A stretch of DNA of 64,000 bases from Fibrobacter sp. UWH6 (GTDB lineage: Bacteria > Fibrobacterota > Fibrobacteria > Fibrobacterales > Fibrobacteraceae): positions 62,001 to 126,000 of the forward strand of contig NZ_FRAX01000003.1 of NCBI RefSeq assembly GCF_900142465.1, given 5' to 3'. The translations under genes and the position numbers were made by a program. The notes below the pieces were generated by a model. That model had not been told where the DNA came from and did not search any database. It saw only the letters and a list, made by a program, of their open reading frames with translations. Below, one piece after another: positions 1 to 64,000 of the stretch. How positions within the stretch are numbered: the first letter of the stretch is position 1; each line of letters begins with the position of its first letter.

Positions 1-414
1 ATTCATTAGTACCTCGTTTGTTTTTGCTAAAGATACAATAAAATAGTGAACAGCGAAGGGTGAACAGTGAATAGTGAAAAGGATTTATGAGATATGGCTT
101 TGACGAGTGTTTGCGTTTGTCATTCCGAACTTGTTTCGGAATCTCATGAGTGCATAAGACCCTGAACGTCCTCAGGGTGACTCTAGGCGCCTCCGGCGCG
201 ATTATAATACCTCATAACTCGTATCTGATAACTCATATCTCACCCCTCACTTCTAGCACCTCATACCAGTTGTCTGAAACCTGGAGTCTGAAACCTAAAA
301 AGCGAGCCCCGCGAGCGACCTAACAACCTCAAAGGAGCCGCAGGCTCCACCCTCCCCCCTTAATCTGTCCCCTTTAAACTTTACCCTTTAAACTATTTTA
401 CTATATTCCAGCCC
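1..414. repeat. Repeat-rich intergenic region upstream of dnaX
   Basis: No gene is seen here. The stretch is a mosaic of repeats. Positions 45-93 read as AGTGAAC-type 7-mers, 207-297 as about thirteen ATACCTC/ATAACTC-type 7-mers, and about 370-397 as CCCTTTA/AACTTTA 7-mers. Between them lie perfect palindromes: ATTCCGAA (122-129) with TTCGGAAT (135-142), ACCCTGA (159-165) with TCAGGGT (172-178), and GGAGCC/GGCTCC near 333-347. The same heptad pattern recurs in other gaps of this window, so it is a dispersed intergenic element and not a decayed gene. Confidence 0.7.
402..407 (+). promoter_or_regulatory. -10-like box, probable leaderless start of dnaX
   Basis: TATATT lies 7 nt before the ATG at 415 and no Shine-Dalgarno sequence is present. 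This supports the start at 415 over the in-frame ATG at 430. One of eleven such cases in the window. No clear -35 is visible. Confidence 0.45.
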
Positions 415-2187
415 ATGGCATACGTAGCAATGGCCCGTAAGTGGCGTCCGCAATCTTTCTCCGACATGGTCGGTCAGGAACACATCGCAAAAACCCTTCA
501 GAATGCAATTGAAGGGGGCCGTCTTCACCACGCTTTCCTGTTTACCGGAACCCGCGGCGTCGGTAAGACCACCAGTGCCCGTATCCTCGCCCGTACTCTG
601 AACTGCACCGGCGGCGACCCGCTCCACCCCTGTGGCGAATGCCCCAGCTGTAAGGACTTTGCCGGCGGCAATCCCATGGATATTTTCGAAATCGACGCCG
701 CATCCAATACCGGTGTGGACAATATCCGCGACGTGATCGAACGTGTGCAGTACCCGCCTGTTATCGGCAAGTACAAGATTTTTATCATCGACGAAGTCCA
801 CATGCTTTCTACCGGTGCCTTCAACGCCTTGCTGAAGACTCTTGAAGAACCGCCTGAACATGTAATCTTTATCTTCGCCACCACCGAAGTCAACAAGGTG
901 CCCCAGACTATTCTTAGCCGCGTGCAGCGTTTTGACTTCAAGCGCCTTTCTGTAGAACAGGTCCGCAGCCGTCTGCGCTACATTTGCGAACAGGAAAACA
1001 TCAACGCCTCCGACGAAACTCTTGACGTGTTCGCCGAAAAGGCAGACGGTTCCATGCGTGACGGCCTCACCTATTTCGATCAGGCCTACGCCTTTACCGG
1101 CAGCGAAATGACCGCCGAAGCCGTACGCAGCGTTCTGGGCATTCCCCCTGTAGAACTGTTCTTCACGCTGATTAATGCCATCGAAAGCCACGACCTCAAG
1201 GCCTGCTTCCATATGGTCGATGACGCCTGCAAGCGCGGTATCGAATTTACTCCCCTGCTGGATGGTTTCGGCAAGTTCCTCCGTAACCTGCTGTACTCCC
1301 GTCTGGACGCCTTTACCGCCGACGCCCTGAACGTCTCCGACGAAATGTACTCCAAGTACAAGAGCGCCGTTCCCGGCCTTGGCAACGTAGACATCCTCCG
1401 CATTTCCAAGATGCTGATCGACCTCCAGGGTACACTGCGTTACAGCACCAACCCCCGCCTTCTGGTAGAAACAACATTCGCCCGAATGGCATGGCTCGAC
1501 AGAATCGTCGACTTGAGGCGAGCTCTTGCCGCCATCAACGATCCCGCAAACGCCTCGGCCAGTGCTGACCAAGAGGCGCTAAAAAAAAAAGTAACTGATG
1601 TCCAGAATATGCTGGACGCCCAGGAAGAAGCCAAGGCACTCCAGCAAGCCGCAGAAAATCCCTTTGCCGCCATGGAAAGGGGCATCTCTGGAGGTTACTA
1701 CGGCGACGTCTACAGCCGCTACGAAGTGGCTGCCGCCTGGGGTTCCATCAGAAACCGCATCAACGATGACGGAGACTTCGCCTTTTCTGTGGCCCTCAAC
1801 GATTCCGTGCTTGAAACGGGCAACATCCAGGAAACCCCCTTCCCCATCGCCCTGACTTATGTAGGCGACGCCGGTAAAGACGCCTGGGGCCCCAAGCAGA
1901 TGGAAGAACACCCGGAATACCTGGAACGTCTAAAGCAGATTCTGGAAAATTGCCTACAGACCCCGGTTGCACTCTCCGTGAAGACCCGTGCCCTCAACGC
2001 CCAGGAACTTCACCAACGAATGCAGGCCCAGATGTCCCCCTATGAACTGGATATCCAGAAGGAGCCGGGCCTCCAACGCCTCAAGGAACTTTTCAATGCG
2101 GAACTAATCTATTCCCGCAAGAGCAAGCGCCAGGTTACCGTGCAACAGACCGAAGAAGACCTCGAAATGGCGGAGCAGGACAACTAA
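415..2187 (+). CDS. dnaX: DNA polymerase III subunit gamma/tau
   Basis: Clamp-loader ATPase of the replicative polymerase (590 aa). Residues 1-about 225 are the AAA+ module: Walker A GTRGVGKT at 45-52, four zinc-ligand cysteines at 64, 73, 76 and 79, and Walker B IIDEVH at 124-129. Domain III follows to about residue 370, then a tau-type tail rich in acidic residues and glutamine. The coding sequence contains an A10 run at 1581-1590 (Lys390-392), exactly at the end of domain III. Slippage there would stop translation after about 392-394 residues and give a gamma form (see findings). The next gene is ybaB, the classic dnaX neighbour. Identity is secure from the motifs and the context. Confidence 0.97.
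   Translation: MAYVAMARKWRPQSFSDMVGQEHIAKTLQNAIEGGRLHHAFLFTGTRGVGKTTSARILARTLNCTGGDPLHPCGECPSCKDFAGGNPMDIFEIDAASNTGVDNIRDVIERVQYPPVIGKYKIFIIDEVHMLSTGAFNALLKTLEEPPEHVIFIFATTEVNKVPQTILSRVQRFDFKRLSVEQVRSRLRYICEQENINASDETLDVFAEKADGSMRDGLTYFDQAYAFTGSEMTAEAVRSVLGIPPVELFFTLINAIESHDLKACFHMVDDACKRGIEFTPLLDGFGKFLRNLLYSRLDAFTADALNVSDEMYSKYKSAVPGLGNVDILRISKMLIDLQGTLRYSTNPRLLVETTFARMAWLDRIVDLRRALAAINDPANASASADQEALKKKVTDVQNMLDAQEEAKALQQAAENPFAAMERGISGGYYGDVYSRYEVAAAWGSIRNRINDDGDFAFSVALNDSVLETGNIQETPFPIALTYVGDAGKDAWGPKQMEEHPEYLERLKQILENCLQTPVALSVKTRALNAQELHQRMQAQMSPYELDIQKEPGLQRLKELFNAELIYSRKSKRQVTVQQTEEDLEMAEQDN
1571..1617 (+). promoter_or_regulatory. Candidate programmed slippage/frameshift site in dnaX
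   Basis: Three elements are aligned: purine-rich AAGAGG (1571-1576), ten consecutive A (1581-1590), and a perfect 6-bp stem GTCCAG/CTGGAC (1600-1605 and 1612-1617) with a 6-nt loop. One added A, or a -1 slip, gives AGT AAC TGA. One lost A gives AAG TAA. Both alternative frames therefore stop within three codons. This is the architecture known for dnaX gamma production in other bacteria. Confidence 0.65.
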
Positions 2188-2318
2188 AAAAAACTATGTT
2201 TGCCCAAATTTTTCGTCTTTTTGTATAAAATCAGCATATTTTAACTGCGAACATTTATAAAAAAAAGAAAAAAGTCAATTTAGACACGCATTTTTGAACA
2301 TAAGAAAGGAATAATACT

Positions 2319-2627
2319 ATGGACATGAGCAAAATGTTGAGAGACCTTCAGAAGATGCAGAGCAAGATGATGAAGGCCCAGAGCGATCTTAAAGCCCAGA
2401 GTTTCGAAGCAGAAGCCGGTGGTGGTATGGTCAAGATCGCCATGAACGGTAAGGGCGTGGTCACCATGATCAAGATCAACCCGGATGCCGTAGACAAGGA
2501 CGACGTGGAAGCCCTGGAAGACCTGCTCATGGCTGCCATCAACTCCGCTGTCAAGAAAAAAGATGAAGCCACCCAGTCCAGCATTTCCGACATTACAGGC
2601 GGCATGAAAATCCCCGGTTTGATGTAA
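2319..2627 (+). CDS. YbaB/EbfC family nucleoid-associated protein
   Basis: Small DNA-binding protein (102 aa) of the YbaB/EbfC family, which forms tweezer-like dimers on DNA. The N-terminal helix is rich in methionine and lysine (MDMSKMLRDLQKMQSKMMKA) as usual for the family, followed by the conserved glycine-rich segment and the region around VKIAMNGKGVV. The length matches the family. A good ribosome site AAAGGA lies upstream. It follows dnaX by about 130 nt, the arrangement found in many bacteria where ybaB sits between dnaX and recR. No recR is seen here. Confidence 0.93.
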   Translation: MDMSKMLRDLQKMQSKMMKAQSDLKAQSFEAEAGGGMVKIAMNGKGVVTMIKINPDAVDKDDVEALEDLLMAAINSAVKKKDEATQSSISDITGGMKIPGLM

Positions 2628-2703
2628 TTTTTCCATCTTTTTTACCTCATTTACAACCATTTTTGAGGAAAAAAGAGCCAAAAATATTTTACATTTTATG
2701 TAA

Positions 2704-2738
2704 AAGAACCCCCTAAAAAAGGGGGTTCTTTCATTTTT
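2704..2738 (+). terminator. Rho-independent terminator after ybaB
   Basis: Hairpin GAACCCCCT-AAAAA-AGGGGGTTC followed by a T-rich tract, placed 80 nt after the ybaB stop codon. Confidence 0.85.
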
Positions 2739-2852
2739 TTCTTCATTCATACGCCAAAATGGCCCGTTCATACAGACCCTAGGGAAAAAAGCCCTTGAAT
2801 CACCCCCTCATTTTCCTAAATTTGGCACGTAAAAAAATTAAACAGGAGAATT

Positions 2853-4271
2853 ATGTCTAAGCAACTTGCTATTTCGGCCACAATGGCTGTGACAATTGCC
2901 CTAAGCATGGCCGCTCAGACGTTCGCAGGACAGGTATATACCCGCGAAGAAGCTATCAAGGTGGCCCTTGAAAACTCATCCGATGTAAAATCTGCAGAAG
3001 AAAGCCTGAAAAAGACTCAGTCCGCAGTTAGCGAAGGCTACGGCAATGCATACCCCAGCATCGATCTCTCTGCCAAAGTGACCCGAATTTTCGGCCTGGA
3101 TGACGTCAAGGCAAGTTCAGATATGTCCGATGCCATGAAGGGAATGGCACAAAACCCCGATTACGGTGCCCCCTCTGCCTATGATATGGCTGCCGCAGGC
3201 GGCATTGACGGACTTGTTTCCGCCATGAAAGCTCAAGGATACCGTTGGCAGTCCAGTTTGGGCATCACCGCCACCCAGATTCTTTACGCCGGCGGCAAGG
3301 TGGGTACCGGTATTGAAATTGCCAAGACAGCAAAGCTCGCCAGCGAAATCACCCTCGAAAAGACCAAGAATGACGTCCGCGCCCAGGTTGATGAAGCCTT
3401 CAACACCGTCATTTTCCTGGATAGTTCCGTTGCCGTCACCGAAGAGACCATGGAACTCCTCCAGAACGCCGTGGATTTGGCCACTCAGGCATACCAGAGC
3501 GGCCTCGGTACAGAACTGGACGTTGTCCGCGCCCAGCTGGAACTGGATGGCCTCAAGTCGGGTATCGAGGGCCTCAAGAAGACTCAGATCGTGGCACGCA
3601 ACGGCATTCTCAACATCATGGGCCTCCCCTATGATCCCGAAGTAAAGTTCACTGGTGAATTCCGCGACCCCGAAAAGACCCCTATGCCGGACCTTTCCAT
3701 GGAAGGTGTCAAGAAGCGCCGCAAGGAACTGGCTCAGCTTGCCGCCAAGGAAGAAATCGACACCAAGTTGGTTGACATCGAAGAAGGCAGTTTCAAGCCT
3801 ACCGTTGTACTTGTGGGCGGTGTAGAATATTCAAACAAGCAGAATGAATTCTACAAGTGGGATGCACCTAACTGGGACAAGAACATCAACAAGTATATCG
3901 CTCTTGCCGTCACCATGAACCTCTTCAATGGTAAGCAGACCACCGAAAAGGTTGCCCAGGCAAAATCCGACTTGCGATCCACCCAGATTCTCAAGGACCA
4001 GGCAGAACGCGGATTCCGCCTGCAGATTGAATCCTGCCTCAGCACCCTCGGAAACGCACGTCAGCAAATCGACATGAAGAAACGTTCCGTAGAGCTGGCA
4101 CAAAAAAATTACGATCTAACCGACGCAGCTTTTAAAGTTGGCCGAGAAACCCAGATAAACCTGCTTACCGCATTGGTAAGCCTGCGTAAGGCAAAGCTGG
4201 AATACTTCGAAGCCCTCAAGAACTGGAACTCCGCATACGAAGCTCTGCTCCAGGCAACCGGTGAATATTAA
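2853..4271 (+). CDS. TolC-family outer-membrane efflux channel
   Basis: First gene of a three-gene efflux operon (472 aa). A signal peptide covers about residues 1-25 (cleavage near QTFAG). The remainder has the two repeated helical halves of the TolC/OprM family: motifs such as ALENSSDVKSAEES near the N-terminus and LNIMGLPYDPEV at the end of the first repeat, and long Gln/Ala/Lys-rich coiled coils. A ribosome site CAGGAG precedes the ATG. It lies 17 nt before the adaptor gene, so the two are co-transcribed. It should form the trimeric outer-membrane exit duct for the pump encoded downstream. The substrate cannot be told from sequence. Confidence 0.92.
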   Translation: MSKQLAISATMAVTIALSMAAQTFAGQVYTREEAIKVALENSSDVKSAEESLKKTQSAVSEGYGNAYPSIDLSAKVTRIFGLDDVKASSDMSDAMKGMAQNPDYGAPSAYDMAAAGGIDGLVSAMKAQGYRWQSSLGITATQILYAGGKVGTGIEIAKTAKLASEITLEKTKNDVRAQVDEAFNTVIFLDSSVAVTEETMELLQNAVDLATQAYQSGLGTELDVVRAQLELDGLKSGIEGLKKTQIVARNGILNIMGLPYDPEVKFTGEFRDPEKTPMPDLSMEGVKKRRKELAQLAAKEEIDTKLVDIEEGSFKPTVVLVGGVEYSNKQNEFYKWDAPNWDKNINKYIALAVTMNLFNGKQTTEKVAQAKSDLRSTQILKDQAERGFRLQIESCLSTLGNARQQIDMKKRSVELAQKNYDLTDAAFKVGRETQINLLTALVSLRKAKLEYFEALKNWNSAYEALLQATGEY

Positions 4272-4288
4272 GAGAAAAGAGGAAGAAA

Positions 4289-5338
4289 ATGAACAAGACC
4301 GTTAAGACAATCGTAACTCTCATGGCAGCCTCCCTGCTTTTCGCCGGCTGCGACCTCAAAAAGGATGAAAAGGAAAACAAGCCCAAGGTTGCAACCATCG
4401 AAGAAATCCAGAAGCAGAATGGCAAGCCCGCTCGCGTCGTAAAGGCAACCAAGGCCAAGCTTACCGACGTGCGCAAGTTCAGCGGCACCATCGAAGGCAT
4501 GCAGCAGACTTACGCCATTTCCAAGATGAACGATCCTCTCGCCGCAATCAACGTAAAGGTCGGCAGCAACGTCACGAAGGATCAGGTTCTCGCAGAATAC
4601 GTACGTTCCGCAGACAACACCCAGTTGGAACAGACCAAGGAACAGATTGCCCTCCTGGAAAAGGCAACCGAACGTATGCGCGATCTCCACGCCAAGGGCG
4701 GCATCACTCAGCAGGATATGGATTCCCAGGAACTGCAGCTGAAGATCGCCAAGATGAACTTGGAAACTTTGGAACGTGCAAACAAGATTTTGGCACCTTC
4801 TTCCGGTGTCGTTACAGAAATGAAGTTCCAGGTGGGACAGGTTCCGGGACAGGGTACATTCTGCACCATCGCAAAGCTGGACCAGGTCATCCTGAAGCTG
4901 AACATTACCAGCCAGGACATCGGTCTTTTCAAGAAGGGCGCTGCAGCAACTGTTACCCTCGCCGACGGCAAGAAGGTGAAGGGTAAGGTGACCACTATTC
5001 CTCTGGCTGCCAATCCCCAGACCCGCTTCTTCCCTGTTGAAGTTACCTTCGATAACAAGAACAAGAAGCTCCTCCCCGGCATGTACATTACAGCGGACAT
5101 GGACATGCAGCAGGTTAGCGGCGTAGTCGTTCCTGCCGAAGCAATCGTTTACCGCAACGGTCTTAACACAGTATGGACTGTTGATGGCGAAGGTAACGCC
5201 AAGCGCAAGATTGTGCAGGTTGGCGTTCAGGCAAACGGAGATGTCCAAATTGTAGATGGACTTAGCGATGGCGACGTCGTGATGGTCGAAGGTCAGTCCA
5301 AGATGAACGACGGCGACAAGGTTCTCATCGTAGAATAA
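4289..5338 (+). CDS. RND efflux periplasmic adaptor (membrane fusion lipoprotein)
   Basis: HlyD/AcrA-type adaptor (349 aa) linking the pump to the outer-membrane channel. A lipobox LFAGC places the acylated cysteine at residue 21, so it should be anchored in the inner membrane facing the periplasm. In order: a first lipoyl half (about 75-105), a short helical hairpin with LEQTKEQIALLEKA and LQLKIAKMNLETLERA (about 110-165), a second lipoyl half, a beta-barrel domain, and a membrane-proximal domain ending at the C-terminus. Ribosome site AGAGGAAG. It lies between the channel and pump genes with short gaps of 17 and 18 nt. Confidence 0.94.
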   Translation: MNKTVKTIVTLMAASLLFAGCDLKKDEKENKPKVATIEEIQKQNGKPARVVKATKAKLTDVRKFSGTIEGMQQTYAISKMNDPLAAINVKVGSNVTKDQVLAEYVRSADNTQLEQTKEQIALLEKATERMRDLHAKGGITQQDMDSQELQLKIAKMNLETLERANKILAPSSGVVTEMKFQVGQVPGQGTFCTIAKLDQVILKLNITSQDIGLFKKGAAATVTLADGKKVKGKVTTIPLAANPQTRFFPVEVTFDNKNKKLLPGMYITADMDMQQVSGVVVPAEAIVYRNGLNTVWTVDGEGNAKRKIVQVGVQANGDVQIVDGLSDGDVVMVEGQSKMNDGDKVLIVE

Positions 5339-5356
5339 TCCCGGGAGACTTTTTGA

Positions 5357-8300
5357 ATGATTAAGGCAAGTATTTACAAACCAATCACCATGCTCATGGT
5401 CATCTTGACCGTGGTGGTGTTCGGTATCTACACCTACCGTATGATGGTGGTGGACTTGATGCCGAAATTCGATATTCCCGTTGTAACCGCAGTGGTTGTC
5501 TACCCTGGTGCAAACCCGGAAGAAATCGAATCTACAATTATTAAGCCCGCCGAAGAACAGGTGGAACTGGTGGACGGTATCGACTACGTGCAGTCCATCT
5601 GTATGGAAAACTACGGCATTATCGTTGCCATGTTTAACATGGGCATCAACGTTGACGTGGCCGCAAACGACGTCCGCGCCAAGGTGGAACAGGCTGCAGC
5701 CGACTTCCCCGATGCAGCCGAAGCTCCCATCATTTCCAAGGTGGACATTAACGCTTCTGCAATTATGTCCATTTCCTTCACCGGTCCCGCAAACTCTACC
5801 GAACTCCGCCAGAAGGTGGAAGACGACATTCAGCCGCTCTTCACTTCCGTTCCCGGCGTTGCTAGCGTCGATATCTTCGGTGGTACCACCCGTCAGATTT
5901 CTGTGGAATTGGACAAGGACATGCTCAAGAACCGTGGCGTAGATATCGCTACCATGATGGGTATGTACGGAGCCTCTAACATCAACAACCCTGTGGGTGA
6001 AGTCATCGGTAAGCGCAAGAATACTTCTGTGCGTACTGCCGGTAAGTTCCGCAGCCTCGATGAAATCCGCAACCTGGACCTCCCCACCGCTTCTGGCGTT
6101 ATCAAGCTGGGCGAAGTCGCAAAGGTGAAGGACACCGTCAAGACCATTACTTCTGCATCTCGTTTCAACGGCATCAACTCTGTTTCTCTGGATATCAAAA
6201 AGCGCTCTGACGCAAACGTGGTGGAAGTCGCCCAGGGTGTGATCAAGCGTCTGAATGAAGTCAACAAGACTCTGCCTCCTGGTTTCGAACTCCATCTGGT
6301 TTACGACAAGTCTGAAGCAGTGAGCGAATCTATCGACAACGTGATTCAGAACATTATCGTCGCAATTCTCTTGACCTCCGTCTTGTTGCTCCTGTTCCTG
6401 GGTAAGCTTTCAACCATGCTTATCGCAGCACTGACCATGCCGATTTCCGTGGTGGGTTCCTTTACCCTCATGTACTTCGCCGGTTTCGGTATCAACATGA
6501 TGAGTTTGATGGCTCTTTCTTCTGCAGTGGGTCTGTTGGTGACCAACTCCATCGTGGTGCTTGAAAATATTAACGCCAAGTTGCAAGAAGGCCTTGATCC
6601 CAAGGAAGCTGCCTATAAGGGTACTTCTGAAATCATGGTGGCCATTATGGCTTCTACCCTCACCAACGTTTGCGTGTTCGTGCCTATTGCATTCATGAAG
6701 TCCATCGTGGGTATCTTCTTCAAGACCTACGGTATGACCATGGTGTTCGCAACGGTTGTGTCCCTCCTCATCACCTTCACTCTTACCCCGCTGATGGCAG
6801 CCTACCTGTTCAAGGGCAAGAAGCGTGACGAGAATGGCAACATCATCGAAGAAAAGCCTGGCATTATCGGTCGAATCTTTGGTGCCATCATGGGCATCTT
6901 CCCCGCCATCATGAACGGTGTTCGCTTTGTCTACCTCAAGACCCTTAGCTTTGCACTCTCCATTTTCGGTGTGATTTTCCAGGTTGGCGCCCTTGTCGCC
7001 ATGGTGATGTTCGTGGGCTACATGGTAAAGAACCACATGACTGTGGAACTTTCTCCCCGTCAGGACCAGGGTATGATGGCCGTGACTTTGGAAATGCCTG
7101 TGGGTACCAATATCGAAACAACGGATAGCGTTACCAAGATCATTGAATCCCGCCTGAAGGGCATTCCCGAAATCAGCCAGTACAGTGTGACGGTGGGTGG
7201 CGAAAGCGGCTTTACCTCCGTAAATCAGGCCAAGATGCGTTACAAGATGATCAAGCGCTGGGAAGGCCGTACCCGCAGTACCGACGAAATCGTGGACTCC
7301 ATCCGTCCTTACCTGGCTGATATTCCTGATGCCTACATTTCCGTCAAGAGTACCTCCGCTTCCGAAATGAGCAACAACTCCGCCGGTGACGTGGTGCTTG
7401 AAGTTAGCGGTCTCTACGCCGACTCCGTCATCAAGGCTGCCGACATTCTCAAGGCAGCCGTTGCAGAAAAGATTGAAGGTGTTGTGGAAATCAAGTCCAG
7501 CTACGAAGCCGGTAAACCTGAAATTCGTATGATTCCGAACCGTCAGGCCATGGCCGACTACGGAACTACCGTCCAGCAGATGGCAACCTACAACTATATT
7601 GCTGTTAGCGGTTATGAAGCAGGTACCTATTCTGAAAACGGCGAAGAATACGACGTCTACTTCCGTATGCAGGAAAAAGACCGCGCCACTCACGCCGACA
7701 TCGAAGACCTCCCCATGCTGACCCCCAAGGGTTACGTTTCTGCAAAGGAACTCTTCTTCATCGAAGATGGAGCAGGCCCCACCAAGATTGAACGTAAGCG
7801 TAAGCGCACTCGAATCGACGTTTCTATGAACTTGCTCCCGGGTCACACCACTGGTGAAATCATGGGTAAGGTTGGCGCTCTCGCTGCCGAAATGAAGGAC
7901 CAGCTTCCTGAAGGTGTTACCACGGGCTTCGGCGGTAACGCAGACATGCAGAACGACATGGTGGAAGAATTTATCGCAGCAATCATCATGGCTATCCTCA
8001 TGACCTACATCTTGCTGGTTGCCTTGCTCGAAAGCTTCGCACAGCCCTTCATCATCATGACTACCATTCCTATGGGTGCAATCGGTGTGTTCCTGGGCCT
8101 CATCTTTACAGGCAAGGCTCTGTCCATGATTGCATTGATGGCTATCGTGATGCTTATCGGTGTGGTGGTGAACAACGCTATTCTATTGCTTGACGAAGCA
8201 AACCGACTGCTACGAAGCGGTGCCATGGGACGACGTTCCGCTGTGATGACCGCAGCAAAGTCCAAGTTCCAGGCCATCGTGCTTGCAACACTTGCTTCCG

Positions 8301-8518
8301 TTGTGGCTCAGCTTCCGCTGGCATTTGCAATGGGTGGTGATGTGGCAGCAATGACCCAGCCTATGGGTATCGCTTCTGTGGGTGGTTTGATTGTGTCTGC
8401 AATCCTTACCATGTACCTGATTCCTACCTTCTTCTGGTTGCCCAACGCCATCTTCGGCAAGGTCAAGAAGGGCGCCAAGGCTGTGGCAAACAAGGTAAAG
8501 CGCAACAAGAACGACTAA
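5357..8518 (+). CDS. RND multidrug-type efflux pump, inner-membrane permease
   Basis: AcrB/HAE-type permease (1053 aa), the usual size. TM1 is near residues 10-30. TM2-6 lie about 335-500 and TM8-12 about 870-1035, separated by two large periplasmic porter loops (for example the FGGTTRQISVELD segment). TM4 reads GLLVTNSIVVLENI. AcrB has two aspartates here and many relatives have D-N-S, so the proton-relay Asp is a Thr in this protein. TM10 reads GVVVNNAILLLDE, with Asn in place of the relay Lys, which is common in one RND branch. Third gene of the operon; a strong terminator follows. Substrate unknown. Confidence 0.94.
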   Translation: MIKASIYKPITMLMVILTVVVFGIYTYRMMVVDLMPKFDIPVVTAVVVYPGANPEEIESTIIKPAEEQVELVDGIDYVQSICMENYGIIVAMFNMGINVDVAANDVRAKVEQAAADFPDAAEAPIISKVDINASAIMSISFTGPANSTELRQKVEDDIQPLFTSVPGVASVDIFGGTTRQISVELDKDMLKNRGVDIATMMGMYGASNINNPVGEVIGKRKNTSVRTAGKFRSLDEIRNLDLPTASGVIKLGEVAKVKDTVKTITSASRFNGINSVSLDIKKRSDANVVEVAQGVIKRLNEVNKTLPPGFELHLVYDKSEAVSESIDNVIQNIIVAILLTSVLLLLFLGKLSTMLIAALTMPISVVGSFTLMYFAGFGINMMSLMALSSAVGLLVTNSIVVLENINAKLQEGLDPKEAAYKGTSEIMVAIMASTLTNVCVFVPIAFMKSIVGIFFKTYGMTMVFATVVSLLITFTLTPLMAAYLFKGKKRDENGNIIEEKPGIIGRIFGAIMGIFPAIMNGVRFVYLKTLSFALSIFGVIFQVGALVAMVMFVGYMVKNHMTVELSPRQDQGMMAVTLEMPVGTNIETTDSVTKIIESRLKGIPEISQYSVTVGGESGFTSVNQAKMRYKMIKRWEGRTRSTDEIVDSIRPYLADIPDAYISVKSTSASEMSNNSAGDVVLEVSGLYADSVIKAADILKAAVAEKIEGVVEIKSSYEAGKPEIRMIPNRQAMADYGTTVQQMATYNYIAVSGYEAGTYSENGEEYDVYFRMQEKDRATHADIEDLPMLTPKGYVSAKELFFIEDGAGPTKIERKRKRTRIDVSMNLLPGHTTGEIMGKVGALAAEMKDQLPEGVTTGFGGNADMQNDMVEEFIAAIIMAILMTYILLVALLESFAQPFIIMTTIPMGAIGVFLGLIFTGKALSMIALMAIVMLIGVVVNNAILLLDEANRLLRSGAMGRRSAVMTAAKSKFQAIVLATLASVVAQLPLAFAMGGDVAAMTQPMGIASVGGLIVSAILTMYLIPTFFWLPNAIFGKVKKGAKAVANKVKRNKND

Positions 8519-8542
8519 CATTTTAGTACATTAGAGAGAGAA

Positions 8543-8574
8543 GGTCCCGCGAACTCGTTCGCGGGGCTTTTTAT
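8543..8574 (+). terminator. Terminator of the efflux operon
   Basis: GC-rich hairpin CCCGCGAAC-TC-GTTCGCGGG followed by GCTTTTTATTTT, 25 nt after the permease stop codon. Confidence 0.9.
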
Positions 8575-8615
8575 TTTGCAAACAATATGCGACACAAAAC
8601 GTTATACTTTATTTG

Positions 8616-8621
8616 TATAAT
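8616..8621 (+). promoter_or_regulatory. -10 box 7 nt before the GspE-like start
   Basis: TATAAT at 8616-8621, spacer of 7 nt, then ATG at 8629, with no ribosome-binding sequence. This suggests a leaderless mRNA. Confidence 0.5.
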
Positions 8622-8628
8622 TCAGTAG

Positions 8629-9882
8629 ATGAATAAGATAAGTGTCCAATGGTTAAGACGTATCGGAGTCTGCCCCATAGAAGGGGCGGTTGCCGTCCCC
8701 AACAAATACGATGAGTTCCTGCTAGAGAAACTCCGAAAGGAACTGAGTGTAAGCCACATAACGCCGCAGGAATTTTCGCCGGCTCAAATCCGCAGGATGA
8801 TCAGCCAAAGTCCATACGCCAACCGCAACACCAGCCAGGAACTTACCGAAGATATTCTAAAGCAGTCCACCAACTCCTGGGAAGCGGAACCTATTATCAA
8901 TCTCGTAGACAACTTGCTGGAGCAAGCCGTCGATTCAGGCGCCACAGACATCCACCTGGAACCATTAAAAGATGAACTGCGGATCCGTTTTCGCAGGGAC
9001 GGACTTCTTGAAGATTTCAAGAGGTTGCCCCTCTGGACCGCCGACCCGATTCTTGTACGCCTGAAAATTCTTGCAGAAATCGACATTACCGACAGGCGGA
9101 TTCCCCACGACGGGAGCTTTACCTACTGCGGGCTCCAGGGGACCGCAAATGTCCGAGTCAACACGCTCCCCGTTCAAGGTGGCGAAAAATGCGTTCTTCG
9201 CCTGCTGCCACAAAGGCAGGACCTAGGCGAGGCACCTCGGGGACTCGCCGCCCTTCATTTCTCTTTAAAAATTGAACGAACCCTCCAGCGGATATTCCAA
9301 TCCCCTCAGGGGCTGTTCTTGGTTACGGGCCCAACGGGCAGCGGCAAGACCACAACGCTTCACGGAGGACTTCAGGAAATCATCCAAAGAAAAATCAACG
9401 TAGTCACTATCGAAGATCCGGTAGAATACACTCTGAACGGGGCCAATCAGGTTCAAGTCAACGAAAAATGCGGGCTTACCTTCGCCTCGGCACTACGGTC
9501 TATTTTACGTCAGGATCCCGACGTTATCCTTGTGGGAGAAATCCGCGATTCGGAAACAGCCAAGATTGCAATTCGCGCCGCCCAGACCGGGCACCTGGTC
9601 CTTTCTACCCTGCACACCAATAGCGCAAAGGCCGCTTTCACCCGATTGCAGGATTTGGGCATTCAGCGTAACCTCCTGGAAGAATCGCTTCTGGGCATTA
9701 TGGCCCAGCGTCTTGTCAGATTGAAAAACGGAGGGCGACAGGCCATTGTAGAATTGCTCCTGCCCAACGGATCATTTGCCGACGGGGACCTGCAGGATTC
9801 AGCTCGCAGACTTGTGCAACAAGGGGCCGTAGACCAGGCCGAAGTCCATCGAGTCTTGGGAAAATCTTTTCTATATTGGTAG
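8629..9882 (+). CDS. GspE/PilB-family secretion ATPase (short form)
   Basis: Hexameric ATPase of the type II secretion/type IV pilus class (417 aa; family members usually have 500-600). An abbreviated N-terminal domain is followed by the conserved ATDIHLEP segment (about 104-111), Walker A GPTGSGKTTT (about 233-242), the VTIEDPVEY Asp box, Walker B with ILVGEIRDSE (about 302-311) and the His box HLVLSTLHTN. The C-terminal four-cysteine metal-binding motif of GspE/PilB is absent: after QRLVRL the chain goes straight to a short tail. First gene of an operon with an MCE protein and recG, away from any pilus or secretion cluster in this window. Its partner machine is unknown. Confidence 0.88.
   Translation: MNKISVQWLRRIGVCPIEGAVAVPNKYDEFLLEKLRKELSVSHITPQEFSPAQIRRMISQSPYANRNTSQELTEDILKQSTNSWEAEPIINLVDNLLEQAVDSGATDIHLEPLKDELRIRFRRDGLLEDFKRLPLWTADPILVRLKILAEIDITDRRIPHDGSFTYCGLQGTANVRVNTLPVQGGEKCVLRLLPQRQDLGEAPRGLAALHFSLKIERTLQRIFQSPQGLFLVTGPTGSGKTTTLHGGLQEIIQRKINVVTIEDPVEYTLNGANQVQVNEKCGLTFASALRSILRQDPDVILVGEIRDSETAKIAIRAAQTGHLVLSTLHTNSAKAAFTRLQDLGIQRNLLEESLLGIMAQRLVRLKNGGRQAIVELLLPNGSFADGDLQDSARRLVQQGAVDQAEVHRVLGKSFLYW
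9872..9877 (+). promoter_or_regulatory. -10-like box before the MCE gene
   Basis: TATATT lies 7 nt before the ATG at 9885, inside the last codons of the upstream ATPase gene. It could give an internal leaderless transcript. Confidence 0.35.
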
Positions 9883-9884
9883 CC

Positions 9885-10883
9885 ATGAAGATTTCTGACC
9901 GCACATTGGGATACCTCAGCATAGTCGCACTGCTGTTGATATTCGTAGTTGTGGCCTACAGCATGTACAACGCCCACCACGAAGAAACCAAGACCGCCTT
10001 GGTGGACTTTCCTGAGTTGGGAACCCTGCAGCCCGAAGACCAGGTGGTTGTTCGTGGCTATACTGTCGGAACCATTGGCTCCGTCACCTGGCTTGGCGAC
10101 CGCGCCCGCGTGCAAATCAAGTTTAACGAACCCATCATCCTCCGAGAAGGCTCCCAGTTCAACAACGTGAACTACGCCATCATGGGTCAGCGCCGTCTAG
10201 AAATTATTCCCTCCAAGACCGGAAATGTTCTTCCCGAAGATTATGTTCATACGGGAACATTCCAGCCGGGCATCGCCGAAGTCCTCCGTTACATTGAAAA
10301 TGTGAACGAGCAGATGGATGTCATCCGCCACATGGTCCTTATGATTGTCGAAGGGGATTCCACCCACAAGTCCGCCATCCAGATGGTCGAAAACGCCATG
10401 ACAACCATCGAGGGAATCGCCAAGAATGTGGAACGGCAGCTTTCAATCCTTCAGCCTGCACTCAAGGACGTATTCGCACAGATCGACAACGCCAGCGAAA
10501 CTCTCATCGACGTAACCTTGCAGGCTGACACCGCCATTAAGGTAGCTGAGCAGACTGTCAACGAAAAAGTCCAGATGGCAGACAGCGCTATCAAGGTCAT
10601 TTCTGAAGGGGTCGCCCACACCAACGAAATCATCCTCAGCATAGAACAGAACTCCCTGGCCAACCAGCTTATTACCTCCACCGAAACCGTGGATATGCTG
10701 AACGACTTGCTAGACAAGCTCAGCAGCCTGATCAAGGCTGTGGACACCAAGGGCATCAAGGTTCTTGACGATGACGGCAACCCGGTCAAGCTGTTTACCT
10801 GGAAGAATACCAACCTGATTGGAAAGACCGCCCGCGAAAAGGCTCGCGAACGCGCAGAAGAAGCCAAGAAGTCCAGCAAGTAA
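9885..10883 (+). CDS. MCE-domain (MlaD-type) lipid transport protein
   Basis: Membrane-anchored MCE protein (332 aa). One N-terminal membrane segment (about residues 8-29) is followed by a single MCE domain (about 40-120) with the typical VVRGYTVGTIGSV core. A long helical region to the C-terminus is predicted to stay in the periplasm, and a Lys/Arg/Glu-rich tail ends the chain. Known relatives shuttle phospholipids between the membranes with an MlaE/MlaF ABC transporter; no such partner is in this window. The ATG at 9885 is preferred over the in-frame TTG at 9876 because it starts just after the upstream stop codon. It lies 2 nt downstream of the ATPase gene and 9 nt upstream of recG. Confidence 0.86.
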   Translation: MKISDRTLGYLSIVALLLIFVVVAYSMYNAHHEETKTALVDFPELGTLQPEDQVVVRGYTVGTIGSVTWLGDRARVQIKFNEPIILREGSQFNNVNYAIMGQRRLEIIPSKTGNVLPEDYVHTGTFQPGIAEVLRYIENVNEQMDVIRHMVLMIVEGDSTHKSAIQMVENAMTTIEGIAKNVERQLSILQPALKDVFAQIDNASETLIDVTLQADTAIKVAEQTVNEKVQMADSAIKVISEGVAHTNEIILSIEQNSLANQLITSTETVDMLNDLLDKLSSLIKAVDTKGIKVLDDDGNPVKLFTWKNTNLIGKTAREKARERAEEAKKSSK

Positions 10884-10892
10884 GGTGAGCCG

Positions 10893-12965
10893 ATGGATTT
10901 GTCGCACCTTCCCAAGATGGGGCCTAAAAGTCTTGACGCGCTAAAGTCCGCAGGCATCAGCTCCCTTTCTGAATTTCTTTACAACATTCCCCGGACTTAT
11001 CTGGACCAGACCAAGGTTTCTAAAATTGGCGACCTTCATGTAGGGGACCGAGTCGTGTTGATTGGAACCGTCACCAGGGCTGGTCTAATCCGCGGAAGGA
11101 CTAGCCGCTTTGTGGCCACCCTTACCGACGGCACCGGCGAAATTTCGCTGACTTTTTTTCAAGGGGCTAGTTATCAGAGCAGGCGCGTACAGCCCGGCAG
11201 CCACTGGCTGGTAACAGGTGTTGTTGGCGAATACCGTGGGTTCCAGATGACCCACCCCGACATGCAGCCCTTCGATGCCGACGAGCAATTCAACGGCCAG
11301 ATTTTACCAGTTTACCCCATGACCGAAGTCATGACCAAGAGTCGTATTACCCAGAAGGCCATGCGAAACTGGTACAGGTTTGTATTCAATTTTCCAAATC
11401 TAACCTTACCTAATGTCTGCCCCAAGGCGCTGACGGATTACCTCCATTACCGAACCGTGGTAGACAACCTGAAGGCACTGCACCTGCCCACAGATTTTAA
11501 CGCCATTCGTCAGGCAAAGTTCCAGCTGAAAATTTTGGAACTGTTGCCTTTCTGCCTCCGTATGATCCGCCGTCGCGAAAATCAGAAATTGCGCGGGCAC
11601 GAACGCCAGGTGGATTTGGGGCAGGTCATGAATGCGAAAACCAGGCTGCCCTTTAGCCTAACCGCCGGGCAGGACGCCGCCCTGAATACGATTATCTCGG
11701 GGCTGAACGGCAAGAAGCAGTTCCATGCTTTGCTGCAAGGTGACGTGGGCTGCGGAAAGACTGTTGTGGCCATGTTGGCCATGCTGGCCGTATGCGGCGC
11801 TGGCGAACAGAGCGCCCTGATGGTCCCCACTGATATTCTGGCAAGACAGCACTACAAGCAGATGAAGCCTTTCTTTGAAGCCGCCGGCATGCGAGTGGAA
11901 CTTCTGGTAGGCGCCACTCCTGCGGCAGAACGTAGGCAGATTCTGGGTGAACTGCGGATGGGACTTTGCCAGGCCGTCATCGGCACTCATGCGCTGTTTT
12001 CGAAGGACGTTGAATTTTCGAAGTTAGGTTTCGTCATCATCGACGAACAGCACCGCTTTGGCGTGGGGCAGCGCGAAGCGCTTCTCGCCAAGGGCGAGTA
12101 TCCTGACCTGTTGGTCATGAGTGCCACGCCTATCCCCCGCAGTCTCGCCATGACTTTATACGGCGACCTGCAGGTCATCTCCATCAAGGAAAAGCCTGCA
12201 GGACGTAAGCCCATCAAGACCCGCCTGGTCCCCCCCGACAAGCGCAACGACATGAAGAAGTTCATCGTGAACGAAGCCAAGGGAGGCAATCTCTGCTACT
12301 GGATCGTCAGCCGCGTCAACGCCGACGACAACGGCAGTTCCGCCGGCGATAACGCAGCACCCGCCCGCAGCGTCGAGGATGTAGTCAACGAACTGCGCGC
12401 CTTCGACAAGACCGTCGTGATAGAGGGCATCCACGGCCAGATGGACGAATCCCAGCGGGATGAAATTCTCAAACGTTTCGCCGCAGGCGAAGTCCATGTG
12501 CTAGTTGCCACTACTGTCATCGAAGTGGGCGTCAACGTCCCTCAGGCAAACGTCATGGCCATCGATTCCCCCGAGCGTTTCGGACTGGCCCAGCTCCACC
12601 AGTTGCGAGGCCGCGTCGGTCGCGGAGACGTGCAAGCCTGGTGCTTCTTGATGATGCCCGAAGGTGCCGCCGCCGAAAACTCCGTCGAACGCCTCACCCA
12701 GTTCAGCCACACCGAAGACGGTTTCGAAATTGCGGAACTGGACCTGAATACCCGCGGTGCAGGTAACCTAGAAGGCAACGAACAGAGCGGCAGCTGGGTA
12801 TTCCGCTGGTTCGACTGGATCCACGACCAGGAACTGATCAGTCAGACGTTACAGATGGCCGAAAACATATTGAAGGATGCCGCCGTCTTCGACGAGGAAG
12901 CCCGTGAAAAAATCCAGATCTGGTACAGCGAGAAAAAGTCCGCCAACGAAGACGGAATCCATTAA
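10893..12965 (+). CDS. recG: ATP-dependent DNA helicase RecG
   Basis: Branched-DNA helicase (690 aa, normal size) that remodels stalled forks and Holliday junctions. An N-terminal wedge/OB domain (about 1-180) is followed by the helicase core: Walker A GDVGCGKT (about 283-290), motif II DEQH (about 382-385) followed by RFGVGQR, motif III SATPIPRSLAMTLYGDL, motif V TTVIEVGVNVPQA and motif VI QLRGRVGRG, then the RecG C-terminal wedge-contact region. It shares a short operon with the MCE protein; a GTG/ATG start at 10893 follows ribosome site AAGGTGAG. No reason to doubt the identity. Confidence 0.96.
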   Translation: MDLSHLPKMGPKSLDALKSAGISSLSEFLYNIPRTYLDQTKVSKIGDLHVGDRVVLIGTVTRAGLIRGRTSRFVATLTDGTGEISLTFFQGASYQSRRVQPGSHWLVTGVVGEYRGFQMTHPDMQPFDADEQFNGQILPVYPMTEVMTKSRITQKAMRNWYRFVFNFPNLTLPNVCPKALTDYLHYRTVVDNLKALHLPTDFNAIRQAKFQLKILELLPFCLRMIRRRENQKLRGHERQVDLGQVMNAKTRLPFSLTAGQDAALNTIISGLNGKKQFHALLQGDVGCGKTVVAMLAMLAVCGAGEQSALMVPTDILARQHYKQMKPFFEAAGMRVELLVGATPAAERRQILGELRMGLCQAVIGTHALFSKDVEFSKLGFVIIDEQHRFGVGQREALLAKGEYPDLLVMSATPIPRSLAMTLYGDLQVISIKEKPAGRKPIKTRLVPPDKRNDMKKFIVNEAKGGNLCYWIVSRVNADDNGSSAGDNAAPARSVEDVVNELRAFDKTVVIEGIHGQMDESQRDEILKRFAAGEVHVLVATTVIEVGVNVPQANVMAIDSPERFGLAQLHQLRGRVGRGDVQAWCFLMMPEGAAAENSVERLTQFSHTEDGFEIAELDLNTRGAGNLEGNEQSGSWVFRWFDWIHDQELISQTLQMAENILKDAAVFDEEAREKIQIWYSEKKSANEDGIH

Positions 12966-13004
12966 CAGTTCTCTTTATAGTTAGCGGAACCCTTTCTGCG
13001 GTCC

Positions 13005-13310
13005 CTATAATAAATTGGTCACCGTACCCACCACTAGGGCACACAGTACCACATTCAAGAAAAAGAACGTCCGGCGCACCACGATATAAAAAAGCGGGAG
13101 CCACTGGAGCATATTGTCCACAGGCGCCACCAGTTCCTTGATTCCAAGAAAAACGCTGATCAGGCCAGTAATCACCATCATGAGGGCCCCAACAAAATAG
13201 CCTTCGCCCAAAAACAGGATGGTAAGCACCGCACCGAGAATCATGGCGATGACGCCGATAATGACCTCCACGCGTAAAACGATATTTTTCAGCTGTTTTC
13301 TATCAATCAC
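13005..13310 (-). CDS. Small hydrophobic membrane protein, function unknown
   Basis: 101 aa. A short basic N-terminus (MIDRKQLKNIVLRVE) is followed by three or four membrane segments at about 14-32, 36-56, 66-78 and 80-98. I do not recognise a family. It is convergent with recG (39 nt gap) and divergent from the FadL-like gene. The gap upstream contains no strong promoter that I can assign to it. It could be a real small inner-membrane protein, but the support is coding frame and hydrophobic pattern only. Confidence 0.6.
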   Translation of the reverse strand: MIDRKQLKNIVLRVEVIIGVIAMILGAVLTILFLGEGYFVGALMMVITGLISVFLGIKELVAPVDNMLQWLPLFYIVVRRTFFFLNVVLCALVVGTVTNLL

Positions 13311-13423
13311 ACCCTAAATTTAGAAACCCAACCCAAATCGGACGTCCTCCGCATACAAAATTCAGCAGACGGAAATCACACTCTTTTCATTTTGTAATAA
13401 AAAAGTAATCTCTTCAGCACAAT

Positions 13424-13452
13424 TTTTGATAATTAATGGTATATTTTGATAA
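13424..13452 (+). promoter_or_regulatory. Direct repeat TTTTGATAA x2 upstream of the FadL-like gene
   Basis: TTTTGATAA occurs at 13424-13432 and again at 13444-13452, spaced 20 bp apart, two helical turns, with TATATT beside the second copy. The spacing suits a dimeric regulator binding one face of the DNA. No regulator is identified. Confidence 0.35.
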
Positions 13453-13476
13453 CAAAAGATTACCAAAGGACTTTTT

Positions 13477-14943
13477 ATGGGAAAAACATGGGTTAAAACT
13501 GCAGCCGTTATTGGTCTGGCCACCTCTAGCCTGTTCGCAGGCGGCGCCACCACCAACAACAACCATTCCGCCGCCTTCCTCCGTAGCGTTGCCCGCAATG
13601 CCACTATCGAAAACGACGCTCCCTACTACAACCCGGCCGGAACCGCCTTCATGAAGGACGGCTTCCACCTGTCACTTTCCAACCAGACTTTCTGGCAGGG
13701 CCGTACCATTACCACCGAATCTCCCCTGTTCGAGGGTGGTAAAAAGGAATACGAAGGCAACACCTTTGCCCCCTCCATGCCCGGCTTCCACGCCACATGG
13801 CATCACGGCAACCTGGCCATTTCCTCTACTGTCGGCGTTATCGGTGGTGGTGGATCCCTGAACTTCAAGCACGGCATCCCCTCTTTCGACTCCCAGCTAG
13901 CCTCTCTCCCCATGGCACTCTCTATGGGTGGACTCTCAACTACCAAGTATGACGCCGACATCAAGCTGGAAGCATCGTCTTACCAGATCGGTATCGCCCT
14001 GGGTGCCGCCTACCAGTTCGCCAACATGTTCAGCATTTACGCCGGTGGCCGAGCAACCTACTCCTACAACAAGTACGAAGCGACCCTCTCCAACGTAAGA
14101 ATCAATCCGGAAAACGAACAGTTGGGACTTGACGGCGAAATGGTCAACGCAGCCGCCACCTTCAGCCAGCTTTCCGAAACGTTTGACGAATACGCCACCG
14201 CCGCCAAGGAAGCAGCATCCCTCTTCGAAAAAATGGGCGACAAGGCCTCCGCAGCCGAATACGAGGCAACCGCCCAGCAGATGGCCGCACAGTCTGAAGC
14301 CATGGCCGGTTACGCACAGGAAGTCAGCGACAAGGGACTTGACGTAGAACAGGAAGGCTGGGGATTCGCCCCCATCTTCGGTGCCTCCTTCCAGTACAAG
14401 GGCCTTACCGTAGGCGTGAAGTACGAAATGAAGACCGACCTGGAAATGAAGAACAGCACCAAGAAGAACGAAGTGGGCATGTCCGACTTTGACGACGGCA
14501 AGACCGATCACGCCGACGTTCCCGCAGTTCTCGCCCTAGGCCTGTCTTACGCCATCCTCCCCAACACCCGAATTTCCTTCGGCTATAACCTGTGGTTCGA
14601 TAGCGATGTCGACCTGACCGGAGACACCGAAAACTATCTGGAAAACAGCCAGGAATTCATGTACGGCGTAGAAATCGACCTGTCCAAGAGCTGGACGATC
14701 AGCGGCGGACTCACCGTATTCCGCTGCGACCGCACCGACAACTACGTCAGCGACCTGAGCCAGCTGCTGAACACCTCTACCATCGGTCTTGGTTTCGCCT
14801 ACCGTGTTACCGACTACCTCCGATTCGATGTGGGTTACTACCACACCATCTACAACAAGGATACGGATCAGGAAAAGTACGGTCTCAACACCTACGAACG
14901 CACCAGCCGCGGATTCGGTATCGGCATTGACCTGGATATTTAG
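13477..14943 (+). CDS. OmpP1/FadL-family outer-membrane transporter
   Basis: Outer-membrane beta-barrel (488 aa) of the family that takes up long-chain fatty acids or other hydrophobic compounds. The signal peptide is about 1-21 (SSLFAGG). The plug/hatch region carries the conserved APYYNPAG motif near residues 46-53, followed by alternating beta-strands and a C-terminal RGFGIGIDLDI strand. An unusual extracellular-loop insertion about 210-290 is rich in Ala/Glu and predicted helical (EYATAAKEAASLFEKMG), which is not typical of FadL. Single-gene unit with ribosome site AAAGGA and a strong terminator after it. Substrate not predictable. Confidence 0.87.
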   Translation: MGKTWVKTAAVIGLATSSLFAGGATTNNNHSAAFLRSVARNATIENDAPYYNPAGTAFMKDGFHLSLSNQTFWQGRTITTESPLFEGGKKEYEGNTFAPSMPGFHATWHHGNLAISSTVGVIGGGGSLNFKHGIPSFDSQLASLPMALSMGGLSTTKYDADIKLEASSYQIGIALGAAYQFANMFSIYAGGRATYSYNKYEATLSNVRINPENEQLGLDGEMVNAAATFSQLSETFDEYATAAKEAASLFEKMGDKASAAEYEATAQQMAAQSEAMAGYAQEVSDKGLDVEQEGWGFAPIFGASFQYKGLTVGVKYEMKTDLEMKNSTKKNEVGMSDFDDGKTDHADVPAVLALGLSYAILPNTRISFGYNLWFDSDVDLTGDTENYLENSQEFMYGVEIDLSKSWTISGGLTVFRCDRTDNYVSDLSQLLNTSTIGLGFAYRVTDYLRFDVGYYHTIYNKDTDQEKYGLNTYERTSRGFGIGIDLDI

Positions 14944-14982
14944 TCGCATAAAAACAAAGCAGACTTAAAAAGAAGAAGGAGA

Positions 14983-15012
14983 AGCCCTCGACGCACCGTC
15001 GTGGGCTTTTTC
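14983..15012 (+). terminator. Terminator after the FadL-like gene
   Basis: Hairpin AGCCCTCGACG-CAC-CGTCGTGGGCT followed by T5, 40 nt after the stop codon. Confidence 0.88.
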
Positions 15013-15103
15013 CGTCTCCGCAACCGCCAGAGATTGCCAGCCTCCCGCCCTTGCAAGGCAAGGGCCTGGGGGTCCAGGGGGCAAAGCCCCCTGCATCTAA
15101 TAA

Positions 15104-15131
15104 GACCCCCGCCTTTAGGGCAGGGGTCTTC
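15104..15131 (-). terminator. Hairpin at the 3' end of rnpB
   Basis: Read on the minus strand, AAGACCCCTGCCCTAAAGGCGGGGGTCTT forms a long stem just after RNase P RNA (arms 15122-15131 and 15104-15113). The U tract is weak, so it may be a terminator or a 3' processing signal. Confidence 0.55.
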
Positions 15132-15134
15132 AAA

Positions 15135-15517
15135 ATAAGGGGCAGTTATAAGCCGGGTTCTGTACCCCTTGCGGGGCGATGACCATCTCTCTGGACGAAC
15201 TGTTACCAGCCGCCTCAAGCGACCTACCCGGATATCCAACAGGCACGAGCCGCACCTGGCCGGAGTTGCCTCCAGCGGATTCCTGCTTGGTCTTGCACCG
15301 GATGAGGTTTACATTGCCACCCCTGTCACCAGGAATGCGGTGAGCTCTTACCTCGCCATTTCACCCTTACCTACATTGCTGCAGGCGGTATAATTTCTGT
15401 TGCACTTTCTATCGCGTTTCCGCGCCTGGACGTTATCCAGCATCCTGCTCTGTGGTGCCCGGACTTTCCTCCAGTCTGAATTTCTTCTCGCCGGCGGCCA
15501 TCCGCTGCCCCGCGCTT
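15135..15517 (-). ncRNA. rnpB: RNase P RNA, bacterial class A
   Basis: Catalytic RNA that trims the 5' leaders of tRNA precursors. Read on the minus strand, the universally conserved GAGGAAAGTCCGGGC is at 15471-15457 and the 3' signature ACAGAACCCGGCTTAT at 15163-15148. P1 is formed by GGGGCAG (15511-15505) and CTGCCCC (15145-15139), which fixes both ends to within a few bases. The length of about 380 nt is normal for class A. A TATATTAA box sits directly upstream at 15523-15516. Confidence 0.96.
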
Positions 15518-15612
15518 AATATAGAAAAACCTAGCATTTGTGGCGAGGCCATTCCGTAGGCATTTTTCGTCAACATCCATTTTTTTTATATTGTGGACAA
15601 CCTAGGATTTTT

Positions 15613-17382
15613 ATGAACCGATTCTTAAGCACAGCCCTCGTCACTTTTGCAACCCTTGTCACAGCCGCGTTTGCAGAGCAGGATTCCACATTCAAGGACG
15701 AAGGCGCTTTTAAAATCGATTCCATCCAATACCACATTGGCGATGCATTCGACGATTCCAAGGTCCACACCAAGTACGACAAGTGGGCCTACGATCTTCT
15801 AAACTGGATTCACATCGAAACCCGTGAATCCACCGTCGAAAAACTTCTGCTATTTAATGAGGGCGACCAGGTAACGTCAATCCAGGTCCAGGAAGCCGAA
15901 CGTTTCCTGCGTACCCAGAACTTCCTTTCTGACGCCCACATCAATATCGAAAATTCCGACGACAAAAACATCGCCCATGTCCACACCAGCGACAACTGGA
16001 CTCTCACCGTTCCCATCGGTATCGGTTTCGGCGGCAAGGAATGGTCTTACGACAATCTGGTCTGGAGCATCGGCCTGCAAGAAAGCAACTTTCTCGGTCT
16101 AGGCCAGAAGTTGGGATTCTACTACGGACACAACGAATTCCGTGACATGCTTACGCTGGAATACAGCGCCCCCCATTTTCTGTTCCGCTACAACCACCTG
16201 GACTTGACCTACAGCTATAACACTGACGGTTATCTCGCCAGCGGCCAGATGTATATTCCCTTCCTGAGCCGTAGCCAGAATCAGTGGGCTTACACCATTG
16301 CAGGCCTCAAGAACAAGCGTTACGCCTACTTCTATGGCAGCGGAGATATGCCCGCCGGCGCAACCCATTACGACATGAACGTTCCCGCCGACTCCCTAGA
16401 CAAATATCTGGGCGAACTCCAGCAATACAACGGCAACGAAACCGTCCAGCTGATGAAGGTCAAGGAATATGTAGACGACTCCCTCAGCTTCCGTGTCAGC
16501 AGGTCCTTCGGCGGAACCTTCCGCAAGCTCTATGTAGGCGCCACCTACGACTACCGCCGCGAAACAGCCTCCCACGGCAAGTTGTACCGTTACCTGTTTA
16601 CCGACGGCGAAGACGCCTACGCCATCGACTCCGCCAGCGCCTGGAACGAATGGCTTCCGGAACGCAAGGATTCAAGATTGGGTCTGTACCTGACTCTTTC
16701 CAACCTGCGCTACGAAAAAATCAAGAATTTCCACAACGTCAAGTGGACCGAAGATATCGAAAAGGGTTACAGCCTCAAGGCCCAGATTTCCAAGAACTAC
16801 GAACAGTTGGGTTCCGCCAACAACGACATCCGTCTGGACCTGTGGGGTGAACTTTACCTGGGAACAGGCATGCATCACCTGACCCTGAAGTCCAACATGA
16901 ACTTCTACCTGGATCACGGGGAACAGCGGGACTTCTACGGAAAACTGTGGGGCGAATACATTTTCCACCCAAGCAACAAGGTTTCTACTGCCATTACGGG
17001 ACTTGCAGACTTTTATGAAGACGCCCGCTACGGCTATCAGGTTTGCCTAGGCGGCATCAACGGAGGCTTCGCAGGATTTCCCACAGGATTCTACACAGGT
17101 CAGGCCCGCGTATACGGCAACCTGGAACAGCGCTACTTCCCCGACTTCGAACTGGCCACTCTGCGCCCCGTTTTCGTCGCCTTCGGAAGCATCGGCGAAA
17201 CCGCCTGGGATTTCAGCGACATCAACCGCAAGGACCTGATCTACGTCGTAGGCTTCGGCGCCCGCTTTGTGCAGACCAAGTCCATCAGCCATCTGATCAA
17301 CAAGATCGACGTCACCATCCCGGTCAACGGCATACGCAAGGGCGAGCCCCACTACTCCGTCACCACCTCCTACAGCCTGTAG
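15613..17382 (+). CDS. Omp85-superfamily-like outer-membrane protein with one POTRA-like domain
   Basis: 589 aa from the ATG at 15613, which begins a clear signal peptide (about 1-21, ending VTAAFA); an upstream in-frame ATG at 15538 would spoil it. Residues about 60-125 look like one POTRA repeat (LLFNEGDQVT, then EAERFLRTQNFLSDAHI, a typical POTRA helix-strand). The remainder is a beta-barrel. Near the C-terminus, GGINGGFAGFPTG followed by NLEQRYFPDF corresponds to the strand region where Omp85 proteins carry their conserved (L/V)RGF/Y motif, here FAGF. A lipid or protein insertion or export role is possible, but BamA and TamA proper have more POTRA domains. Confidence 0.72.
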   Translation: MNRFLSTALVTFATLVTAAFAEQDSTFKDEGAFKIDSIQYHIGDAFDDSKVHTKYDKWAYDLLNWIHIETRESTVEKLLLFNEGDQVTSIQVQEAERFLRTQNFLSDAHINIENSDDKNIAHVHTSDNWTLTVPIGIGFGGKEWSYDNLVWSIGLQESNFLGLGQKLGFYYGHNEFRDMLTLEYSAPHFLFRYNHLDLTYSYNTDGYLASGQMYIPFLSRSQNQWAYTIAGLKNKRYAYFYGSGDMPAGATHYDMNVPADSLDKYLGELQQYNGNETVQLMKVKEYVDDSLSFRVSRSFGGTFRKLYVGATYDYRRETASHGKLYRYLFTDGEDAYAIDSASAWNEWLPERKDSRLGLYLTLSNLRYEKIKNFHNVKWTEDIEKGYSLKAQISKNYEQLGSANNDIRLDLWGELYLGTGMHHLTLKSNMNFYLDHGEQRDFYGKLWGEYIFHPSNKVSTAITGLADFYEDARYGYQVCLGGINGGFAGFPTGFYTGQARVYGNLEQRYFPDFELATLRPVFVAFGSIGETAWDFSDINRKDLIYVVGFGARFVQTKSISHLINKIDVTIPVNGIRKGEPHYSVTTSYSL

Positions 17383-18006
17383 TTAGGTTCCATACAGGGT
17401 CCCGTCGATACAGCTTTTCGCCAGGTCGGCCACCGCCGGGCATGCCGAATCCGTATGCAGGAATGGATCAGCCAGAACTCGCATCATCCATTCCTTGACC
17501 AGCAACCACATCTTCCAATTCCTTTGAGATTTCCTCCCTTGATTCGGGAGTCAAATTTCGACCCTTGAAAGAATCCCTTTTTAGTTGAACCTTTAGACTA
17601 TCAAAGAAAATACCCCGCCATTCATCATCGGCCTTACCCGACAGAATTTTTCCATAGACGTCTTTAACAAACCGAACGGCCTCGTCTAGGTTTTCTTCTT
17701 TCAACGGACCATAGATTGCTCTCTTCCCCATTCTGCGGCTTACGGCAAACATATCCCATCTCACGATTAATACGGAAACCATCCGGACACGCAAGGACAT
17801 TCTTCATCACAGGGTAGAAATTCCTGTCTGAATACCAGAAAAAAGGCTCATCAAAAAAAACTGGAGGCAATTCCCCAATAGGGCGTTTCAGCCGGACCTC
17901 AATCCCGAAACTAACCTTCATGGACACCTTACGGTTCTGCTCAGGATACCCGATTTTCGCCATTCTGTTTAGCTTTCTGCGCCCCACTCTTCTTTATTCG
18001 GCCCAT
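17383..18006 (-). pseudogene. Frameshifted remnant of an unidentified gene
   Basis: Coding-like sequence runs on the minus strand but changes frame at least twice. A well-spaced ribosome site GGAGAGG precedes an ATG at 18006 that stops after 21 codons. The next frame (17987-17664) encodes a segment with VFFDEPFFWYSDRNFYPVMK and NVLACPDGF. Near 17735 the reading continues in another frame (KRAIYGPLKEENLDEAVRF, to 17468). A third frame from about 17511 ends with ADPFLHTDSACPAVADLAKS and stops at 17383, directly abutting the upstream plus-strand gene. Put together these would make a protein of about 200 aa. I do not recognise the family. It is either a decayed gene or one affected by sequencing errors. 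Confidence 0.6.
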
Positions 18007-18134
18007 TTTACACCTCTCCTCCCATTATCGTATCCAAAATTCAGTTTGCAAAATTCGATAAAAATCACATTTTGAATATGGAACCACCCCACAAACCAAA
18101 TAATTTCGTATTTTAAGGCACGAAAAGGAGTTTT

Positions 18135-18710
18135 ATGAGAAAATCCGGTACGCTTTTACAAAATCTGTTTTGTTCTGTTGCATTGACCGTTGCCATTTCT
18201 GCAGGAGCCGCCTCCGCCCAGCTAGCCCTGGAACAGCCCAAGATGGCCGACGTCCAGCTCATGCAGGATAGCACCACCAACCAGCCCATGAAAATGGACT
18301 TTTCCAAGCCCCTGGCCGGCATCAGCGATCCTGGCATCCTCTTTAGCCATTTCTCTAACCGCCCCCTGCTGATCTACTACTTCAGCCCCAAGTGCCCCCA
18401 CTGCCAGCGCCACATGCCCGAAATCCAGGACCTGATGAAGGAATATGAAAAGGACGGCCTGACCGGTATCGCCATCGGCCTCGGCGGCGGCATCAAGAAG
18501 AACGACATCCGCCTCTTTATCGACCAGTACAAGGTGGTCATCCCCGTCTTCCAGGACTCCGAGTACAAGTTCGCCCCGGCCTACGGCACCGGTTACATCC
18601 CCGTGGTCTACCTGGTGAACCCCGACGGGACATTCTACCGCTACGAGACGGTGAACGACGCCAACATGAACCACCTGCGAGCCACCCTGAACAAGATGCT
18701 CAAGAAATAG
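18135..18710 (+). CDS. TlpA/ResA-like secreted thioredoxin-fold protein
   Basis: 191 aa. A signal peptide covers about residues 1-32 (SAGAASAQ). The thioredoxin-like domain has the redox motif CPHC (about residues 89-92, in YFSPKCPHCQ) and the cis-proline region GTGYIPVVYLV. A periplasmic disulfide-reductase or redox role is likely by family. The motif CPHC, as in DsbA, is more oxidising than classical CGPC, though TlpA-type proteins vary. Ribosome site AAGGAG precedes the ATG. It lies between two broken genes, so no intact partner shows its substrate. Confidence 0.85.
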   Translation: MRKSGTLLQNLFCSVALTVAISAGAASAQLALEQPKMADVQLMQDSTTNQPMKMDFSKPLAGISDPGILFSHFSNRPLLIYYFSPKCPHCQRHMPEIQDLMKEYEKDGLTGIAIGLGGGIKKNDIRLFIDQYKVVIPVFQDSEYKFAPAYGTGYIPVVYLVNPDGTFYRYETVNDANMNHLRATLNKMLKK

Positions 18711-18744
18711 GCTGGACATCAGGTTCACACGCTCTAACTTTTAA

Positions 18745-18777
18745 AAAGGGACCTCTACGAGGTCTCTTCTTTTTTTG
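18745..18777 (+). terminator. Terminator after the TlpA-like gene
   Basis: Hairpin GGGACCTC-TAC-GAGGTCTC followed by TTCTTTTTTT, 37 nt after the stop codon. Confidence 0.85.
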
Positions 18778-18819
18778 CAGACCGACAATGCTGTATTCCC
18801 CGCACAAAAACAAGGAGGG

Positions 18820-19391
18820 TTAGACAAGAACAAGAAGTTCATCATTCTTGCTGCGGCAGGCATTCTCGCCGCATGCGGCGCAGCAGCTCTACAGTTTCAG
18901 CACCCCATTCGACAGAGAAACCTGCAATGTATCCGCCGACAAGTCCTCCGCCCAATGGGAAAGCCATATAGAAAGTGCAGAAGCAAAGTTCCCTCAGGAA
19001 CCTGGACGGAAACGGGCTTTGTTGTTTATGATGGGATAATGGAAGAAGTTTTTGAAGATTACATCCCCCACGAAATAAACACCATTTCCATCACAGAAAA
19101 CACAATCACCTTCAGTTCACCGCAAAACCCAGATTGAGACTTCTACAAGAACGAATTAGAGGCAGCATCAACGGAACCCAGTACTCCTTCACGGACGTCA
19201 ATCTATACAGAGGAATGAGTTCGGATATAGCGACATTCACCCTTTCCGCAAACGGGAAGCAATGCCAGTACCGTTACATCTACGATCACAAGAAGGAAAA
19301 CTGCACCTCAGAAAACATTCCCTATATGAACCTCGATGATTACGAAAGCGAAGGGGGATTCTACAAGTGCATCACCAACCTAACAAAATAA
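18820..19391 (+). pseudogene. Broken lipoprotein-like gene
   Basis: A ribosome site GGAGGG (18815-18819) is followed directly by TTA, not a start codon. The frame then encodes a lipoprotein signal (DKNKKFIILAAAGILAACG). Reading continues in a second frame from about 18900 (FSTPFDRETCNVSADKS), returns to the first near 18990 (GTWTETGFVVYDGIMEEVF), stops at 19135-19137, and continues in a third frame to 19391 (GSINGTQYSFTDVNLYRGM, ending in CITNLTK). Together the pieces describe a secreted lipoprotein of about 190 aa with several cysteines. At least three frameshifts and a lost start indicate a pseudogene. Family not recognised. Confidence 0.65.
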
Positions 19392-19454
19392 CAGATCCAG
19401 TTGATGAAATAGAATATTTTTGCTATATTCCCGCCACACTTGAGAAAGTAGTAT

Positions 19455-19528
19455 GGTCGAGTAGCTCAGTTGGATAGAGCATCTGCCTTCTAAGCAGAGG
19501 GTCGTGGGTTCGAATCCCGCCTCGACTA
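19455..19528 (+). tRNA. tRNA-Arg (anticodon UCU)
   Basis: Full cloverleaf of 74 nt: acceptor GGTCGAG/CTCGACT (G1-U72 wobble), D stem GCTC/GAGC, anticodon arm TCTGC-CTTCTAA-GCAGA with anticodon TCT, and T arm GTGGG-TTCGAAT-CCCGC. CCA is not encoded (ATG follows the discriminator A). It decodes AGA. Confidence 0.97.
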
Positions 19529-19534
19529 TGAAAG

Positions 19535-19564
19535 AAGACCACCCCCTGTGGGTGGTCTTTTTTT
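19535..19564 (+). terminator. Terminator of tRNA-Arg
   Basis: Perfect 10-bp hairpin AAGACCACCC/GGGTGGTCTT followed by T-rich sequence, 6 nt after the tRNA. Confidence 0.92.
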
Positions 19565-19973
19565 CATATCCGAGACGTAGAAACTGCAGCAAGCCGCCAG
19601 GCTTGCTGCATCCCGCCTGTTCCAACGCAGACCTCATCCCTTTCAGCGATTCTACTAACCATTTCCCGATTTCCGTTACGTTTAGTACGTAGTTTATTAC
19701 TTTGTTCGCCACAAAATTTGAGTTATAGTCTTATTTTGGGGGCTTTTTTAATAAAAATTTGCATTTTTCGTCCGACTCTCCCCTTTTTTCGGACACCTTT
19801 CGTTACTTTATCTTAAAAAATTACTAACTAAAGCACACCTAAGGTCCCCATTTAGTTAGTAAAATCGGCATTTTCACCATTTTGCCCTCAAAAAACATAT
19901 AGTTTTTTTCTATTGCCAGCCATATAAAAAAAGTCTATTCTATTCCCCATCAATTTTTCCTATCTTACGCACC
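19565..19973 (+). promoter_or_regulatory. Long AT-rich leader/intergenic region before metF
   Basis: About 410 nt without a convincing gene. It holds two inverted repeats: GTCCGA/TCGGAC at 19770-19775 and 19789-19794, and a perfect 12-bp arm pair TTACTAACTAAA (19821-19832) and TTTAGTTAGTAA (19851-19862), with a small palindrome ACCTAAGGT in its loop. A TATCTT box sits 7 nt before metF. I could not match the region to a SAM or THF riboswitch by eye. Alternatives are an operator for metF or the remnant of an element inserted next to the tRNA. Confidence 0.4.
19961..19966 (+). promoter_or_regulatory. -10-like box 7 nt before metF
   Basis: TATCTT at 19961-19966, spacer ACGCACC, then ATG at 19974, with no Shine-Dalgarno sequence. 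Suggests a leaderless metF mRNA, in which case the inverted repeats upstream would act on DNA and not as an RNA leader. Confidence 0.4.
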
Positions 19974-20864
19974 ATGAAAATCGTTGATATTCTCAAGCAA
20001 GACAAGATGTCCCTCTCCTTCGAAGTGTTCCCGCCCAAGAAGGAAACCAGTTTTGAAAGCGTGAAAAACGCCACCGAATCTATCGCTGCCCTTGGCCCCG
20101 CCTTTATGAGCGTCACCTACGGCGCAGGCGGCGGCGTCAGCCAGTACACCCTGGAAATTGCCAAGAATCTGAAGTCCAAGTTCGGCGTGCCCATGCTGGC
20201 CCACCTGACTTGCGTGTCTAGCAGCAAGGAAACCGTGAAGCAGCGCATCGAAGACATGAAGGCTGCAGGTATCACTAACGTCATGGCCCTCCGCGGTGAC
20301 CTCACTCCGGAACTGATCGCCAACGGCCGTACCGACTGCGACTACCACCACGCCGTGGAACTGGTCCGCGAACTGAAGGATAGCGGCGCAGACTTCTGCA
20401 TCGGAGCCGCCTGCTACCCCGAAAAGCACCCCGAAAGTGCCAACCAGCGCGAAGACATCAAGTATCTTAAGGAAAAGGTGGACGCCGGTGCCGACTTCCT
20501 GACTACCCAGATGATTTTCGACAACAACCTGTTTTTCAACTTCCTGTACAAGCTTCGTGAAGCAGGCGTTACCTGTCCGGTACTCCCCGGTATCATGCCC
20601 ATTACCAACGCCAACCAGGTAGAACGAGCCATCAAGCTTTCCGGCTCCTTCATGCCCCAGCGTTTCAAATCCCTGGTAGACAAGTTCGGTAGCGACCCCG
20701 AGGCCATGAAGCAGGCTGGTATCATCTACGCCAGCGACCAGATTATCGACCTCTACGCCAACGGAATCACCAACGTCCACGTTTATTCCATGAACAAGCC
20801 CGACGTTGCCGAAGGAATCATGAGGAACGTTTCTGCCATCCTGGGCAAGAACTTTATCGCCTAA
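19974..20864 (+). CDS. metF: 5,10-methylenetetrahydrofolate reductase
   Basis: FAD-dependent TIM-barrel enzyme (296 aa) that makes 5-methyl-THF for methionine synthesis. The N-terminus SLSFEVFPPKKE carries the conserved catalytic Glu, and YGAGGG, LRGD and CYPEKHPE match the family's active-site and FAD segments, followed by TTQMIFDN and PGIMPI. The length is that of the E. coli enzyme, without the regulatory domain of eukaryotic forms. Single gene with its own terminator. Confidence 0.96.
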   Translation: MKIVDILKQDKMSLSFEVFPPKKETSFESVKNATESIAALGPAFMSVTYGAGGGVSQYTLEIAKNLKSKFGVPMLAHLTCVSSSKETVKQRIEDMKAAGITNVMALRGDLTPELIANGRTDCDYHHAVELVRELKDSGADFCIGAACYPEKHPESANQREDIKYLKEKVDAGADFLTTQMIFDNNLFFNFLYKLREAGVTCPVLPGIMPITNANQVERAIKLSGSFMPQRFKSLVDKFGSDPEAMKQAGIIYASDQIIDLYANGITNVHVYSMNKPDVAEGIMRNVSAILGKNFIA

Positions 20865-20891
20865 AATCACAAAAAAAAAGCATTTTTTGCG

Positions 20892-20928
20892 AAAATCCGC
20901 CTATATTCCAACTTGGGCGGATTTTTTT
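20892..20928 (+). terminator. Terminator after metF
   Basis: Arms AAAATCCGCC (20892-20901) and GGCGGATTTT (20916-20925) run into a T tract. Confidence 0.85.
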
Positions 20929-21019
20929 ATTCCATTGTTAAAATAAAAGTTTGTTTTTTAAAAATTCAAATTATATATATTGTCTAGGAACCGCCCCTTC
21001 TGGGCGAAAAAGGATATAT

Positions 21020-21544
21020 ATGATCTCTTACAATGACGCTTACAAGATCGCCGCCGAAATTCACCAGGGACAAGTGGACAAGGCCGGTGGCCCCTACATC
21101 GATTTTCTGCAGAATGTTGTTGACAACCTTAAAGCCAAGGGCGAACCTGAAGAAGTGCAAGTCCTTGCCCTGCTTCAAGATACCACAACTGCATCTGCCA
21201 AGAAGACTGCTGCGGACCTGGTCCAGATGGGCGTACCCGCCGACCTGGTCGCAAAGATCGAGAAGATGACTTACCACAAGAACCAGAGCTGGATCGACGA
21301 ATACAGCTGCAAGCTGATGGCCCAAGGCGTTCCCGCCGAAGAAGCCACTTACGAAGCCCGCGAAAAGGAATTCGTCAAGTTCGCCGAAAGCCTGAAGGAA
21401 GACCCCGTCATGGCCAAGGCCAAGGCTGCTATCCTTACCACGCTCCTGGAAGACAAGTATATCCGCCGTAACGAACGCCGCGAACTGAAGACCAAGTTCC
21501 GTCTGAAGAAATATCAGGCTGCAGTCGAAGCGCTGGGCGTGTAG
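21020..21544 (+). CDS. RelA/SpoT-HD-like protein with degenerate metal site
   Basis: 174 aa from the ATG at 21020 (ribosome site AAAAAGGA; the longer frame upstream has no such site). The N-terminal 60 residues follow the pattern of (p)ppGpp hydrolase HD domains: AAEIHQGQVDKAGGPYIDF, then LALLQD. His15 is kept. The His expected after PYID is Phe29, and the HD dyad is QD (Gln53-Asp54), so three-quarters of the metal site looks altered. The remainder is helical and charged. Catalysis is doubtful; a scaffold or sensor role is possible. Single gene with a terminator behind it. Confidence 0.7.
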   Translation: MISYNDAYKIAAEIHQGQVDKAGGPYIDFLQNVVDNLKAKGEPEEVQVLALLQDTTTASAKKTAADLVQMGVPADLVAKIEKMTYHKNQSWIDEYSCKLMAQGVPAEEATYEAREKEFVKFAESLKEDPVMAKAKAAILTTLLEDKYIRRNERRELKTKFRLKKYQAAVEALGV

Positions 21545-21579
21545 TTAGGACGGGAAGCCCCCTCCAGACGAAAGTCTAT

Positions 21580-21608
21580 AGACGAGAGTTTCTCTCGTCT
21601 TTTTTTTG
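21580..21608 (+). terminator. Terminator after the HD-like gene
   Basis: Perfect hairpin AGACGAGAG-TTT-CTCTCGTCT followed by T7. Confidence 0.92.
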
Positions 21609-21708
21609 TTAAAACATGTAAAAAGAACTTTCCAAAATTCAAGCTTTTGCTAAATTTACCCGCGTCGAGACCATAAGGTTTCGCAAACATTTAAAAAGGA
21701 ACATTATC

Positions 21709-22827
21709 ATGGCTAATAAGGTCTATAACTTTAGCGCAGGCCCGTCTGTCCTGCCCGAACAAGCACTCAAGGAAGCTTCTGAAGCATGCATCGACTATGC
21801 AAACTCTGGCATCAGTATTCTCTCCATGAGTCACCGTTCAAAGCCCATCGAGAACATGTTCCTGGAAACTGAACAGCTTCTCCGCGACCTCATGGGTATC
21901 CCCGCCAACTACGACATCATTTTCCTCGGCGGTGGCTGCTCTCTGCTGTTCTGCATGATGCCGATGAACTTCCTCCCAGCTGACGGCGTTGCCGACTACA
22001 CCGACACTGGTGTCTGGGCAAACAAGGCTCTCAAGGAAGCTAAGCAGTTCGGTAACGTTAACGTTGCTTGCTCCACCAAGGCTGATGTGTACAACCACAT
22101 CGACAAGAACCTCCAGCTCAGCGACAACGCAACCTACCTCCACGTTACCGCTAACAACACCATTTACGGTACCGAATGGCACAACTTCCCGAAGCCCAAG
22201 TCTGGCTTCCTCATGGCTGACATGAGCTCCGACTTCCTCGCCCGCAAGGTGAACGTGGAAGACTTCGGCGTGATCTACGGCGGCGCACAGAAGAACATCT
22301 CCTGCGCAGGCGTTACCGTTTCCATCATCCGTAAGGACTTGCTCGGCAAGGTCGATCGTCAGATCCCCACCATGCTGAACTTCAAGACTCACCTGGACGA
22401 AAAGACCGGCGTGAACTCCATGTTCAATACTCCTCCGGTATTCGCAGTCTACACCATGAACCGCACCCTCAACTGGCTCAAGCAGATCGGCGGTGTTGAC
22501 GCTATCGAAAAGATCAACCGCGAAAAGGCAGCTCTCCTTTACAGCGCCATCGACAACTCCAAGGTGTTCGTCGGTACCGCTGCTAAGGAAGACCGTTCTC
22601 TCATGAACGTTCCCTTCGTGTTCAACCGCGAAGTTGTTTCCGAAGAAAAGGATGCAGACATGGCTAAGGACTTCATCGAATTCGCAAAGTCCAAGGGTCT
22701 CGTCCAGATCAAGGGTCACCGTTCTGTTGGCGGCTTCCGCGCTTCCATCTACAACGCAATGCCCATCGAAGGCGTGCAGGCTCTCGTTGACTGCATGGGC
22801 GACTACGAAAAGAAGATCCTGGGCTAG
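21709..22827 (+). CDS. serC: Phosphoserine aminotransferase
   Basis: PLP enzyme (372 aa) converting 3-phosphohydroxypyruvate to phosphoserine in serine synthesis; also used in B6 synthesis in some bacteria. NFSAGPSVLPEQAL at the N-terminus is diagnostic, with SMSHRS, FLGGG and ADMSSDF. The PLP lysine is in GGAQKNISCAG (about residue 195). The C-terminal GHRSVGGFRASIYNA binds the phosphate group. Ribosome site AAAGGA. Single gene followed by a UUCG-loop terminator. Codon use is strongly biased to preferred codons, which fits high expression. Confidence 0.97.
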   Translation: MANKVYNFSAGPSVLPEQALKEASEACIDYANSGISILSMSHRSKPIENMFLETEQLLRDLMGIPANYDIIFLGGGCSLLFCMMPMNFLPADGVADYTDTGVWANKALKEAKQFGNVNVACSTKADVYNHIDKNLQLSDNATYLHVTANNTIYGTEWHNFPKPKSGFLMADMSSDFLARKVNVEDFGVIYGGAQKNISCAGVTVSIIRKDLLGKVDRQIPTMLNFKTHLDEKTGVNSMFNTPPVFAVYTMNRTLNWLKQIGGVDAIEKINREKAALLYSAIDNSKVFVGTAAKEDRSLMNVPFVFNREVVSEEKDADMAKDFIEFAKSKGLVQIKGHRSVGGFRASIYNAMPIEGVQALVDCMGDYEKKILG

Positions 22828-22858
22828 TCCTAAGACAGCGTAAAGCTGAAAGTTTAAA

Positions 22859-22889
22859 GGTTAAAGGATTCGTCCTTTAACCTTTTTTT
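22859..22889 (+). terminator. Terminator after serC with UUCG tetraloop
   Basis: GGTTAAAGGA-TTCG-TCCTTTAACC followed by T7. The next 28 nt (22890-22917) are CTTTATC-type 7-mers, so the terminator is joined to a heptad repeat. Confidence 0.92.
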
Positions 22890-23001
22890 CTTTATCCTTT
22901 TCGCTTTATCCTTTATCCTAAAAAGGGTGCTTAGGCATCGGGATTCTTTTGCATAAATGATCTGTTGCCACTTTCACCCGAAGAATTTTTACTTTATAGT
23001 C

Positions 23002-23319
23002 ATGAAGTTTATTAATGCCATTCTGCTTTCGTTGGTTTTGTCGTTTGGGCTAAATGGCTGTTCCAAAACAGACGTTGTTGTAGGAGGCTTAGTATTTGGA
23101 ACCTACATGATACTTGATGCGGGCTCCCAAGACACTAAGAAAACGGATTCCACGGCGATTGTTTCAGACTCCTCAAAAACGGATTCTACAACTCAAACCA
23201 CAAGTGCCGCAAAGAATGCACTTTCCTTTCTAGGATATACGATTGCGATAGGCCTCATCGTCGGACTTCCCGTCTTACTGGTTGTATTGATGGGGGCAAG
23301 TCCCGGCCTTGGGGACTGA
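23002..23319 (+). CDS. Small lipoprotein with C-terminal membrane segment
   Basis: 105 aa from the ATG at 23002. The signal peptide ends in a lipobox-like LNGC (Cys19). A short Ser/Thr/Lys/Asp-rich stretch (about 46-70) carries two TKKTDST/SKTDSTT-type repeats. A hydrophobic segment near residues 74-98 (IAIGLIVGLPVLLVVLMG) precedes the C-terminus. A lipoprotein with a second membrane span is odd. I do not recognise a family. It lies alone between serC and psd; a hairpin CCCGA-GGCA-TCGGG with T7 (23339-23360) ends it. Confidence 0.6.
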   Translation: MKFINAILLSLVLSFGLNGCSKTDVVVGGLVFGTYMILDAGSQDTKKTDSTAIVSDSSKTDSTTQTTSAAKNALSFLGYTIAIGLIVGLPVLLVVLMGASPGLGD

Positions 23320-23338
23320 CGACAGGATAAAAAAAGAA

Positions 23339-23360
23339 CCCGAGGCATCGGGATTTTTTT
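23339..23360 (+). terminator. Terminator overlapping the psd promoter
   Basis: CCCGA-GGCA-TCGGG followed by A and T7. The T tract runs directly into the TATCTT box of psd. A related AGGCATCGGGATT without a full stem is at 22931-22944. Confidence 0.7.
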
Positions 23361-23365
23361 ATCTT
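23360..23365 (+). promoter_or_regulatory. -10-like box 7 nt before psd
   Basis: TATCTT, spacer TACTCTT, then ATG at 23373, with no ribosome-binding sequence. Confidence 0.4.
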
Positions 23366-23372
23366 TACTCTT

Positions 23373-24224
23373 ATGAATTCTGCATTTTACGTCTTTATGA
23401 AGTTGCTGCCCAAGAACGCAGCCAGCCGTGCCTTTGGCGCAATCACTCGTCTTCGTTTGCCGATTATCAGCAAGGTGGCCCGCAACATGTTCTGCAGCTA
23501 CTACAAGCTGAACATGGACGAATCCGAGTACCCGCTGGAACATTACGCCAACATCGGCGAGCTGTTCATCCGCAGGTTAAAGCCGGGCATGCGTCCCATT
23601 GCAGATACCGAAATCGTTAGCCCTGTGGACGGCGTTCTTTCCCAGACTGCAACTTTCGACGAAAAGCAGGAACTGATTCAGGCCAAGGGCAAGACCTACA
23701 CCCTGAAGGACCTGCTCCGCGACGAGGAAATGGCCAAGCGTTTTGAAGGCGGCGCCTTTGCCACCATCTACCTGGCACCGTTCAACTACCACCGCATCCA
23801 CAGCCCCGTGAAGGGTCAAGTCCTGGACGCCAGCTACTGCCCCGGCACCCTGTGGCCGGTGAACGTAGGCAGCGTGGAACGTGTGGAAGGCCTGTTCTGC
23901 ATTAACGAACGCCTGACCAGCCACATCCGCCTGGAAGATGGATCCGAAATCCTGGTCGTGAAAGTGGGCGCCACCAACGTGGGCCGCATCGGCGTAGCCT
24001 ACACCGACGAACTGCTGACCAACGCAGGCAAGCTCCCCCGTGACCAGAAGCGTTTTGACTGGATGCCCAAGGCCCCTATCGCCGTAGAAAAGGGTGGCGA
24101 ACTGGGCCGTTTCGAAATGGGCAGCACCGTGATTCTCGTGGTGGACAAGAAGATCCGCGAACGCAATCCGGAACTGTTCAAGAGCCGCGTAGGCCAGGCC
24201 GTGAAGGTGGGCGAAGCCCTCTAA
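23373..24224 (+). CDS. psd: Phosphatidylserine decarboxylase (proenzyme)
   Basis: Makes phosphatidylethanolamine at the inner membrane (283 aa). The proenzyme cleaves itself at a conserved GST: here RFEMGSTVIL (about residues 246-255), with Met in place of the usual Leu before Gly. The Ser becomes the pyruvoyl group of a short alpha subunit of about 33 residues. Supporting motifs are LFIRRLKPG, SPVDG and FNYHRIHSPVKG with the catalytic histidines. The length matches the E. coli type. The next gene follows by 25 nt, so the two may be co-transcribed. No pssA is seen in the window. Confidence 0.95.
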   Translation: MNSAFYVFMKLLPKNAASRAFGAITRLRLPIISKVARNMFCSYYKLNMDESEYPLEHYANIGELFIRRLKPGMRPIADTEIVSPVDGVLSQTATFDEKQELIQAKGKTYTLKDLLRDEEMAKRFEGGAFATIYLAPFNYHRIHSPVKGQVLDASYCPGTLWPVNVGSVERVEGLFCINERLTSHIRLEDGSEILVVKVGATNVGRIGVAYTDELLTNAGKLPRDQKRFDWMPKAPIAVEKGGELGRFEMGSTVILVVDKKIRERNPELFKSRVGQAVKVGEAL

Positions 24225-24249
24225 CCTAGAGCGTTCCGATCCCTCCGCA

Positions 24250-25122
24250 ATGGCAGTTTCCATCGGCAAATTCATTCAAGACAATCCCGCGTTGTTCAAG
24301 GCGACAGCGGGATTTGTCGCTTTATTCAGGGACCTGCAGGATCCTGTCGTAGCCGTAACGCGGCACTGCAAAACTATCGAGGAAAAGGTGGGCTGGGTTT
24401 TACTGGGCACGGCATTATTCCAGAATTGCAGCTACCCGGAATTCGCAAACCTGATGCGAGCACTCCACGAGAGGTTCCCTGGAGACGCTCTATGGAAACT
24501 GCCTGTCCCCAAGGAAGAAGAAATCAACAACTGCGAGGAATCCGTCTTTCACACCCGCAGTTGGGAACTGTTTGATCATGCCGCAGGCATTTTCTGGAGC
24601 GTGGGCGCCTTTATGCGGAACCACGGCGCAGGCCCCGACCACAAGGGGAACAATAGCATCACCGATTACGTCGCCTCCCGCACCCCCGAGGAACTCTGGC
24701 GAGACCTGGGCGAAATCTACTTCATGGGAAAATCCAACCCGAGGCCCAAGGCTTGCGCCGCCATCTACCGTCTGATTACAGAAGAACCGGTAGGCCTTGG
24801 ACTCCGCTGCAAACCTACATCCAAGATGCCCCACCTGCCCCTGACCATGGGCGCCCGCCGTTACATTTCTATTCTCGGCCCTGCCAGCAGCGAAAATGGC
24901 GGAGACGGATTCGCCAACATGACCCCCAAGGAAAAACAGGTCATGGCCAACCAGCTATTTGTAGCCCTGGCCAAGGAAATCCAGGCGTCCCCCTACCTCT
25001 CGTCTCACAGTATGCAGTACTTCCTGGAGAATGGCAAGGATGGGTTCATTTGTAGACAAGTGACCGACCACTGCAAAAAATGCCCCCTCCATGAGTTCTG
25101 CAATTACGCCGAAAAAAAGTGA
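24250..25122 (+). CDS. Putative 4Fe-4S protein resembling HhH-GPD DNA glycosylases
   Basis: 290 aa. The C-terminus contains CRQVTDHCKKCPLHEFC, which is exactly the C-x6-C-x2-C-x5-C spacing of the iron-sulfur loop of endonuclease III and MutY (about residues 269-285). Upstream the helical pattern is compatible with that fold: VGWVLLGTALFQNCSYPEF at the first helices and NPRPKACAAIYRL where the catalytic-Lys hairpin would lie. A clear Asp equivalent to Asp138 is not obvious (the region reads LPLTMGARRYISILG). I infer a divergent DNA-repair or nucleic-acid-binding iron-sulfur protein. The match outside the cluster is weak, so function remains open. Confidence 0.6.
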   Translation: MAVSIGKFIQDNPALFKATAGFVALFRDLQDPVVAVTRHCKTIEEKVGWVLLGTALFQNCSYPEFANLMRALHERFPGDALWKLPVPKEEEINNCEESVFHTRSWELFDHAAGIFWSVGAFMRNHGAGPDHKGNNSITDYVASRTPEELWRDLGEIYFMGKSNPRPKACAAIYRLITEEPVGLGLRCKPTSKMPHLPLTMGARRYISILGPASSENGGDGFANMTPKEKQVMANQLFVALAKEIQASPYLSSHSMQYFLENGKDGFICRQVTDHCKKCPLHEFCNYAEKK

Positions 25123-25166
25123 CGAACCCCAAACAGAGAGCCTCACAAATACTAAATTCAAACTGT

Positions 25167-26012
25167 ATGAAGTTCCACAAGAAAATGATGAAGGCAGGTC
25201 TTTTTGCCGCCCTGATGCAAGCGCTACTCCTTTGCGCCTGTCAGCAGGAAGAGGTTAAGCCCGTAAGCCTGGAAGAGCTGACTTACAAGTCGGTAAAGCC
25301 CATCATTGCCGCAGTGGATTCAAGTATGGTCGGCGACATTTCCGCTCTGCAGAAGCGCATCGAAATCCGCTACCCGATTCTGGAAGGCGACACTCTGGAC
25401 GTAACCATTCTGGAATTCAAGAGCGACGTGTACGCCCTGGATTACTACATGAACAGCGGACGATTCCAAGGCAGCGCCCCCATCTTGCGCGGTAGTTTTT
25501 TGGAACAGAGTATCCGTGCCGACCACAGGATTTTCATTTTCAGGCACGACAGCTTTAGACGCTACGAACGAAGCGACCTGGAAAACTACGTACGTCGATT
25601 CCCCGGATTCCACGGTGGATTTCCCCAGGCTTTCTTAAGTCTGCCCTTCGAAAATCGCGAACAGGGCAAGACCTCCATCCAGACAAAGTACTTCATGGGA
25701 GTCAAGTCCACCTTCCCCGTGCTTGTACAGAGCTACCGCGATGGCAACCTCCGCTGGAACGTGGCCCGCAGCTGGGACCAGGAAGAAGCCGAAGCTTTCG
25801 AAAGTTGGATCCAGAACTTGAACATTGTTGAACCCAAGGGCATCTTCCCCAGCAGCGACTGCGTCTATTTTGCTGCAGGCGAAGGGGCAAACGGAATCGC
25901 AACCCAGTTGGCAGGTGGCCGCATCGCCGTCGTCTGGGGATTCCTCAGCTGGCCCGATCTGGAACGCAAATTCTTTACCGCCAGCGACCGCATTTACGAA
26001 GCTCGATATTAA
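25167..26012 (+). CDS. Lipoprotein, function unknown
   Basis: 281 aa from the ATG at 25167, which starts a lipoprotein signal peptide (MKFHKKMMKAGLF, lipobox LLCAC with Cys near residue 20). The mature part has no recognised domain. It contains FRHDSFRRYERSDLENYVRR and ends ASDRIYEARY. The middle (FLEQSIRADHRIFIFRHDSF) has the feel of a DUF6599-like secreted protein, but I cannot confirm that. It starts 44 nt after the iron-sulfur protein and may share its transcript. Confidence 0.7.
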   Translation: MKFHKKMMKAGLFAALMQALLLCACQQEEVKPVSLEELTYKSVKPIIAAVDSSMVGDISALQKRIEIRYPILEGDTLDVTILEFKSDVYALDYYMNSGRFQGSAPILRGSFLEQSIRADHRIFIFRHDSFRRYERSDLENYVRRFPGFHGGFPQAFLSLPFENREQGKTSIQTKYFMGVKSTFPVLVQSYRDGNLRWNVARSWDQEEAEAFESWIQNLNIVEPKGIFPSSDCVYFAAGEGANGIATQLAGGRIAVVWGFLSWPDLERKFFTASDRIYEARY

Positions 26013-26055
26013 GGTTTAACGTTCATCCAGGCAAAACAACCTAGGTATTTATAAC

Positions 26056-26061
26056 TATATT
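26056..26061 (+). promoter_or_regulatory. -10-like box 6 nt before the GerW-like gene
   Basis: TATATT, spacer AGAATT, then ATG at 26068. Leaderless start likely. Confidence 0.45.
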
Positions 26062-26067
26062 AGAATT

Positions 26068-26403
26068 ATGGCTATTGAAAAACTCGCAGAAACTCTTTTA
26101 GAAAAGCTCCGCTTTATCACCCAGGCAGAAACTGTAATCGGCAAGCCCATTGAATCCGGCGACACCATCATCGTTCCCGTCAGCCGCGTTTCTGTCGGTT
26201 TTGGTTTCGGCGGACATTCCAGCAAGGGCGACACCTCCGCTTCCGGCGGCGGCGCTTCCGTAGATCCGGTTGCATTCCTGGTGATCAAGGGCGACGACGT
26301 TCGAATCATGCCCATCAGCAAGGACAGTTCCATTATGAGCAAGGTCATGGACCTGGTTCCCGATGTAATGAACAAGTTCAGCAAGAAAAATAGTGAAGTC
26401 TAA
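26068..26403 (+). CDS. GerW/YtfJ-family protein
   Basis: 111 aa. The N-terminal LAETLLEKLRFITQAETVIGKPIE, the VPVSRVSVGFGFGG core and the glycine/serine-rich loop (SASGGGASV) followed by DPVAFLVIKG match the GerW (YtfJ) family named for a Bacillus germination protein but found in many non-sporulating bacteria. The biochemical role is unknown. Single gene with a strong terminator. Confidence 0.85.
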   Translation: MAIEKLAETLLEKLRFITQAETVIGKPIESGDTIIVPVSRVSVGFGFGGHSSKGDTSASGGGASVDPVAFLVIKGDDVRIMPISKDSSIMSKVMDLVPDVMNKFSKKNSEV

Positions 26404-26440
26404 TAGACAACGCATACTATAAAACAAGATGTATAGAAAC

Positions 26441-26465
26441 GGCCCGCTATCGCGGGCCATTTTTC
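26441..26465 (+). terminator. Terminator after the GerW-like gene
   Basis: GGCCCGC-TATC-GCGGGCC followed by ATTTTTC. It may also serve the convergent minus-strand lipoprotein gene ending at 26489. Confidence 0.88.
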
Positions 26466-26488
26466 GTGCGCTAAATTTCTGCGTCAGA

Positions 26489-27346
26489 CTAATGAGCTTC
26501 CAGGGTATTGACGTCGGTGGTGAACATCTTCTGCAGTCGAGCTCCAAAGGGTTCCGTCCATTCCTTTTCCGGAGCGACACGGCTAGCAGTCGACGCGGTA
26601 TATTCCGAGTAGGTCAAGAAGACCAATTCCCCATAACGGGCATCCCAAAGGGTCCATAGGATCTTCCAGGTAAAGCCACCGGACTTGCCCAGATCAGGAT
26701 CCATAAACACATCAAGACGCACCGGGATAGAAATATAGCGCAGACCATAGCGGCTAGCGGTATTGTTCAGCAAATTCTTGAGAGGTGTAGGCACCACACG
26801 GGTAAAGGGCTGCTCGATACCTTCGCGGTCCTGCCACGGGGTAAAATCTTCAAGAGGCAAATTATCGGCGAATTTGAAATTCAGGAAAGCGGCAGACAGC
26901 GTATCCAGGTAGCTGGAATCGGCGTCAGGCAGACGCATTCCCGGGAGCATCAGCTCGCGCTGCATCTTGGGGAAAGCCTTTACGAAGATGGAGTCTTCAA
27001 CGCGAGCCAGATCAAAATCCAAGGCGTCGGCGCTGTAACTGTGGCAGAAGCGGCAGGTTTCGGGTCGCTTGGCATTTACCAAAAGCGAAGGGAACACGCC
27101 TACTACGGCATTGGAATCCAGGCGGTTATAGGCAGCCACATTCCATTCGCGGTAGAACTTTTCGTCGGTGATTTTCAGTTCGATATCGCCACGCTTACCG
27201 CACTCATCGCAGGGAGTGTCCATCATGCCGGAATCACCGGCAGATTCGCCGGGAGCATCGTCTCGCATACCCGCGCACGAAATCATAAAAGAAGACAAGA
27301 ACAGGGCGAAAAAAAGTAAGACGACTTGAAATTTTATTTTGCGCAC
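26489..27346 (-). CDS. Lipoprotein with two CxxC motifs
   Basis: 285 aa. Lipoprotein signal with Cys24 (SSFMISCAG). The mature N-terminus holds CDECG (about 46-50) and, 55 residues later, CRFC (about 98-101, in RPETCRFCHSY). The paired CxxC motifs, with a His after the second, could bind a metal such as zinc or, less likely, form a rubredoxin-like site. The rest has mixed alpha/beta character with aromatic-rich strands (GFTWKILWTLWDARYGELVF). No family recognised. Directly upstream lies the tandem heptad repeat at 27368-27437, so its promoter sits in repeat DNA. Confidence 0.72.
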   Translation of the reverse strand: MRKIKFQVVLLFFALFLSSFMISCAGMRDDAPGESAGDSGMMDTPCDECGKRGDIELKITDEKFYREWNVAAYNRLDSNAVVGVFPSLLVNAKRPETCRFCHSYSADALDFDLARVEDSIFVKAFPKMQRELMLPGMRLPDADSSYLDTLSAAFLNFKFADNLPLEDFTPWQDREGIEQPFTRVVPTPLKNLLNNTASRYGLRYISIPVRLDVFMDPDLGKSGGFTWKILWTLWDARYGELVFLTYSEYTASTASRVAPEKEWTEPFGARLQKMFTTDVNTLEAH

Positions 27347-27367
27347 ATTATCCTCGCAATGGGCGGT

Positions 27368-27437
27368 GAGATATGAGTTATGAGTTATGAGGTATGAGGT
27401 ATGAGGTATGAGGTGTGAGGTGTAAGGTGTGAGTTAT
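27368..27437. repeat. Ten heptanucleotide tandem units (GAGNTRT type)
   Basis: Ten consecutive 7-mers: GAGATAT, GAGTTAT twice, GAGGTAT three times, GAGGTGT twice, AAGGTGT, GAGTTAT. A second heptad tract in a different sequence (TTTAACC, TTTTCGC, TTTAGGC, CGTTCGC, TCTAGGT) follows at 27449-27483, then hairpins GGTAGC-GGA-GCTACC and CCTCGC/GCGAGG. Confidence 0.9.
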
Positions 27438-27532
27438 ATTCTCTACACTTTAACCTTTTCGCTTTAGGCCGTTCGCTCTAGGTAGCGGAGCTACCGACCT
27501 CGCACCTCTAGCGAGGCTTGCCGAGCGAACCT

Positions 27533-27967
27533 TTATTCCAGCATGATGGTGAACGGGCCGTCATTGACTAAACTTACTTGCATGTCGGCACCGAAGCGAC
27601 CTGTTTCCACCTTGGCAATTTCCTTGCGGCATTGTTCAATGACGTATTCATACAGTTCATTGGCAAGGGTCGGATTTCCGGCACCATTGAAGGTGGGTCG
27701 ATTCCCCTTGTTGCAGTTGGCGTACAAGGTGAACTGGGAAACCAGCAGCAACTCGCCGTTTACGTCCTTGATGCTCAAGTTGGTCTTGCCATTTTCGTCG
27801 GCAAAAATCCTGAGGTTCATCATCTTGCGGATCAGGCGGTCTGCCTCTTCGCGGGTATCGGTTTCGCCAACCCCTATTAAGACCATATAACCCTGGTTTA
27901 TCTGTCCGACGGTCTCGCCGGCGATATCCACCTGGGCCTTTTTTACTCGCTGGATTAGAAATTTCAT
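27533..27967 (-). CDS. dtd: D-aminoacyl-tRNA deacylase
   Basis: Removes D-amino acids from mischarged tRNA (144 aa from the ATG at 27967, giving the canonical start MKFLIQRVKKAQV). The two active-site signatures are present: LLVSQFTLYA (SQ motif) and the C-terminal NDGPFTIMLE (GP motif, here N-D-G-P). Length is normal. A TATATT box lies 7 nt upstream. Single gene. Confidence 0.95.
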   Translation of the reverse strand: MKFLIQRVKKAQVDIAGETVGQINQGYMVLIGVGETDTREEADRLIRKMMNLRIFADENGKTNLSIKDVNGELLLVSQFTLYANCNKGNRPTFNGAGNPTLANELYEYVIEQCRKEIAKVETGRFGADMQVSLVNDGPFTIMLE

Positions 27968-27974
27968 ATGACAA

Positions 27975-27980
27975 AATATA
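27975..27980 (-). promoter_or_regulatory. -10-like box 7 nt before dtd
   Basis: Minus strand TATATT at 27980-27975, spacer of 7 nt, then ATG at 27967. No ribosome-binding sequence. Confidence 0.45.
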
Positions 27981-28035
27981 GACATTCAGACGATATATTA
28001 GTGGCTATATTTACCCCTAACTTTACGAGGAATTT

Positions 28036-28353
28036 ATGAAGCGTCTAATTTTGATTTCCATGATTGCAGCAGCCTGCCTTACCGCATGTGGCGAGGAAGC
28101 CAGCGAAACCGCCAGCAAGTACGCCAACAAGGCCAAAAAGGCAGCTACCGAAGCTGCAGATGTAGTCAAGGATAAAGCAAGCGATGCAGCAGATGCTGCA
28201 AAAGACAAGGCTAGCGACGTAGCAGATGCAGCCAAGGACAAAGCTAGTGATGCAGCCGACGTCGCTAAATCTACAGCCAAGGACGCCGCAAACGCCGCCC
28301 TAGACAAGGCCGAAGACGCTATCAAGGCCGCCAAGGAAAAACTGAATCAGTAA
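28036..28353 (+). CDS. Small lipoprotein with 11-residue amphipathic repeats
   Basis: 105 aa. The lipobox LTACG places the lipid-bearing Cys at about residue 18. The mature part is an uninterrupted amphipathic helix made of 11-residue repeats: DKASDAADAAK, DKASDVADAAK, DKASDAADVAK and looser copies before and after, ending KEKLNQ. The Ala/Lys/Asp 11-mer pattern is that of LEA group 3 and apolipoprotein-like helices. It could lie along a membrane or form a coiled coil near the cell wall. Ribosome site GAGGAA. It is a single gene, convergent with the asparaginase gene. Confidence 0.82.
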   Translation: MKRLILISMIAAACLTACGEEASETASKYANKAKKAATEAADVVKDKASDAADAAKDKASDVADAAKDKASDAADVAKSTAKDAANAALDKAEDAIKAAKEKLNQ

Positions 28354-28386
28354 TGTTCCTGCGAAAGTTCCGCAACGAACCCGCAA

Positions 28387-29364
28387 TCAGGCGTTTTCGA
28401 AAATTTTAGCCAGACGCGACGGATTTTTGGTCTGGGTCAAGGCCAGTCGCAAAAGAACTGCAGCCTTCTGAGGAGGCAGTTCACCGGCGCTGATTCTGGC
28501 CACACCTTCGGGTGCCAAAGCCAGATTCCTGTTCAGGGTAACCACACCGTGGTTAATTCGAGTAGCCACAACCACAGGGATGTCGACATTAGCCAATGCA
28601 CGGGACCACGGAAGGCTAAATTCTCCACTGCCGGCCCCAGCAATCACGAGTCCGTCTGAAATGGCCGAGGCAAATTCCAGCAGGCGGGGGTTCGCGTCTA
28701 CGGCGAAGTACACCACATGAACTCTAGGCAGTTCCGTCACGCCGGAAATATCAAAAAACGGGGATTCGCAGGCATTGTCAAAGTCAGCCGCCCCAGATCC
28801 AGGGAAATCGATTCCCATGGGCTGCAATTCGCTGGCGCTGCATTTCTGAACTCTGCGAGCATCAAACAGGTCGCCTCCGAAATAAACCCACACGTTATTT
28901 CCAACGGGTTCATCTTCTAGAGCAAAGCCAACAGCACTCTGTACGGCACCCAGCAAGTTAGCCGGGCCATCCGGTTCCTTGGCAGTGGCAGGGCGCATCG
29001 AGCCAGTCAGCACAACCGGCTTCTCGGTTCGCAAAGTCAGACTGAGGAAGTAGGCCGTTTCATCCATGGTATCGGTACCATGAGTTATGACGAACGCATC
29101 AACCAGTCCAGAGGCGGATCCATCCTCGGCAAGTTCGTCGATACGCTTGGCCAGCTTAAGCCACAGTTCGCCCGTCATGTCGTCAGAATTCACATTGCAG
29201 AACTGCTCCACCGTCACATCGGCGTAGTCTGCAATTTCAGGAACGGCAGCCACCAGGTCTACACCGGCAATCTGCCCCGATACATAGCCCGTATTGGCAC
29301 CGGCTTCACCAACACCGGCAATAGTTCCACCAGTCGCAAGGATAACAACTTTCTTTTTCGCCAT
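28387..29364 (-). CDS. L-asparaginase
   Basis: Hydrolyses asparagine to aspartate and ammonia (325 aa). Both threonine nucleophile motifs are present: ATGGTIAGVGE near residues 10-20 and THGTDTMDETA at about 94-104. LTGSMRP and the Lys in ATAKEPDGP complete the active site. No signal peptide, so it should be cytoplasmic (type I-like), although the sequence is close to both types. Last gene of a minus-strand operon, 2 nt after the metalloprotease-like gene. Whether to call it ansA or ansB cannot be decided from sequence alone. Confidence 0.93.
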   Translation of the reverse strand: MAKKKVVILATGGTIAGVGEAGANTGYVSGQIAGVDLVAAVPEIADYADVTVEQFCNVNSDDMTGELWLKLAKRIDELAEDGSASGLVDAFVITHGTDTMDETAYFLSLTLRTEKPVVLTGSMRPATAKEPDGPANLLGAVQSAVGFALEDEPVGNNVWVYFGGDLFDARRVQKCSASELQPMGIDFPGSGAADFDNACESPFFDISGVTELPRVHVVYFAVDANPRLLEFASAISDGLVIAGAGSGEFSLPWSRALANVDIPVVVATRINHGVVTLNRNLALAPEGVARISAGELPPQKAAVLLRLALTQTKNPSRLAKIFENA

Positions 29365-29366
29365 GG

Positions 29367-30350
29367 TCAGACCTCATTCAAAAGCTGTTGGGCAGTCACT
29401 CCATAAAATTTCTGCAGGGCTTCATCGGCGCTCATGGAGCTTAGGCTCTTGATAAAATCACGGAACCGTGTAAAGTCAGCATTCCTTTTCAGCATTCCCT
29501 CCACCATTTTCTGGGAATACCAGTAAAGCTTTACCGCCTCATCGGTACGGGTCTCTCCAACAAAGGGAGCCGACAGCACATCCAAGGAAGGTTCACTTCC
29601 GGCGGGTCTAGCCACGTCATTGCGGCTTGCATCTACAACCTGGGCAATACCTTCGTTGGCCCAGGTGGGAATTTTTACGCGGACCATGGCCCTAATAAAG
29701 GCGTGAGTCAATTCATGAAACAGCATGGGGCGATAGACTTCACGATACTGCATGACATTTACAGGAATACGAAGCTTTCCGTCAAACAGGGCTCCTGCCC
29801 AAGCAGGACGACCACCAACACCGCCATGATCTTCTGATTCATAAAGCACCACCTGCAACTTATTTTCGGGGCGGAAATCAAACAGGTGGCAAAGGGAATC
29901 GTAAGCGACTTCCAACACCGAGAGGGCTTCCAGCACATCGCTGCGAGAGGGGCGTCCATCAAATTCCAGTCGGAAATGGGCGGAACGTTCCAGGCCCAAT
30001 GTTTCCATTTCTCGAATGAGCATCTTGGATTTTTCGGTTAGATATTCCAGATCCCCATTGCTGTAACCCAGTCCAGAAATGTAGGCGATGCAGTCTTCGT
30101 AGCGTTCCTGTTCCAGCAGCACACCCGCCATATGCAATTGCAAGTTGCGATCTTCGGGAGTTTCAGAAAGCAGCACTTTCAAATCCTTCTCGGCGCACTT
30201 CCAATCCCCGGATTCCAGACAGGCGTTGGTCTCTTCAACCAGGGCATTATGCTTTTCGATGGCGGCATTTTCTGCCAGGCGAACACGTAGCTGATGGCCT
30301 CCATATAAAAAGGCCACCACGACCACAACAATCAAGCCCAAGCGTTTCAT
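29367..30350 (-). CDS. Membrane-anchored gluzincin-type zinc peptidase
   Basis: 327 aa. One N-terminal membrane anchor (about 3-18) precedes a TPR-like helical segment (CLESGDWKCAEKDLKVLLSE, about 44-90). The peptidase domain has HELTHAF (His212, Glu213, His216) and the downstream glutamate in TWANEGIAQ (Glu233), the zinc site of the peptidase MA superfamily. The catalytic domain should be periplasmic. Its start overlaps the DUF4416 stop by 4 nt and it ends 2 nt before the asparaginase gene, so the three form one operon. Confidence 0.87.
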   Translation of the reverse strand: MKRLGLIVVVVVAFLYGGHQLRVRLAENAAIEKHNALVEETNACLESGDWKCAEKDLKVLLSETPEDRNLQLHMAGVLLEQERYEDCIAYISGLGYSNGDLEYLTEKSKMLIREMETLGLERSAHFRLEFDGRPSRSDVLEALSVLEVAYDSLCHLFDFRPENKLQVVLYESEDHGGVGGRPAWAGALFDGKLRIPVNVMQYREVYRPMLFHELTHAFIRAMVRVKIPTWANEGIAQVVDASRNDVARPAGSEPSLDVLSAPFVGETRTDEAVKLYWYSQKMVEGMLKRNADFTRFRDFIKSLSSMSADEALQKFYGVTAQQLLNEV

Positions 30351-31066
30351 AGGCGGAAAGAACCCTCACTACCAGCCGCTTTAGCCTTTTTATACTTTTG
30401 CCCCTCCGGCGCCAAAGTGGGCGGCTCGGTCATGTCGGATTGCAAGCAATCCGCCGCGACTCTCGACTTTTTATACTTTTGCCCCTCCGGTGCCAAAGTA
30501 GGCGGCTCGGTCATGTCGGATTGCAAGCAATCCGCCGCGACTCTCGACTTTTTATACTTTTCTCTTATCAACTGAAGGTCGTGTTGGTAGGGGTTGCGGG
30601 TAAAGTCTTCGAAGGCCCAGGCTGTAGGGTGAAAAACGCCCTTGGCATAGGTCAGCAGCATATCCAGCCACACGCCCTTCCCGGCGTAAAGTTTAAAAGG
30701 TCCGCGCTTGTAGCTAGGCAACACCACCTTATCCAAATCCATATAGCCGATGTCGATATTCACATGGCGGTGATCTGGATTCTCGCTGTTGGCAGTAGTC
30801 AATTCCAGTGCGTTGCTCCGCTCCTTTTCATCGGCGATGGTCTCAGGCGAAATGCATTTCTCAAAAGAAACCACTCCACGGTAAAGACCATCCCCCATTT
30901 CAGGGGTATAATAATTGGTCCTGTCAAAGGCAAAAAGTTTTCCCTTATGCCGAATCGGCCCCCAAGTCTTTTCGAGGAGTTCAATCACAGAGGGATCCCA
31001 TTCAGCACCCTTCTGCAAAACAAAGGCTATCAGCTGAGCCTGTTCACTAAATTGAGAAGCTTTCAT
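30347..31066 (-). CDS. DUF4416 family protein with tandem-duplicated C-terminus
   Basis: 239 aa. Residues about 1-170 match the DUF4416 family (unknown function): FDRTNYYTPEMGDGLYRGVV, then a conserved NIDIGYMDLDKVVLPS and LDMLLTYAKGVFHP. Normal members end soon after YRERY-like motifs, here REKYKK. This one then carries two identical 27-residue copies beginning KYKKSRVAADCLQSDMTEPP, followed by KYKKAKAAGSEGSFRL. The tail is encoded by an 81-bp direct repeat (see repeat entry). It lies 7 nt from the metzincin gene upstream and overlaps the peptidase gene downstream. Confidence 0.85.
   Translation of the reverse strand: MKASQFSEQAQLIAFVLQKGAEWDPSVIELLEKTWGPIRHKGKLFAFDRTNYYTPEMGDGLYRGVVSFEKCISPETIADEKERSNALELTTANSENPDHRHVNIDIGYMDLDKVVLPSYKRGPFKLYAGKGVWLDMLLTYAKGVFHPTAWAFEDFTRNPYQHDLQLIREKYKKSRVAADCLQSDMTEPPTLAPEGQKYKKSRVAADCLQSDMTEPPTLAPEGQKYKKAKAAGSEGSFRL
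30387..30561 (-). repeat. 81-bp in-frame tandem repeat with internal palindrome
   Basis: Two full copies with a period of exactly 81 bp plus the start of a third (TTTTTATACTTTT at 30387, 30468 and 30549). The copies differ at two positions, both silent in the encoded protein (CCC/CCT for Pro and GCG/GCA for Ala). Each contains the palindrome GGATTGCAAGCAATCC. The unit adds 27 codons without changing the frame. Confidence 0.93.
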
Positions 31067-31073
31067 AAAAACC

Positions 31074-32357
31074 TTAATGAGGGAAAATCATCAAACTGGA
31101 ACGAATGATTTCCAGCTGTTCCTTCGAGAACTGGGAATACCTGACATCAGAAACAACAGGGTACATGAAGTTGTCAGCATCGGGACACTGCTCCAATGTG
31201 AAATTATAGTCAGCCTTCGCTTCGCGTCTCATCCTCATTCCAGGAATACGGAAGTCCACCTCACCTTCTGCAGATTCCTTCACTAAGCCACTGCGCTGAA
31301 GTTCCGGACAATAGGGTGTGTCCTCCAGACCGTCTTCGTAATTGGAGAAATCATAATAGGCACTCATATCCCTCATAGTAGAGGTCGTATGGCGAAGTCC
31401 AAAGAAGTGTCCGGTTTCGTGCAAGGCAGTTTCCACAATTTCATCCATAGTCAAAGGAACTGACGACCCGCGGCTTCGCGTATGCGTTCCAAGCAACACG
31501 GTGCTGCCTTCACCAGCTTCCATATTACCGCTAAAAAGATTCGAGAAGCCAACAACGCCATCACTATAGATTGAGTGAACCAGAATCAATTCCAGAGCCG
31601 ATTCCATATCGGGCCAGCCAGTCAATTCGCAAAGCATGGTATCCCTTGAAGATCTTCCGGCAACCCACGGTTCATCAGCCGGATAATTCTTGCCCACCCA
31701 GGGGTGATCCTGGGCGTAGCTCACATACAGGGTATCGATGGTCACGCTGGAATAATACTTGCGGAACCTTTTCAGCAGTTCATCGGAAAATTCCTCAATG
31801 GTAAAACCATCCAAAGTCTCGGCCACATTTCCTACAGCCACCAAATTCAAGGACATGTGATCGGAGTAGGCTCCCTTTCCCTTAAATTCGACATTCCTTG
31901 TGGAGCCCTTATAAAATCCGCGGTTCATTTCCAGCGAGGTCGCCCATTGAGCCATATCATTTTCGTCGCAGGTAAACTTATACACAAAACGGCCATTACT
32001 TTCGGTAGCCGAAATCACGCGGACCTTGGAAGCATAATAGCTGTCCCCCTTTACATCAAGTCTAAAAAGTTGCAGCCTGGGAGCTTCGGTAGCCTCCCCC
32101 TTGTCAAAGGACAGTTCGTAGGTAGCCTTAGGATGAACAAGCAACCTGATACCGTGAGCCAACTGGGCATCCACAGAATCATTGTTGGCCTTGTCATTGG
32201 GGAACATCTGAAAGAACAATCCACTGTCGGGCAACAAGGTCACTTCGGTTTCCTCATCGGAATCGAAGATACAGCCCATCATGCCAAGGCAAACCGCCAG
32301 CATCCACAACAACAAGGATTTCTTCAACATATTTTTACAGAAATTTTTCATTTTCAT
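31074..32357 (-). CDS. Secreted metzincin-type metalloprotease lipoprotein
   Basis: 427 aa. Signal peptide ending in a lipobox GMMGC (Cys29), so it is likely anchored in a membrane. The catalytic motif HExxHxxGxxH is complete: ALHETGHFFGLRHT (His313, Glu314, His317, Gly320, His323), followed by a probable Met-turn in NFMYPV. The metzincin clan includes M12 and M10 proteases. The N-terminal 150 residues are beta-rich and unassigned. First gene of a four-gene operon running down to the asparaginase gene. It could act on extracellular or host proteins. Confidence 0.87.
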   Translation of the reverse strand: MKMKNFCKNMLKKSLLLWMLAVCLGMMGCIFDSDEETEVTLLPDSGLFFQMFPNDKANNDSVDAQLAHGIRLLVHPKATYELSFDKGEATEAPRLQLFRLDVKGDSYYASKVRVISATESNGRFVYKFTCDENDMAQWATSLEMNRGFYKGSTRNVEFKGKGAYSDHMSLNLVAVGNVAETLDGFTIEEFSDELLKRFRKYYSSVTIDTLYVSYAQDHPWVGKNYPADEPWVAGRSSRDTMLCELTGWPDMESALELILVHSIYSDGVVGFSNLFSGNMEAGEGSTVLLGTHTRSRGSSVPLTMDEIVETALHETGHFFGLRHTTSTMRDMSAYYDFSNYEDGLEDTPYCPELQRSGLVKESAEGEVDFRIPGMRMRREAKADYNFTLEQCPDADNFMYPVVSDVRYSQFSKEQLEIIRSSLMIFPH

Positions 32358-32421
32358 AGGTTCCTAATTCCCCAAAGATACGTGTATAGAAAAAAGATAG
32401 AATTTTGGGAGAATTCAGCCA

Positions 32422-34746
32422 ATGAAGCACTTTTCAACTAGTATAAAAAATGTTTTCTGCAATCTTCAAGACCTGTTAACAGGAATCCAGGGAAAACCGG
32501 CCCTATGGGGAGCCATGGTTTTCATCGTCACTTTGGTCACCTTCGACGCCCCCGTCTATGGAATTCCCCTACTGATTCTTTGTCCCTTTTTGATCCACGT
32601 TGCCTCCCGCCACTTGCAAAAGGCCTCCCTTGCGGCCCTGATTCTAGCCCTAATCAGCCACTACGCATTGCATAGCCCCATAAACCCGATTAAGTCCCAA
32701 GATGTTCCTCAACAGGGTTGCGGCATCGTCGAGACGATTCAAAAAAAATCCAGCGGTCTAGCCGTCATCATCAACAGCGGTTCTAACAAAATAAGACTCA
32801 CCGAAAAACGGGACCTCCCCATTATGCCCATGGCCGGAGATTCCATTTGTTACGAAGCCAGCTGGTACCCAGTCAATCCGCCAACCGTTCCAGGTGCGTT
32901 TGATACACGGCAATGGCTGCAATCACAAGGATTAACCGCCTACGGAAAATTCAAGCACTGGGATGTCTATAGCCACCGACTAGTTCCCGAACGATACTTC
33001 TATAAATTCCGACAATGGATAGCCCGCAGATTCGCCGACTACCTGGACCCAGCCGAAACAGGACTCTTGCTCGGGCTACTTGCCGGCGACAAGAGCGGAA
33101 TACCCGACGCCCTCCGCAGCGACTTTCAGAGGACGGGGCTTGTGCATGTGCTAGCCATCAGCGGATTCCATGTGGTACTGCTGGCAGGAATGCTCATGAT
33201 TCTTTTGAAAGCAACAGGCCTCCCCCATCACATAGTGCGTCTGTTTGCGGTATTACTGCTATTGCTCTACATCCCTGTAACCGGAGGTTCTCCTGCCGTG
33301 CGACGGGCCGTCATCATGTTCTCGGTCCCTCTAATAGGAGCCACCTTCCAAAAGCAGCCCAACCCATTAAACAGTCTGGGAATCGCCCTATTCATCATCA
33401 TGTTCCCGGAACCTGAAGTCATCTGGAATCCAGGCTTTCAGCTATCCGTGGCGGCTACGGCGGGCATCATCATTAGCGGCCCTCTAAATCCACTACAGGG
33501 TCTCCCCAAGAAACTGACCAAGAACAAACTATGGGCATTTTTTCAAGGAGCCATACTGGAACCTACCTACGTCACCTTTTGCGCCACCCTTTCTACAGCC
33601 CCCTTTCTCATCCATCATTTCAAGACTTTGTCGCCCGTTGCCTGGTTCGGAAACATCGTCGTTGTGCCAGCCATTTCCATGGGTATGCAGGCTGGCCTAT
33701 TTGCCTTGCTATCGCCCCTCGATATTTTAAGGCAAAACTTCTGCTATGCCGCCAAATTCTTTTTGCGTCTGGCCACCCTGTTAACGCGATTACTGTCCGA
33801 CTCTTCGGAAGCCTCCGCCACGGTGGGCCCCTTCGGCCCTGCGTTACTCCTTCTGCTGGGGCTGGTGATACTGCTGGCCCCTGCCGCAAAAAAGAACCGC
33901 CTTGTCCAGAGATTTTACCTGACGAGCCTTCTCGTATTTTGCGGAACATTCGCCTACGGAAATTTCATAAAGGCTAGCGTTCCCAATTGGCAATTAACCA
34001 CCCTAGATATAGGCCAAGGCGACAGCCACCTGCTTACAACTCCATCCCAAAAACATTTCCTCATCGACGCCGGTGACGGAACCCAGAACACCATCGTCCC
34101 CTACCTGCACCACATCGGAGTTTCCCGCCTCGACGCCTTTATCATCACCCACCCGGATCTGGACCATTACGGCGGAGCCCTTTCCCTGATTAAGACATTC
34201 CCTGTAAAAGAATTGTGGATTACGGATTGTGCCCGCATAGAAGACAAGTCTAACTGGCAAAAATTCATTCAGGAAGCATACAGCCGAGGCATAATCATTC
34301 GGGATATGGAACGTGGATTGCTATGGAAAGAACATCTTTTCCAGATTGAAATTCTTCATCCGGTTACCCGCCGGTGTGTCGACGTAAACACCCAGAGCAT
34401 CACACTGCGGGCCAAGGGATTGGGACACTCCGCCCTACTTACAGGCGATCTGACTATTGCAGGAGAAAAGGAAATCATGAACACAGATATGTACATAAAA
34501 AGTGATGTCCTGAAATTAGGACATCACGGATCAAAAACGTCTAGCAGTCGAGTCTTTCTGCAAAAGGTGCAACCCCAGTTAGCTATTGTTTCTAGCGGGC
34601 GACACAACCGCTTTCGCCACCCCAGCAAGCAGGTCATCCAACGGCTGGATTCCCTTGGAATACCTTACGTGAATACCGCCGAAAAAGGGACCATCCACAT
34701 TTTATTTTCAAGGGAAGGCGTGCAGACAAGCACCATGCTAGAATAA
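32422..34746 (+). CDS. comEC: ComEC/Rec2-family DNA uptake protein
   Basis: 774 aa with the three ComEC modules: an N-terminal DUF4131 region with membrane segments (about 10-170), a Competence domain of many TM helices (about 210-500, including LLAGDKSGIPD and HVLAISGFHV, both conserved), and a C-terminal metallo-beta-lactamase domain with THPDLDHYGG (about 570-580) and LGHHGSKTSSS. The protein should form the inner-membrane channel that pulls single-stranded DNA into the cell. No other competence genes are in this window. Divergent from the metzincin gene. Confidence 0.94.
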   Translation: MKHFSTSIKNVFCNLQDLLTGIQGKPALWGAMVFIVTLVTFDAPVYGIPLLILCPFLIHVASRHLQKASLAALILALISHYALHSPINPIKSQDVPQQGCGIVETIQKKSSGLAVIINSGSNKIRLTEKRDLPIMPMAGDSICYEASWYPVNPPTVPGAFDTRQWLQSQGLTAYGKFKHWDVYSHRLVPERYFYKFRQWIARRFADYLDPAETGLLLGLLAGDKSGIPDALRSDFQRTGLVHVLAISGFHVVLLAGMLMILLKATGLPHHIVRLFAVLLLLLYIPVTGGSPAVRRAVIMFSVPLIGATFQKQPNPLNSLGIALFIIMFPEPEVIWNPGFQLSVAATAGIIISGPLNPLQGLPKKLTKNKLWAFFQGAILEPTYVTFCATLSTAPFLIHHFKTLSPVAWFGNIVVVPAISMGMQAGLFALLSPLDILRQNFCYAAKFFLRLATLLTRLLSDSSEASATVGPFGPALLLLLGLVILLAPAAKKNRLVQRFYLTSLLVFCGTFAYGNFIKASVPNWQLTTLDIGQGDSHLLTTPSQKHFLIDAGDGTQNTIVPYLHHIGVSRLDAFIITHPDLDHYGGALSLIKTFPVKELWITDCARIEDKSNWQKFIQEAYSRGIIIRDMERGLLWKEHLFQIEILHPVTRRCVDVNTQSITLRAKGLGHSALLTGDLTIAGEKEIMNTDMYIKSDVLKLGHHGSKTSSSRVFLQKVQPQLAIVSSGRHNRFRHPSKQVIQRLDSLGIPYVNTAEKGTIHILFSREGVQTSTMLE

Positions 34747-34747
34747 A

Positions 34748-35455
34748 TTACAGCGAAGTCAAAACGTAGAGGGCAATGCTCTTCTGGTCGTTATTGGATT
34801 CCTGCAATACGCCGATATCGAATTCTACGCGGACTCTAGCACCACCTAGAGCCAACTCCATCTTGGGGATGATATCCAGCATGAAGTCATCCTTGAGGTA
34901 GCCCACGCTACCCGAGGAATTCACCTCGATCATCAAGAGGAAGGACTTTCCAAAATGCAAAGTGGGAATGGTTCCTACGGCGAATTTCACATAGCCGTCT
35001 TCGCCAGTTACACCCTTCAGAAAACCTGCACGGGCCTCATAACCATTGGAGAAATTCTTGGCGATGAAATATTCCTTGCCATAAGTCAGCACCAAGGCTC
35101 CACCGTTATCACGGTTCAAGCCGAAGTAGCCGTCAATTTCAAAAAAGGCTCCGTTAAAACGGTAGCGGGTACCGAAGTCTACGGAAGTTTCCACATTGTC
35201 CAGCTGATTGTAAGTGTACACATCCAGCTTGGCACCGATATCCCAGTCCTTGGCCAGCTGACCCATGATGTTCACGGGGAACAGCACATTGCTGCCAAAA
35301 TCAGAACGCAGGCCAACACCGGCGGCGAACTTGGGAGACGGTCTGAAATCAGGGCCATAAGTATAGCGCATGTTCCAGATACGATCCAGGGCGAAACTGT
35401 TAGCTGCAAACATTGCAACCACAAAGGCGAAAATGGCAAGACGTAAATTTCTCAT
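34748..35455 (-). CDS. Outer-membrane beta-barrel protein, function unknown
   Basis: 235 aa from the ATG at 35455, which is followed by a signal peptide (MRNLRLAIFAFVVAMFAANS, cut near SFA). The mature part is made of alternating hydrophobic and polar strands (YRFNGAFFEIDGYFGL, ARVRVEFDIGVL), typical of an 8-10-strand barrel. No family recognised. It lies convergent with comEC, 1 nt apart, and divergent from hisC. Confidence 0.75.
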   Translation of the reverse strand: MRNLRLAIFAFVVAMFAANSFALDRIWNMRYTYGPDFRPSPKFAAGVGLRSDFGSNVLFPVNIMGQLAKDWDIGAKLDVYTYNQLDNVETSVDFGTRYRFNGAFFEIDGYFGLNRDNGGALVLTYGKEYFIAKNFSNGYEARAGFLKGVTGEDGYVKFAVGTIPTLHFGKSFLLMIEVNSSGSVGYLKDDFMLDIIPKMELALGGARVRVEFDIGVLQESNNDQKSIALYVLTSL

Positions 35456-35516
35456 ACTGCCCAAAGTTAGCTAAATTTTGTCCAGCCTTTTGTAGGCTCA
35501 TTCAAAAGAGGATATT

Positions 35517-36608
35517 ATGATCGATCCGCGTCCCGAACTTTCTAAGCTTTCTGACTACGTCCCTGGCAAGTCCATGGATGAAATTCGTGCCAAGTACGGC
35601 CTTACCGAAGTGGTAAAGCTGGCTTCCAACGAAAACCCCCTCGGCCCTTCCCCCAAGGCCAAGGAAGCCTACCTGAAGATCGTGGACACACTGCATCTTT
35701 ACCCTCGTGGTGACGCTCCCACCCTGATTAACGCCCTTGCCGAATTTTACGGTGTCAAGACCAGCCAGTTGGTGCTGGGTAACGGTTCCGACGAAATCAT
35801 CGACATGGTAGGCAAGGCATTTATCCGTCAGGGCGACAACTGTGTGGGCATTACCCCCACCTTCAGCGTCTACAAGTTTACCACACTCTCCAACGGTGCC
35901 GATTTTATTGGCGTTGGGGTCGGCGAAGAAAAGACCGACTTGAATAAGTTGGCCGCAGCCATTAATGAAAAGACCCGCGTGGCCTTTATCTGCAGCCCCA
36001 ATAACCCCACCGGCGTTTACTACACAGGCGCAGAACTTGAAGAATTTTTGAGCAAGGTTCCCTCCAATGTGATGGTGTTCCTGGACGAAGCCTACGCTGA
36101 ATTCGCCACCGCTGAAGATTACCCTCGCATGTTCGAAATGATCGCGAAGTACCCCAACCTGCTTATCAACCGCACCTTCAGCAAGATCTACGGTCTGGCA
36201 GGCATCCGTCTGGGTTACGCCATCTCCAGCGAACAGGTCATCAAGGCCATGTGGAAGATCAAGCCGCCTTTCGACATTAACCTGGCCGCCCAGGCTGCAG
36301 CCATTGCCGCCCTCGGCGACAAGGAACACGTGGAACGTACCCGCCAGCTGAACGCCGACGGCATCAAGGTCCTGAAGCCCTTCTTCGAAGGTCTCGGTTT
36401 CAAGGTGCTGCCCACCCAAGGCAACTTCATCTGCGTCCACATCGGCCCTAAGGCAAAAGAAATGGTGCAGTTCCTGGAAGAAAACGGCATGATTATCCGC
36501 GGCCTCACCAGCTTCGGTTTGCCGGAACACGTCCGCATTACCTTGGGCAAGCCTGAAGAAAACCAGTTCTTGATGAATCTTGTTAAGAAGTGGACAAAAC
36601 AGGTATGA
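35517..36608 (+). CDS. hisC: Histidinol-phosphate aminotransferase
   Basis: PLP enzyme of histidine synthesis (363 aa). Class I/II aminotransferase signatures: LASNENPLGPSP at the N-terminus, LGNGSDEIIDM, CSPNNPTG, LDEAYAEFA and the PLP-lysine motif RTFSKIYGLAGIRLGYA (Lys about residue 222). The ribosome site AGAGGA precedes the ATG. A histidinol-phosphatase-type gene follows after 114 nt of repeats, so two consecutive pathway steps lie together. Confidence 0.95.
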   Translation: MIDPRPELSKLSDYVPGKSMDEIRAKYGLTEVVKLASNENPLGPSPKAKEAYLKIVDTLHLYPRGDAPTLINALAEFYGVKTSQLVLGNGSDEIIDMVGKAFIRQGDNCVGITPTFSVYKFTTLSNGADFIGVGVGEEKTDLNKLAAAINEKTRVAFICSPNNPTGVYYTGAELEEFLSKVPSNVMVFLDEAYAEFATAEDYPRMFEMIAKYPNLLINRTFSKIYGLAGIRLGYAISSEQVIKAMWKIKPPFDINLAAQAAAIAALGDKEHVERTRQLNADGIKVLKPFFEGLGFKVLPTQGNFICVHIGPKAKEMVQFLEENGMIIRGLTSFGLPEHVRITLGKPEENQFLMNLVKKWTKQV

Positions 36609-36720
36609 GGGCGCAGCGGCGCTGCTTTGAGGTATGAGGGCGCGACTTCGTCGCTTTGAAGTGTCATCCTGAACGACCCTATATGTCATCCTGAACGAAG
36701 TGAAGGATCCAGAGAGGTTA
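36602..36720. repeat. Repeats between hisC and hisN-type gene
   Basis: Two copies beginning AGGTATGAGGGCGC and ending GCTTTG (36602-36630 and 36631-36658), each closing on a small palindrome, then two copies of TGTCATCCTGAACGA (36662-36676 and 36684-36698). The second is followed by AGTGAAGGATCC. The first copy starts inside the hisC stop codon region. Confidence 0.85.
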
Positions 36721-36722
36721 CA

Positions 36723-37550
36723 ATGAGCGCAACAAAAGAAAATCTTGATTTGTTAAACATTGCCCTGAAGGCTGCCGAACTGGCTCAGGGTAACATCCTA
36801 AAGTATTTCCAGAACGATGTTGGCGTGGAATGGAAAGCAGACAAGACTCCTGTGACCATCGCCGACAAGAGCACCGAAGAACTTTGCCGCGAATTCTGGG
36901 CAAAGGAAACTCCGGGCTTCGGCGTCATTGGTGAAGAATTTGGAATCGAAAGTCCCGATGCAGAATACCAGTGGGTCATCGATCCCATCGACGGCACCAA
37001 GGCATTCATCCACGGCGTGCCTCTGTTCGGTACCTTGATTGCACTATACCGTCGCGGCGAAGCAATCGCCAGCCTTATCCGCATCCCGGCCATGAACACC
37101 GCTGTTTGGGCCGTGAAGGATGGCGGAGCATTCCTCGGTAGCAGCGCACAGGACTGCCGCGTCTCCAAGTGTTCCAAGGTGGAAAAACTTTCCGACGCCC
37201 TGGTTCTTTCCGGCACCGTCAACACCATGGAAACTGCAGGCTATGGCGAACAGTACGCAAACGTCCGTCGCGCAGCCCGCCTCCACCGCGGTTGGGGCGA
37301 CTGCTACGGTTACTACCTGGTAGCCGCAGGCCGCGCCGAACTGATGATCGACCCCATCGTTTCCCTCTGGGACATCGCCCCGTATCCTCTGCTTTTCTCT
37401 GAGGCAGGTGGCAAGTTCAGCATGCTGGACGGCAGAACCGAACTGTTCGATGCCAACGGCAAGCCCGTCGCCCCCATTTACGAAGGCTACACCAGCTTCG
37501 CATCCAACGGACTCATCCACAACGAAGTTGCAGGGTATTTCAAGAAGTAA
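36723..37550 (+). CDS. hisN: Inositol monophosphatase family protein, probable histidinol-phosphatase
   Basis: 275 aa, Mg-dependent sugar/alcohol phosphatase fold. Motifs: GEEFG (Glu metal ligand), WVIDPIDGTKAFIHG (the DPIDGT core), then LWDIAPYPLL (about 214-223) with the final metal Asp. The HisN subfamily is indicated by the hisC neighbour and by DPIDGTKAF; IMPases usually have DPLDGT(T/V)NF. It should convert L-histidinol phosphate to L-histidinol. The gene assignment rests on context, so a general IMPase or CysQ role is possible. Confidence 0.82.
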   Translation: MSATKENLDLLNIALKAAELAQGNILKYFQNDVGVEWKADKTPVTIADKSTEELCREFWAKETPGFGVIGEEFGIESPDAEYQWVIDPIDGTKAFIHGVPLFGTLIALYRRGEAIASLIRIPAMNTAVWAVKDGGAFLGSSAQDCRVSKCSKVEKLSDALVLSGTVNTMETAGYGEQYANVRRAARLHRGWGDCYGYYLVAAGRAELMIDPIVSLWDIAPYPLLFSEAGGKFSMLDGRTELFDANGKPVAPIYEGYTSFASNGLIHNEVAGYFKK

Positions 37551-37597
37551 TATCAAAGCCGTAAATTACGGCAAAACAGGTTAGAAGGAGACAACAA

Positions 37598-38671
37598 ATG
37601 AAGTTCACAAAAATTACAGTTGCAATTTTTACAGTTGCATTAACTGCTTTATCCTTAATCGCATGTGGCGACGACAGTTCCGGGACTGCAGCCTCAAACA
37701 ATCCGTTTTCACCTACTGGCGGATATGTTTATCAGCTTTCCGTCAATGAAGCGACCCAAACACTTATTGTTTCCATGTCACGAGAAGTCGGCGACTGCGC
37801 CCTTGTAGATGGGGAACCACAATGGCTCGACGGAGGCTTAAAGGTTTATGCAGATACCAATACGTACGAAATCAAGGGAGACACTCTAATCCTCCACACC
37901 TTTAAGACCTATGATGACGAAGTTTACGATCGCAAAAACTTTCTTATTGGCAAAAACAATGGTCGCCTATATGGTACTTGGGAAGCGCTTCTTTGCAATG
38001 ATGACGATGACGACGGAGTGCAAGAGTGCAGCCTCTCACCTTACGCCACAGAAACAATCACTTTCACCCAATCAACAGCCACTGTCAACTTTAGTTTAAG
38101 AGAAAATGCTGATTTCACAAAAACGGATCTAGCCTACTACATTGTACAGGCTCTCTACAATGGTTCCGGTTTCCACGAAATCTACGCCAGCGATTTTGAC
38201 GATCAGGATCAGGGAGGCCCGGAGTTCGACGTTTTCCTGCAAGAAAACAACATTACGTATCAAAAAGTAAGCAACAAGCAAGCGAACTTCACCATTAACG
38301 GCCAAGTCTACACCTTTAGCCTCACCTCTGCAGAAGAATCAATGGAATCAAGGCTGGTAGAAGCAACCGTAACCACGCTTTCCTCCACTTGCTACCTAAA
38401 AGATTTTGAAGAAGCGATTTCCAAGGAAACCTGCAATAGTCGCGACATCTACGACATGAGCGGGTTCCACGAATGCGGCATTGAATACGAACCAGACAGC
38501 ATTGTTTACAACCAACTCATTCACGAAAACCACCTTACGAACATCGATGAATTCCGTGAATGCATTCGTAGTATTGCTCAACAGCCAAGTTCAGACATTC
38601 CCCTTCTGTATAAAAGAGCAGCCAAGGAAGCAAAGCCATCCAAGAAAAATTCCTGGTTTGCAAAGTTCTAA
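37598..38671 (+). CDS. Lipoprotein, function unknown
   Basis: 357 aa. Ribosome site AGAAGGAG with good spacing; signal peptide and lipobox LIACG with Cys23. The mature protein has no recognised domain. It carries a poly-Asp stretch (NDDDDDG, about 139-145) that could bind calcium, and six or more cysteines that may form disulfides. The C-terminus is basic (KRAAKEAKPSKKNSWFAKF). It resembles the many lineage-specific lipoproteins of Fibrobacter, but I cannot name a family. Confidence 0.75.
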   Translation: MKFTKITVAIFTVALTALSLIACGDDSSGTAASNNPFSPTGGYVYQLSVNEATQTLIVSMSREVGDCALVDGEPQWLDGGLKVYADTNTYEIKGDTLILHTFKTYDDEVYDRKNFLIGKNNGRLYGTWEALLCNDDDDDGVQECSLSPYATETITFTQSTATVNFSLRENADFTKTDLAYYIVQALYNGSGFHEIYASDFDDQDQGGPEFDVFLQENNITYQKVSNKQANFTINGQVYTFSLTSAEESMESRLVEATVTTLSSTCYLKDFEEAISKETCNSRDIYDMSGFHECGIEYEPDSIVYNQLIHENHLTNIDEFRECIRSIAQQPSSDIPLLYKRAAKEAKPSKKNSWFAKF

Positions 38672-38709
38672 TCTAGCCAACAATAACACAACGCAGTTTG
38701 TATAAAAGA

Positions 38710-38739
38710 AACAGCCTCGGGAAATCCGGGGCTGTTCTT
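38710..38739 (+). terminator. Weak terminator after the lipoprotein gene
   Basis: Hairpin AACAGCCTCGG-GAAAT-CCGGGGCTGTT followed by CTTG, with only a short T tract. Confidence 0.55.
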
Positions 38740-38802
38740 GTACCAGACTTTCGTCCAGCGCTTTGGGGTTAGGAGGAATTTTTTGCGGCGTTCCGCGACG
38801 CT

Positions 38803-41403
38803 TTACTTCACAGTAAACACGCCGTTTTCGTAGTCGATGACCACCGGCTTTGCGGAGCTTACTGTGCCAGCAAGGATGGCGTGGCTCAGCACACGTTCCA
38901 CGTTGCGTTCAATGAAACGCTGGATGGGACGGGCACCGAATTCCGGCTGGTAAGCGCCATCCGCAATGGCATCCAAGGCTGCATCGGACAGAGTCAGTTC
39001 CAGTCCCTGACGGGCGGCACGCTTTGCAAGGCCAGCGAACTTCAGCTTTACAATGTCGCGGATCTGAGGCTTGGTAAGACTCTGGAATACCAGCGTTTCA
39101 TCCAGACGGTTCAGGAATTCCGGACGGAAGAAAGCATGAAGGTCGGCTTCAATGTCGGCAACCGTCACCGGCGCGACGTTCTCGCCCGAAGAGCCTGCGG
39201 CACTACCAGCGGCGCCAGAAGTTGCGCGGGCCAAGCGTTCGCGGAACTTTTCTGCACCCAGGTTAGACGTCATCAAGATCAGGGTGTTCTTGAAGTTCAC
39301 CGTGCGGCCCTTACCATCAGTCAAACGACCGTCATCAAGAACCTGCAGCAAGGTGTTGAACACATCGGGATGAGCCTTCTCGATTTCGTCCAGCAAGATG
39401 ACGCAATAAGGCTTGGTACGAACGGCTTCCGTCAGCTGGCCGCCTTCTTCGTAGCCCACATATCCCGGAGGCGCACCGATCAAACGGCTTACCGTATGCT
39501 TTTCCATGTATTCGCTCATGTCGATACGGACCAGAGCGTTTTCATCATCGAAAAGTTCCACAGCCAAGGCCTTGGCCAGTTCCGTCTTGCCGACACCTGT
39601 GGGGCCCAGGAACAGGAAGCTGCCAATAGGAGCGTTCTCGCGGCTCAATCCGCTACGGTTTCTCAAGATAGCTTCAGACACCGCTTCCACAGCATCATCC
39701 TGGCCAATCACGCGAGCATGCAGGCGTTCATCCAAATGGAGCAACTTGGACTTTTCGCCTTCGCAAAGCTTGGTCACAGGAACACCAGTCCAACGGCTCA
39801 CCACCATAGAGATGGTATCTTCCGTCACCTCTTCGCTCAGGTCATCGCCCGTGGTAGACTTTGCGATGGCAGCAGACTTTTCCGCGATTTCCTTTTCCAG
39901 GTTCACGATTTTGTTGTACTTCAGTTCCGCAGCACGGTTCAGGTCGTAGCGAGCTTCAGCCTGTTCCATTTCGGTACGGGCATCTGCCAGAGATTTCTTC
40001 AAGTCACGAATTTCAGCGAAGGCGGCACGACGATCCTGCCAGCGCTCCTGCATAGCCTTCACGGCGGCAGCAGTCACAGCCAGATCTTCACGCAGTTCCT
40101 TCAAGCGACGGACAGAAACTTCATCCGTTTCCTTTGCCAGAGCCTGCTCCTCGATCTTCATCTGTAGTTCCTTACGCTGCAAAGTATCCAGAGCTTCCGG
40201 CACCGTATCCATCTGAGTTTTTACCAAACTTGCGGCTTCGTCAATCAGGTCGATAGCCTTATCCGGCAAGAATCGGTCACTGATGTAACGGTTAGAAAGT
40301 TTCACTGCAGCCACCAAGGCATTATCATGCAGACGCACGCCGTGGTGAGCATCGAAACCATCCTTAATTCCACGGAGGATAGAGATTGCCTCTTCTTCCG
40401 TAGGTTCATCAACTTGCACCGGCTGGAAACGACGTTCCAAAGCGGAATCCTTCTCGATGTACTTACGGTATTCCTGGGTGGTGGTAGCGCCAATGCAGTG
40501 CAGTTCACCACGAGCCAGCTTGGGCTTCAGCATGTTACCCAAGTCCATGGAGCCCTCGGTCTTGCCGGCACCCACAATGGTATGGATTTCGTCAATGAAC
40601 AGAAGAGTATTTCCGTCTTCTTCAAGGGCGTCCAGAACAGATTTCAGACGTTCCTCGAAATCGCCGCGGTACTTTGCGCCAGCCATCAGGGCGGACAAAT
40701 CCAGGGCGAAAAGTTTCTTGCCCTTCAATGCGTCAGGCACATCGCCGCGATAGATTCGCTCGGCGAGCCCTTCGACGATAGCGGTCTTACCCACGCCAGG
40801 TTCACCAACGAGGCAGGGGTTGTTTTTCGTCTTTCGGCTAAGGATCAAGATTACACGACGGATTTCCTCTTCACGGCCAATCACCGGCGAAAGCCTGCCA
40901 TCGGCAGCCATTTCAACCAGCTCACGACCATACAACTTCAGCGGGGACTGTTCCTCGGCATTGGCTGCCCCGGCAAAGGGATCGGAGAGCCAAGTCTCCA
41001 CCACTTCCACGGAACCCAAGGCGTCTTCAAAAACCTTGGCAATGCCGCGGTCCCCCGCAAACTTCATCAAGGCCACCAGCATATCGCCAGGAGTCACCAT
41101 ACGGTTCACCTGACGGGCCGACTGCACGGCAGCACGCAAAACACGGTTCAGATCGCTATCCGGGCCCACATCCGGGTTTGCCCCTTCCACACGGGGCACC
41201 TTCTGCACGAAAGGCTCCAGACGACCGCGCAGGTCCTGAGTCTTCGCGTTCTTGGACTTATACAGCTTTTTCAGGGTCGCATCAGGGCCTTCTACCAGAC
41301 CCACGGCCAAATGGGCACATCCCAGGTAAGAATGGGAATTACGGTCCATCAAACTCTGGGCCTTGGCCAAAACCTTTTCTGCATCATTATTAAAATCAGA
41401 CAT
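38803..41403 (-). CDS. clpB: ATP-dependent disaggregase ClpB
   Basis: Hsp100 chaperone (866 aa from the ATG at 41403, which has a GGAGG site 5 nt upstream). It rescues aggregated protein together with DnaK. Two Clp-N repeats lie about 1-150, then AAA+ module 1 (GEPGVGKT, about 200), the coiled-coil middle domain (about 400-525, Glu/Arg/Ala-rich), AAA+ module 2 (GPTGVGKT, about 600) and the C-terminal D2-small domain. No CIRCE or HrcA-type element is visible upstream. A minus-strand terminator-like hairpin lies 110 nt before it (see findings). Confidence 0.97.
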
Positions 41404-41884
41404 ATTTGCCTCCGCCACAAGGGCGCTTTTCTTTATTAACGCCCCACTTAATGCAATTGTCGTGCCAAGACCGTCTTTTTATGGATTTACCGCAAAAAAA
41501 CACCGCAAACGGTAAAAAAAGGCTTTTTTTTCATAAAAAAAGCCCCTATTTCGTTTAAAAAAGAACATTTTTCATCTCAAAAAGAACCGCCAGAACGTCC
41601 AAATTTGCGACATACACCCTCCAACACCCTCCCAAAAGGAGCGCTCCCATTGTAAAGTGTTGTAAAACCCAACAACGGCAAATCACCTTGGACTATTCCC
41701 ACTTGGACCAAACAAATCTATCTTAAGGATACAAAACCAAACATCCCATACACCAACAACGGCGCTCCTTTGGGGGGGCGCCGCTTGTTTTTTTGGGGTC
41801 TAAAAAAAATTTGAGTTTATTGGTCTGCGCCCCCCCCTTTTTGTATATTACCGCCCGTAATTTTTTACAACAAGGAGAACAAAC
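41404..41884. other. Long intergenic region with orphan terminators
   Basis: 480 nt without a convincing gene. On the minus strand at 41546-41514, GGCTTTTTTT/AAAAAAAGCC followed by T7 forms a terminator upstream of clpB. On the plus strand at 41756-41794, CGGCGCTCC-TTTG-GGGGGGCGCCG followed by T7 forms another. Neither lies after a gene. A palindrome GGAGCGCTCC is at 41638-41647. Confidence 0.6.
41756..41794 (+). terminator. Orphan terminator
   Basis: Strong hairpin CGGCGCTCC/GGGGGGCGCCG and a T7 tract, without an upstream gene on this strand. The following gene has its own TATATT box beyond it (about 41843-41848), so this terminator likely ends a short RNA. Confidence 0.65.
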
Positions 41885-42646
41885 ATGCTCAAAAAAATCG
41901 CACTCACCGGAATTTTCGCAGCCTCGGCAACCTTCGCCTCCTGGGATCTGTTCCCGGTGCTCCCCAAAAATCAAGGCGAAGCTCATACAGGTCTCGCTTA
42001 CAACGAAACAAATTACGCCAGCTGCCTCACCATGTTCGCTGGCGCACGATTTTCCGTCATTCAAAACTTGGAATTAGGGGTAATGGTTCCGTTCCGCTTC
42101 TACACAGAACTGCATGGAACCGAAATGGACGATGTCAATGGTTTAGGAAACATCGAAGCTTCGATTCGATACCAGTTCATCCCTAAAATGAACGCTTTCT
42201 TCGACGTAGCTATCCCCGTTGGCGATGATTCTTACAACGTTGAAGACGAATGGACGCTGAAAGGAGGCTTTCAATTCTCCTCAATCTTAACCCCCACGGT
42301 CAACTTCGGGTCGGAACTTGGCGTCCAGTATGAAACAGAAGGTGAGAAGAACTATTCGGAATTAGCCGCTAACATTTCAGCAGAACTGGATTTTACCGTT
42401 GTACCCCACTACACGCCCTATATCCGTTCTACAGTTTCCTTTATCATCGGAATCTATGACGATAGCGGTTTTGATTCCTTTCTTGGCAAAAACACCCCAG
42501 TCGGAACCTGGATTACCGTGGGTTCCAAGTTTGACATCACCGAATGGCTGAACCTAGACGCCTCCTACGGAGTTGGCATCGGCGACCACCTTTATGGTCC
42601 CAACCGTCCTAAAACTTATGGCCTAGGCTTAAACTTCCGTTTCTAA
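41885..42646 (+). CDS. Outer-membrane beta-barrel protein
   Basis: 253 aa. Signal peptide about 1-19 (MLKKIALTGIFAASATFAS). Amphipathic strands follow, and the chain ends KTYGLGLNFRF with a terminal Phe, the typical recognition signal for insertion by BamA. No family recognised; the layout suggests a small transporter or porin of the meta-pathway/OmpW size. Ribosome site AAGGAG precedes the ATG; a -10-like TATATT lies about 35 nt upstream. A terminator follows. Confidence 0.83.
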   Translation: MLKKIALTGIFAASATFASWDLFPVLPKNQGEAHTGLAYNETNYASCLTMFAGARFSVIQNLELGVMVPFRFYTELHGTEMDDVNGLGNIEASIRYQFIPKMNAFFDVAIPVGDDSYNVEDEWTLKGGFQFSSILTPTVNFGSELGVQYETEGEKNYSELAANISAELDFTVVPHYTPYIRSTVSFIIGIYDDSGFDSFLGKNTPVGTWITVGSKFDITEWLNLDASYGVGIGDHLYGPNRPKTYGLGLNFRF

Positions 42647-42666
42647 GTCACAAGGTTTAAAGCAAA

Positions 42667-42698
42667 GGCGCTCCTTTCGGGGCGCCTCTTTTATTTTC
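42667..42698 (+). terminator. Terminator after the outer-membrane protein gene
   Basis: GGCGCTCC-TTTC-GGGGCGCC followed by TCTTTTATTTT. Its stem resembles the orphan terminator at 41760. Confidence 0.85.
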
Positions 42699-42713
42699 TA
42701 ACAGAAGATAAAA

Positions 42714-44114
42714 TCACCTTCCGCCAACCAGGATCTGGTCCACCTTGATGGACGGTTGACCGACGGTTACGGGGATATGGCCGGAACTTGCGCCGCAGAC
42801 ACCGGCAGCCAATTCCAAGTCAGAACCCACCATGCTGATCTTAGGCATAATTTCGTGCCCCTTGCCAATAAGGGCCGCGCCACGGACCGGTTCGCAAATC
42901 TTGCCATCGCGAATGATGTAGCCTTCGTCAACAGCGAAGTTGAATTCACCGGTGGCCGGGTTTACGGAACCGCCAGCCATACGGGCGGCATACAGACCAT
43001 AATCCACACTAGAAATCATATCGTCCAGGGAATCCTTGCCCGGAGCAATAAAGGTATTGCGCATACGGCTAACGGGAGCGTACTTGTAGCTTTCGCGGCG
43101 AGCACTTCCGGTAAGTCCGATGCCCACTTCCTTAGCACCCACACGGTCAGACATGTAGGTTTTGAGAATACCGTTTTCGATGAGGGTGGTGCGCTGTGCG
43201 GGAGTGCCTTCGTCGTCAATTTTCAGGCTACCCCAGACACCATCCAAGGTGCCGTCGTCAATGGCGGTAAGGCAGGGCTGACCAATAGCCGTTCCCAACT
43301 TTCCGCAGAAGGGGCTGGCGTTGCGTCGTACCGATTCCGTTTCCAGCGGATGGCCGCAAGCTTCGTGGAAGATTACACCGCCAAAGCCGTTGCCCATGAC
43401 TACAGGCATCTGGCCGCCGGGAATGTAGCCGGCAGTCAACATGCGAAGCACTCGTTCGCCAGCGGAGTTGGCCATTTCTTCGGGAGAGTAATTGGCCAAC
43501 AGTTCATAACCGCCAATGGCGCCCGGACGCTCGGCAGAAGTCAAACGTTCAGAACCGTCAGCTGCAGTGACGCTTACGCTCAAGCGCAGGTGGCTGCGGT
43601 CCATTTCCACATTCAGACCTTCGCTGTTCAACAAATTAATGTGGGTGCAGTCATCAGTTACGCCAACGGTCACCTGAACAATCTTGTCGGAAATGCCGCG
43701 GGCAGTCTTGTCGGCACGGAACAGAAAATCCTGTTTGACAGCCTGGCCCAAAACTCGAGGATCCTGGAAGGCGGCGGCGTTGTAATCGCAGACGCGCTTT
43801 GCAGGAGCAAATTCAAAAGGCTTTGCAGCAGAACCTTCACCACCATTCATGGCGGCAATGCGACCAAAAGCCAAGGTCTTTACCAAGTTCACCAAGGCTT
43901 CTTCGGAATCGTCGCTGGTAAAACCATAGAGGACTTCGGTACCATACAGCAAACGGATGCCGATACCGTAATCTGTACCTGCCGTAGCCGTTTCAATCTT
44001 ACTGTCCTTAAGTCCCAGGCTAGAGCTTCGAGTTTCTTCTTCAAAAATTTCTACAAAGTCTGCACCGGCGCTTCGGCCAGCCTCAAAAATCTTAACAGCT
44101 ACAGACGGATTCAT
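42714..44114 (-). CDS. tldD: TldD-family metalloprotease
   Basis: 466 aa. The modulator-of-gyrase family (TldD/PmbA, peptidase U62) acts in peptide processing with a TldE partner. The zinc motif is HEACGH in VIFHEACGHPLETES (about residues 250-265), followed by conserved SVRRNASPF and GASSGHIPVTVGQP at the C-terminus. The N-terminal DSKIETATAGTDYGIGIRLL segment is typical. No tldE/pmbA gene is in this window. It follows hisF by 48 nt on the same strand, so the pair may be co-transcribed. Confidence 0.93.
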   Translation of the reverse strand: MNPSVAVKIFEAGRSAGADFVEIFEEETRSSSLGLKDSKIETATAGTDYGIGIRLLYGTEVLYGFTSDDSEEALVNLVKTLAFGRIAAMNGGEGSAAKPFEFAPAKRVCDYNAAAFQDPRVLGQAVKQDFLFRADKTARGISDKIVQVTVGVTDDCTHINLLNSEGLNVEMDRSHLRLSVSVTAADGSERLTSAERPGAIGGYELLANYSPEEMANSAGERVLRMLTAGYIPGGQMPVVMGNGFGGVIFHEACGHPLETESVRRNASPFCGKLGTAIGQPCLTAIDDGTLDGVWGSLKIDDEGTPAQRTTLIENGILKTYMSDRVGAKEVGIGLTGSARRESYKYAPVSRMRNTFIAPGKDSLDDMISSVDYGLYAARMAGGSVNPATGEFNFAVDEGYIIRDGKICEPVRGAALIGKGHEIMPKISMVGSDLELAAGVCGASSGHIPVTVGQPSIKVDQILVGGR

Positions 44115-44162
44115 AAAACCTCAAAAAAAACGCGACAACCCCTAGAGGTGCCGCGTCAAAAA

Positions 44163-44939
44163 TTACTTGTTGCGAACGGGAACGCCACCCTTGCGCATGG
44201 CATCCTTGATGCCCGGCACAGTGTAGTCGCCAAAATGAACCATGGAAGCCACCAAGGCGGCATCGGCGCTGGTCTTATTGAACAGGTCCACAATATGGTC
44301 GGGAGTACCGGCACCACCGCTGGCAATCACGGGAACCTGGACAGCCTTGGCCACCTGGTCGGTAATGTTCAGTTCGTAGCCCTGCTTGACACCGTCGGTA
44401 TCAATAGCATTCAGGCAAATTTCGCCAACGCCCAGCTCTTCAGCCTTCTTGGCCCATTCTACGGCATCGAGACCCATAGGCTGACGGCCGCCACGAATGT
44501 ACACTTCATAACCGCTGGGGAACTTTTCAGAAACACCCACAAACTTCGCATCCATACCCAGCACGATGCACTGGCGGCCAAAGGCCTTTGCACCTTCTGC
44601 AATGATTTCGGGATGGAGGACAGCCAAGCTGTTAACACTCACCTTTTCGGCACCGGCCAGCAATGCCTGATGCATGTCTTCCAGATTGCGGATACCGCCA
44701 CCTACAGCAAAGGGGATAAATACGCGCTTTGCAATCTGACGGATCATTTCCATGTCGCAGGGGCGGTTTTCGGCGCTGGCGGTAATATCGTAGAACACCA
44801 GTTCATCGACGCCTTCGTCACTATAGCGGGCACCCATCTCCACCGGATCACCGATATCGATATTACCCTTGAACTTAACACCCTTCGTCACCTTACGGTC
44901 ACGGACATCCAAACAGACAATCAAACGTTTTGTGAGCAT
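44163..44939 (-). CDS. hisF: Imidazole glycerol phosphate synthase cyclase subunit
   Basis: Cyclase half of the HisF-HisH enzyme of histidine synthesis (258 aa). The canonical start [20 protein letters not shown] begins at 44939; the frame upstream of it is not coding-like. TIM-barrel phosphate-binding motifs FAVGGGIRN and [11 protein letters not shown] are both present, with the catalytic Asp pair in CLDV and LGMDAKF. A TACATT box 6 nt upstream suggests a leaderless mRNA. Other his genes nearby: hisC and hisN at 35.5-37.5 kb, so the pathway is scattered. Confidence 0.96.
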
Positions 44940-44945
44940 GACGCA

Positions 44946-44951
44946 AATGTA
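44946..44951 (-). promoter_or_regulatory. -10-like box 6 nt before hisF
   Basis: Minus strand TACATT, spacer of 6 nt, then ATG at 44939, with no Shine-Dalgarno sequence. Confidence 0.4.
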
Positions 44952-44957
44952 GAAAAA

Positions 44958-45006
44958 GGTACGAGGAATGAGGCATGGGCAGTGAGCGGTGAGCAGCCAG
45001 TTGCGA
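44958..45006. repeat. Heptad-periodic repeat between hisF and trxA
   Basis: Seven consecutive 7-mers (GGTACGA, GGAATGA, GGCATGG, GCAGTGA, GCGGTGA, GCAGCCA, GTTGCGA), directly upstream of the hisF -10 box. Related to the tracts at 45, 207 and 27368. Confidence 0.8.
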
Positions 45007-45057
45007 GCTAAAGTCAGGCAACTCCGGCGCGATTGCATCCTGCGCTTTCGATAAAAA

Positions 45058-45089
45058 AAAATCCACCCTTCAAAAGGCGGATTTTTTGA
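45058..45089 (-). terminator. Terminator after trxA
   Basis: Minus strand ATCCGCC/GGGTGGAT stem followed by T8. Confidence 0.75.
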
Positions 45090-45110
45090 AAATCTGTATA
45101 AGAATCGCTA

Positions 45111-45434
45111 TTAGAGGTTACGGTCGATAACAGCCTTGACGGTGTTCTTAGGCACTGCGCCAACAACGTTGCCCACTTCGACGCCGTTCTTGAACAGCTT
45201 CATGTTGGGGATGTTAGTAATGCCAAAACGAGCGCAAATGTCGTTCACGCCGGCATCATCTACGTTAATCTTTGCGATGATAGCCTTGCCGTCATATTCG
45301 GCAGCCAGTTCATCAACAATAGGGCCCATCATCATGCAGGGGCGGCACCAGGTAGCCCAAAAATCAACGAACACCAACTGACCAGAACTGATCACTTCAT
45401 CAAAATTTTCTGCAGTAAGAGCTAAAGCAGCCAT
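45111..45434 (-). CDS. trxA: Thioredoxin with CRPC active site
   Basis: General disulfide reductase (107 aa from the ATG at 45434, with GGAG 6 nt upstream; an in-frame TTG at 45446 lies before the site). The fold is complete: VDFWATWCRPCMMMGPIVDEL, then ARFGITNIPNMKLFKNG with the cis-Pro. The active site reads CRPC where thioredoxins have CGPC; Arg for Gly could shift the redox potential or the partner range. Single gene with its own terminator. Confidence 0.93.
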   Translation of the reverse strand: MAALALTAENFDEVISSGQLVFVDFWATWCRPCMMMGPIVDELAAEYDGKAIIAKINVDDAGVNDICARFGITNIPNMKLFKNGVEVGNVVGAVPKNTVKAVIDRNL

Positions 45435-45494
45435 GACAATCTCCAATTTACATCTGTAAAGATAATAAAATCAGCCTAATTTGAGGATATATAA

Positions 45495-46166
45495 CTAGAA
45501 AGTAAACCCAATTGTGTAATTTACATCAAAATCTACGCCCACAGAAGATACTTCTTCCAGGTCATCGCGGTACTTTTTGCTCAAATAAGTGTTGGTATAG
45601 GTGGCACCGATATCAAAGGAAGAGGTAAAATGGCCCCAAATGGTCTTATTACCCACATACATGGCAAGACCCAGGCTATTTCCGGTTTCCTTAACGTCCT
45701 TGCTCCTCTTGTCTTCGTAGTCGCGTTCCACCTTTGCGTATTCATAAATGGCATGAATAGCCGTGTACATTCCCAGATGGCCGCGGTTGAAGTAATAGCG
45801 GAAACCTTCAGAAATACCAAAGACATTCACATCAAAATCAATCTTCTTGCGATTTTCGTCTTCGCCATCCCAGCTCTTGGTTTTGAAGTAAGGGCGAGTG
45901 ATAATGGATGCATTGGAATTGATGTTACCTTCCAAGGTTAGCATCAGTGGCAGATAATCCTTGAAGAGGGGGTAAAAAATCAGGGACACCGGATGCACAG
46001 AAATGGCAAAAATGGGTTCACTGCTAGCAACATGATTGATCGTCACATTAGGAGTCGCAGGAGCGGGAGCACCGGAAGTATACTTGGAGGGATCGTCCAC
46101 TACCTGGGCAAAGCTTGCAGAAACAAGAGCACCCAACATAACCAAAGCCAAGAAAGTCTTTTTCAT
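45495..46166 (-). CDS. Small outer-membrane beta-barrel protein
   Basis: 223 aa. Signal peptide about 1-20 (MKKTFLALVMLGALVSASFA). The mature protein has the strand pattern of an 8-strand barrel (FAISVHPVSLIFYPLFK, LPLMLTLEGNINSNASIIT) and ends in NYTIGFTF with a terminal Phe. It resembles DUF3575-type barrels in size, but I cannot confirm the family. Last gene of a four-gene minus-strand set with two PCMD lipoproteins and another barrel. Confidence 0.78.
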   Translation of the reverse strand: MKKTFLALVMLGALVSASFAQVVDDPSKYTSGAPAPATPNVTINHVASSEPIFAISVHPVSLIFYPLFKDYLPLMLTLEGNINSNASIITRPYFKTKSWDGEDENRKKIDFDVNVFGISEGFRYYFNRGHLGMYTAIHAIYEYAKVERDYEDKRSKDVKETGNSLGLAMYVGNKTIWGHFTSSFDIGATYTNTYLSKKYRDDLEEVSSVGVDFDVNYTIGFTF

Positions 46167-46184
46167 TTCGTCCTCTTAAAAACG

Positions 46185-47855
46185 TTAGTAATAATAGAAA
46201 CGTATCTCGTCTACAACAAGTGTAGCTCCCACCTTTCCCTTGTAATAATTGCCGTTAGCGCTAGATGCCATGACCGCCCTGAGGTGGGTCACAGCCATAT
46301 CGCCGTCATAGCCATTCAGATGGTTATCAATGCCGCTGGAATTTTCCAGGTCATCCTTAAAAGTGTTGGAATTATGGATAGGAGAATCTTCATAAGGTTC
46401 GCCATACTTAAACTTCAAGCGCAAGGTCTTAAAACCGTTTTCCTTTTCAACGATGGAAACCACATCGGGATTGGGGCGGCCAGAATTGTCATCTGAGGCA
46501 GAACGGTACCAGGCAGAAGCCACCAACGTATTTACATCGCTAGAGGTGCGGTACTGATTCTTTCCCTCATTTGCAGTGGCAGTACGATTTTCCAGGAAGA
46601 AGTAAATGTCGCAGCTGTCGCCCTTGCCTTCATAGGTAAAGTCTACTTCTACATACTGCGGACGACCTTCAAAAGGCCTACCGAAATCAATCAGTTCATT
46701 TCCGTCGGGATATTTGCTCAACATGCTCGTTGCGCCAACGCCCTTAGGATTAAAGTAGCCTGTAAAGATATTTCCGCTGGCAAACTGTCCAATGCCAAGA
46801 ATCTTCGCATCCATGGACTCCATCTTGGCAGCCTTTCCACCAGCCACAACCAAAGGAGAAGTCATGTTGAAGCCGGAGGTGTTTCCATTAGACCAGTCAG
46901 ATGCAACATACTTGTTCCAGGAATCAAAAGAACTATTGGGGAACTGATAGCCAGCAACAATTCGGTATTCCTGTTCGGTCTTGCCGTTGGAGACTGTAGC
47001 AATCACCCCCTGGGCCAGGTTGTATTCGCCGTCATTTTCTACTCCAGAAATTTCGGCTCCTTCAGACAAGGTAATATCGCTAATTTTAACGCTAGACAAT
47101 CCCGAGGCGTAGTCCAAATCATCATAGTGGATTCTGAAGGAGACCTTGCCGTCGCTGACGGAGCTATCAATGATCGCCTCGTTCCCGCCAATCTTCATAG
47201 ACAGAATTCGCGGTGCATCCGGTTTCGATTCAGGGAATTCTTCGGCGGAGCCGAGATTTTCGCCAGAATCCTGAGCCTTGGAACTGCTGGACTTCACTTC
47301 ATCCTGCTTGTCGTCAGACTTATCATCAGACTTGGCACTGCTGGAAGACTTGGCCGAACTAGAAGAAGATTTGCCCTTGTCATCAGCAACGGCTTCTACG
47401 CCAGGAATGGTAAAGCTAATCTGCCAAATGGAGGCGTCCCCATTTTCGGCCACCACAGCCACATAAACCGCAAGGCTAGAGGGAATGCGGATTTTGTCGC
47501 CAGAGCGCAGACGTTCGCTGGAATAAGAAACTTCGTGAGCCAGAGAATCCAATCCGGCGGAATCCGACGGAAATTCCTTGAACTTGCTATTGACCAAGTG
47601 CAATGTCGCCATGGAACTGATATCCAGAACATCCACCGCCACGGAGTCCCAGGATTCACCTTCTTCGGGAGCGACAAGTTTCACCTTGATCTTATGTTCG
47701 TCGGCATAGACCGACACGGAACCATCTTGACCTTCAAAGGTCAGTTCGTTAAGAGTCTTGTAGCCCGATGTTCCAAAGGAATCGTAGTCGGCAGTGCAGG
47801 CTACAAAAGACATTAAAACGGTTAAGAACGCAAGGAGTGAAATCAGACCTTTCAT
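46185..47855 (-). CDS. PCMD-domain surface lipoprotein
   Basis: 556 aa. Lipoprotein signal (LMSFVACTAD, Cys about residue 20). Residues about 25-160 are a beta-rich module. A low-complexity linker (about 165-210) of Ser runs alternating with Lys/Asp follows. The second half, starting near NSSFDSWNKY, matches the PCMD (putative carbohydrate metabolism domain) type: WSNGNTSG, GGKAAKMESM, IFTGYFNPKG and GRPFEGRPQYVEVDFTYEGKGD. Such proteins are surface-exposed and linked to glycan use in Bacteroidota. It sits 11 nt from the next PCMD gene. Confidence 0.82.
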   Translation of the reverse strand: MKGLISLLAFLTVLMSFVACTADYDSFGTSGYKTLNELTFEGQDGSVSVYADEHKIKVKLVAPEEGESWDSVAVDVLDISSMATLHLVNSKFKEFPSDSAGLDSLAHEVSYSSERLRSGDKIRIPSSLAVYVAVVAENGDASIWQISFTIPGVEAVADDKGKSSSSSAKSSSSAKSDDKSDDKQDEVKSSSSKAQDSGENLGSAEEFPESKPDAPRILSMKIGGNEAIIDSSVSDGKVSFRIHYDDLDYASGLSSVKISDITLSEGAEISGVENDGEYNLAQGVIATVSNGKTEQEYRIVAGYQFPNSSFDSWNKYVASDWSNGNTSGFNMTSPLVVAGGKAAKMESMDAKILGIGQFASGNIFTGYFNPKGVGATSMLSKYPDGNELIDFGRPFEGRPQYVEVDFTYEGKGDSCDIYFFLENRTATANEGKNQYRTSSDVNTLVASAWYRSASDDNSGRPNPDVVSIVEKENGFKTLRLKFKYGEPYEDSPIHNSNTFKDDLENSSGIDNHLNGYDGDMAVTHLRAVMASSANGNYYKGKVGATLVVDEIRFYYY

Positions 47856-47866
47856 GATACCACCTC

Positions 47867-49183
47867 TTAGTAATTCAGCTTAAAGTTATCGAGGATCAGC
47901 TTAGCTTCTTTTCCGCCACGCTGTTTTTTGCCAGTTCCAGCAGCACCGCCAGCCACCACATGGGCATAGGCAGAAGAAGCAAACATCACATGGATAGAAG
48001 CAACTTCTTCGGTTCCCTCGCCCAAAGTCAAACCTTCAGCCATGGCAAAACCACCCTGCAACAATCCATCGGGATCAGCGCCATAGGACAATTCGACAAC
48101 GACGGTTTTATCGCTTACGGATTCGGAATCGGAATGCATACCGCAGGCCACAACCTTCTTGTCGGCGCTAACCAGCATCACATACATCAAGGACTTCTGA
48201 GGATATTCCGTACTTGTATTGGAAACATGTTCGTAGGAATATTTCACCTCAAAGGAAACCGGGCGTGCCGTAAACGGGCGACCAAATGTCATCCCCTGAG
48301 AAATATCCGATTCATAACCGGCATCCGGTGTTCCCGAAGTGTAATTCCACTGGTAAAGCTGGACGATATCATTGGCCTTAAAGGAGCCAGCAAAGTAGAA
48401 CCCGCCTGCAATTTTCCAGGAGCCGGGAACGCTTAGAAATGAACCGACAATCTCGCGGGTGGTCAAGGTTGCACGACCACTGGCAAATTCAAGATTAGCC
48501 GAAGACTGGAACTTGATACCGCCGGCGGAAGTTGCTTCAGCCATGACATCGCTGGTAGTTCCCCAGAAAGAAGCGTCGTACTTGGTAAAATCGGAACCCG
48601 GGAGCTGCGGTTCTTCGGCACTACTAGACAGAATTTCTTCGGAGCTGGAAGAAATTTCTTCAGAGCTACTAGAAACTTCTTCGCTAGAACTGGATTCTGC
48701 ATCCTTTACAGAACTGGAAGACTCGCTCTTGGCAGAACTACTGGATTTTACACTACTGGAACTGCTAACCTTTTTAGAACTGCTGGATTTTACCTCGGGA
48801 GATTTGACCTTCCAGACGTCAACAACGCGGTTCTTTTCATCAAGGACTACAATATTTGCGAATTCACCTTCTCTTGTTATCAAGTATGCGCCTGACTTCA
48901 GCGGACTATCCCAATCTATTTCAGGATCCACCAGGTCCTGGTCCAAAGCCAGGTAGTATTTAGCGCCACCCAAAGAAGACAGAGACGAAACCTTCAGGGA
49001 ATCCTTTGGGCAGGGAACATCAATTTCATGTTTCTTGACATTCAGGCTTGCATCCTTGCAGTTTGAAAAGAGAGGGCCTTCATCAACCTTTTCAACTTCG
49101 GCGGAAGTTCCCGATTCGCCACAGCCCCACAGGCACAAGGCCACAGCCGCGAACAAAAAAGCAGTCTTATTCATCCAGTTCAT
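47867..49183 (-). CDS. PCMD-domain surface lipoprotein with poly-Ser linker
   Basis: 438 aa. Lipoprotein signal (LCLWGCGES, Cys about residue 21). The N-terminal 115 residues form a small domain. The linker (about 130-195) is almost entirely Ser with Lys/Glu: SSSSKKVSSSSSVKSSSSAK and repeated SSSSEE blocks. The C-terminal domain shares the PCMD plan of its neighbour (GGFYFAGSFKANDIVQLY, MTFGRPFTARPVSFEVKYSY) and the same ending (VDEIRFYYY there, LDNFKLNY here). Likely a paralogue of that gene after an old duplication. Confidence 0.82.
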   Translation of the reverse strand: MNWMNKTAFLFAAVALCLWGCGESGTSAEVEKVDEGPLFSNCKDASLNVKKHEIDVPCPKDSLKVSSLSSLGGAKYYLALDQDLVDPEIDWDSPLKSGAYLITREGEFANIVVLDEKNRVVDVWKVKSPEVKSSSSKKVSSSSSVKSSSSAKSESSSSVKDAESSSSEEVSSSSEEISSSSEEILSSSAEEPQLPGSDFTKYDASFWGTTSDVMAEATSAGGIKFQSSANLEFASGRATLTTREIVGSFLSVPGSWKIAGGFYFAGSFKANDIVQLYQWNYTSGTPDAGYESDISQGMTFGRPFTARPVSFEVKYSYEHVSNTSTEYPQKSLMYVMLVSADKKVVACGMHSDSESVSDKTVVVELSYGADPDGLLQGGFAMAEGLTLGEGTEEVASIHVMFASSAYAHVVAGGAAGTGKKQRGGKEAKLILDNFKLNY

Positions 49184-49192
49184 TGCAATCTC

Positions 49193-49933
49193 CTAGAAGA
49201 ACATGACCAGAGAGAAGTCCAGGGCCAATAGGTTAATGGTAAAGTTCACTACATTGTACACAAGCTGACTTTTAGTTTCGCCATTTTCTTCAACTTCAAT
49301 GACGCTGGAATTCAGGCCCAGCAAGCCCACAGAAGTTTCAAAGGCGAATCGGTTCAGCACCATGATGCAAATACCGGGATTGATACCTGCCGCAATAGAC
49401 CAGGAACGGTTGCGGGATTTCTTCATGTCTTCCCCATCATCGGTCTGGGATATGCCGTAGGAATATTCAACCGAAATGGAGGTTTCATTGAAGAAGTAGA
49501 CGTTTCTGGAATCAAGAATCTTCAGGTAGTTTTTCAATAGCGGCTGGATAAAGAATCCGTTGCTCACATACTTCCGATGTTCAGACAGATCCAAAACATC
49601 TTCTAGCAGGGCGAAGTCAATATCAAACCAGGTTCTGGAATAACCGGCACGCATACCGATGGCCATAGCGTCCTTGACGAAGTAGCCACCGAACGCTTCA
49701 ACCGTAAAAGTGTAGCCATAAGCCTCGTATACATCGCCGATCATAATGTTCAGCACATCATCATCGGTATTGGCCTGGATCAATGAAAGGGATGTACCGC
49801 CATAAAAATTTCCTGCAGCAATGGCTTCACCTTTTTCTACAGGATACAAGCCTTCTAGGATTCCACCTTTCTTTTCTTCGGCGGAAGCAATGGCTACAAA
49901 AAGAGCCAAACATAACAAAAAACAAAATCTCAT
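49193..49933 (-). CDS. Outer-membrane barrel protein of the PCMD operon
   Basis: 246 aa. Signal peptide about 1-18 (cut near IASAEEK). Barrel-like strands, for example GYTFTVEAFGGYFVKDAMAI and ISVEYSYGISQT, and a terminal SLVMFF. No family recognised. It begins the set of four minus-strand genes 49933-45495 with gaps of 9, 11 and 18 nt, so one operon is likely: barrel, PCMD, PCMD, barrel. Confidence 0.75.
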   Translation of the reverse strand: MRFCFLLCLALFVAIASAEEKKGGILEGLYPVEKGEAIAAGNFYGGTSLSLIQANTDDDVLNIMIGDVYEAYGYTFTVEAFGGYFVKDAMAIGMRAGYSRTWFDIDFALLEDVLDLSEHRKYVSNGFFIQPLLKNYLKILDSRNVYFFNETSISVEYSYGISQTDDGEDMKKSRNRSWSIAAGINPGICIMVLNRFAFETSVGLLGLNSSVIEVEENGETKSQLVYNVVNFTINLLALDFSLVMFF

Positions 49934-49975
49934 ATTATCGCAAAGTTAAAAATTTGCGAAAATCAGGTCAAACCC

Positions 49976-50971
49976 CTAAACCCTACCAGCAAAGAAATTG
50001 GAAAAAAGCAACAAGCCCGAAACAAAAATTACCGCCCCGCCTACCATCGAAGTAAAGCAGTAAATGCTAGAGGCAAAGCGAGATGCCCTTGAAGTTTTGT
50101 CGATTCCCTTTCTAAAGGCTACTGCCCCAATACCAAAAAGAACATTGGTACAAGTCATGCCGATGCAAACGAGAACCGCACCAAGCAAGGCAAGCCCCAC
50201 CATGGAATTCAGCAGGCAGAATAGAACAATCAGGGCCACAGCCGGGCAAGGCACAATTCCCGTTACTGCAGCAATGCCGATAATTTCTTTCCAGCGGGCG
50301 AAAGGCGGCAACACATTTTCCTGGCCTTCACATTTACGGCGACGTCCCTTGACAAAATCCACAACGCCAAGCACAGCAAGCAGCAAGCCCGTAATCATGA
50401 GCAATGCATAGCTAGCCATTTCGATACCACCGCGACCATTTTCGAAAACAGGGAATACCGTGGCCTTGAAAATTGCATACAAAATAAAGAGTAGTACAAC
50501 AGCGCTCAGCGTATGAGTAAAAGTAATACCCGCACCCAGAGCAACTCCCTGACGCCAACGTCCGCGACGAGCCAAGAAGAATCCGATGACAATAGACTTG
50601 CCATGGCCCGGGCCCAAGGCATGGAGCATGCCATAGACAAAGCACAGCAGAAGGAACTTCCAGATACAAGACCAGTCCCCAGATTTCATGGCCACAATTT
50701 TCGCCGTTACTTTTTCGCGCAGATCCTTCTGCACCTGAGCCAAAGCGGCATGAAAAGAGGCCCCCTGAGTGGGCGCAGATTTCAGAGGTTCCTCTGAAGT
50801 TGTATTGACCGCACTGTCAGGGACTGTTGAAGTTTCTACCTGCGTCGCAACAGGTTTAGAAGAACCATCTTCACTAACATCAAAGCGTTTCTTCTTGACA
50901 GCGGCGGACGCCCCAATAGCCAAGGAGAGCACTAGCACCATTAAAACTTTCAGGAGATTCTGCACATTCAC
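49976..50971 (-). CDS. NicO-family (nickel/cobalt) metal exporter
   Basis: 331 aa. Signal-like N-terminus (about 1-24), then a periplasmic segment of about 80 residues and six or more membrane helices. The family signature HALGPGHGKSIVIGFFLARR (about residues 117-136) and a second motif, GAGITFTHTLSAV, with metal-binding histidines are clear. The product should export Ni or Co across the inner membrane. The neighbouring DUF1007 gene lies 17 nt upstream, a known pairing. The metal is not predictable from sequence. Confidence 0.88.
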   Translation of the reverse strand: MNVQNLLKVLMVLVLSLAIGASAAVKKKRFDVSEDGSSKPVATQVETSTVPDSAVNTTSEEPLKSAPTQGASFHAALAQVQKDLREKVTAKIVAMKSGDWSCIWKFLLLCFVYGMLHALGPGHGKSIVIGFFLARRGRWRQGVALGAGITFTHTLSAVVLLFILYAIFKATVFPVFENGRGGIEMASYALLMITGLLLAVLGVVDFVKGRRRKCEGQENVLPPFARWKEIIGIAAVTGIVPCPAVALIVLFCLLNSMVGLALLGAVLVCIGMTCTNVLFGIGAVAFRKGIDKTSRASRFASSIYCFTSMVGGAVIFVSGLLLFSNFFAGRV

Positions 50972-50988
50972 CCCGCAACAGTCTTTCG

Positions 50989-51579
50989 CTACTTTTTCTT
51001 ATATCTCAGGTATAAGCCTTCTATACCCGAATGAAAAGCCTTGAACAAGGTCAAGTCGCTAACGCCGTCGTTAAAAAACTCCACGTCTATGGAATCAGGA
51101 GCCTCAACGTCGGCACTTTCCATATCTGTGGTCATCAAGATGTAATTGGTAACGTCGGCAACAACAACTACAAGCATGGAGTAATCATTGGTGGCAGGGC
51201 AACCAAAATACACGTCAAAGTCAAGGACCAGTCGGCGATTCTGCAAAGAAGCCTTGAAGTTCTTGACCTGCTTAGCCTTCAAGAAATCAGAACCGCGCTG
51301 AACGTAGTTGTAGTAGTTATTCCCTTCAAGAGGATCCAGGATAATACTCTTGAACCACTCATTTTCCTTGGGAGAAATTACACCATCGCCATCAACATCG
51401 CCAGACGACATCATGGCGGTACTATAAAGTTCATCGTACACCCAGCGGTTCCTGACCGAGGTAAATCCATCCTTGTCAAAAAGAACCTTGACTGTCGCAT
51501 CCACAAAAACGTGGGGATGGCAAAAGCCTGGGACAACCCAGGCCATGCACAAAAAGAAAATCAACTTTAGAGTCTTCAC
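50989..51579 (-). CDS. DUF1007 family periplasmic protein
   Basis: 196 aa. Signal peptide about 1-20. HPHVFVDATVKVLF directly after it is the diagnostic N-terminus of DUF1007, a small periplasmic protein usually encoded beside NicO-type metal exporters and thought to help pass the metal. It contains an EF-hand-like loop (DVDGDGVISPKE, about 60-71) that may bind calcium. Upstream of the NicO gene by 17 nt. Confidence 0.9.
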   Translation of the reverse strand: MKTLKLIFFLCMAWVVPGFCHPHVFVDATVKVLFDKDGFTSVRNRWVYDELYSTAMMSSGDVDGDGVISPKENEWFKSIILDPLEGNNYYNYVQRGSDFLKAKQVKNFKASLQNRRLVLDFDVYFGCPATNDYSMLVVVVADVTNYILMTTDMESADVEAPDSIDVEFFNDGVSDLTLFKAFHSGIEGLYLRYKKK

Positions 51580-51585
51580 ACGAAC

Positions 51586-53256
51586 CTAGAACGCGAGAAT
51601 AATACCGGCAGTCAACAAACCAATACCGATAGCACCAAGACCGGCAGCAATACCGCCCTTGACGTCACCAGAACGATTCAGACTATGGTTGTCCTTGACC
51701 ATCTGGCGGGTATCGTCACTATCAAATGCAGAGAGCTTGGTGTAAGCCTTCTTCTTGGCAGCAGCGTCGCTCCAGTCACGTTCGGCCAGGTACCACAAAA
51801 CACCACCGGCAATAATGGGAGCGATGGAGCCCCACAGAAGGCCACGGCCAATGCGATGGTTGCTGCGAGCCTTGTCGTAGTTCTTCTGGCTTTCGATGAA
51901 TTCCACATCCAGCACCGGAGTCATTTCCACGTTGACCAAGTTAGGCATAAAGGCCTTCACTTCGATGGTCACGGAAGTATCGCGGTAGCCCACCTTTCTC
52001 AGGTAAACCGTTGCGGAGGGTTGGGGCTTAATCTCGTTGACCACCACGTCGGTCACGTAATGAGGCATCACGTACTCGGTGGGCTGTTCGTTGATGTACA
52101 CTTCCACCGCTTCCGGATCCGTGTTCAAGGTCAGGCGGGTCGTGGGGCGAAGCACAGGAATGCTCACCTTGTTCAGGCTATCCGCATTGATGCGCACCAC
52201 GGTAGAGCCCCACCATTCTACGTCCTTCAGGACCTTCATGACAGAGATGGTGTACTTGCCCGGCTTGATATTCTTGATGGTATCGGGAGCCACCTGCTTC
52301 AGGGGGATTCCATTTACGAACAGGGAGCAGGCTTCCGGTTCAGACACCACAAGGAGGTTGGCCTTTCCGGGAGGATAAAGTTCAATCTTTTCTTCTTCGA
52401 TAACAATTTCGGGCACCACGTAATCAGAAAGGGACAGGTCGATCATGACCTCATCTTCCAGGTTGTAGAGGCGCTTCAGTTCATAGCGGTAAATCTTGAT
52501 AAAGGGATTCTTGGCTTCGGCTTCGATACTGTCCTGGATTTCGCGCTGGCGGATTTCTTCTTCCACCTTGGCGATTTCTTCCATTTTCTGGCGCTGATCT
52601 TCCTTGGCAAGTGCGGTTTCAAGGTCGTCACCTACACCATCGTCGGCGGGAACCTCTTCTGCAGGTTTCTCTTCGGCCTGGGCAGACATGGAGTCCTTCA
52701 CCGCGTCGGTCATGATGATTTCGTTTTCCTTCTTGGGAATGACGACTTCTTCATCTTCTTCGATTTCTTCCACCTCCTGGCCATTGCTTTCCTGGAGGGC
52801 TACGGCGGCGGCATCATCCAATTTTTCGATGCGCTTCTGCTGTTTTTCGTTGGGCTTCTTCAGGTAGACCGTATCCTTTTCGATCTTCACGAAGATGGCG
52901 TCCAGTTCTGTAGAGTCACCATTGACCCAGTAGCGGACCGGGACTTCGCGAGTCTTCTTTACGGGAGCAACCGGAGCGGCAGGTGCAACAACCGCAGCGG
53001 GAACAGCCGCAGGAGCAGGAGCGGCTGATTCGGCAGACGCAGGAGCCTCGGCAGGAGTTTCTGCGGTCGTACCGGCTTCATCTGTAGACGTTTGACCTTG
53101 AGACTGAGAGGCAACCGCCTCCAAACCAGCCATGGCATCGGAAGCCTCCACACTGGGGGATTCCTGCCACACATCCTGAGAGGACATTTCATCCTGGGCA
53201 AAGGCCATTGTAGCCGCAGCCCAAACAACCAAAGAAGTTAAAATACGTTTCAACAT
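51586..53256 (-). CDS. PEGA-domain envelope protein
   Basis: 556 aa from the ATG at 53256, which starts a signal peptide (MLKRILTSLVVWAAATMAFA). Residues about 30-110 are rich in Ala/Pro/Glu/Val and low complexity (APAAVPAAVVAPAAPVAPVK). Residues about 150-250 carry long acidic Glu/Lys runs, likely coiled. Two PEGA repeats follow: VVSEPEACSLFVNG (about 303-316) with the PGKYTISV strand, and NTDPEAVEVYINEQP (about 375-389). A C-terminal hydrophobic pair (about 500-520 and 535-555) may anchor it. PEGA repeats are common in envelope-linked proteins. Partner unknown. The DUF1007 gene follows by 6 nt. Confidence 0.83.
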   Translation of the reverse strand: MLKRILTSLVVWAAATMAFAQDEMSSQDVWQESPSVEASDAMAGLEAVASQSQGQTSTDEAGTTAETPAEAPASAESAAPAPAAVPAAVVAPAAPVAPVKKTREVPVRYWVNGDSTELDAIFVKIEKDTVYLKKPNEKQQKRIEKLDDAAAVALQESNGQEVEEIEEDEEVVIPKKENEIIMTDAVKDSMSAQAEEKPAEEVPADDGVGDDLETALAKEDQRQKMEEIAKVEEEIRQREIQDSIEAEAKNPFIKIYRYELKRLYNLEDEVMIDLSLSDYVVPEIVIEEEKIELYPPGKANLLVVSEPEACSLFVNGIPLKQVAPDTIKNIKPGKYTISVMKVLKDVEWWGSTVVRINADSLNKVSIPVLRPTTRLTLNTDPEAVEVYINEQPTEYVMPHYVTDVVVNEIKPQPSATVYLRKVGYRDTSVTIEVKAFMPNLVNVEMTPVLDVEFIESQKNYDKARSNHRIGRGLLWGSIAPIIAGGVLWYLAERDWSDAAAKKKAYTKLSAFDSDDTRQMVKDNHSLNRSGDVKGGIAAGLGAIGIGLLTAGIILAF

Positions 53257-53349
53257 GTAAAGAAAAATAAATAAAAAAGGGCCTTTGGCAAAAGCCAAAA
53301 ACCCATAATTGTAAGAAAAAGGGAATATTCTAGATAAAAAAAGCAAACT

Positions 53350-54111
53350 TTAAAGAGACTTGACCAATTTAGCGCAGTAAATCGGGCCTCTTCCGTCTGA
53401 TGTGTCGGGCAAAATATGCACACCGAACTCCGTACGGTCCGCGCCTGGCAAAACCTCTTCAATTTCTGCAGGCTGCATAGAAGGACGCTTCTTGAGGATC
53501 TTCTTGACCACGTCATCGTTTTCCATGGGAGAAAGGGCGCAAGTGCCGTACACAATCGTTCCGCCCGGTCGCAGGGCATCTACCGCAGAAGCCAACAGAG
53601 CCCCCTGTTCTACAGACAAACGCTTAACACGCTTCGCCGACCAAACTTTCAAATGTTCCGGAGAGTTCAGCACATGCCTGTCAGAAGAACAAGGCGCATC
53701 CAGCAGAATCTTGTCGTAGGACTCCTTCTTGTGCAGGCCAAACTTCATTCCATCATAACCAGAAATCTTGATAATGGAACGCCAGGCCTCGGGCAAAGTC
53801 TGCTCCACCACGCGCTGCAAGCGAAGTCTACGATCCGGAGAGCGGTCGTTACTTTGTAAAGAACCCTCCCCCTTCAGCATAGATGCAATCACGAGAGTCT
53901 TGCCACCCGGAGCGGCACACATATCCAGCACGTCATCACCAGGCCGCACGTTAAGCGCACGTGCCGCATAGACAGAAGCCTCGTCTAGGTAGTACGGCTC
54001 AAGGCCATCGCCAAACCTAAGTTCCATAGCCCTGCCCTCGCCCTTCAAGGACTCCAGCAAAGCCGGCCAGCGATTCCCAAACAACTTCTCGTAATAGTCA
54101 AAAAATTCCAT
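53350..54111 (-). CDS. RsmB/NSUN-family RNA (cytosine-5) methyltransferase
   Basis: SAM-dependent enzyme (253 aa from the ATG at 54111). Family motifs: VLDMCAAPGGKTLVIASML (SAM binding), SNDRSPDRRLRLQRV, LDAPCSSDRHV (first catalytic Cys motif PC; DAPCSSDRH is the NSUN4-like form) and YGTCALSPMENDDVV (second, TC motif). It lacks the N-terminal NusB-like domain of RsmB, so it is a short form. The exact target, rRNA or tRNA, cannot be told. A TATTTT box lies 7 nt before the start. Confidence 0.87.
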   Translation of the reverse strand: MEFFDYYEKLFGNRWPALLESLKGEGRAMELRFGDGLEPYYLDEASVYAARALNVRPGDDVLDMCAAPGGKTLVIASMLKGEGSLQSNDRSPDRRLRLQRVVEQTLPEAWRSIIKISGYDGMKFGLHKKESYDKILLDAPCSSDRHVLNSPEHLKVWSAKRVKRLSVEQGALLASAVDALRPGGTIVYGTCALSPMENDDVVKKILKKRPSMQPAEIEEVLPGADRTEFGVHILPDTSDGRGPIYCAKLVKSL

Positions 54112-54118
54112 AGGACCA

Positions 54119-54124
54119 AAAATA
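54119..54124 (-). promoter_or_regulatory. -10-like box 7 nt before the methyltransferase gene
   Basis: Minus strand TATTTT, spacer of 7 nt, then ATG at 54111. No ribosome-binding site is visible. Confidence 0.35.
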
Positions 54125-54151
54125 AAAATTTTCAGTTTCTCTCCAAAACAA

Positions 54152-54187
54152 AAAATCCCTCGGCTATTCACCGAGGGATTTTTTCTA
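54152..54187 (-). terminator. Terminator after argG
   Basis: Stem AATCCCTCGG/CCGAGGGATT with T runs on both sides. It serves argG on the minus strand, upstream of the methyltransferase gene. Confidence 0.85.
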
Positions 54188-54237
54188 GAAAGATTCTAGG
54201 AAGGAGTCTAGAGGGAACCATGGGGTTCCCTTTGCTA

Positions 54238-55509
54238 CTACTTATTCGGGAGCTTCACTTCCTTACCGAACTTGACGTTGGTCTTGTTCTTGAGGAGGAG
54301 AGCGCGAGTCTTCAGCGGGAGGCCGAAGCAACGGATGAAGCCAGTAGCGTCCTTCTGGTCGTACATTTCGACATCAGAGAAGCCACCGAGGTTCATGTCG
54401 TACAGGCTGTAGGGGCTCTTCATGCCAGCCGGAATGATGTTGCCCTTGTAAAGCTTGAGGGTAACTTCACCGGTAACAACCTTGTTGACTTCGTCATAGA
54501 AGGCGTCCATGCACTGGCGGAGCGGAGTGAACCACTGACCATTGTAAACCAGGTTTGCATAGGTCATAGACATCTTCTGAGCTTCGAACAAGGTTTCCTT
54601 GTCGAGAACCAGCTGCTGCAGGCATTCGTGTGCCTTGTACAGGAGGGTGCCACCCGGAGTTTCGTAAACGCCGCGGCTCTTGAGGCCGACGAGGCGGTTT
54701 TCAACGATGTCCAGGAGACCGCAAGCGTTTTCGCCACCGATCTTGTTCAGAGTTTCGAGGAGTTCAACTGCGTCCATCTTCTTGCCGTTGACGGAAACCG
54801 GAGTACCCTTGTCGAAGCCGATGGTCACGTGAGCCGGCTTGTTGGGAGCCTTTTCGTAGGTAGCGGTATGCTTGAGCATATCGTACTTGTGTTCCTTGTC
54901 CGGTTCTTCCAGGATGCCACCTTCGTGAGAGAGGTGCCACAGGTTGCCGTCTTCGGAGTAGATCTTCTTCTTGCTGATGCCGTTCAGAGGAATCTTGCGG
55001 GCGGCAGCGTAGTCAATAGCGTCTTCACGGCTGTGGATGTTCCACTTGGAGTCCTTCCACGGAGCGATGATTTCGAGGGTCGGATCGAGAGCGGCGTAGG
55101 TCAGTTCGAAACGGACCTGGTCGTTACCCTTACCGGTTGCACCATGGGAAACAGCGTATGCGCCTTCCTTCTGAGCGATCTTCACCTGATACTTGGCGAT
55201 GAGGGGGCGAGCGAAAGAAGTACCCAGGAGGTAGGTGTTTTCGTACTTGGCACCAGCACGGACGGTGGGCCATACGTAGTCTTCGAGGAATTCCTTCTTG
55301 AGGTCCAGGACGTAGCACTTGGAAGCGCCAGTTGCGAGAGCCTTCTGTTCCAGAGCCTTAGCATCCGGGAAATCGTTCTGACCGAGGTCAGCAGCGAAAG
55401 CGATCACTTCGCAGTCATAGTTTTCCTTGAGCCAGGGGATGATGATAGAGGTATCGAGACCACCGCTATAGGCGAGGACGACCTTCTTCTTGGAATCTTT
55501 CTTAGCCAT
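54238..55509 (-). CDS. argG: Argininosuccinate synthase
   Basis: Joins citrulline and aspartate with ATP in arginine synthesis (423 aa). PP-loop motif VVLAYSGGLDTSII near residues 10-23, then VSHGATGKGNDQVRFEL and the aspartate/citrulline-binding TYEKAPNKPAHVTIGFDKG. Ribosome site AAAAGGAC. Strongly biased codon use suggests high expression. Followed by a terminator; 50 nt after mtgA. Confidence 0.97.
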   Translation of the reverse strand: MAKKDSKKKVVLAYSGGLDTSIIIPWLKENYDCEVIAFAADLGQNDFPDAKALEQKALATGASKCYVLDLKKEFLEDYVWPTVRAGAKYENTYLLGTSFARPLIAKYQVKIAQKEGAYAVSHGATGKGNDQVRFELTYAALDPTLEIIAPWKDSKWNIHSREDAIDYAAARKIPLNGISKKKIYSEDGNLWHLSHEGGILEEPDKEHKYDMLKHTATYEKAPNKPAHVTIGFDKGTPVSVNGKKMDAVELLETLNKIGGENACGLLDIVENRLVGLKSRGVYETPGGTLLYKAHECLQQLVLDKETLFEAQKMSMTYANLVYNGQWFTPLRQCMDAFYDEVNKVVTGEVTLKLYKGNIIPAGMKSPYSLYDMNLGGFSDVEMYDQKDATGFIRCFGLPLKTRALLLKNKTNVKFGKEVKLPNK

Positions 55510-55559
55510 TTTATTGTCCTTTTAAGAAAAAAAATTTAGACGTTGAAAATATAGCACTT

Positions 55560-56498
55560 TTAATGATTTTTGAAAGCCTTCGCCTTAACCTTCTTTTCGG
55601 TTGCAGGCTGTGGTTGAGCCACAGGAGTCAACGGCTGCGCAGGAGGAGCCATCAACTGCCTCAGGGAATCCACAAGAACGCTATCCTTCTTGGGGAACAT
55701 ATTCTGATAGATAACAGCACGGCGCTTAGCCATGAACTGGCTCTCCCTCATATTGGGGTGATGCTTTGCCGGTGCCGCAAGCATGGCGGCCAGATTGATG
55801 GCCTGGTCCAGACTGATCTTGGAGCAGCTCTTCTTGTAATAGGAAAGACAAGCCTCCTGACAACCAAAGATATCCTTGCCCCACTGGGCGTAGTTCAGGT
55901 AAAGTTCCAGGATTCGGTCCTTACCCAGTTCATGTTCCATCAACAAGGCATAGGCCAATTCCTTGAACTTACGATCAAAAGAACGCTCACCGCTAAGGAA
56001 CAGGTTCTTGGCCAGCTGCTGTGTAATGGTAGAACCGCCAAACTTAGTCTTCCCGGCCATCTGGTTTGCATCCAGGGCTTCCGCAATGGCGCGAATGTCA
56101 AAACCGGGATGGAAATAAAAGCCGGCATCTTCGCTGGCAATAACCGCCTTACGCAGATGGGTGCTTATAGAATCCAGCGGTACATAGGTATGTCTGATTT
56201 GAACATTTGGATTGGAATCCCTCAAGGCTTCCATGTACTTGGAATTCTCGGGTTGAGTAACCTTCAGTTCCTCAACACTTTCATAAATGTCATAGCCGTA
56301 GATGAAGACACGATAAATCAAGTAGCTAGCCGCCACCGTAAACGCGGTAGAATAAATAATGCAGATCAACAGGGCCTGTCGGAGGATAAAGTTGATCAGT
56401 CTATAAATCCACTTGATAATGAAGGCCAAGATCCGGATGACCAGTGTACCCGATAGCCACTTGAAAAAATCTCTAACCTTTCCAAAAAACTTCTTCAT
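55560..56498 (-). CDS. mtgA: Monofunctional peptidoglycan glycosyltransferase
   Basis: GT51-family enzyme polymerising glycan strands from lipid II at the inner membrane (312 aa). One N-terminal membrane region (about 30-55) is followed by motifs I EDAGFYFHPGFD, II GGSTITQQLAKNLFL and III RSFDRKFKELAYALLMEHE, then ILELYLNYAQWG. No transpeptidase domain, so it is monofunctional. The ATG at 56498 overlaps the stop of the primase-like gene as TGATG. The C-terminal Pro/Gln-rich tail (PAQPLTPVAQPQPATEKK) is unusual. Confidence 0.93.
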   Translation of the reverse strand: MKKFFGKVRDFFKWLSGTLVIRILAFIIKWIYRLINFILRQALLICIIYSTAFTVAASYLIYRVFIYGYDIYESVEELKVTQPENSKYMEALRDSNPNVQIRHTYVPLDSISTHLRKAVIASEDAGFYFHPGFDIRAIAEALDANQMAGKTKFGGSTITQQLAKNLFLSGERSFDRKFKELAYALLMEHELGKDRILELYLNYAQWGKDIFGCQEACLSYYKKSCSKISLDQAINLAAMLAAPAKHHPNMRESQFMAKRRAVIYQNMFPKKDSVLVDSLRQLMAPPAQPLTPVAQPQPATEKKVKAKAFKNH

Positions 56499-57604
56499 CA
56501 CTTCTTTCCTCCAAACCAGTCATTAATGTCCTCGCCCTCTTTCATGGCCGTCGGCAAACCCTCCATGCCTTCACCAAGAATCACACTTCGAATACCAGCC
56601 TGAGTAAACAGGTTACCGATATATTCCATACCGCTTCTCCCGGCTTCGTCATGATCAAGACAGAGAACCACATTCTTGTTCTTAAAGTAGCTTAGCCATT
56701 CCACCTTAAAGGATCTTACTCCCGGAATACCTACAGCGTTTATCTTCTGCCCCAAAAAAGTCAGCGTGTCCACACAACCTTCACAAAGGTAGACCCAGCC
56801 GGGCTTTTCATCCAGCGCCGAAAAATTATAGGGGAAGGGAACCGTAGACCTCAAGTTCATTTCCTTGGGAACCACGGAACTGTCAATCGCGCGAGACTGG
56901 AAATAGAATGCCCTGCGCTCCTTATCCAGATAGGGGAAAATCAGGGGATGCTTGTAGTAACGCAGGTTGCCCTTGTCGTTAAACAGCCCCACATACTTCA
57001 AAACCTCGACACCAAAATCCGCTTTCAGGCTGTTGTTTACCGCTTCGTAATCCGTAATGGTTCGAAGGAGCATACGGTCCCACACCGGCTTATAGATTCG
57101 ACGCTTGGCCAACCAACGGGCAGCGGGAGTATTGTCTACAGGACTGAGACGTTTCAAAAAAGAAAGGACAATACGCTTGCGATCTTCTTCGGGAACAAGT
57201 TCCTTGAGATCCGGTTCAGCAGGAGGTGCCGCAGGCACACTTACCTGACGTCCATTGATTATGGTTCGCAAGCCGGGGCCATCGGAACGGGAAACGGGCT
57301 TTTGCGCATTGCCAGGCACCAGGAACGGATACTGTTCCATAAGCCAAGCCAGGGCCTCGGTAAAAGAACAATCCCGTACAATTTGCACAAGCGAAATCAC
57401 ATCGCCGCGAATATCATCGCAAACCCAGCAGCGGAAATACCCCCGTTCCTCAGAAACTGAAACAGAAGGAGTTCTATCTCCATGGACATGGCGCTGTGGA
57501 CAAAAACAGCGGCATTTACCCCGCACCACATTCACCCCAAGGCTCTGGGCCACGGCAGTGATAGAAATGGAGGCCTTGAATTGTTTCAGTTCTTCGTTGG
57601 TCAT
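56498..57604 (-). CDS. Compact CHC2 zinc-finger/Toprim primase-like protein
   Basis: 368 aa, against about 600 for DnaG. The N-terminal zinc ribbon (about 35-75) reads CFCPQRHVHGDRTPSVSVSE with the closing FRCWVC. The Toprim domain follows with VYLCEGCVDTLTFLG (catalytic Glu) and VVLCLDHDEAGRSG (DxD). The central segment HPLIFPYLDKERRAFYFQSR is shorter than the DnaG N-lobe, and there is no C-terminal helicase-binding domain. Compact primases of this type are common on phages and plasmids. It is fused operonically to mtgA. A DNA or RNA synthesis role is inferred only. Confidence 0.82.
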   Translation of the reverse strand: MTNEELKQFKASISITAVAQSLGVNVVRGKCRCFCPQRHVHGDRTPSVSVSEERGYFRCWVCDDIRGDVISLVQIVRDCSFTEALAWLMEQYPFLVPGNAQKPVSRSDGPGLRTIINGRQVSVPAAPPAEPDLKELVPEEDRKRIVLSFLKRLSPVDNTPAARWLAKRRIYKPVWDRMLLRTITDYEAVNNSLKADFGVEVLKYVGLFNDKGNLRYYKHPLIFPYLDKERRAFYFQSRAIDSSVVPKEMNLRSTVPFPYNFSALDEKPGWVYLCEGCVDTLTFLGQKINAVGIPGVRSFKVEWLSYFKNKNVVLCLDHDEAGRSGMEYIGNLFTQAGIRSVILGEGMEGLPTAMKEGEDINDWFGGKK

Positions 57605-57689
57605 TTAGATTATCAAAATTTAAACGTCTATAAGTATAACAAAATCACATTCAAAAAAATCAAATTTCATGCAATTCATAACCGATAAC

Positions 57690-57695
57690 TATATT
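57690..57695 (+). promoter_or_regulatory. -10-like box 6 nt before murB
   Basis: TATATT at 57690-57695, spacer TGAGAA, then ATG at 57702, with no Shine-Dalgarno sequence. Confidence 0.45.
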
Positions 57696-57701
57696 TGAGA
57701 A

Positions 57702-58631
57702 ATGGTTATCTTAGAAAATGAACCCATGAGTAGGCACACCTCCTTCAAAGTCGGAGGAGAGGCCCGCTATTTTTTCAAGGTGGAATCCGTAGACGAAATC
57801 CTCGATGTGCGGAAACGACTGGCAGACCAGAACCTCCCCTTTTTCGTTCTTGGTAACGGAACAAACTTGTTGGTTTCCGACAAGGGATTTGGCGGCGGAA
57901 TCATCACCCTGGGGAAATCATTTTCTGAAGTTCAGGATCTTGGAAATGGCAAGTTCAAGGTTGGAGCAGGCGTATCCCTCGGCGCATTTGCGCGCAAATC
58001 CATTAAGATGGGTTACAGCGGGATACACAAGCTAGCCGGTATTCCAGGAACGTTAGGTGGAGCCATCTACATGAACGCAGGCGCATACGGTCAGGAAATC
58101 TGCCAGACTTGCGTAGAAGTAGAAAGCCTTGACGCCAATGGGACCGTACATACACGAACCGCAGCCCAGTGCGACTTTGGCTATAGGCACAGCGGTTTTC
58201 AGGTTTCCTCCGACGACCGTGCCAAAGGTCAAGCTGAAATTATCTTGTCCGCAACATTCCAGTTAGAACCTGCAGAGATGTCCGGCAAAGATAGCTACAC
58301 TCTGGAAACCGAAATGCAGGAGTGCATGGCCAAGCGCAAGGCAAGCCAGCCCTTAAATATGCCCAACGCAGGTTCCACATTCAAACGCCTTGACGTTGGT
58401 GCCGAAGACATGCCTCAGCAAATCGCTCCAGGCTATTACATCGAGCAGGCAGGACTCAAGGGCTACCGCATTGGCGGAGCAGAAGTCAGCACGGTTCACG
58501 CCAACTTCATTGTCAACGCAGACAACGCCACCGCTTCAGACATCAAGGCTCTTAGCGAGTACGTTCAACAAAAAGTTTTCGAAAAATTCGGAATTCAACT
58601 GAAGAGAGAAATCATTTTACTTGGGGGGTAA
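57702..58631 (+). CDS. murB: UDP-N-acetylenolpyruvoylglucosamine reductase
   Basis: FAD enzyme finishing UDP-MurNAc synthesis (309 aa). The N-terminal MSRHTSFKVGGEARYF and the FAD motif FFVLGNGTNLLVSDKG are typical. The segment GTLGGAIYMNAGAYGQE and the catalytic Ser in MPNAGSTFKR (about 223-232) follow. The length and lack of an extra loop match the type II (Gram-positive/Thermotoga) form. It ends 2 nt before the TIGR02171 gene, so co-transcription is likely. Confidence 0.95.
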   Translation: MVILENEPMSRHTSFKVGGEARYFFKVESVDEILDVRKRLADQNLPFFVLGNGTNLLVSDKGFGGGIITLGKSFSEVQDLGNGKFKVGAGVSLGAFARKSIKMGYSGIHKLAGIPGTLGGAIYMNAGAYGQEICQTCVEVESLDANGTVHTRTAAQCDFGYRHSGFQVSSDDRAKGQAEIILSATFQLEPAEMSGKDSYTLETEMQECMAKRKASQPLNMPNAGSTFKRLDVGAEDMPQQIAPGYYIEQAGLKGYRIGGAEVSTVHANFIVNADNATASDIKALSEYVQQKVFEKFGIQLKREIILLGG

Positions 58632-58633
58632 CA

Positions 58634-61384
58634 ATGTTGCGGTCTCTTTTTCTTCTGGCACTGATTTTTATCTGTAGCTGCACAGACACCACCTCATCTG
58701 AATCCACATTCGTAGAGGATTCAGACATTGACGGTTTTATTTTAGTTCGGGCATCAGGGTCAGACGGATTTGTAGGAACAGACGACAATTCCGCAAAGGC
58801 CAATGAACGCCCCAAAATGAAGACCACTTTCTCTTACGACTTTTCTATGGGAAGGCATGAAGTCACCTGCGGCGAATTCCGAAAAGTCATGAAGGAAGAA
58901 CTGGGATCGAAGTCCCCTGTCCAGAAATGCGAAAATGATTCTCTCCCCATCGTGAACGTCACCTATTTCGACGCCATCGTCTATGCCAACGCCCTAAGCA
59001 AAAAGGAAAAACGGGATACGGCTTACACCTACACCACCAAGACCTTCGATAGCGATGGACACTGCACAAGCATTATAAATTTGGCATTGAACACCGGCGC
59101 AAACGCTTACCGCCTCCCCACCGAAGCCGAATGGATTTTTGCAGCAAACACCAGCTGGGATTTAAACAAATCCTGGAACGCCGACAATTCCGACTACAAG
59201 ACTCACAAGGTCTGCAAGAAAGCCTCTGGCAGCAAGGATTTCTGCGACATGGCAGGCAATGTCATGGAATGGGTAAACGACTGGCTCGATTACCCGCAAG
59301 ACACGATCATGGACAACTACGTCGGGCCTTACGAAGGCAATTCCCTTGGAGAACGCATCGTAAAGGGTGGCAGTTTTCGCAATCCCAAAAGCGCAATCAG
59401 CTTGTTCAGCCGCGGTGATGTCTACACAGTCACCTCTTCGACAAAAGCCGACTACGTCGGTTTCCGCCTCGCCTTCGGAAAGATTCCTTCGCCTTCCTGG
59501 CTAAACGGCAGCGGTCTCATGACCGAAAGCAACATCAACATGATCTTAAGCCCAGACGCAATTAAAAAGCTAACGGGAACCTACAAAACAAAACTCGTAT
59601 TCCGCAACGACATTACAGAAAGACTGGTCTATATCGACTACTCCTTGACCAAGACCAAGATTGTGGAATTTTACGATACCGTTTCTGCCTATCATCCGGA
59701 TATTTCCCCCGATGGGAAATACGTCGCCTACTGTACCAAGCCCGAAGGCGTTCCCGGAAAGTCTTCGATTTACGTAAGAGAGCTGAATTCCAACAACCGT
59801 ACCATCCACAAATTAGACGTAGAAGCCGCTGCAATCCCCCGCTGGCAAGTATCCTCTAACGGCGATACGACTATCGTTTACGTTACCAGCCAACAAAGCA
59901 ACAAGGACGAGGCACAATTCAAGTCTAATTCCACTTGGCAAGTTTCCTTTAGAGACGAGACTTTCGGCACACCCAGGAAAATCATAGACGGAGCCTACCA
60001 CGGAGGCGTTAGCGTAGACCGAAAAATCGCCGTCACAGGGGCCCAGCTTTTACGAACGAAATTCGCCTACGGAAGAACTAGACTAACCAACTCTTCCAAG
60101 GATTCAATCTGGTACAACAAGGAACAGGCTTGCAACGTCAGCCTTTCTAAAGACAGCACCCGAAGAACCCTTTTCCTGGACTTCGCCTCGACCACCGGCA
60201 AAAAATTCGTTGGGAAGTCCTACCATACTCATGAAAGAATGTTCATCGCCGACAGCACCGGCAAACTGATAAAGAGCGTCGGAGCCCCCAGCAAGAAAAC
60301 CTTCGATCACACCGAATGGGTTTCCAAGAATTTTGTAATTGCCTCCCTCACGAACGCAAACGAAGTACACGAAAAAATCGCCCTGGTCAATATCAAGGAC
60401 AGCAGTACAACTGAACTTGTAGAAGGAGATGAACTTTGGCATCCCAGCATGTGGTTTGCTGCAAGACCAGTCCCAGATACTACAATTGACCAAGATAGCG
60501 CAGGAACCTACCTAGTAGCAAACGACGTCTGGTCCTCAGTCATCATGCGTTACAAAATGGAACTGCTCTGGAGGTACATCGACTCCATGGAAGTGGCCCT
60601 CATGGGATCATCACGTACCTTATATTCCTTAAGCCCATATCTGCTGAAAGACGATTTCTTCGCCGTAAACCTAGCCCACGCCCCCAATTCTATTTACGCC
60701 ACCAAGGATTACCTCAATAAGTACATCTACAAGAATGCCAAGAAGCTAAAGTATATCGTACTTTCTATCGACATTGACTTCTGGTGGAAAACAGACGGAA
60801 AGGGCAGCGATAATTTCTTCGCCGTCAACGCTCCCAATTACCCCGGTTATGCGTACGATGCCAATCATGACTATTGGGCTAAAGGCATTCCCGCAGGTCT
60901 GTTAGACGCCACCGAAAACGGCCTCGGCGTAGAAGACGCTCACAAGTACACAACAGACAAGGGACGTCTTTTAGGAATCCCCTGTCAATCCTGGGGCGAA
61001 ACCGCTGAAGTCGAAGCGGACTCCACGATTTTCGACAAGAATCCGGAGCTTCTGGAAAATTCGATGAAAGCCTTGAAGTCTATTCTCAAAACTGCCGCCA
61101 GCAAGAAAATCAAGGTCGTGGGAGTCATCTTCCCGCAGAATCCAAAGTACAAGAAGACAGGCGCTTTCGGAAGACACGGCATGAAAAGAAGCACAGCCAA
61201 GGAAGTCATCAGTCAAATCAAGAATCTGACCAAGGAATATCCGAACTTCGTCCTGCTTGACGAAAACAAGATGGGCGATCATGACTATTCCAACAGCCTG
61301 GCCTACGACAACGACCACCTCTGCAGCGAAGCCACCTACAAGATTACAGCCCGAGTGGATTCTGTACTGAAGACCCTAAAGTGA
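58634..61384 (+). CDS. TIGR02171-family Fibrobacter lipoprotein (SUMF1-like, propeller and SGNH-like modules)
   Basis: 916 aa; matches the paralogous family TIGR02171 known from Fibrobacter succinogenes, function unknown. Lipoprotein signal (LIFICSC, Cys about residue 15). Residues about 35-285 resemble the SUMF1/formylglycine-enzyme fold (MGRHEVTCGEFRKVM, RLPTEAEW, DMAGNVMEWVNDW, KGGSFRNP), but the catalytic-Cys segment reads SLFSRGD, so it is likely non-catalytic. Residues about 340-610 look like a propeller with TolB-like HPDISPDGKYVAY. From about 650 the chain has MGSSRTLYSL and, near the end, YDNDHLCSE (D-x2-H), an arrangement seen in SGNH/GDSL hydrolases. Only the family match is firm; the module readings are inference. 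Confidence 0.85.
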   Translation: MLRSLFLLALIFICSCTDTTSSESTFVEDSDIDGFILVRASGSDGFVGTDDNSAKANERPKMKTTFSYDFSMGRHEVTCGEFRKVMKEELGSKSPVQKCENDSLPIVNVTYFDAIVYANALSKKEKRDTAYTYTTKTFDSDGHCTSIINLALNTGANAYRLPTEAEWIFAANTSWDLNKSWNADNSDYKTHKVCKKASGSKDFCDMAGNVMEWVNDWLDYPQDTIMDNYVGPYEGNSLGERIVKGGSFRNPKSAISLFSRGDVYTVTSSTKADYVGFRLAFGKIPSPSWLNGSGLMTESNINMILSPDAIKKLTGTYKTKLVFRNDITERLVYIDYSLTKTKIVEFYDTVSAYHPDISPDGKYVAYCTKPEGVPGKSSIYVRELNSNNRTIHKLDVEAAAIPRWQVSSNGDTTIVYVTSQQSNKDEAQFKSNSTWQVSFRDETFGTPRKIIDGAYHGGVSVDRKIAVTGAQLLRTKFAYGRTRLTNSSKDSIWYNKEQACNVSLSKDSTRRTLFLDFASTTGKKFVGKSYHTHERMFIADSTGKLIKSVGAPSKKTFDHTEWVSKNFVIASLTNANEVHEKIALVNIKDSSTTELVEGDELWHPSMWFAARPVPDTTIDQDSAGTYLVANDVWSSVIMRYKMELLWRYIDSMEVALMGSSRTLYSLSPYLLKDDFFAVNLAHAPNSIYATKDYLNKYIYKNAKKLKYIVLSIDIDFWWKTDGKGSDNFFAVNAPNYPGYAYDANHDYWAKGIPAGLLDATENGLGVEDAHKYTTDKGRLLGIPCQSWGETAEVEADSTIFDKNPELLENSMKALKSILKTAASKKIKVVGVIFPQNPKYKKTGAFGRHGMKRSTAKEVISQIKNLTKEYPNFVLLDENKMGDHDYSNSLAYDNDHLCSEATYKITARVDSVLKTLK

Positions 61385-61822
61385 TTCTTCGGAATCCGGA
61401 GATTCATCGGATTCCGTTTGGGGCAGCGGATCATAACGGTTCAGGATTTTCACAATCAGAACGTAGACGGAACCGCCAATAAGACCTCCAAGCGTATCTG
61501 CAATCAGATCCATGGCATCGCAGCTACGGCCTTCTACAAAACGCTGATGGTATTCATCAGTGCAACCGTAGGCAAGAGCCAGCAACATTACTATAACAAC
61601 ACGAAACCAGGTTTTAGCCGTCCATTGGCCACGAGTCCACCACATACAAAAGCACCCTGCCAAGGTGGCATATTCACAAGTGTGAGCCAACTTGTCCCAA
61701 ACATGAGGGAGCCCCTCCAGTTCCGCCGAGGTCATTGACGAAAGTTTAAAGATAATCGCCATGCAAAGGATTGCAGGAATCTTACGAAAGAAAGGGTATT
61801 TTTGAAACAGGGATTCAAACAT
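61376..61822 (-). CDS. VanZ-like family protein
   Basis: 148 aa, four to five membrane helices. The conserved VanZ segment DEYHQRFVEGRSCDAMDLIADTLGG-type motif is present (DEYHQ and DLIADT visible about 88-110). VanZ raises teicoplanin resistance in enterococci, but most members have unknown function. Its 3' end overlaps the upstream lipoprotein gene by 9 nt on the opposite strand. Single gene. Confidence 0.87.
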   Translation of the reverse strand: MFESLFQKYPFFRKIPAILCMAIIFKLSSMTSAELEGLPHVWDKLAHTCEYATLAGCFCMWWTRGQWTAKTWFRVVIVMLLALAYGCTDEYHQRFVEGRSCDAMDLIADTLGGLIGGSVYVLIVKILNRYDPLPQTESDESPDSEESL

Positions 61823-61848
61823 AGGTCAGTCTTATATTGAAATAAAAA

Positions 61849-62190
61849 TCATTTTTTATAGCGTCTGCGCCATTCATCCAAAGCTTCAGCACATTCTTCA
61901 GTCTTTTTCAGTAGGACTTCGTCAAGAGATGCGGCGTCCCTCCTGGGAATATAGACAATATAGTCAGCAGAGTGTTCTCCACAGAAAACAGAATCCTCTC
62001 CAAGAGCATCTACTTCTTTCTGAAGCCTGCTGCACAGGCTTTCCATATCACGGGTAGACACGCCACTAAATTCTCCATCGTAAAAAAAGGCCGTCGGTCC
62101 TGTCGCAGACGTTCCACTATCGGAGCAACCACAAATAGCATGCAAGAGCCCAGTCAGGACCATCAGCCCCACAATGTTTTTCCTATCCAT
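61849..62190 (-). CDS. Small lipoprotein, function unknown
   Basis: 113 aa. Lipoprotein signal LLHAICGCSDSG with Cys about residue 22. The mature part (about 90 aa) includes two cysteines (SLC and VFC) and an acidic helical C-terminus (KTEECAEALDEWRRRYKK). Probably a single-domain periplasmic protein. No family recognised. Divergent from the RlmI-type gene, 61 nt away; 26 nt upstream of the VanZ gene. Confidence 0.65.
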   Translation of the reverse strand: MDRKNIVGLMVLTGLLHAICGCSDSGTSATGPTAFFYDGEFSGVSTRDMESLCSRLQKEVDALGEDSVFCGEHSADYIVYIPRRDAASLDEVLLKKTEECAEALDEWRRRYKK

Positions 62191-62238
62191 TTAACAACTT
62201 CCAAATTTTCGCGACAAAGATACATTTTATTCAATTTC

Positions 62239-62244
62239 TATATT
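62239..62244 (+). promoter_or_regulatory. -10-like box 7 nt before the RlmI-type gene
   Basis: TATATT at 62239-62244, spacer TTAAAGC, then ATG at 62252. No ribosome-binding sequence. Confidence 0.45.
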
Positions 62245-62251
62245 TTAAAGC

Positions 62252-63445
62252 ATGAAAGCAATTACCTTGAAAGCCGGACGCGAAAAGTCAGCCCTCCGTT
62301 ACCATCCCTGGATTTTTAGCGGAGCTATCGACGAAGTGACAGGCGATCCCCAGTTGGGCGACGTCGTAGAAGTCTACAGCTACCATAGCGATTTTTTGGG
62401 CCTTGCCGCCTATTCCCCCAAGTCCCAGATTCGTGGTCGTTTCTGGACCTTTGGCGAAAAGCAGAACATCGACCGAGACTTCTTCAGCGACATTCTGGAT
62501 CGAGCCATTGCCGCACGCAAGAGCCGCGGCTTCGACATCGCCGACAAGGACGTGGCATTCCGTCTGATTAACGCCGAAAACGACGGCATTCCCGGTTGCA
62601 TTATCGACAAGTACGCCGACATCTACTCCGTAGAAATTCTGGCAGCCGGCGCCGAAGTGAACCGCAAGATTATTTACGAGCTGTTGGCCGAAAAGACTGG
62701 CTGCCGCGGCATCTATGAACGCTGCGATTCCGACGTCCGCAAGAAGGAAGGTCTTCCCCTCCGCACTGGCGTGGTCTACGGCGAAGTTCCCGATGAACCT
62801 GTAGTCATTAACGAAAACGGAATTCTCTTCCCCATCGACGTGAAGAACGGCCACAAGACCGGATACTATCTGGATCAGCGTGACGCCCGCCGTCGTGTTG
62901 GCGAACTGGCCAAGGGAAAGAAGGTGCTGAACTGCTTCTGTTATACAGGAGGCTTCGGCCTTTACGCCCTTCGCGGTGGCTGCGAAAAGGTTTATCAGGT
63001 AGACGTTTCCAAGGACGCTCTGGCTCTGGCCAAGGAAGGCATCATGCGCAACAAGCTTTCTACCGCCCACGCTACCCACGTAGAAGCAGACGTATTCCAG
63101 TATCTGCGTAAGTGCCGTGACCGCGCCGAGACCTTTGACTTTATCGTGCTGGACCCGCCCAAGTTCGTGGAATCCAAGGACAACTTGCAAAAGGGTTGCC
63201 GCGGGTACAAGGACATCAACCTGTTGGCCATGAAGCTTCTGGCCGAAGGCGGTATGCTGGCAACCTTCAGTTGTTCCGGCCTTATGGAAATGGACCTGTT
63301 CCAGAAGATTATCGCCGATGCCGCAGCCGATGCCCACCGTCGCGTACAAATTATCGAACGTTTCGGCCAGCCCATGGACCATCCGGTAAATACAGCCTTC
63401 CCCGAAGGACAATACCTTAAAGGTCTGCTGGTCCAGGTGATTTAA
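62252..63445 (+). CDS. rlmI: PUA-domain class I rRNA methyltransferase, RlmI type
   Basis: 397 aa. An N-terminal PUA domain (about 1-75) with SALRYHPWIFSGAI is followed by a linker EEhD-like domain and the SAM methyltransferase domain: LNCFCYTGGFGLYALRGG (about 230-245), VDVSKDAL, and LDPPKFVESKDNLQKG, the DPPxF motif of the m5C/23S methyltransferase RlmI. The family methylates C1962 of 23S rRNA in E. coli. The identity as RlmI rather than a near relative (RlmK/RlmL type) is likely from domain order. Confidence 0.9.
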   Translation: MKAITLKAGREKSALRYHPWIFSGAIDEVTGDPQLGDVVEVYSYHSDFLGLAAYSPKSQIRGRFWTFGEKQNIDRDFFSDILDRAIAARKSRGFDIADKDVAFRLINAENDGIPGCIIDKYADIYSVEILAAGAEVNRKIIYELLAEKTGCRGIYERCDSDVRKKEGLPLRTGVVYGEVPDEPVVINENGILFPIDVKNGHKTGYYLDQRDARRRVGELAKGKKVLNCFCYTGGFGLYALRGGCEKVYQVDVSKDALALAKEGIMRNKLSTAHATHVEADVFQYLRKCRDRAETFDFIVLDPPKFVESKDNLQKGCRGYKDINLLAMKLLAEGGMLATFSCSGLMEMDLFQKIIADAAADAHRRVQIIERFGQPMDHPVNTAFPEGQYLKGLLVQVI

Positions 63446-63464
63446 AAAATCATATAAAAACAAG

Positions 63465-63495
63465 AAGTCCAAGGTTAAAACCTTGGACTTTTTTT
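63465..63495 (+). terminator. Terminator after the RlmI-type gene
   Basis: AAGTCCAAGG-TTAAAA-CCTTGGACTT followed by T7; stem symmetric, so it also serves the convergent minus-strand gene. Confidence 0.92.
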
Positions 63496-63496
63496 A

Positions 63497-64000
63497 TTAC
63501 TGTTTGCGGCCTCTCAAATCGAAAATTTTCGATTCCCCGGTTCCGTTTCCAAATTCCACGTAAAGCATTCCGTTCTTGCGGAAAATCCGGCTTCCATACG
63601 CGTTGCCAATTTCGCGACCTGCTACCCGAAGATTCCTAACGCCGATAGACAACGTGGAGTCCTGTTTCGTGGTATCCTGCGTTACTGTATCCTTGGCCGT
63701 TGTGTCGGCACCGGGAGCCACATATTCGCTAGGCTTCATGATGCGCCATTTCTGATTCCATTCCCAGCTATCGTTCCAGTCTTGCACCACGCGGGCACCG
63801 TCAGAGGTTGAACGCAGGTAATGATTGCTATGGAGCATCTTCAGACGGTACTGATTGCTGTACTGATTTTCAAAGACAACCTTCTGGTGATTCTTGCCGT
63901 TCCAGGCGTACACACCGGCAGTAACGCCAGGATCCGTAGTTTCGTTAGGCATTTCCAAAGTCATGTCACCAAAGTCCACACGGAAGGTATTGGCAGAACC
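63497..64000 (-). CDS. Secreted protein, C-terminal part (runs off the window)
   Basis: The last 160 residues and the frame upstream to base 64000 remain open, so this is the 3' end of a longer gene. The segment QYRLKMLHSNHYLRSTSDGA and SWEWNQKWRIMKPSEY resembles a ricin-type/lectin-like carbohydrate-binding repeat. A Thr/Asp-rich linker (TTAKDTVTQDTTKQDS, like the Fibrobacter cellulase linkers) follows, then a short C-terminal domain (SRIFRKNGMLYVEFGNGTGE, ending DLRGRKQ). Probably a glycan-active secreted enzyme; the catalytic part is outside the window. Confidence 0.65.
   Translation of the reverse strand, partial: GSANTFRVDFGDMTLEMPNETTDPGVTAGVYAWNGKNHQKVVFENQYSNQYRLKMLHSNHYLRSTSDGARVVQDWNDSWEWNQKWRIMKPSEYVAPGADTTAKDTVTQDTTKQDSTLSIGVRNLRVAGREIGNAYGSRIFRKNGMLYVEFGNGTGESKIFDLRGRKQ

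Follow-up and report, generated by a model that had tools for sequence, protein, structure and literature searches.

Fibrobacter is a rumen fiber degrader, and the genome of Fibrobacter sp. UWH6 raises the question of why a protein gene should end in a palindromic repeat that is read in frame. We refer to the whole stretch of DNA analyzed, 64,000 nt, as the window. On its minus strand, a 239-codon open frame matches Pfam DUF4416 at residues 9-171 (E 2.2e-38), and an in-frame tandem array begins in the tail region after about residue 174, which places the repeat outside the DUF4416 domain (Table 1).

Table 1. Features of the DUF4416 gene and its tandem array (positions are those of the window; HP1 and HP2 are the variable palindromic stem and the small second hairpin)
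Feature	Position	Strand	Basis
DUF4416 protein gene, 239 codons; stop overlaps ATG of next gene (ATGA)	30347..31066	-	ORF list, Pfam
Tandem array, period 81 bp, two full units and a 14-bp start of a third	30386..30561	-	TRF
Element core, first in gene, 57.8 bits to model R1	30503..30550	-	covariance model
Element core, second in gene, 57.8 bits to model R1	30422..30469	-	covariance model
Variable palindromic stem HP1, first core	30518..30533	.	sequence; HP1 covariation across copies
Variable palindromic stem HP1, second core	30437..30452	.	sequence
Stretch T (AAAAGTATAAAAAG, codes KYKK); KFKK or RYKK here in element-free orthologs	30548..30561	-	sequence, ortholog comparison
T, second copy	30467..30480	-	sequence
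T, third copy, then tail AKAAGSEGSFRL	30386..30399	-	sequence, ORF
Stretch partly complementary to T, with HP2, first unit	30481..30505	-	sequence, fold
Stretch partly complementary to T, with HP2, second unit	30400..30424	-	sequence, fold

The first-pass annotation had described a direct repeat of period 81 bp in the DUF4416 gene, with two full copies and the start of a third, and TRF recovered this array (2.2 copies, 97% matches, score 338, the top of eight rows in the window). The interval given there, 30387-30561, was right at its end and began one base inside the array, which starts at 30386. On the coding strand, three copies of the 14-nt stretch T follow one another every 81 nt, separated by 67 nt, and each unit carries the same palindrome, GGATTGCAAGCAATCC, as its HP1 stem. 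The units differ by two substitutions, both at third codon positions and both synonymous, as had been noted (30410 C / 30491 T and 30419 G / 30500 A), and these fall in the T-complementary/HP2 stretches. The chance that two changes in the 81-bp unit are both synonymous is 0.048 for random changes and 0.119 for random transitions, so the pattern supports selection only weakly. The window holds other tandem arrays at 28143-28256 (period 33, 3.5 copies) and 27367-27437 (period 7, TGAGGTA, 10.1 copies). A second, distant DUF4416 homolog (29% identity) lies elsewhere in the genome (G000:C4:257661-258143), and such a second match was present in most genus genomes searched.

A 96-base query matched the UWH6 genome and 18 of 40 other genomes, all of the same genus, with most matches covering query positions 36-84. 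What the copies share is a 44-51-nt core, in which the conserved blocks CGAGnGTCGC and ATGACCGAG flank a palindromic stem whose sequence varies between most copies without loss of pairing. The first-pass annotation had proposed looking for the 81-bp unit in other genes; the core is indeed dispersed, but other loci share mainly this core and not the 81-bp unit. With a free gap between the blocks, the exact pattern was found in 73/80 genus genomes and the reversed pattern in 0/80. A covariance model, R1, detected 34 copies in the UWH6 genome at E<0.01 and 39 at E<=10, of which the window contains the two known cores and one chance-level match (E 0.44). We then scanned the window's phylum alone with R1 (E<=0.01, stricter filters, at most 36 candidates scored per genome) and found the element in 92/167 genomes: 80/80 in the genus, 12/31 in the rest of the family (five other genera), and 0/56 outside Fibrobacteraceae. 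Given the filters and the limit on candidates, these counts are minimum values, and distant copies that score weakly may have escaped detection. So far, the element appears restricted to Fibrobacteraceae. None of the titles and abstract openings listed describes it, nor do the passages of PMC3079729 that were consulted; an earlier mention is possible, for example in Text S8 (S85 insertion sequences).

Beyond the core, the anatomy comprises an outer stem T/T', the asymmetric blocks CGAGnGTCGCG / CATGACCGAG, the hypervariable palindromic stem, and often a second hairpin; in some copies, the T of the outer stem appears to be target sequence. This second hairpin is often GGACGCCnnnGGCGTCC (L002, L053, L155, L182). 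This recurrence suggests that HP2 and the outer stem, and not HP1, define subfamilies.

The stem that is hypervariable yet palindromic is the unusual part of the element. We compared the pairing of each stem arm with its own partner and with swapped partners for 94 distinct centers, drawn from among the matches listed for the exact pattern together with further copies. Own-partner pairing was 0.80 versus 0.43 for 20-nt centers (n = 43), 0.79 versus 0.55 for 16-nt centers (n = 39), and 0.45 versus 0.31 for 23-nt centers (n = 7). In an alignment of 38 copies, made without structure and tested against a structure drawn from the same sequences, 93.5% of cells were paired compared to 78.2% in shuffles. 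Double changes occurred in 81 cells versus 25.7 in shuffles (0/500) and affected 9/15 pairs, while further pair types numbered 23 versus 19.8 (27/500); sliding the stem partners abolished the pairing signal. Across 82 centers, the 578 stem positions comprised 545 Watson-Crick, 4 G.T and 8 A.C pairs, and the rarity of G.T fits a palindrome at the DNA level better than a one-strand RNA.

The outer stem pairs as well. An exact complementary T:T' run of at least 6 was present in 14/24 representatives versus 7.1% of swapped pairs (87 of 91 pattern matches were kept, with near-end copies and L044 and L091:1534, which we judged false, removed). Looser rules, applied to palindromic centers alone and hence with palindromy imposed, gave a run in 17/28 versus 8.9%. 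Fold z-scores of four examples were -1.24 (window), -3.53, -1.93 and -3.28, indicating that the window copy alone is not exceptionally stable. Among the 38 cores, 19, 18 and 33 are open in the three sense frames and 35, 34 and 31 in the antisense frames.

Copy number at the DUF4416 site varies among orthologs, at 0, 1 or 2. We surveyed 65 of 75 loci, leaving out the 10 most distant and allowing one mismatch per block, and found no core in 62/65. The sole other genome with an intact in-frame array is Horse_feces15, whose DUF4416 ortholog (L276) contains two in-frame cores; L279 has two diverged cores with a stop in the first, and L280 has one core and a partial second. L277 (KFKKAQFKKASAAGK) may hold an element remnant. 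Neither of the outcomes that the first-pass annotation had named as refuting its reading, namely the same two copies throughout the genus or a unit found nowhere else, was observed.

The Horse_feces15 and UWH6 loci have the same 81-nt period, and in both the stop overlaps the start codon of the following gene as ATGA. A UWH6 unit differs from the first Horse_feces15 unit at 19/81 positions, whereas copies within a genome differ at only 2/81 (UWH6) and 3/43 (Horse_feces15), which points to either concerted evolution or two duplications. Since two tandem cores occupy the same place in both genomes, the array either predates their split and was later homogenized or was duplicated twice. The description of the array as recently duplicated is therefore upheld only in part. 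The two Horse_feces15 copies have GAATGC/GCATTC and GAAAGC/GCTTTC, respectively: both sides of one pair changed and pairing was kept. This change replaces two amino acids in a peptide that already differs from that of UWH6, suggesting that the structure, rather than the peptide, is kept.

The element is also read in frame in other proteins. In an SNF2 protein of genome G004, it occupies the linker between the helicase parts (Pfam 6-292 and 371-484), and among the orthologous loci obtained from 20/26 genomes it is present in 3/20 and absent in 17/20. A glyoxalase-like protein of genome G014 also contains it. Of 25 glyoxalase-like loci, 20 could be compared, the other five having failed to match the anchors: L231 carries a sense copy, L237 (G005) an opposite-orientation copy that is likewise in frame, and L232-L234 diverged copies, while several orthologs have a short loop at the site and others have other inserts. 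Two further elements lie in a 377-codon open frame of G004 without a Pfam match. Judged by sequence, the element is tolerated in frame within conserved protein genes. The first-pass comparison with the Rickettsia elements, as a palindromic repeat tolerated in coding sequence, is thus borne out by a core that is found genus-wide and in frame in other proteins.

Sites with and without the element occur within single genomes. The UWH6 genome contains partial carB and thrS copies with elements, plus element-free copies of the same stretches, and in G011 one carB copy has two insertions and another has none. In carB the net inserts measure 67 bp (three sites), 75 bp and 92 bp; the two in thrS measure 79 and 80 bp. 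Exact direct repeats at seven junctions were TT, TTTCCAG, TTT, none, none, AAA and A, with a substitution interrupting the left match of the 92-bp insert. With lengths of 0-7 bp and no fixed value, they do not establish a classical target duplication. Two sites, the 92-bp insert and the second one in thrS, repeat the neighboring target sequence (AGTAC and AGCTTG, respectively) two bases in from the left end, so that T looks target-derived there; elsewhere among the compared sites, T belongs to the insert. The element-free target at TTTCCAG reads like the element end of the leftmost insert, making microhomology possible. We set aside programmed bypassing or splicing of the interrupted carB, because the filled copy is partial and element-free copies, which run to contig ends, exist in the same genome; for thrS, an element-free copy spans the compared region.

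Genomes G004 and G014 each carry four near-identical members of one subfamily (the eight loci may include the same place in both). L085 is 95-98% identical to the other seven over 131-162 bp, and the remainder of the 2-kb loci is unmatched, so larger units than the core have spread.

With dispersal, covariation, presence versus absence at matching sites and in-frame tolerance all observed directly, we consider it highly probable that the DUF4416 array is a dispersed hairpin element, belonging to a non-autonomous mobile family resembling the Rickettsia palindromic elements (RPEs). This element would have entered the 3' end of the gene downstream of the KYKK codons, and a tandem duplication would then have produced 81-bp units, each carrying the 14-bp target stretch T. 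The frame stayed open, perhaps under selection for translation that continues as far as the ATGA shared with the following gene. We infer that the folded form is what is recognized and maintained, with no selected function in DUF4416. Counting against this explanation are that we found no mover, that the direct repeats at the insertion sites span just 0-7 bp, and that no element-free DUF4416 allele from the window's species is known.

MITEs such as the Correia or ERIC elements are non-autonomous and have an inverted-repeat structure. Our element shares both properties, but its direct repeats have no fixed length, its outer stems are variable, and we identified no transposase to go with it. As described in PMC2229807, RPEs are small dispersed palindromes of 105-146 bp with terminal inverted repeats, intergenic or fused in frame in conserved protein genes, and neutral or slightly detrimental. 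Our element is likewise dispersed (34 copies in UWH6) and in frame in conserved genes while absent from orthologs; it differs in its 44-51-nt core, with fixed blocks around a hypervariable stem, and in its host, from another phylum. In its in-frame tolerance it behaves like RPEs, a likeness of kind and not of compared sequence. PMC3733652 describes GTAG/CGTC REPs and REPINs as multicopy short stem-loops, many downstream of coding regions and some inside genes; 'Fibrobacter' occurs 0 times in its main text. The Fibrobacter element also forms many short stem-loops, many past genes and some within, but has no GTAG in its conserved columns and no consistent Y1 partner.

We identified no mover for the element. 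One candidate is a Y1 (RAYT-like, IS200-type) transposase acting on a REP-like element, a view otherwise compatible with the mobile-element explanation. The small hairpins scattered between and inside genes would suit such a mover. Outside the genus, Y1 genes are present in 10/12 family genomes with the element versus 7/19 without (Fisher p 0.024, uncorrected), and the element lies at 3/30 Y1 loci. However, 27/30 Y1 loci are element-free and the tetranucleotide GTAG is absent from the invariant columns of the core alignment. Y1 transposases were found in 44/111 family and 27/80 genus genomes; the 53/80 genus genomes lacking them all carry the element, and median copy numbers in the genus are alike (27 with Y1, 21 without, p 0.41, with at most 36 counted per genome). 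We therefore regard a Y1 mover as unlikely. A reverse transcriptase partner was rejected: RVT_1 is present in 31/111 family genomes (one below cut-off) and missing from 80/111, and outside the genus it occurs in 5/12 genomes with the element versus 8/19 without, showing no association.

Selection might instead act on an RNA at mRNA 3' ends (stability, processing or termination), read through in DUF4416, with dispersal reflecting selection at many genes. A conserved asymmetric interior with variable helices is seen in structured RNAs. Of 91 matches (a count that includes L044 and L091:1534, later judged false), 35 lie within 80 nt downstream of an ORF stop on their own strand, versus 10 with an opposite-strand stop downstream, and several copies begin 1-5 nt past a stop codon, which could mean a role in mRNA. 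Yet this bias can arise from insertions being tolerated at gene 3' ends; moreover, the consensus TAAGG can itself give a stop, in one orientation only, and the copies are not independent. G.T pairs are nearly absent, numbering 4 against 8 A.C, so that no strand is favored, and copies are found within genes in either orientation as well as within partial copies of genes. Rfam covariance models run on eight loci gave three matches, all under gathering scores (best E 0.056), a result of little weight in either direction. Overall, an RNA function seems improbable to us. Far less credible still is a repeat specific to DUF4416 and kept by peptide selection; the first-pass annotation had suggested such selection while noting that two changes are too few to prove it. 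The synonymous differences speak for it, but a pair of random transitions has about a 12% chance of being silent at both sites, the Horse_feces15 array has the same structure with another peptide, and no core was found in most orthologs examined, although it occurs at many other loci. The dispersed copies and the Horse_feces15 stem change thus weigh against the strong form of this reading.

At certain sites, relatives carry altogether different stems. Among 41 copy pairs with alike flanks, 29 have different centers (some by one base), with both flanks alike in 6/29; only palindromic centers were taken, which imposes palindromy on this comparison. In the glyoxalase-like gene, direct alignment of L110, L232 and L233 revealed three unrelated stems between flanks that are both 85-90% alike. 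Differing stems can have arisen by template switching, by several insertions into the same site, or by conversion of an entire stem from another copy. A tentative and rather doubtful idea is that variable stems are rewritten as whole palindromes at fixed sites, with blocks and flanks unchanged, the outer stem being a fold-back copy of the target (T, hairpin, T', second hairpin, T). The element would then be a mobile or self-renewing palindrome driven by replication template switching or gene conversion between copies, without a dedicated transposase. Such fold-back copying would explain T, T' and the second T.

Fibrobacter thus possesses a palindrome family of its own that can code for protein, and a single genome supplies both occupied and unoccupied natural sites. 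The stems offer a direct test of how palindromes persist while their sequence turns over. For annotation, an inserted repeat may account for a C-terminal tail or a linker in these genomes.

Some copies lie near sites matching TGTTTCACGTGAAACA, which we take to be a parS-like motif. In a sample biased toward loci fetched via the glyoxalase-like gene, which holds such a site, and counted without a chance level, 24/164 distinct copies are within 100 nt of one and 30/76 distinct sites have a copy nearby (L006, L007, L009, L080, L109, L110, L232-L234, L237-L239, L241, L243, L244, L251, L253, L255). Separately, 3' fragments of carB, thrS and valS in UWH6 (L154:5880-7090, L155 for thrS, L156 for valS) appear behind a similar junction, ..TATAGCCCGACC hairpin GGGGAACGCCC.., part of which recurs in other genomes (query 1-98). 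These fragments resemble the ends of genes placed next to a site of integration or recombination.
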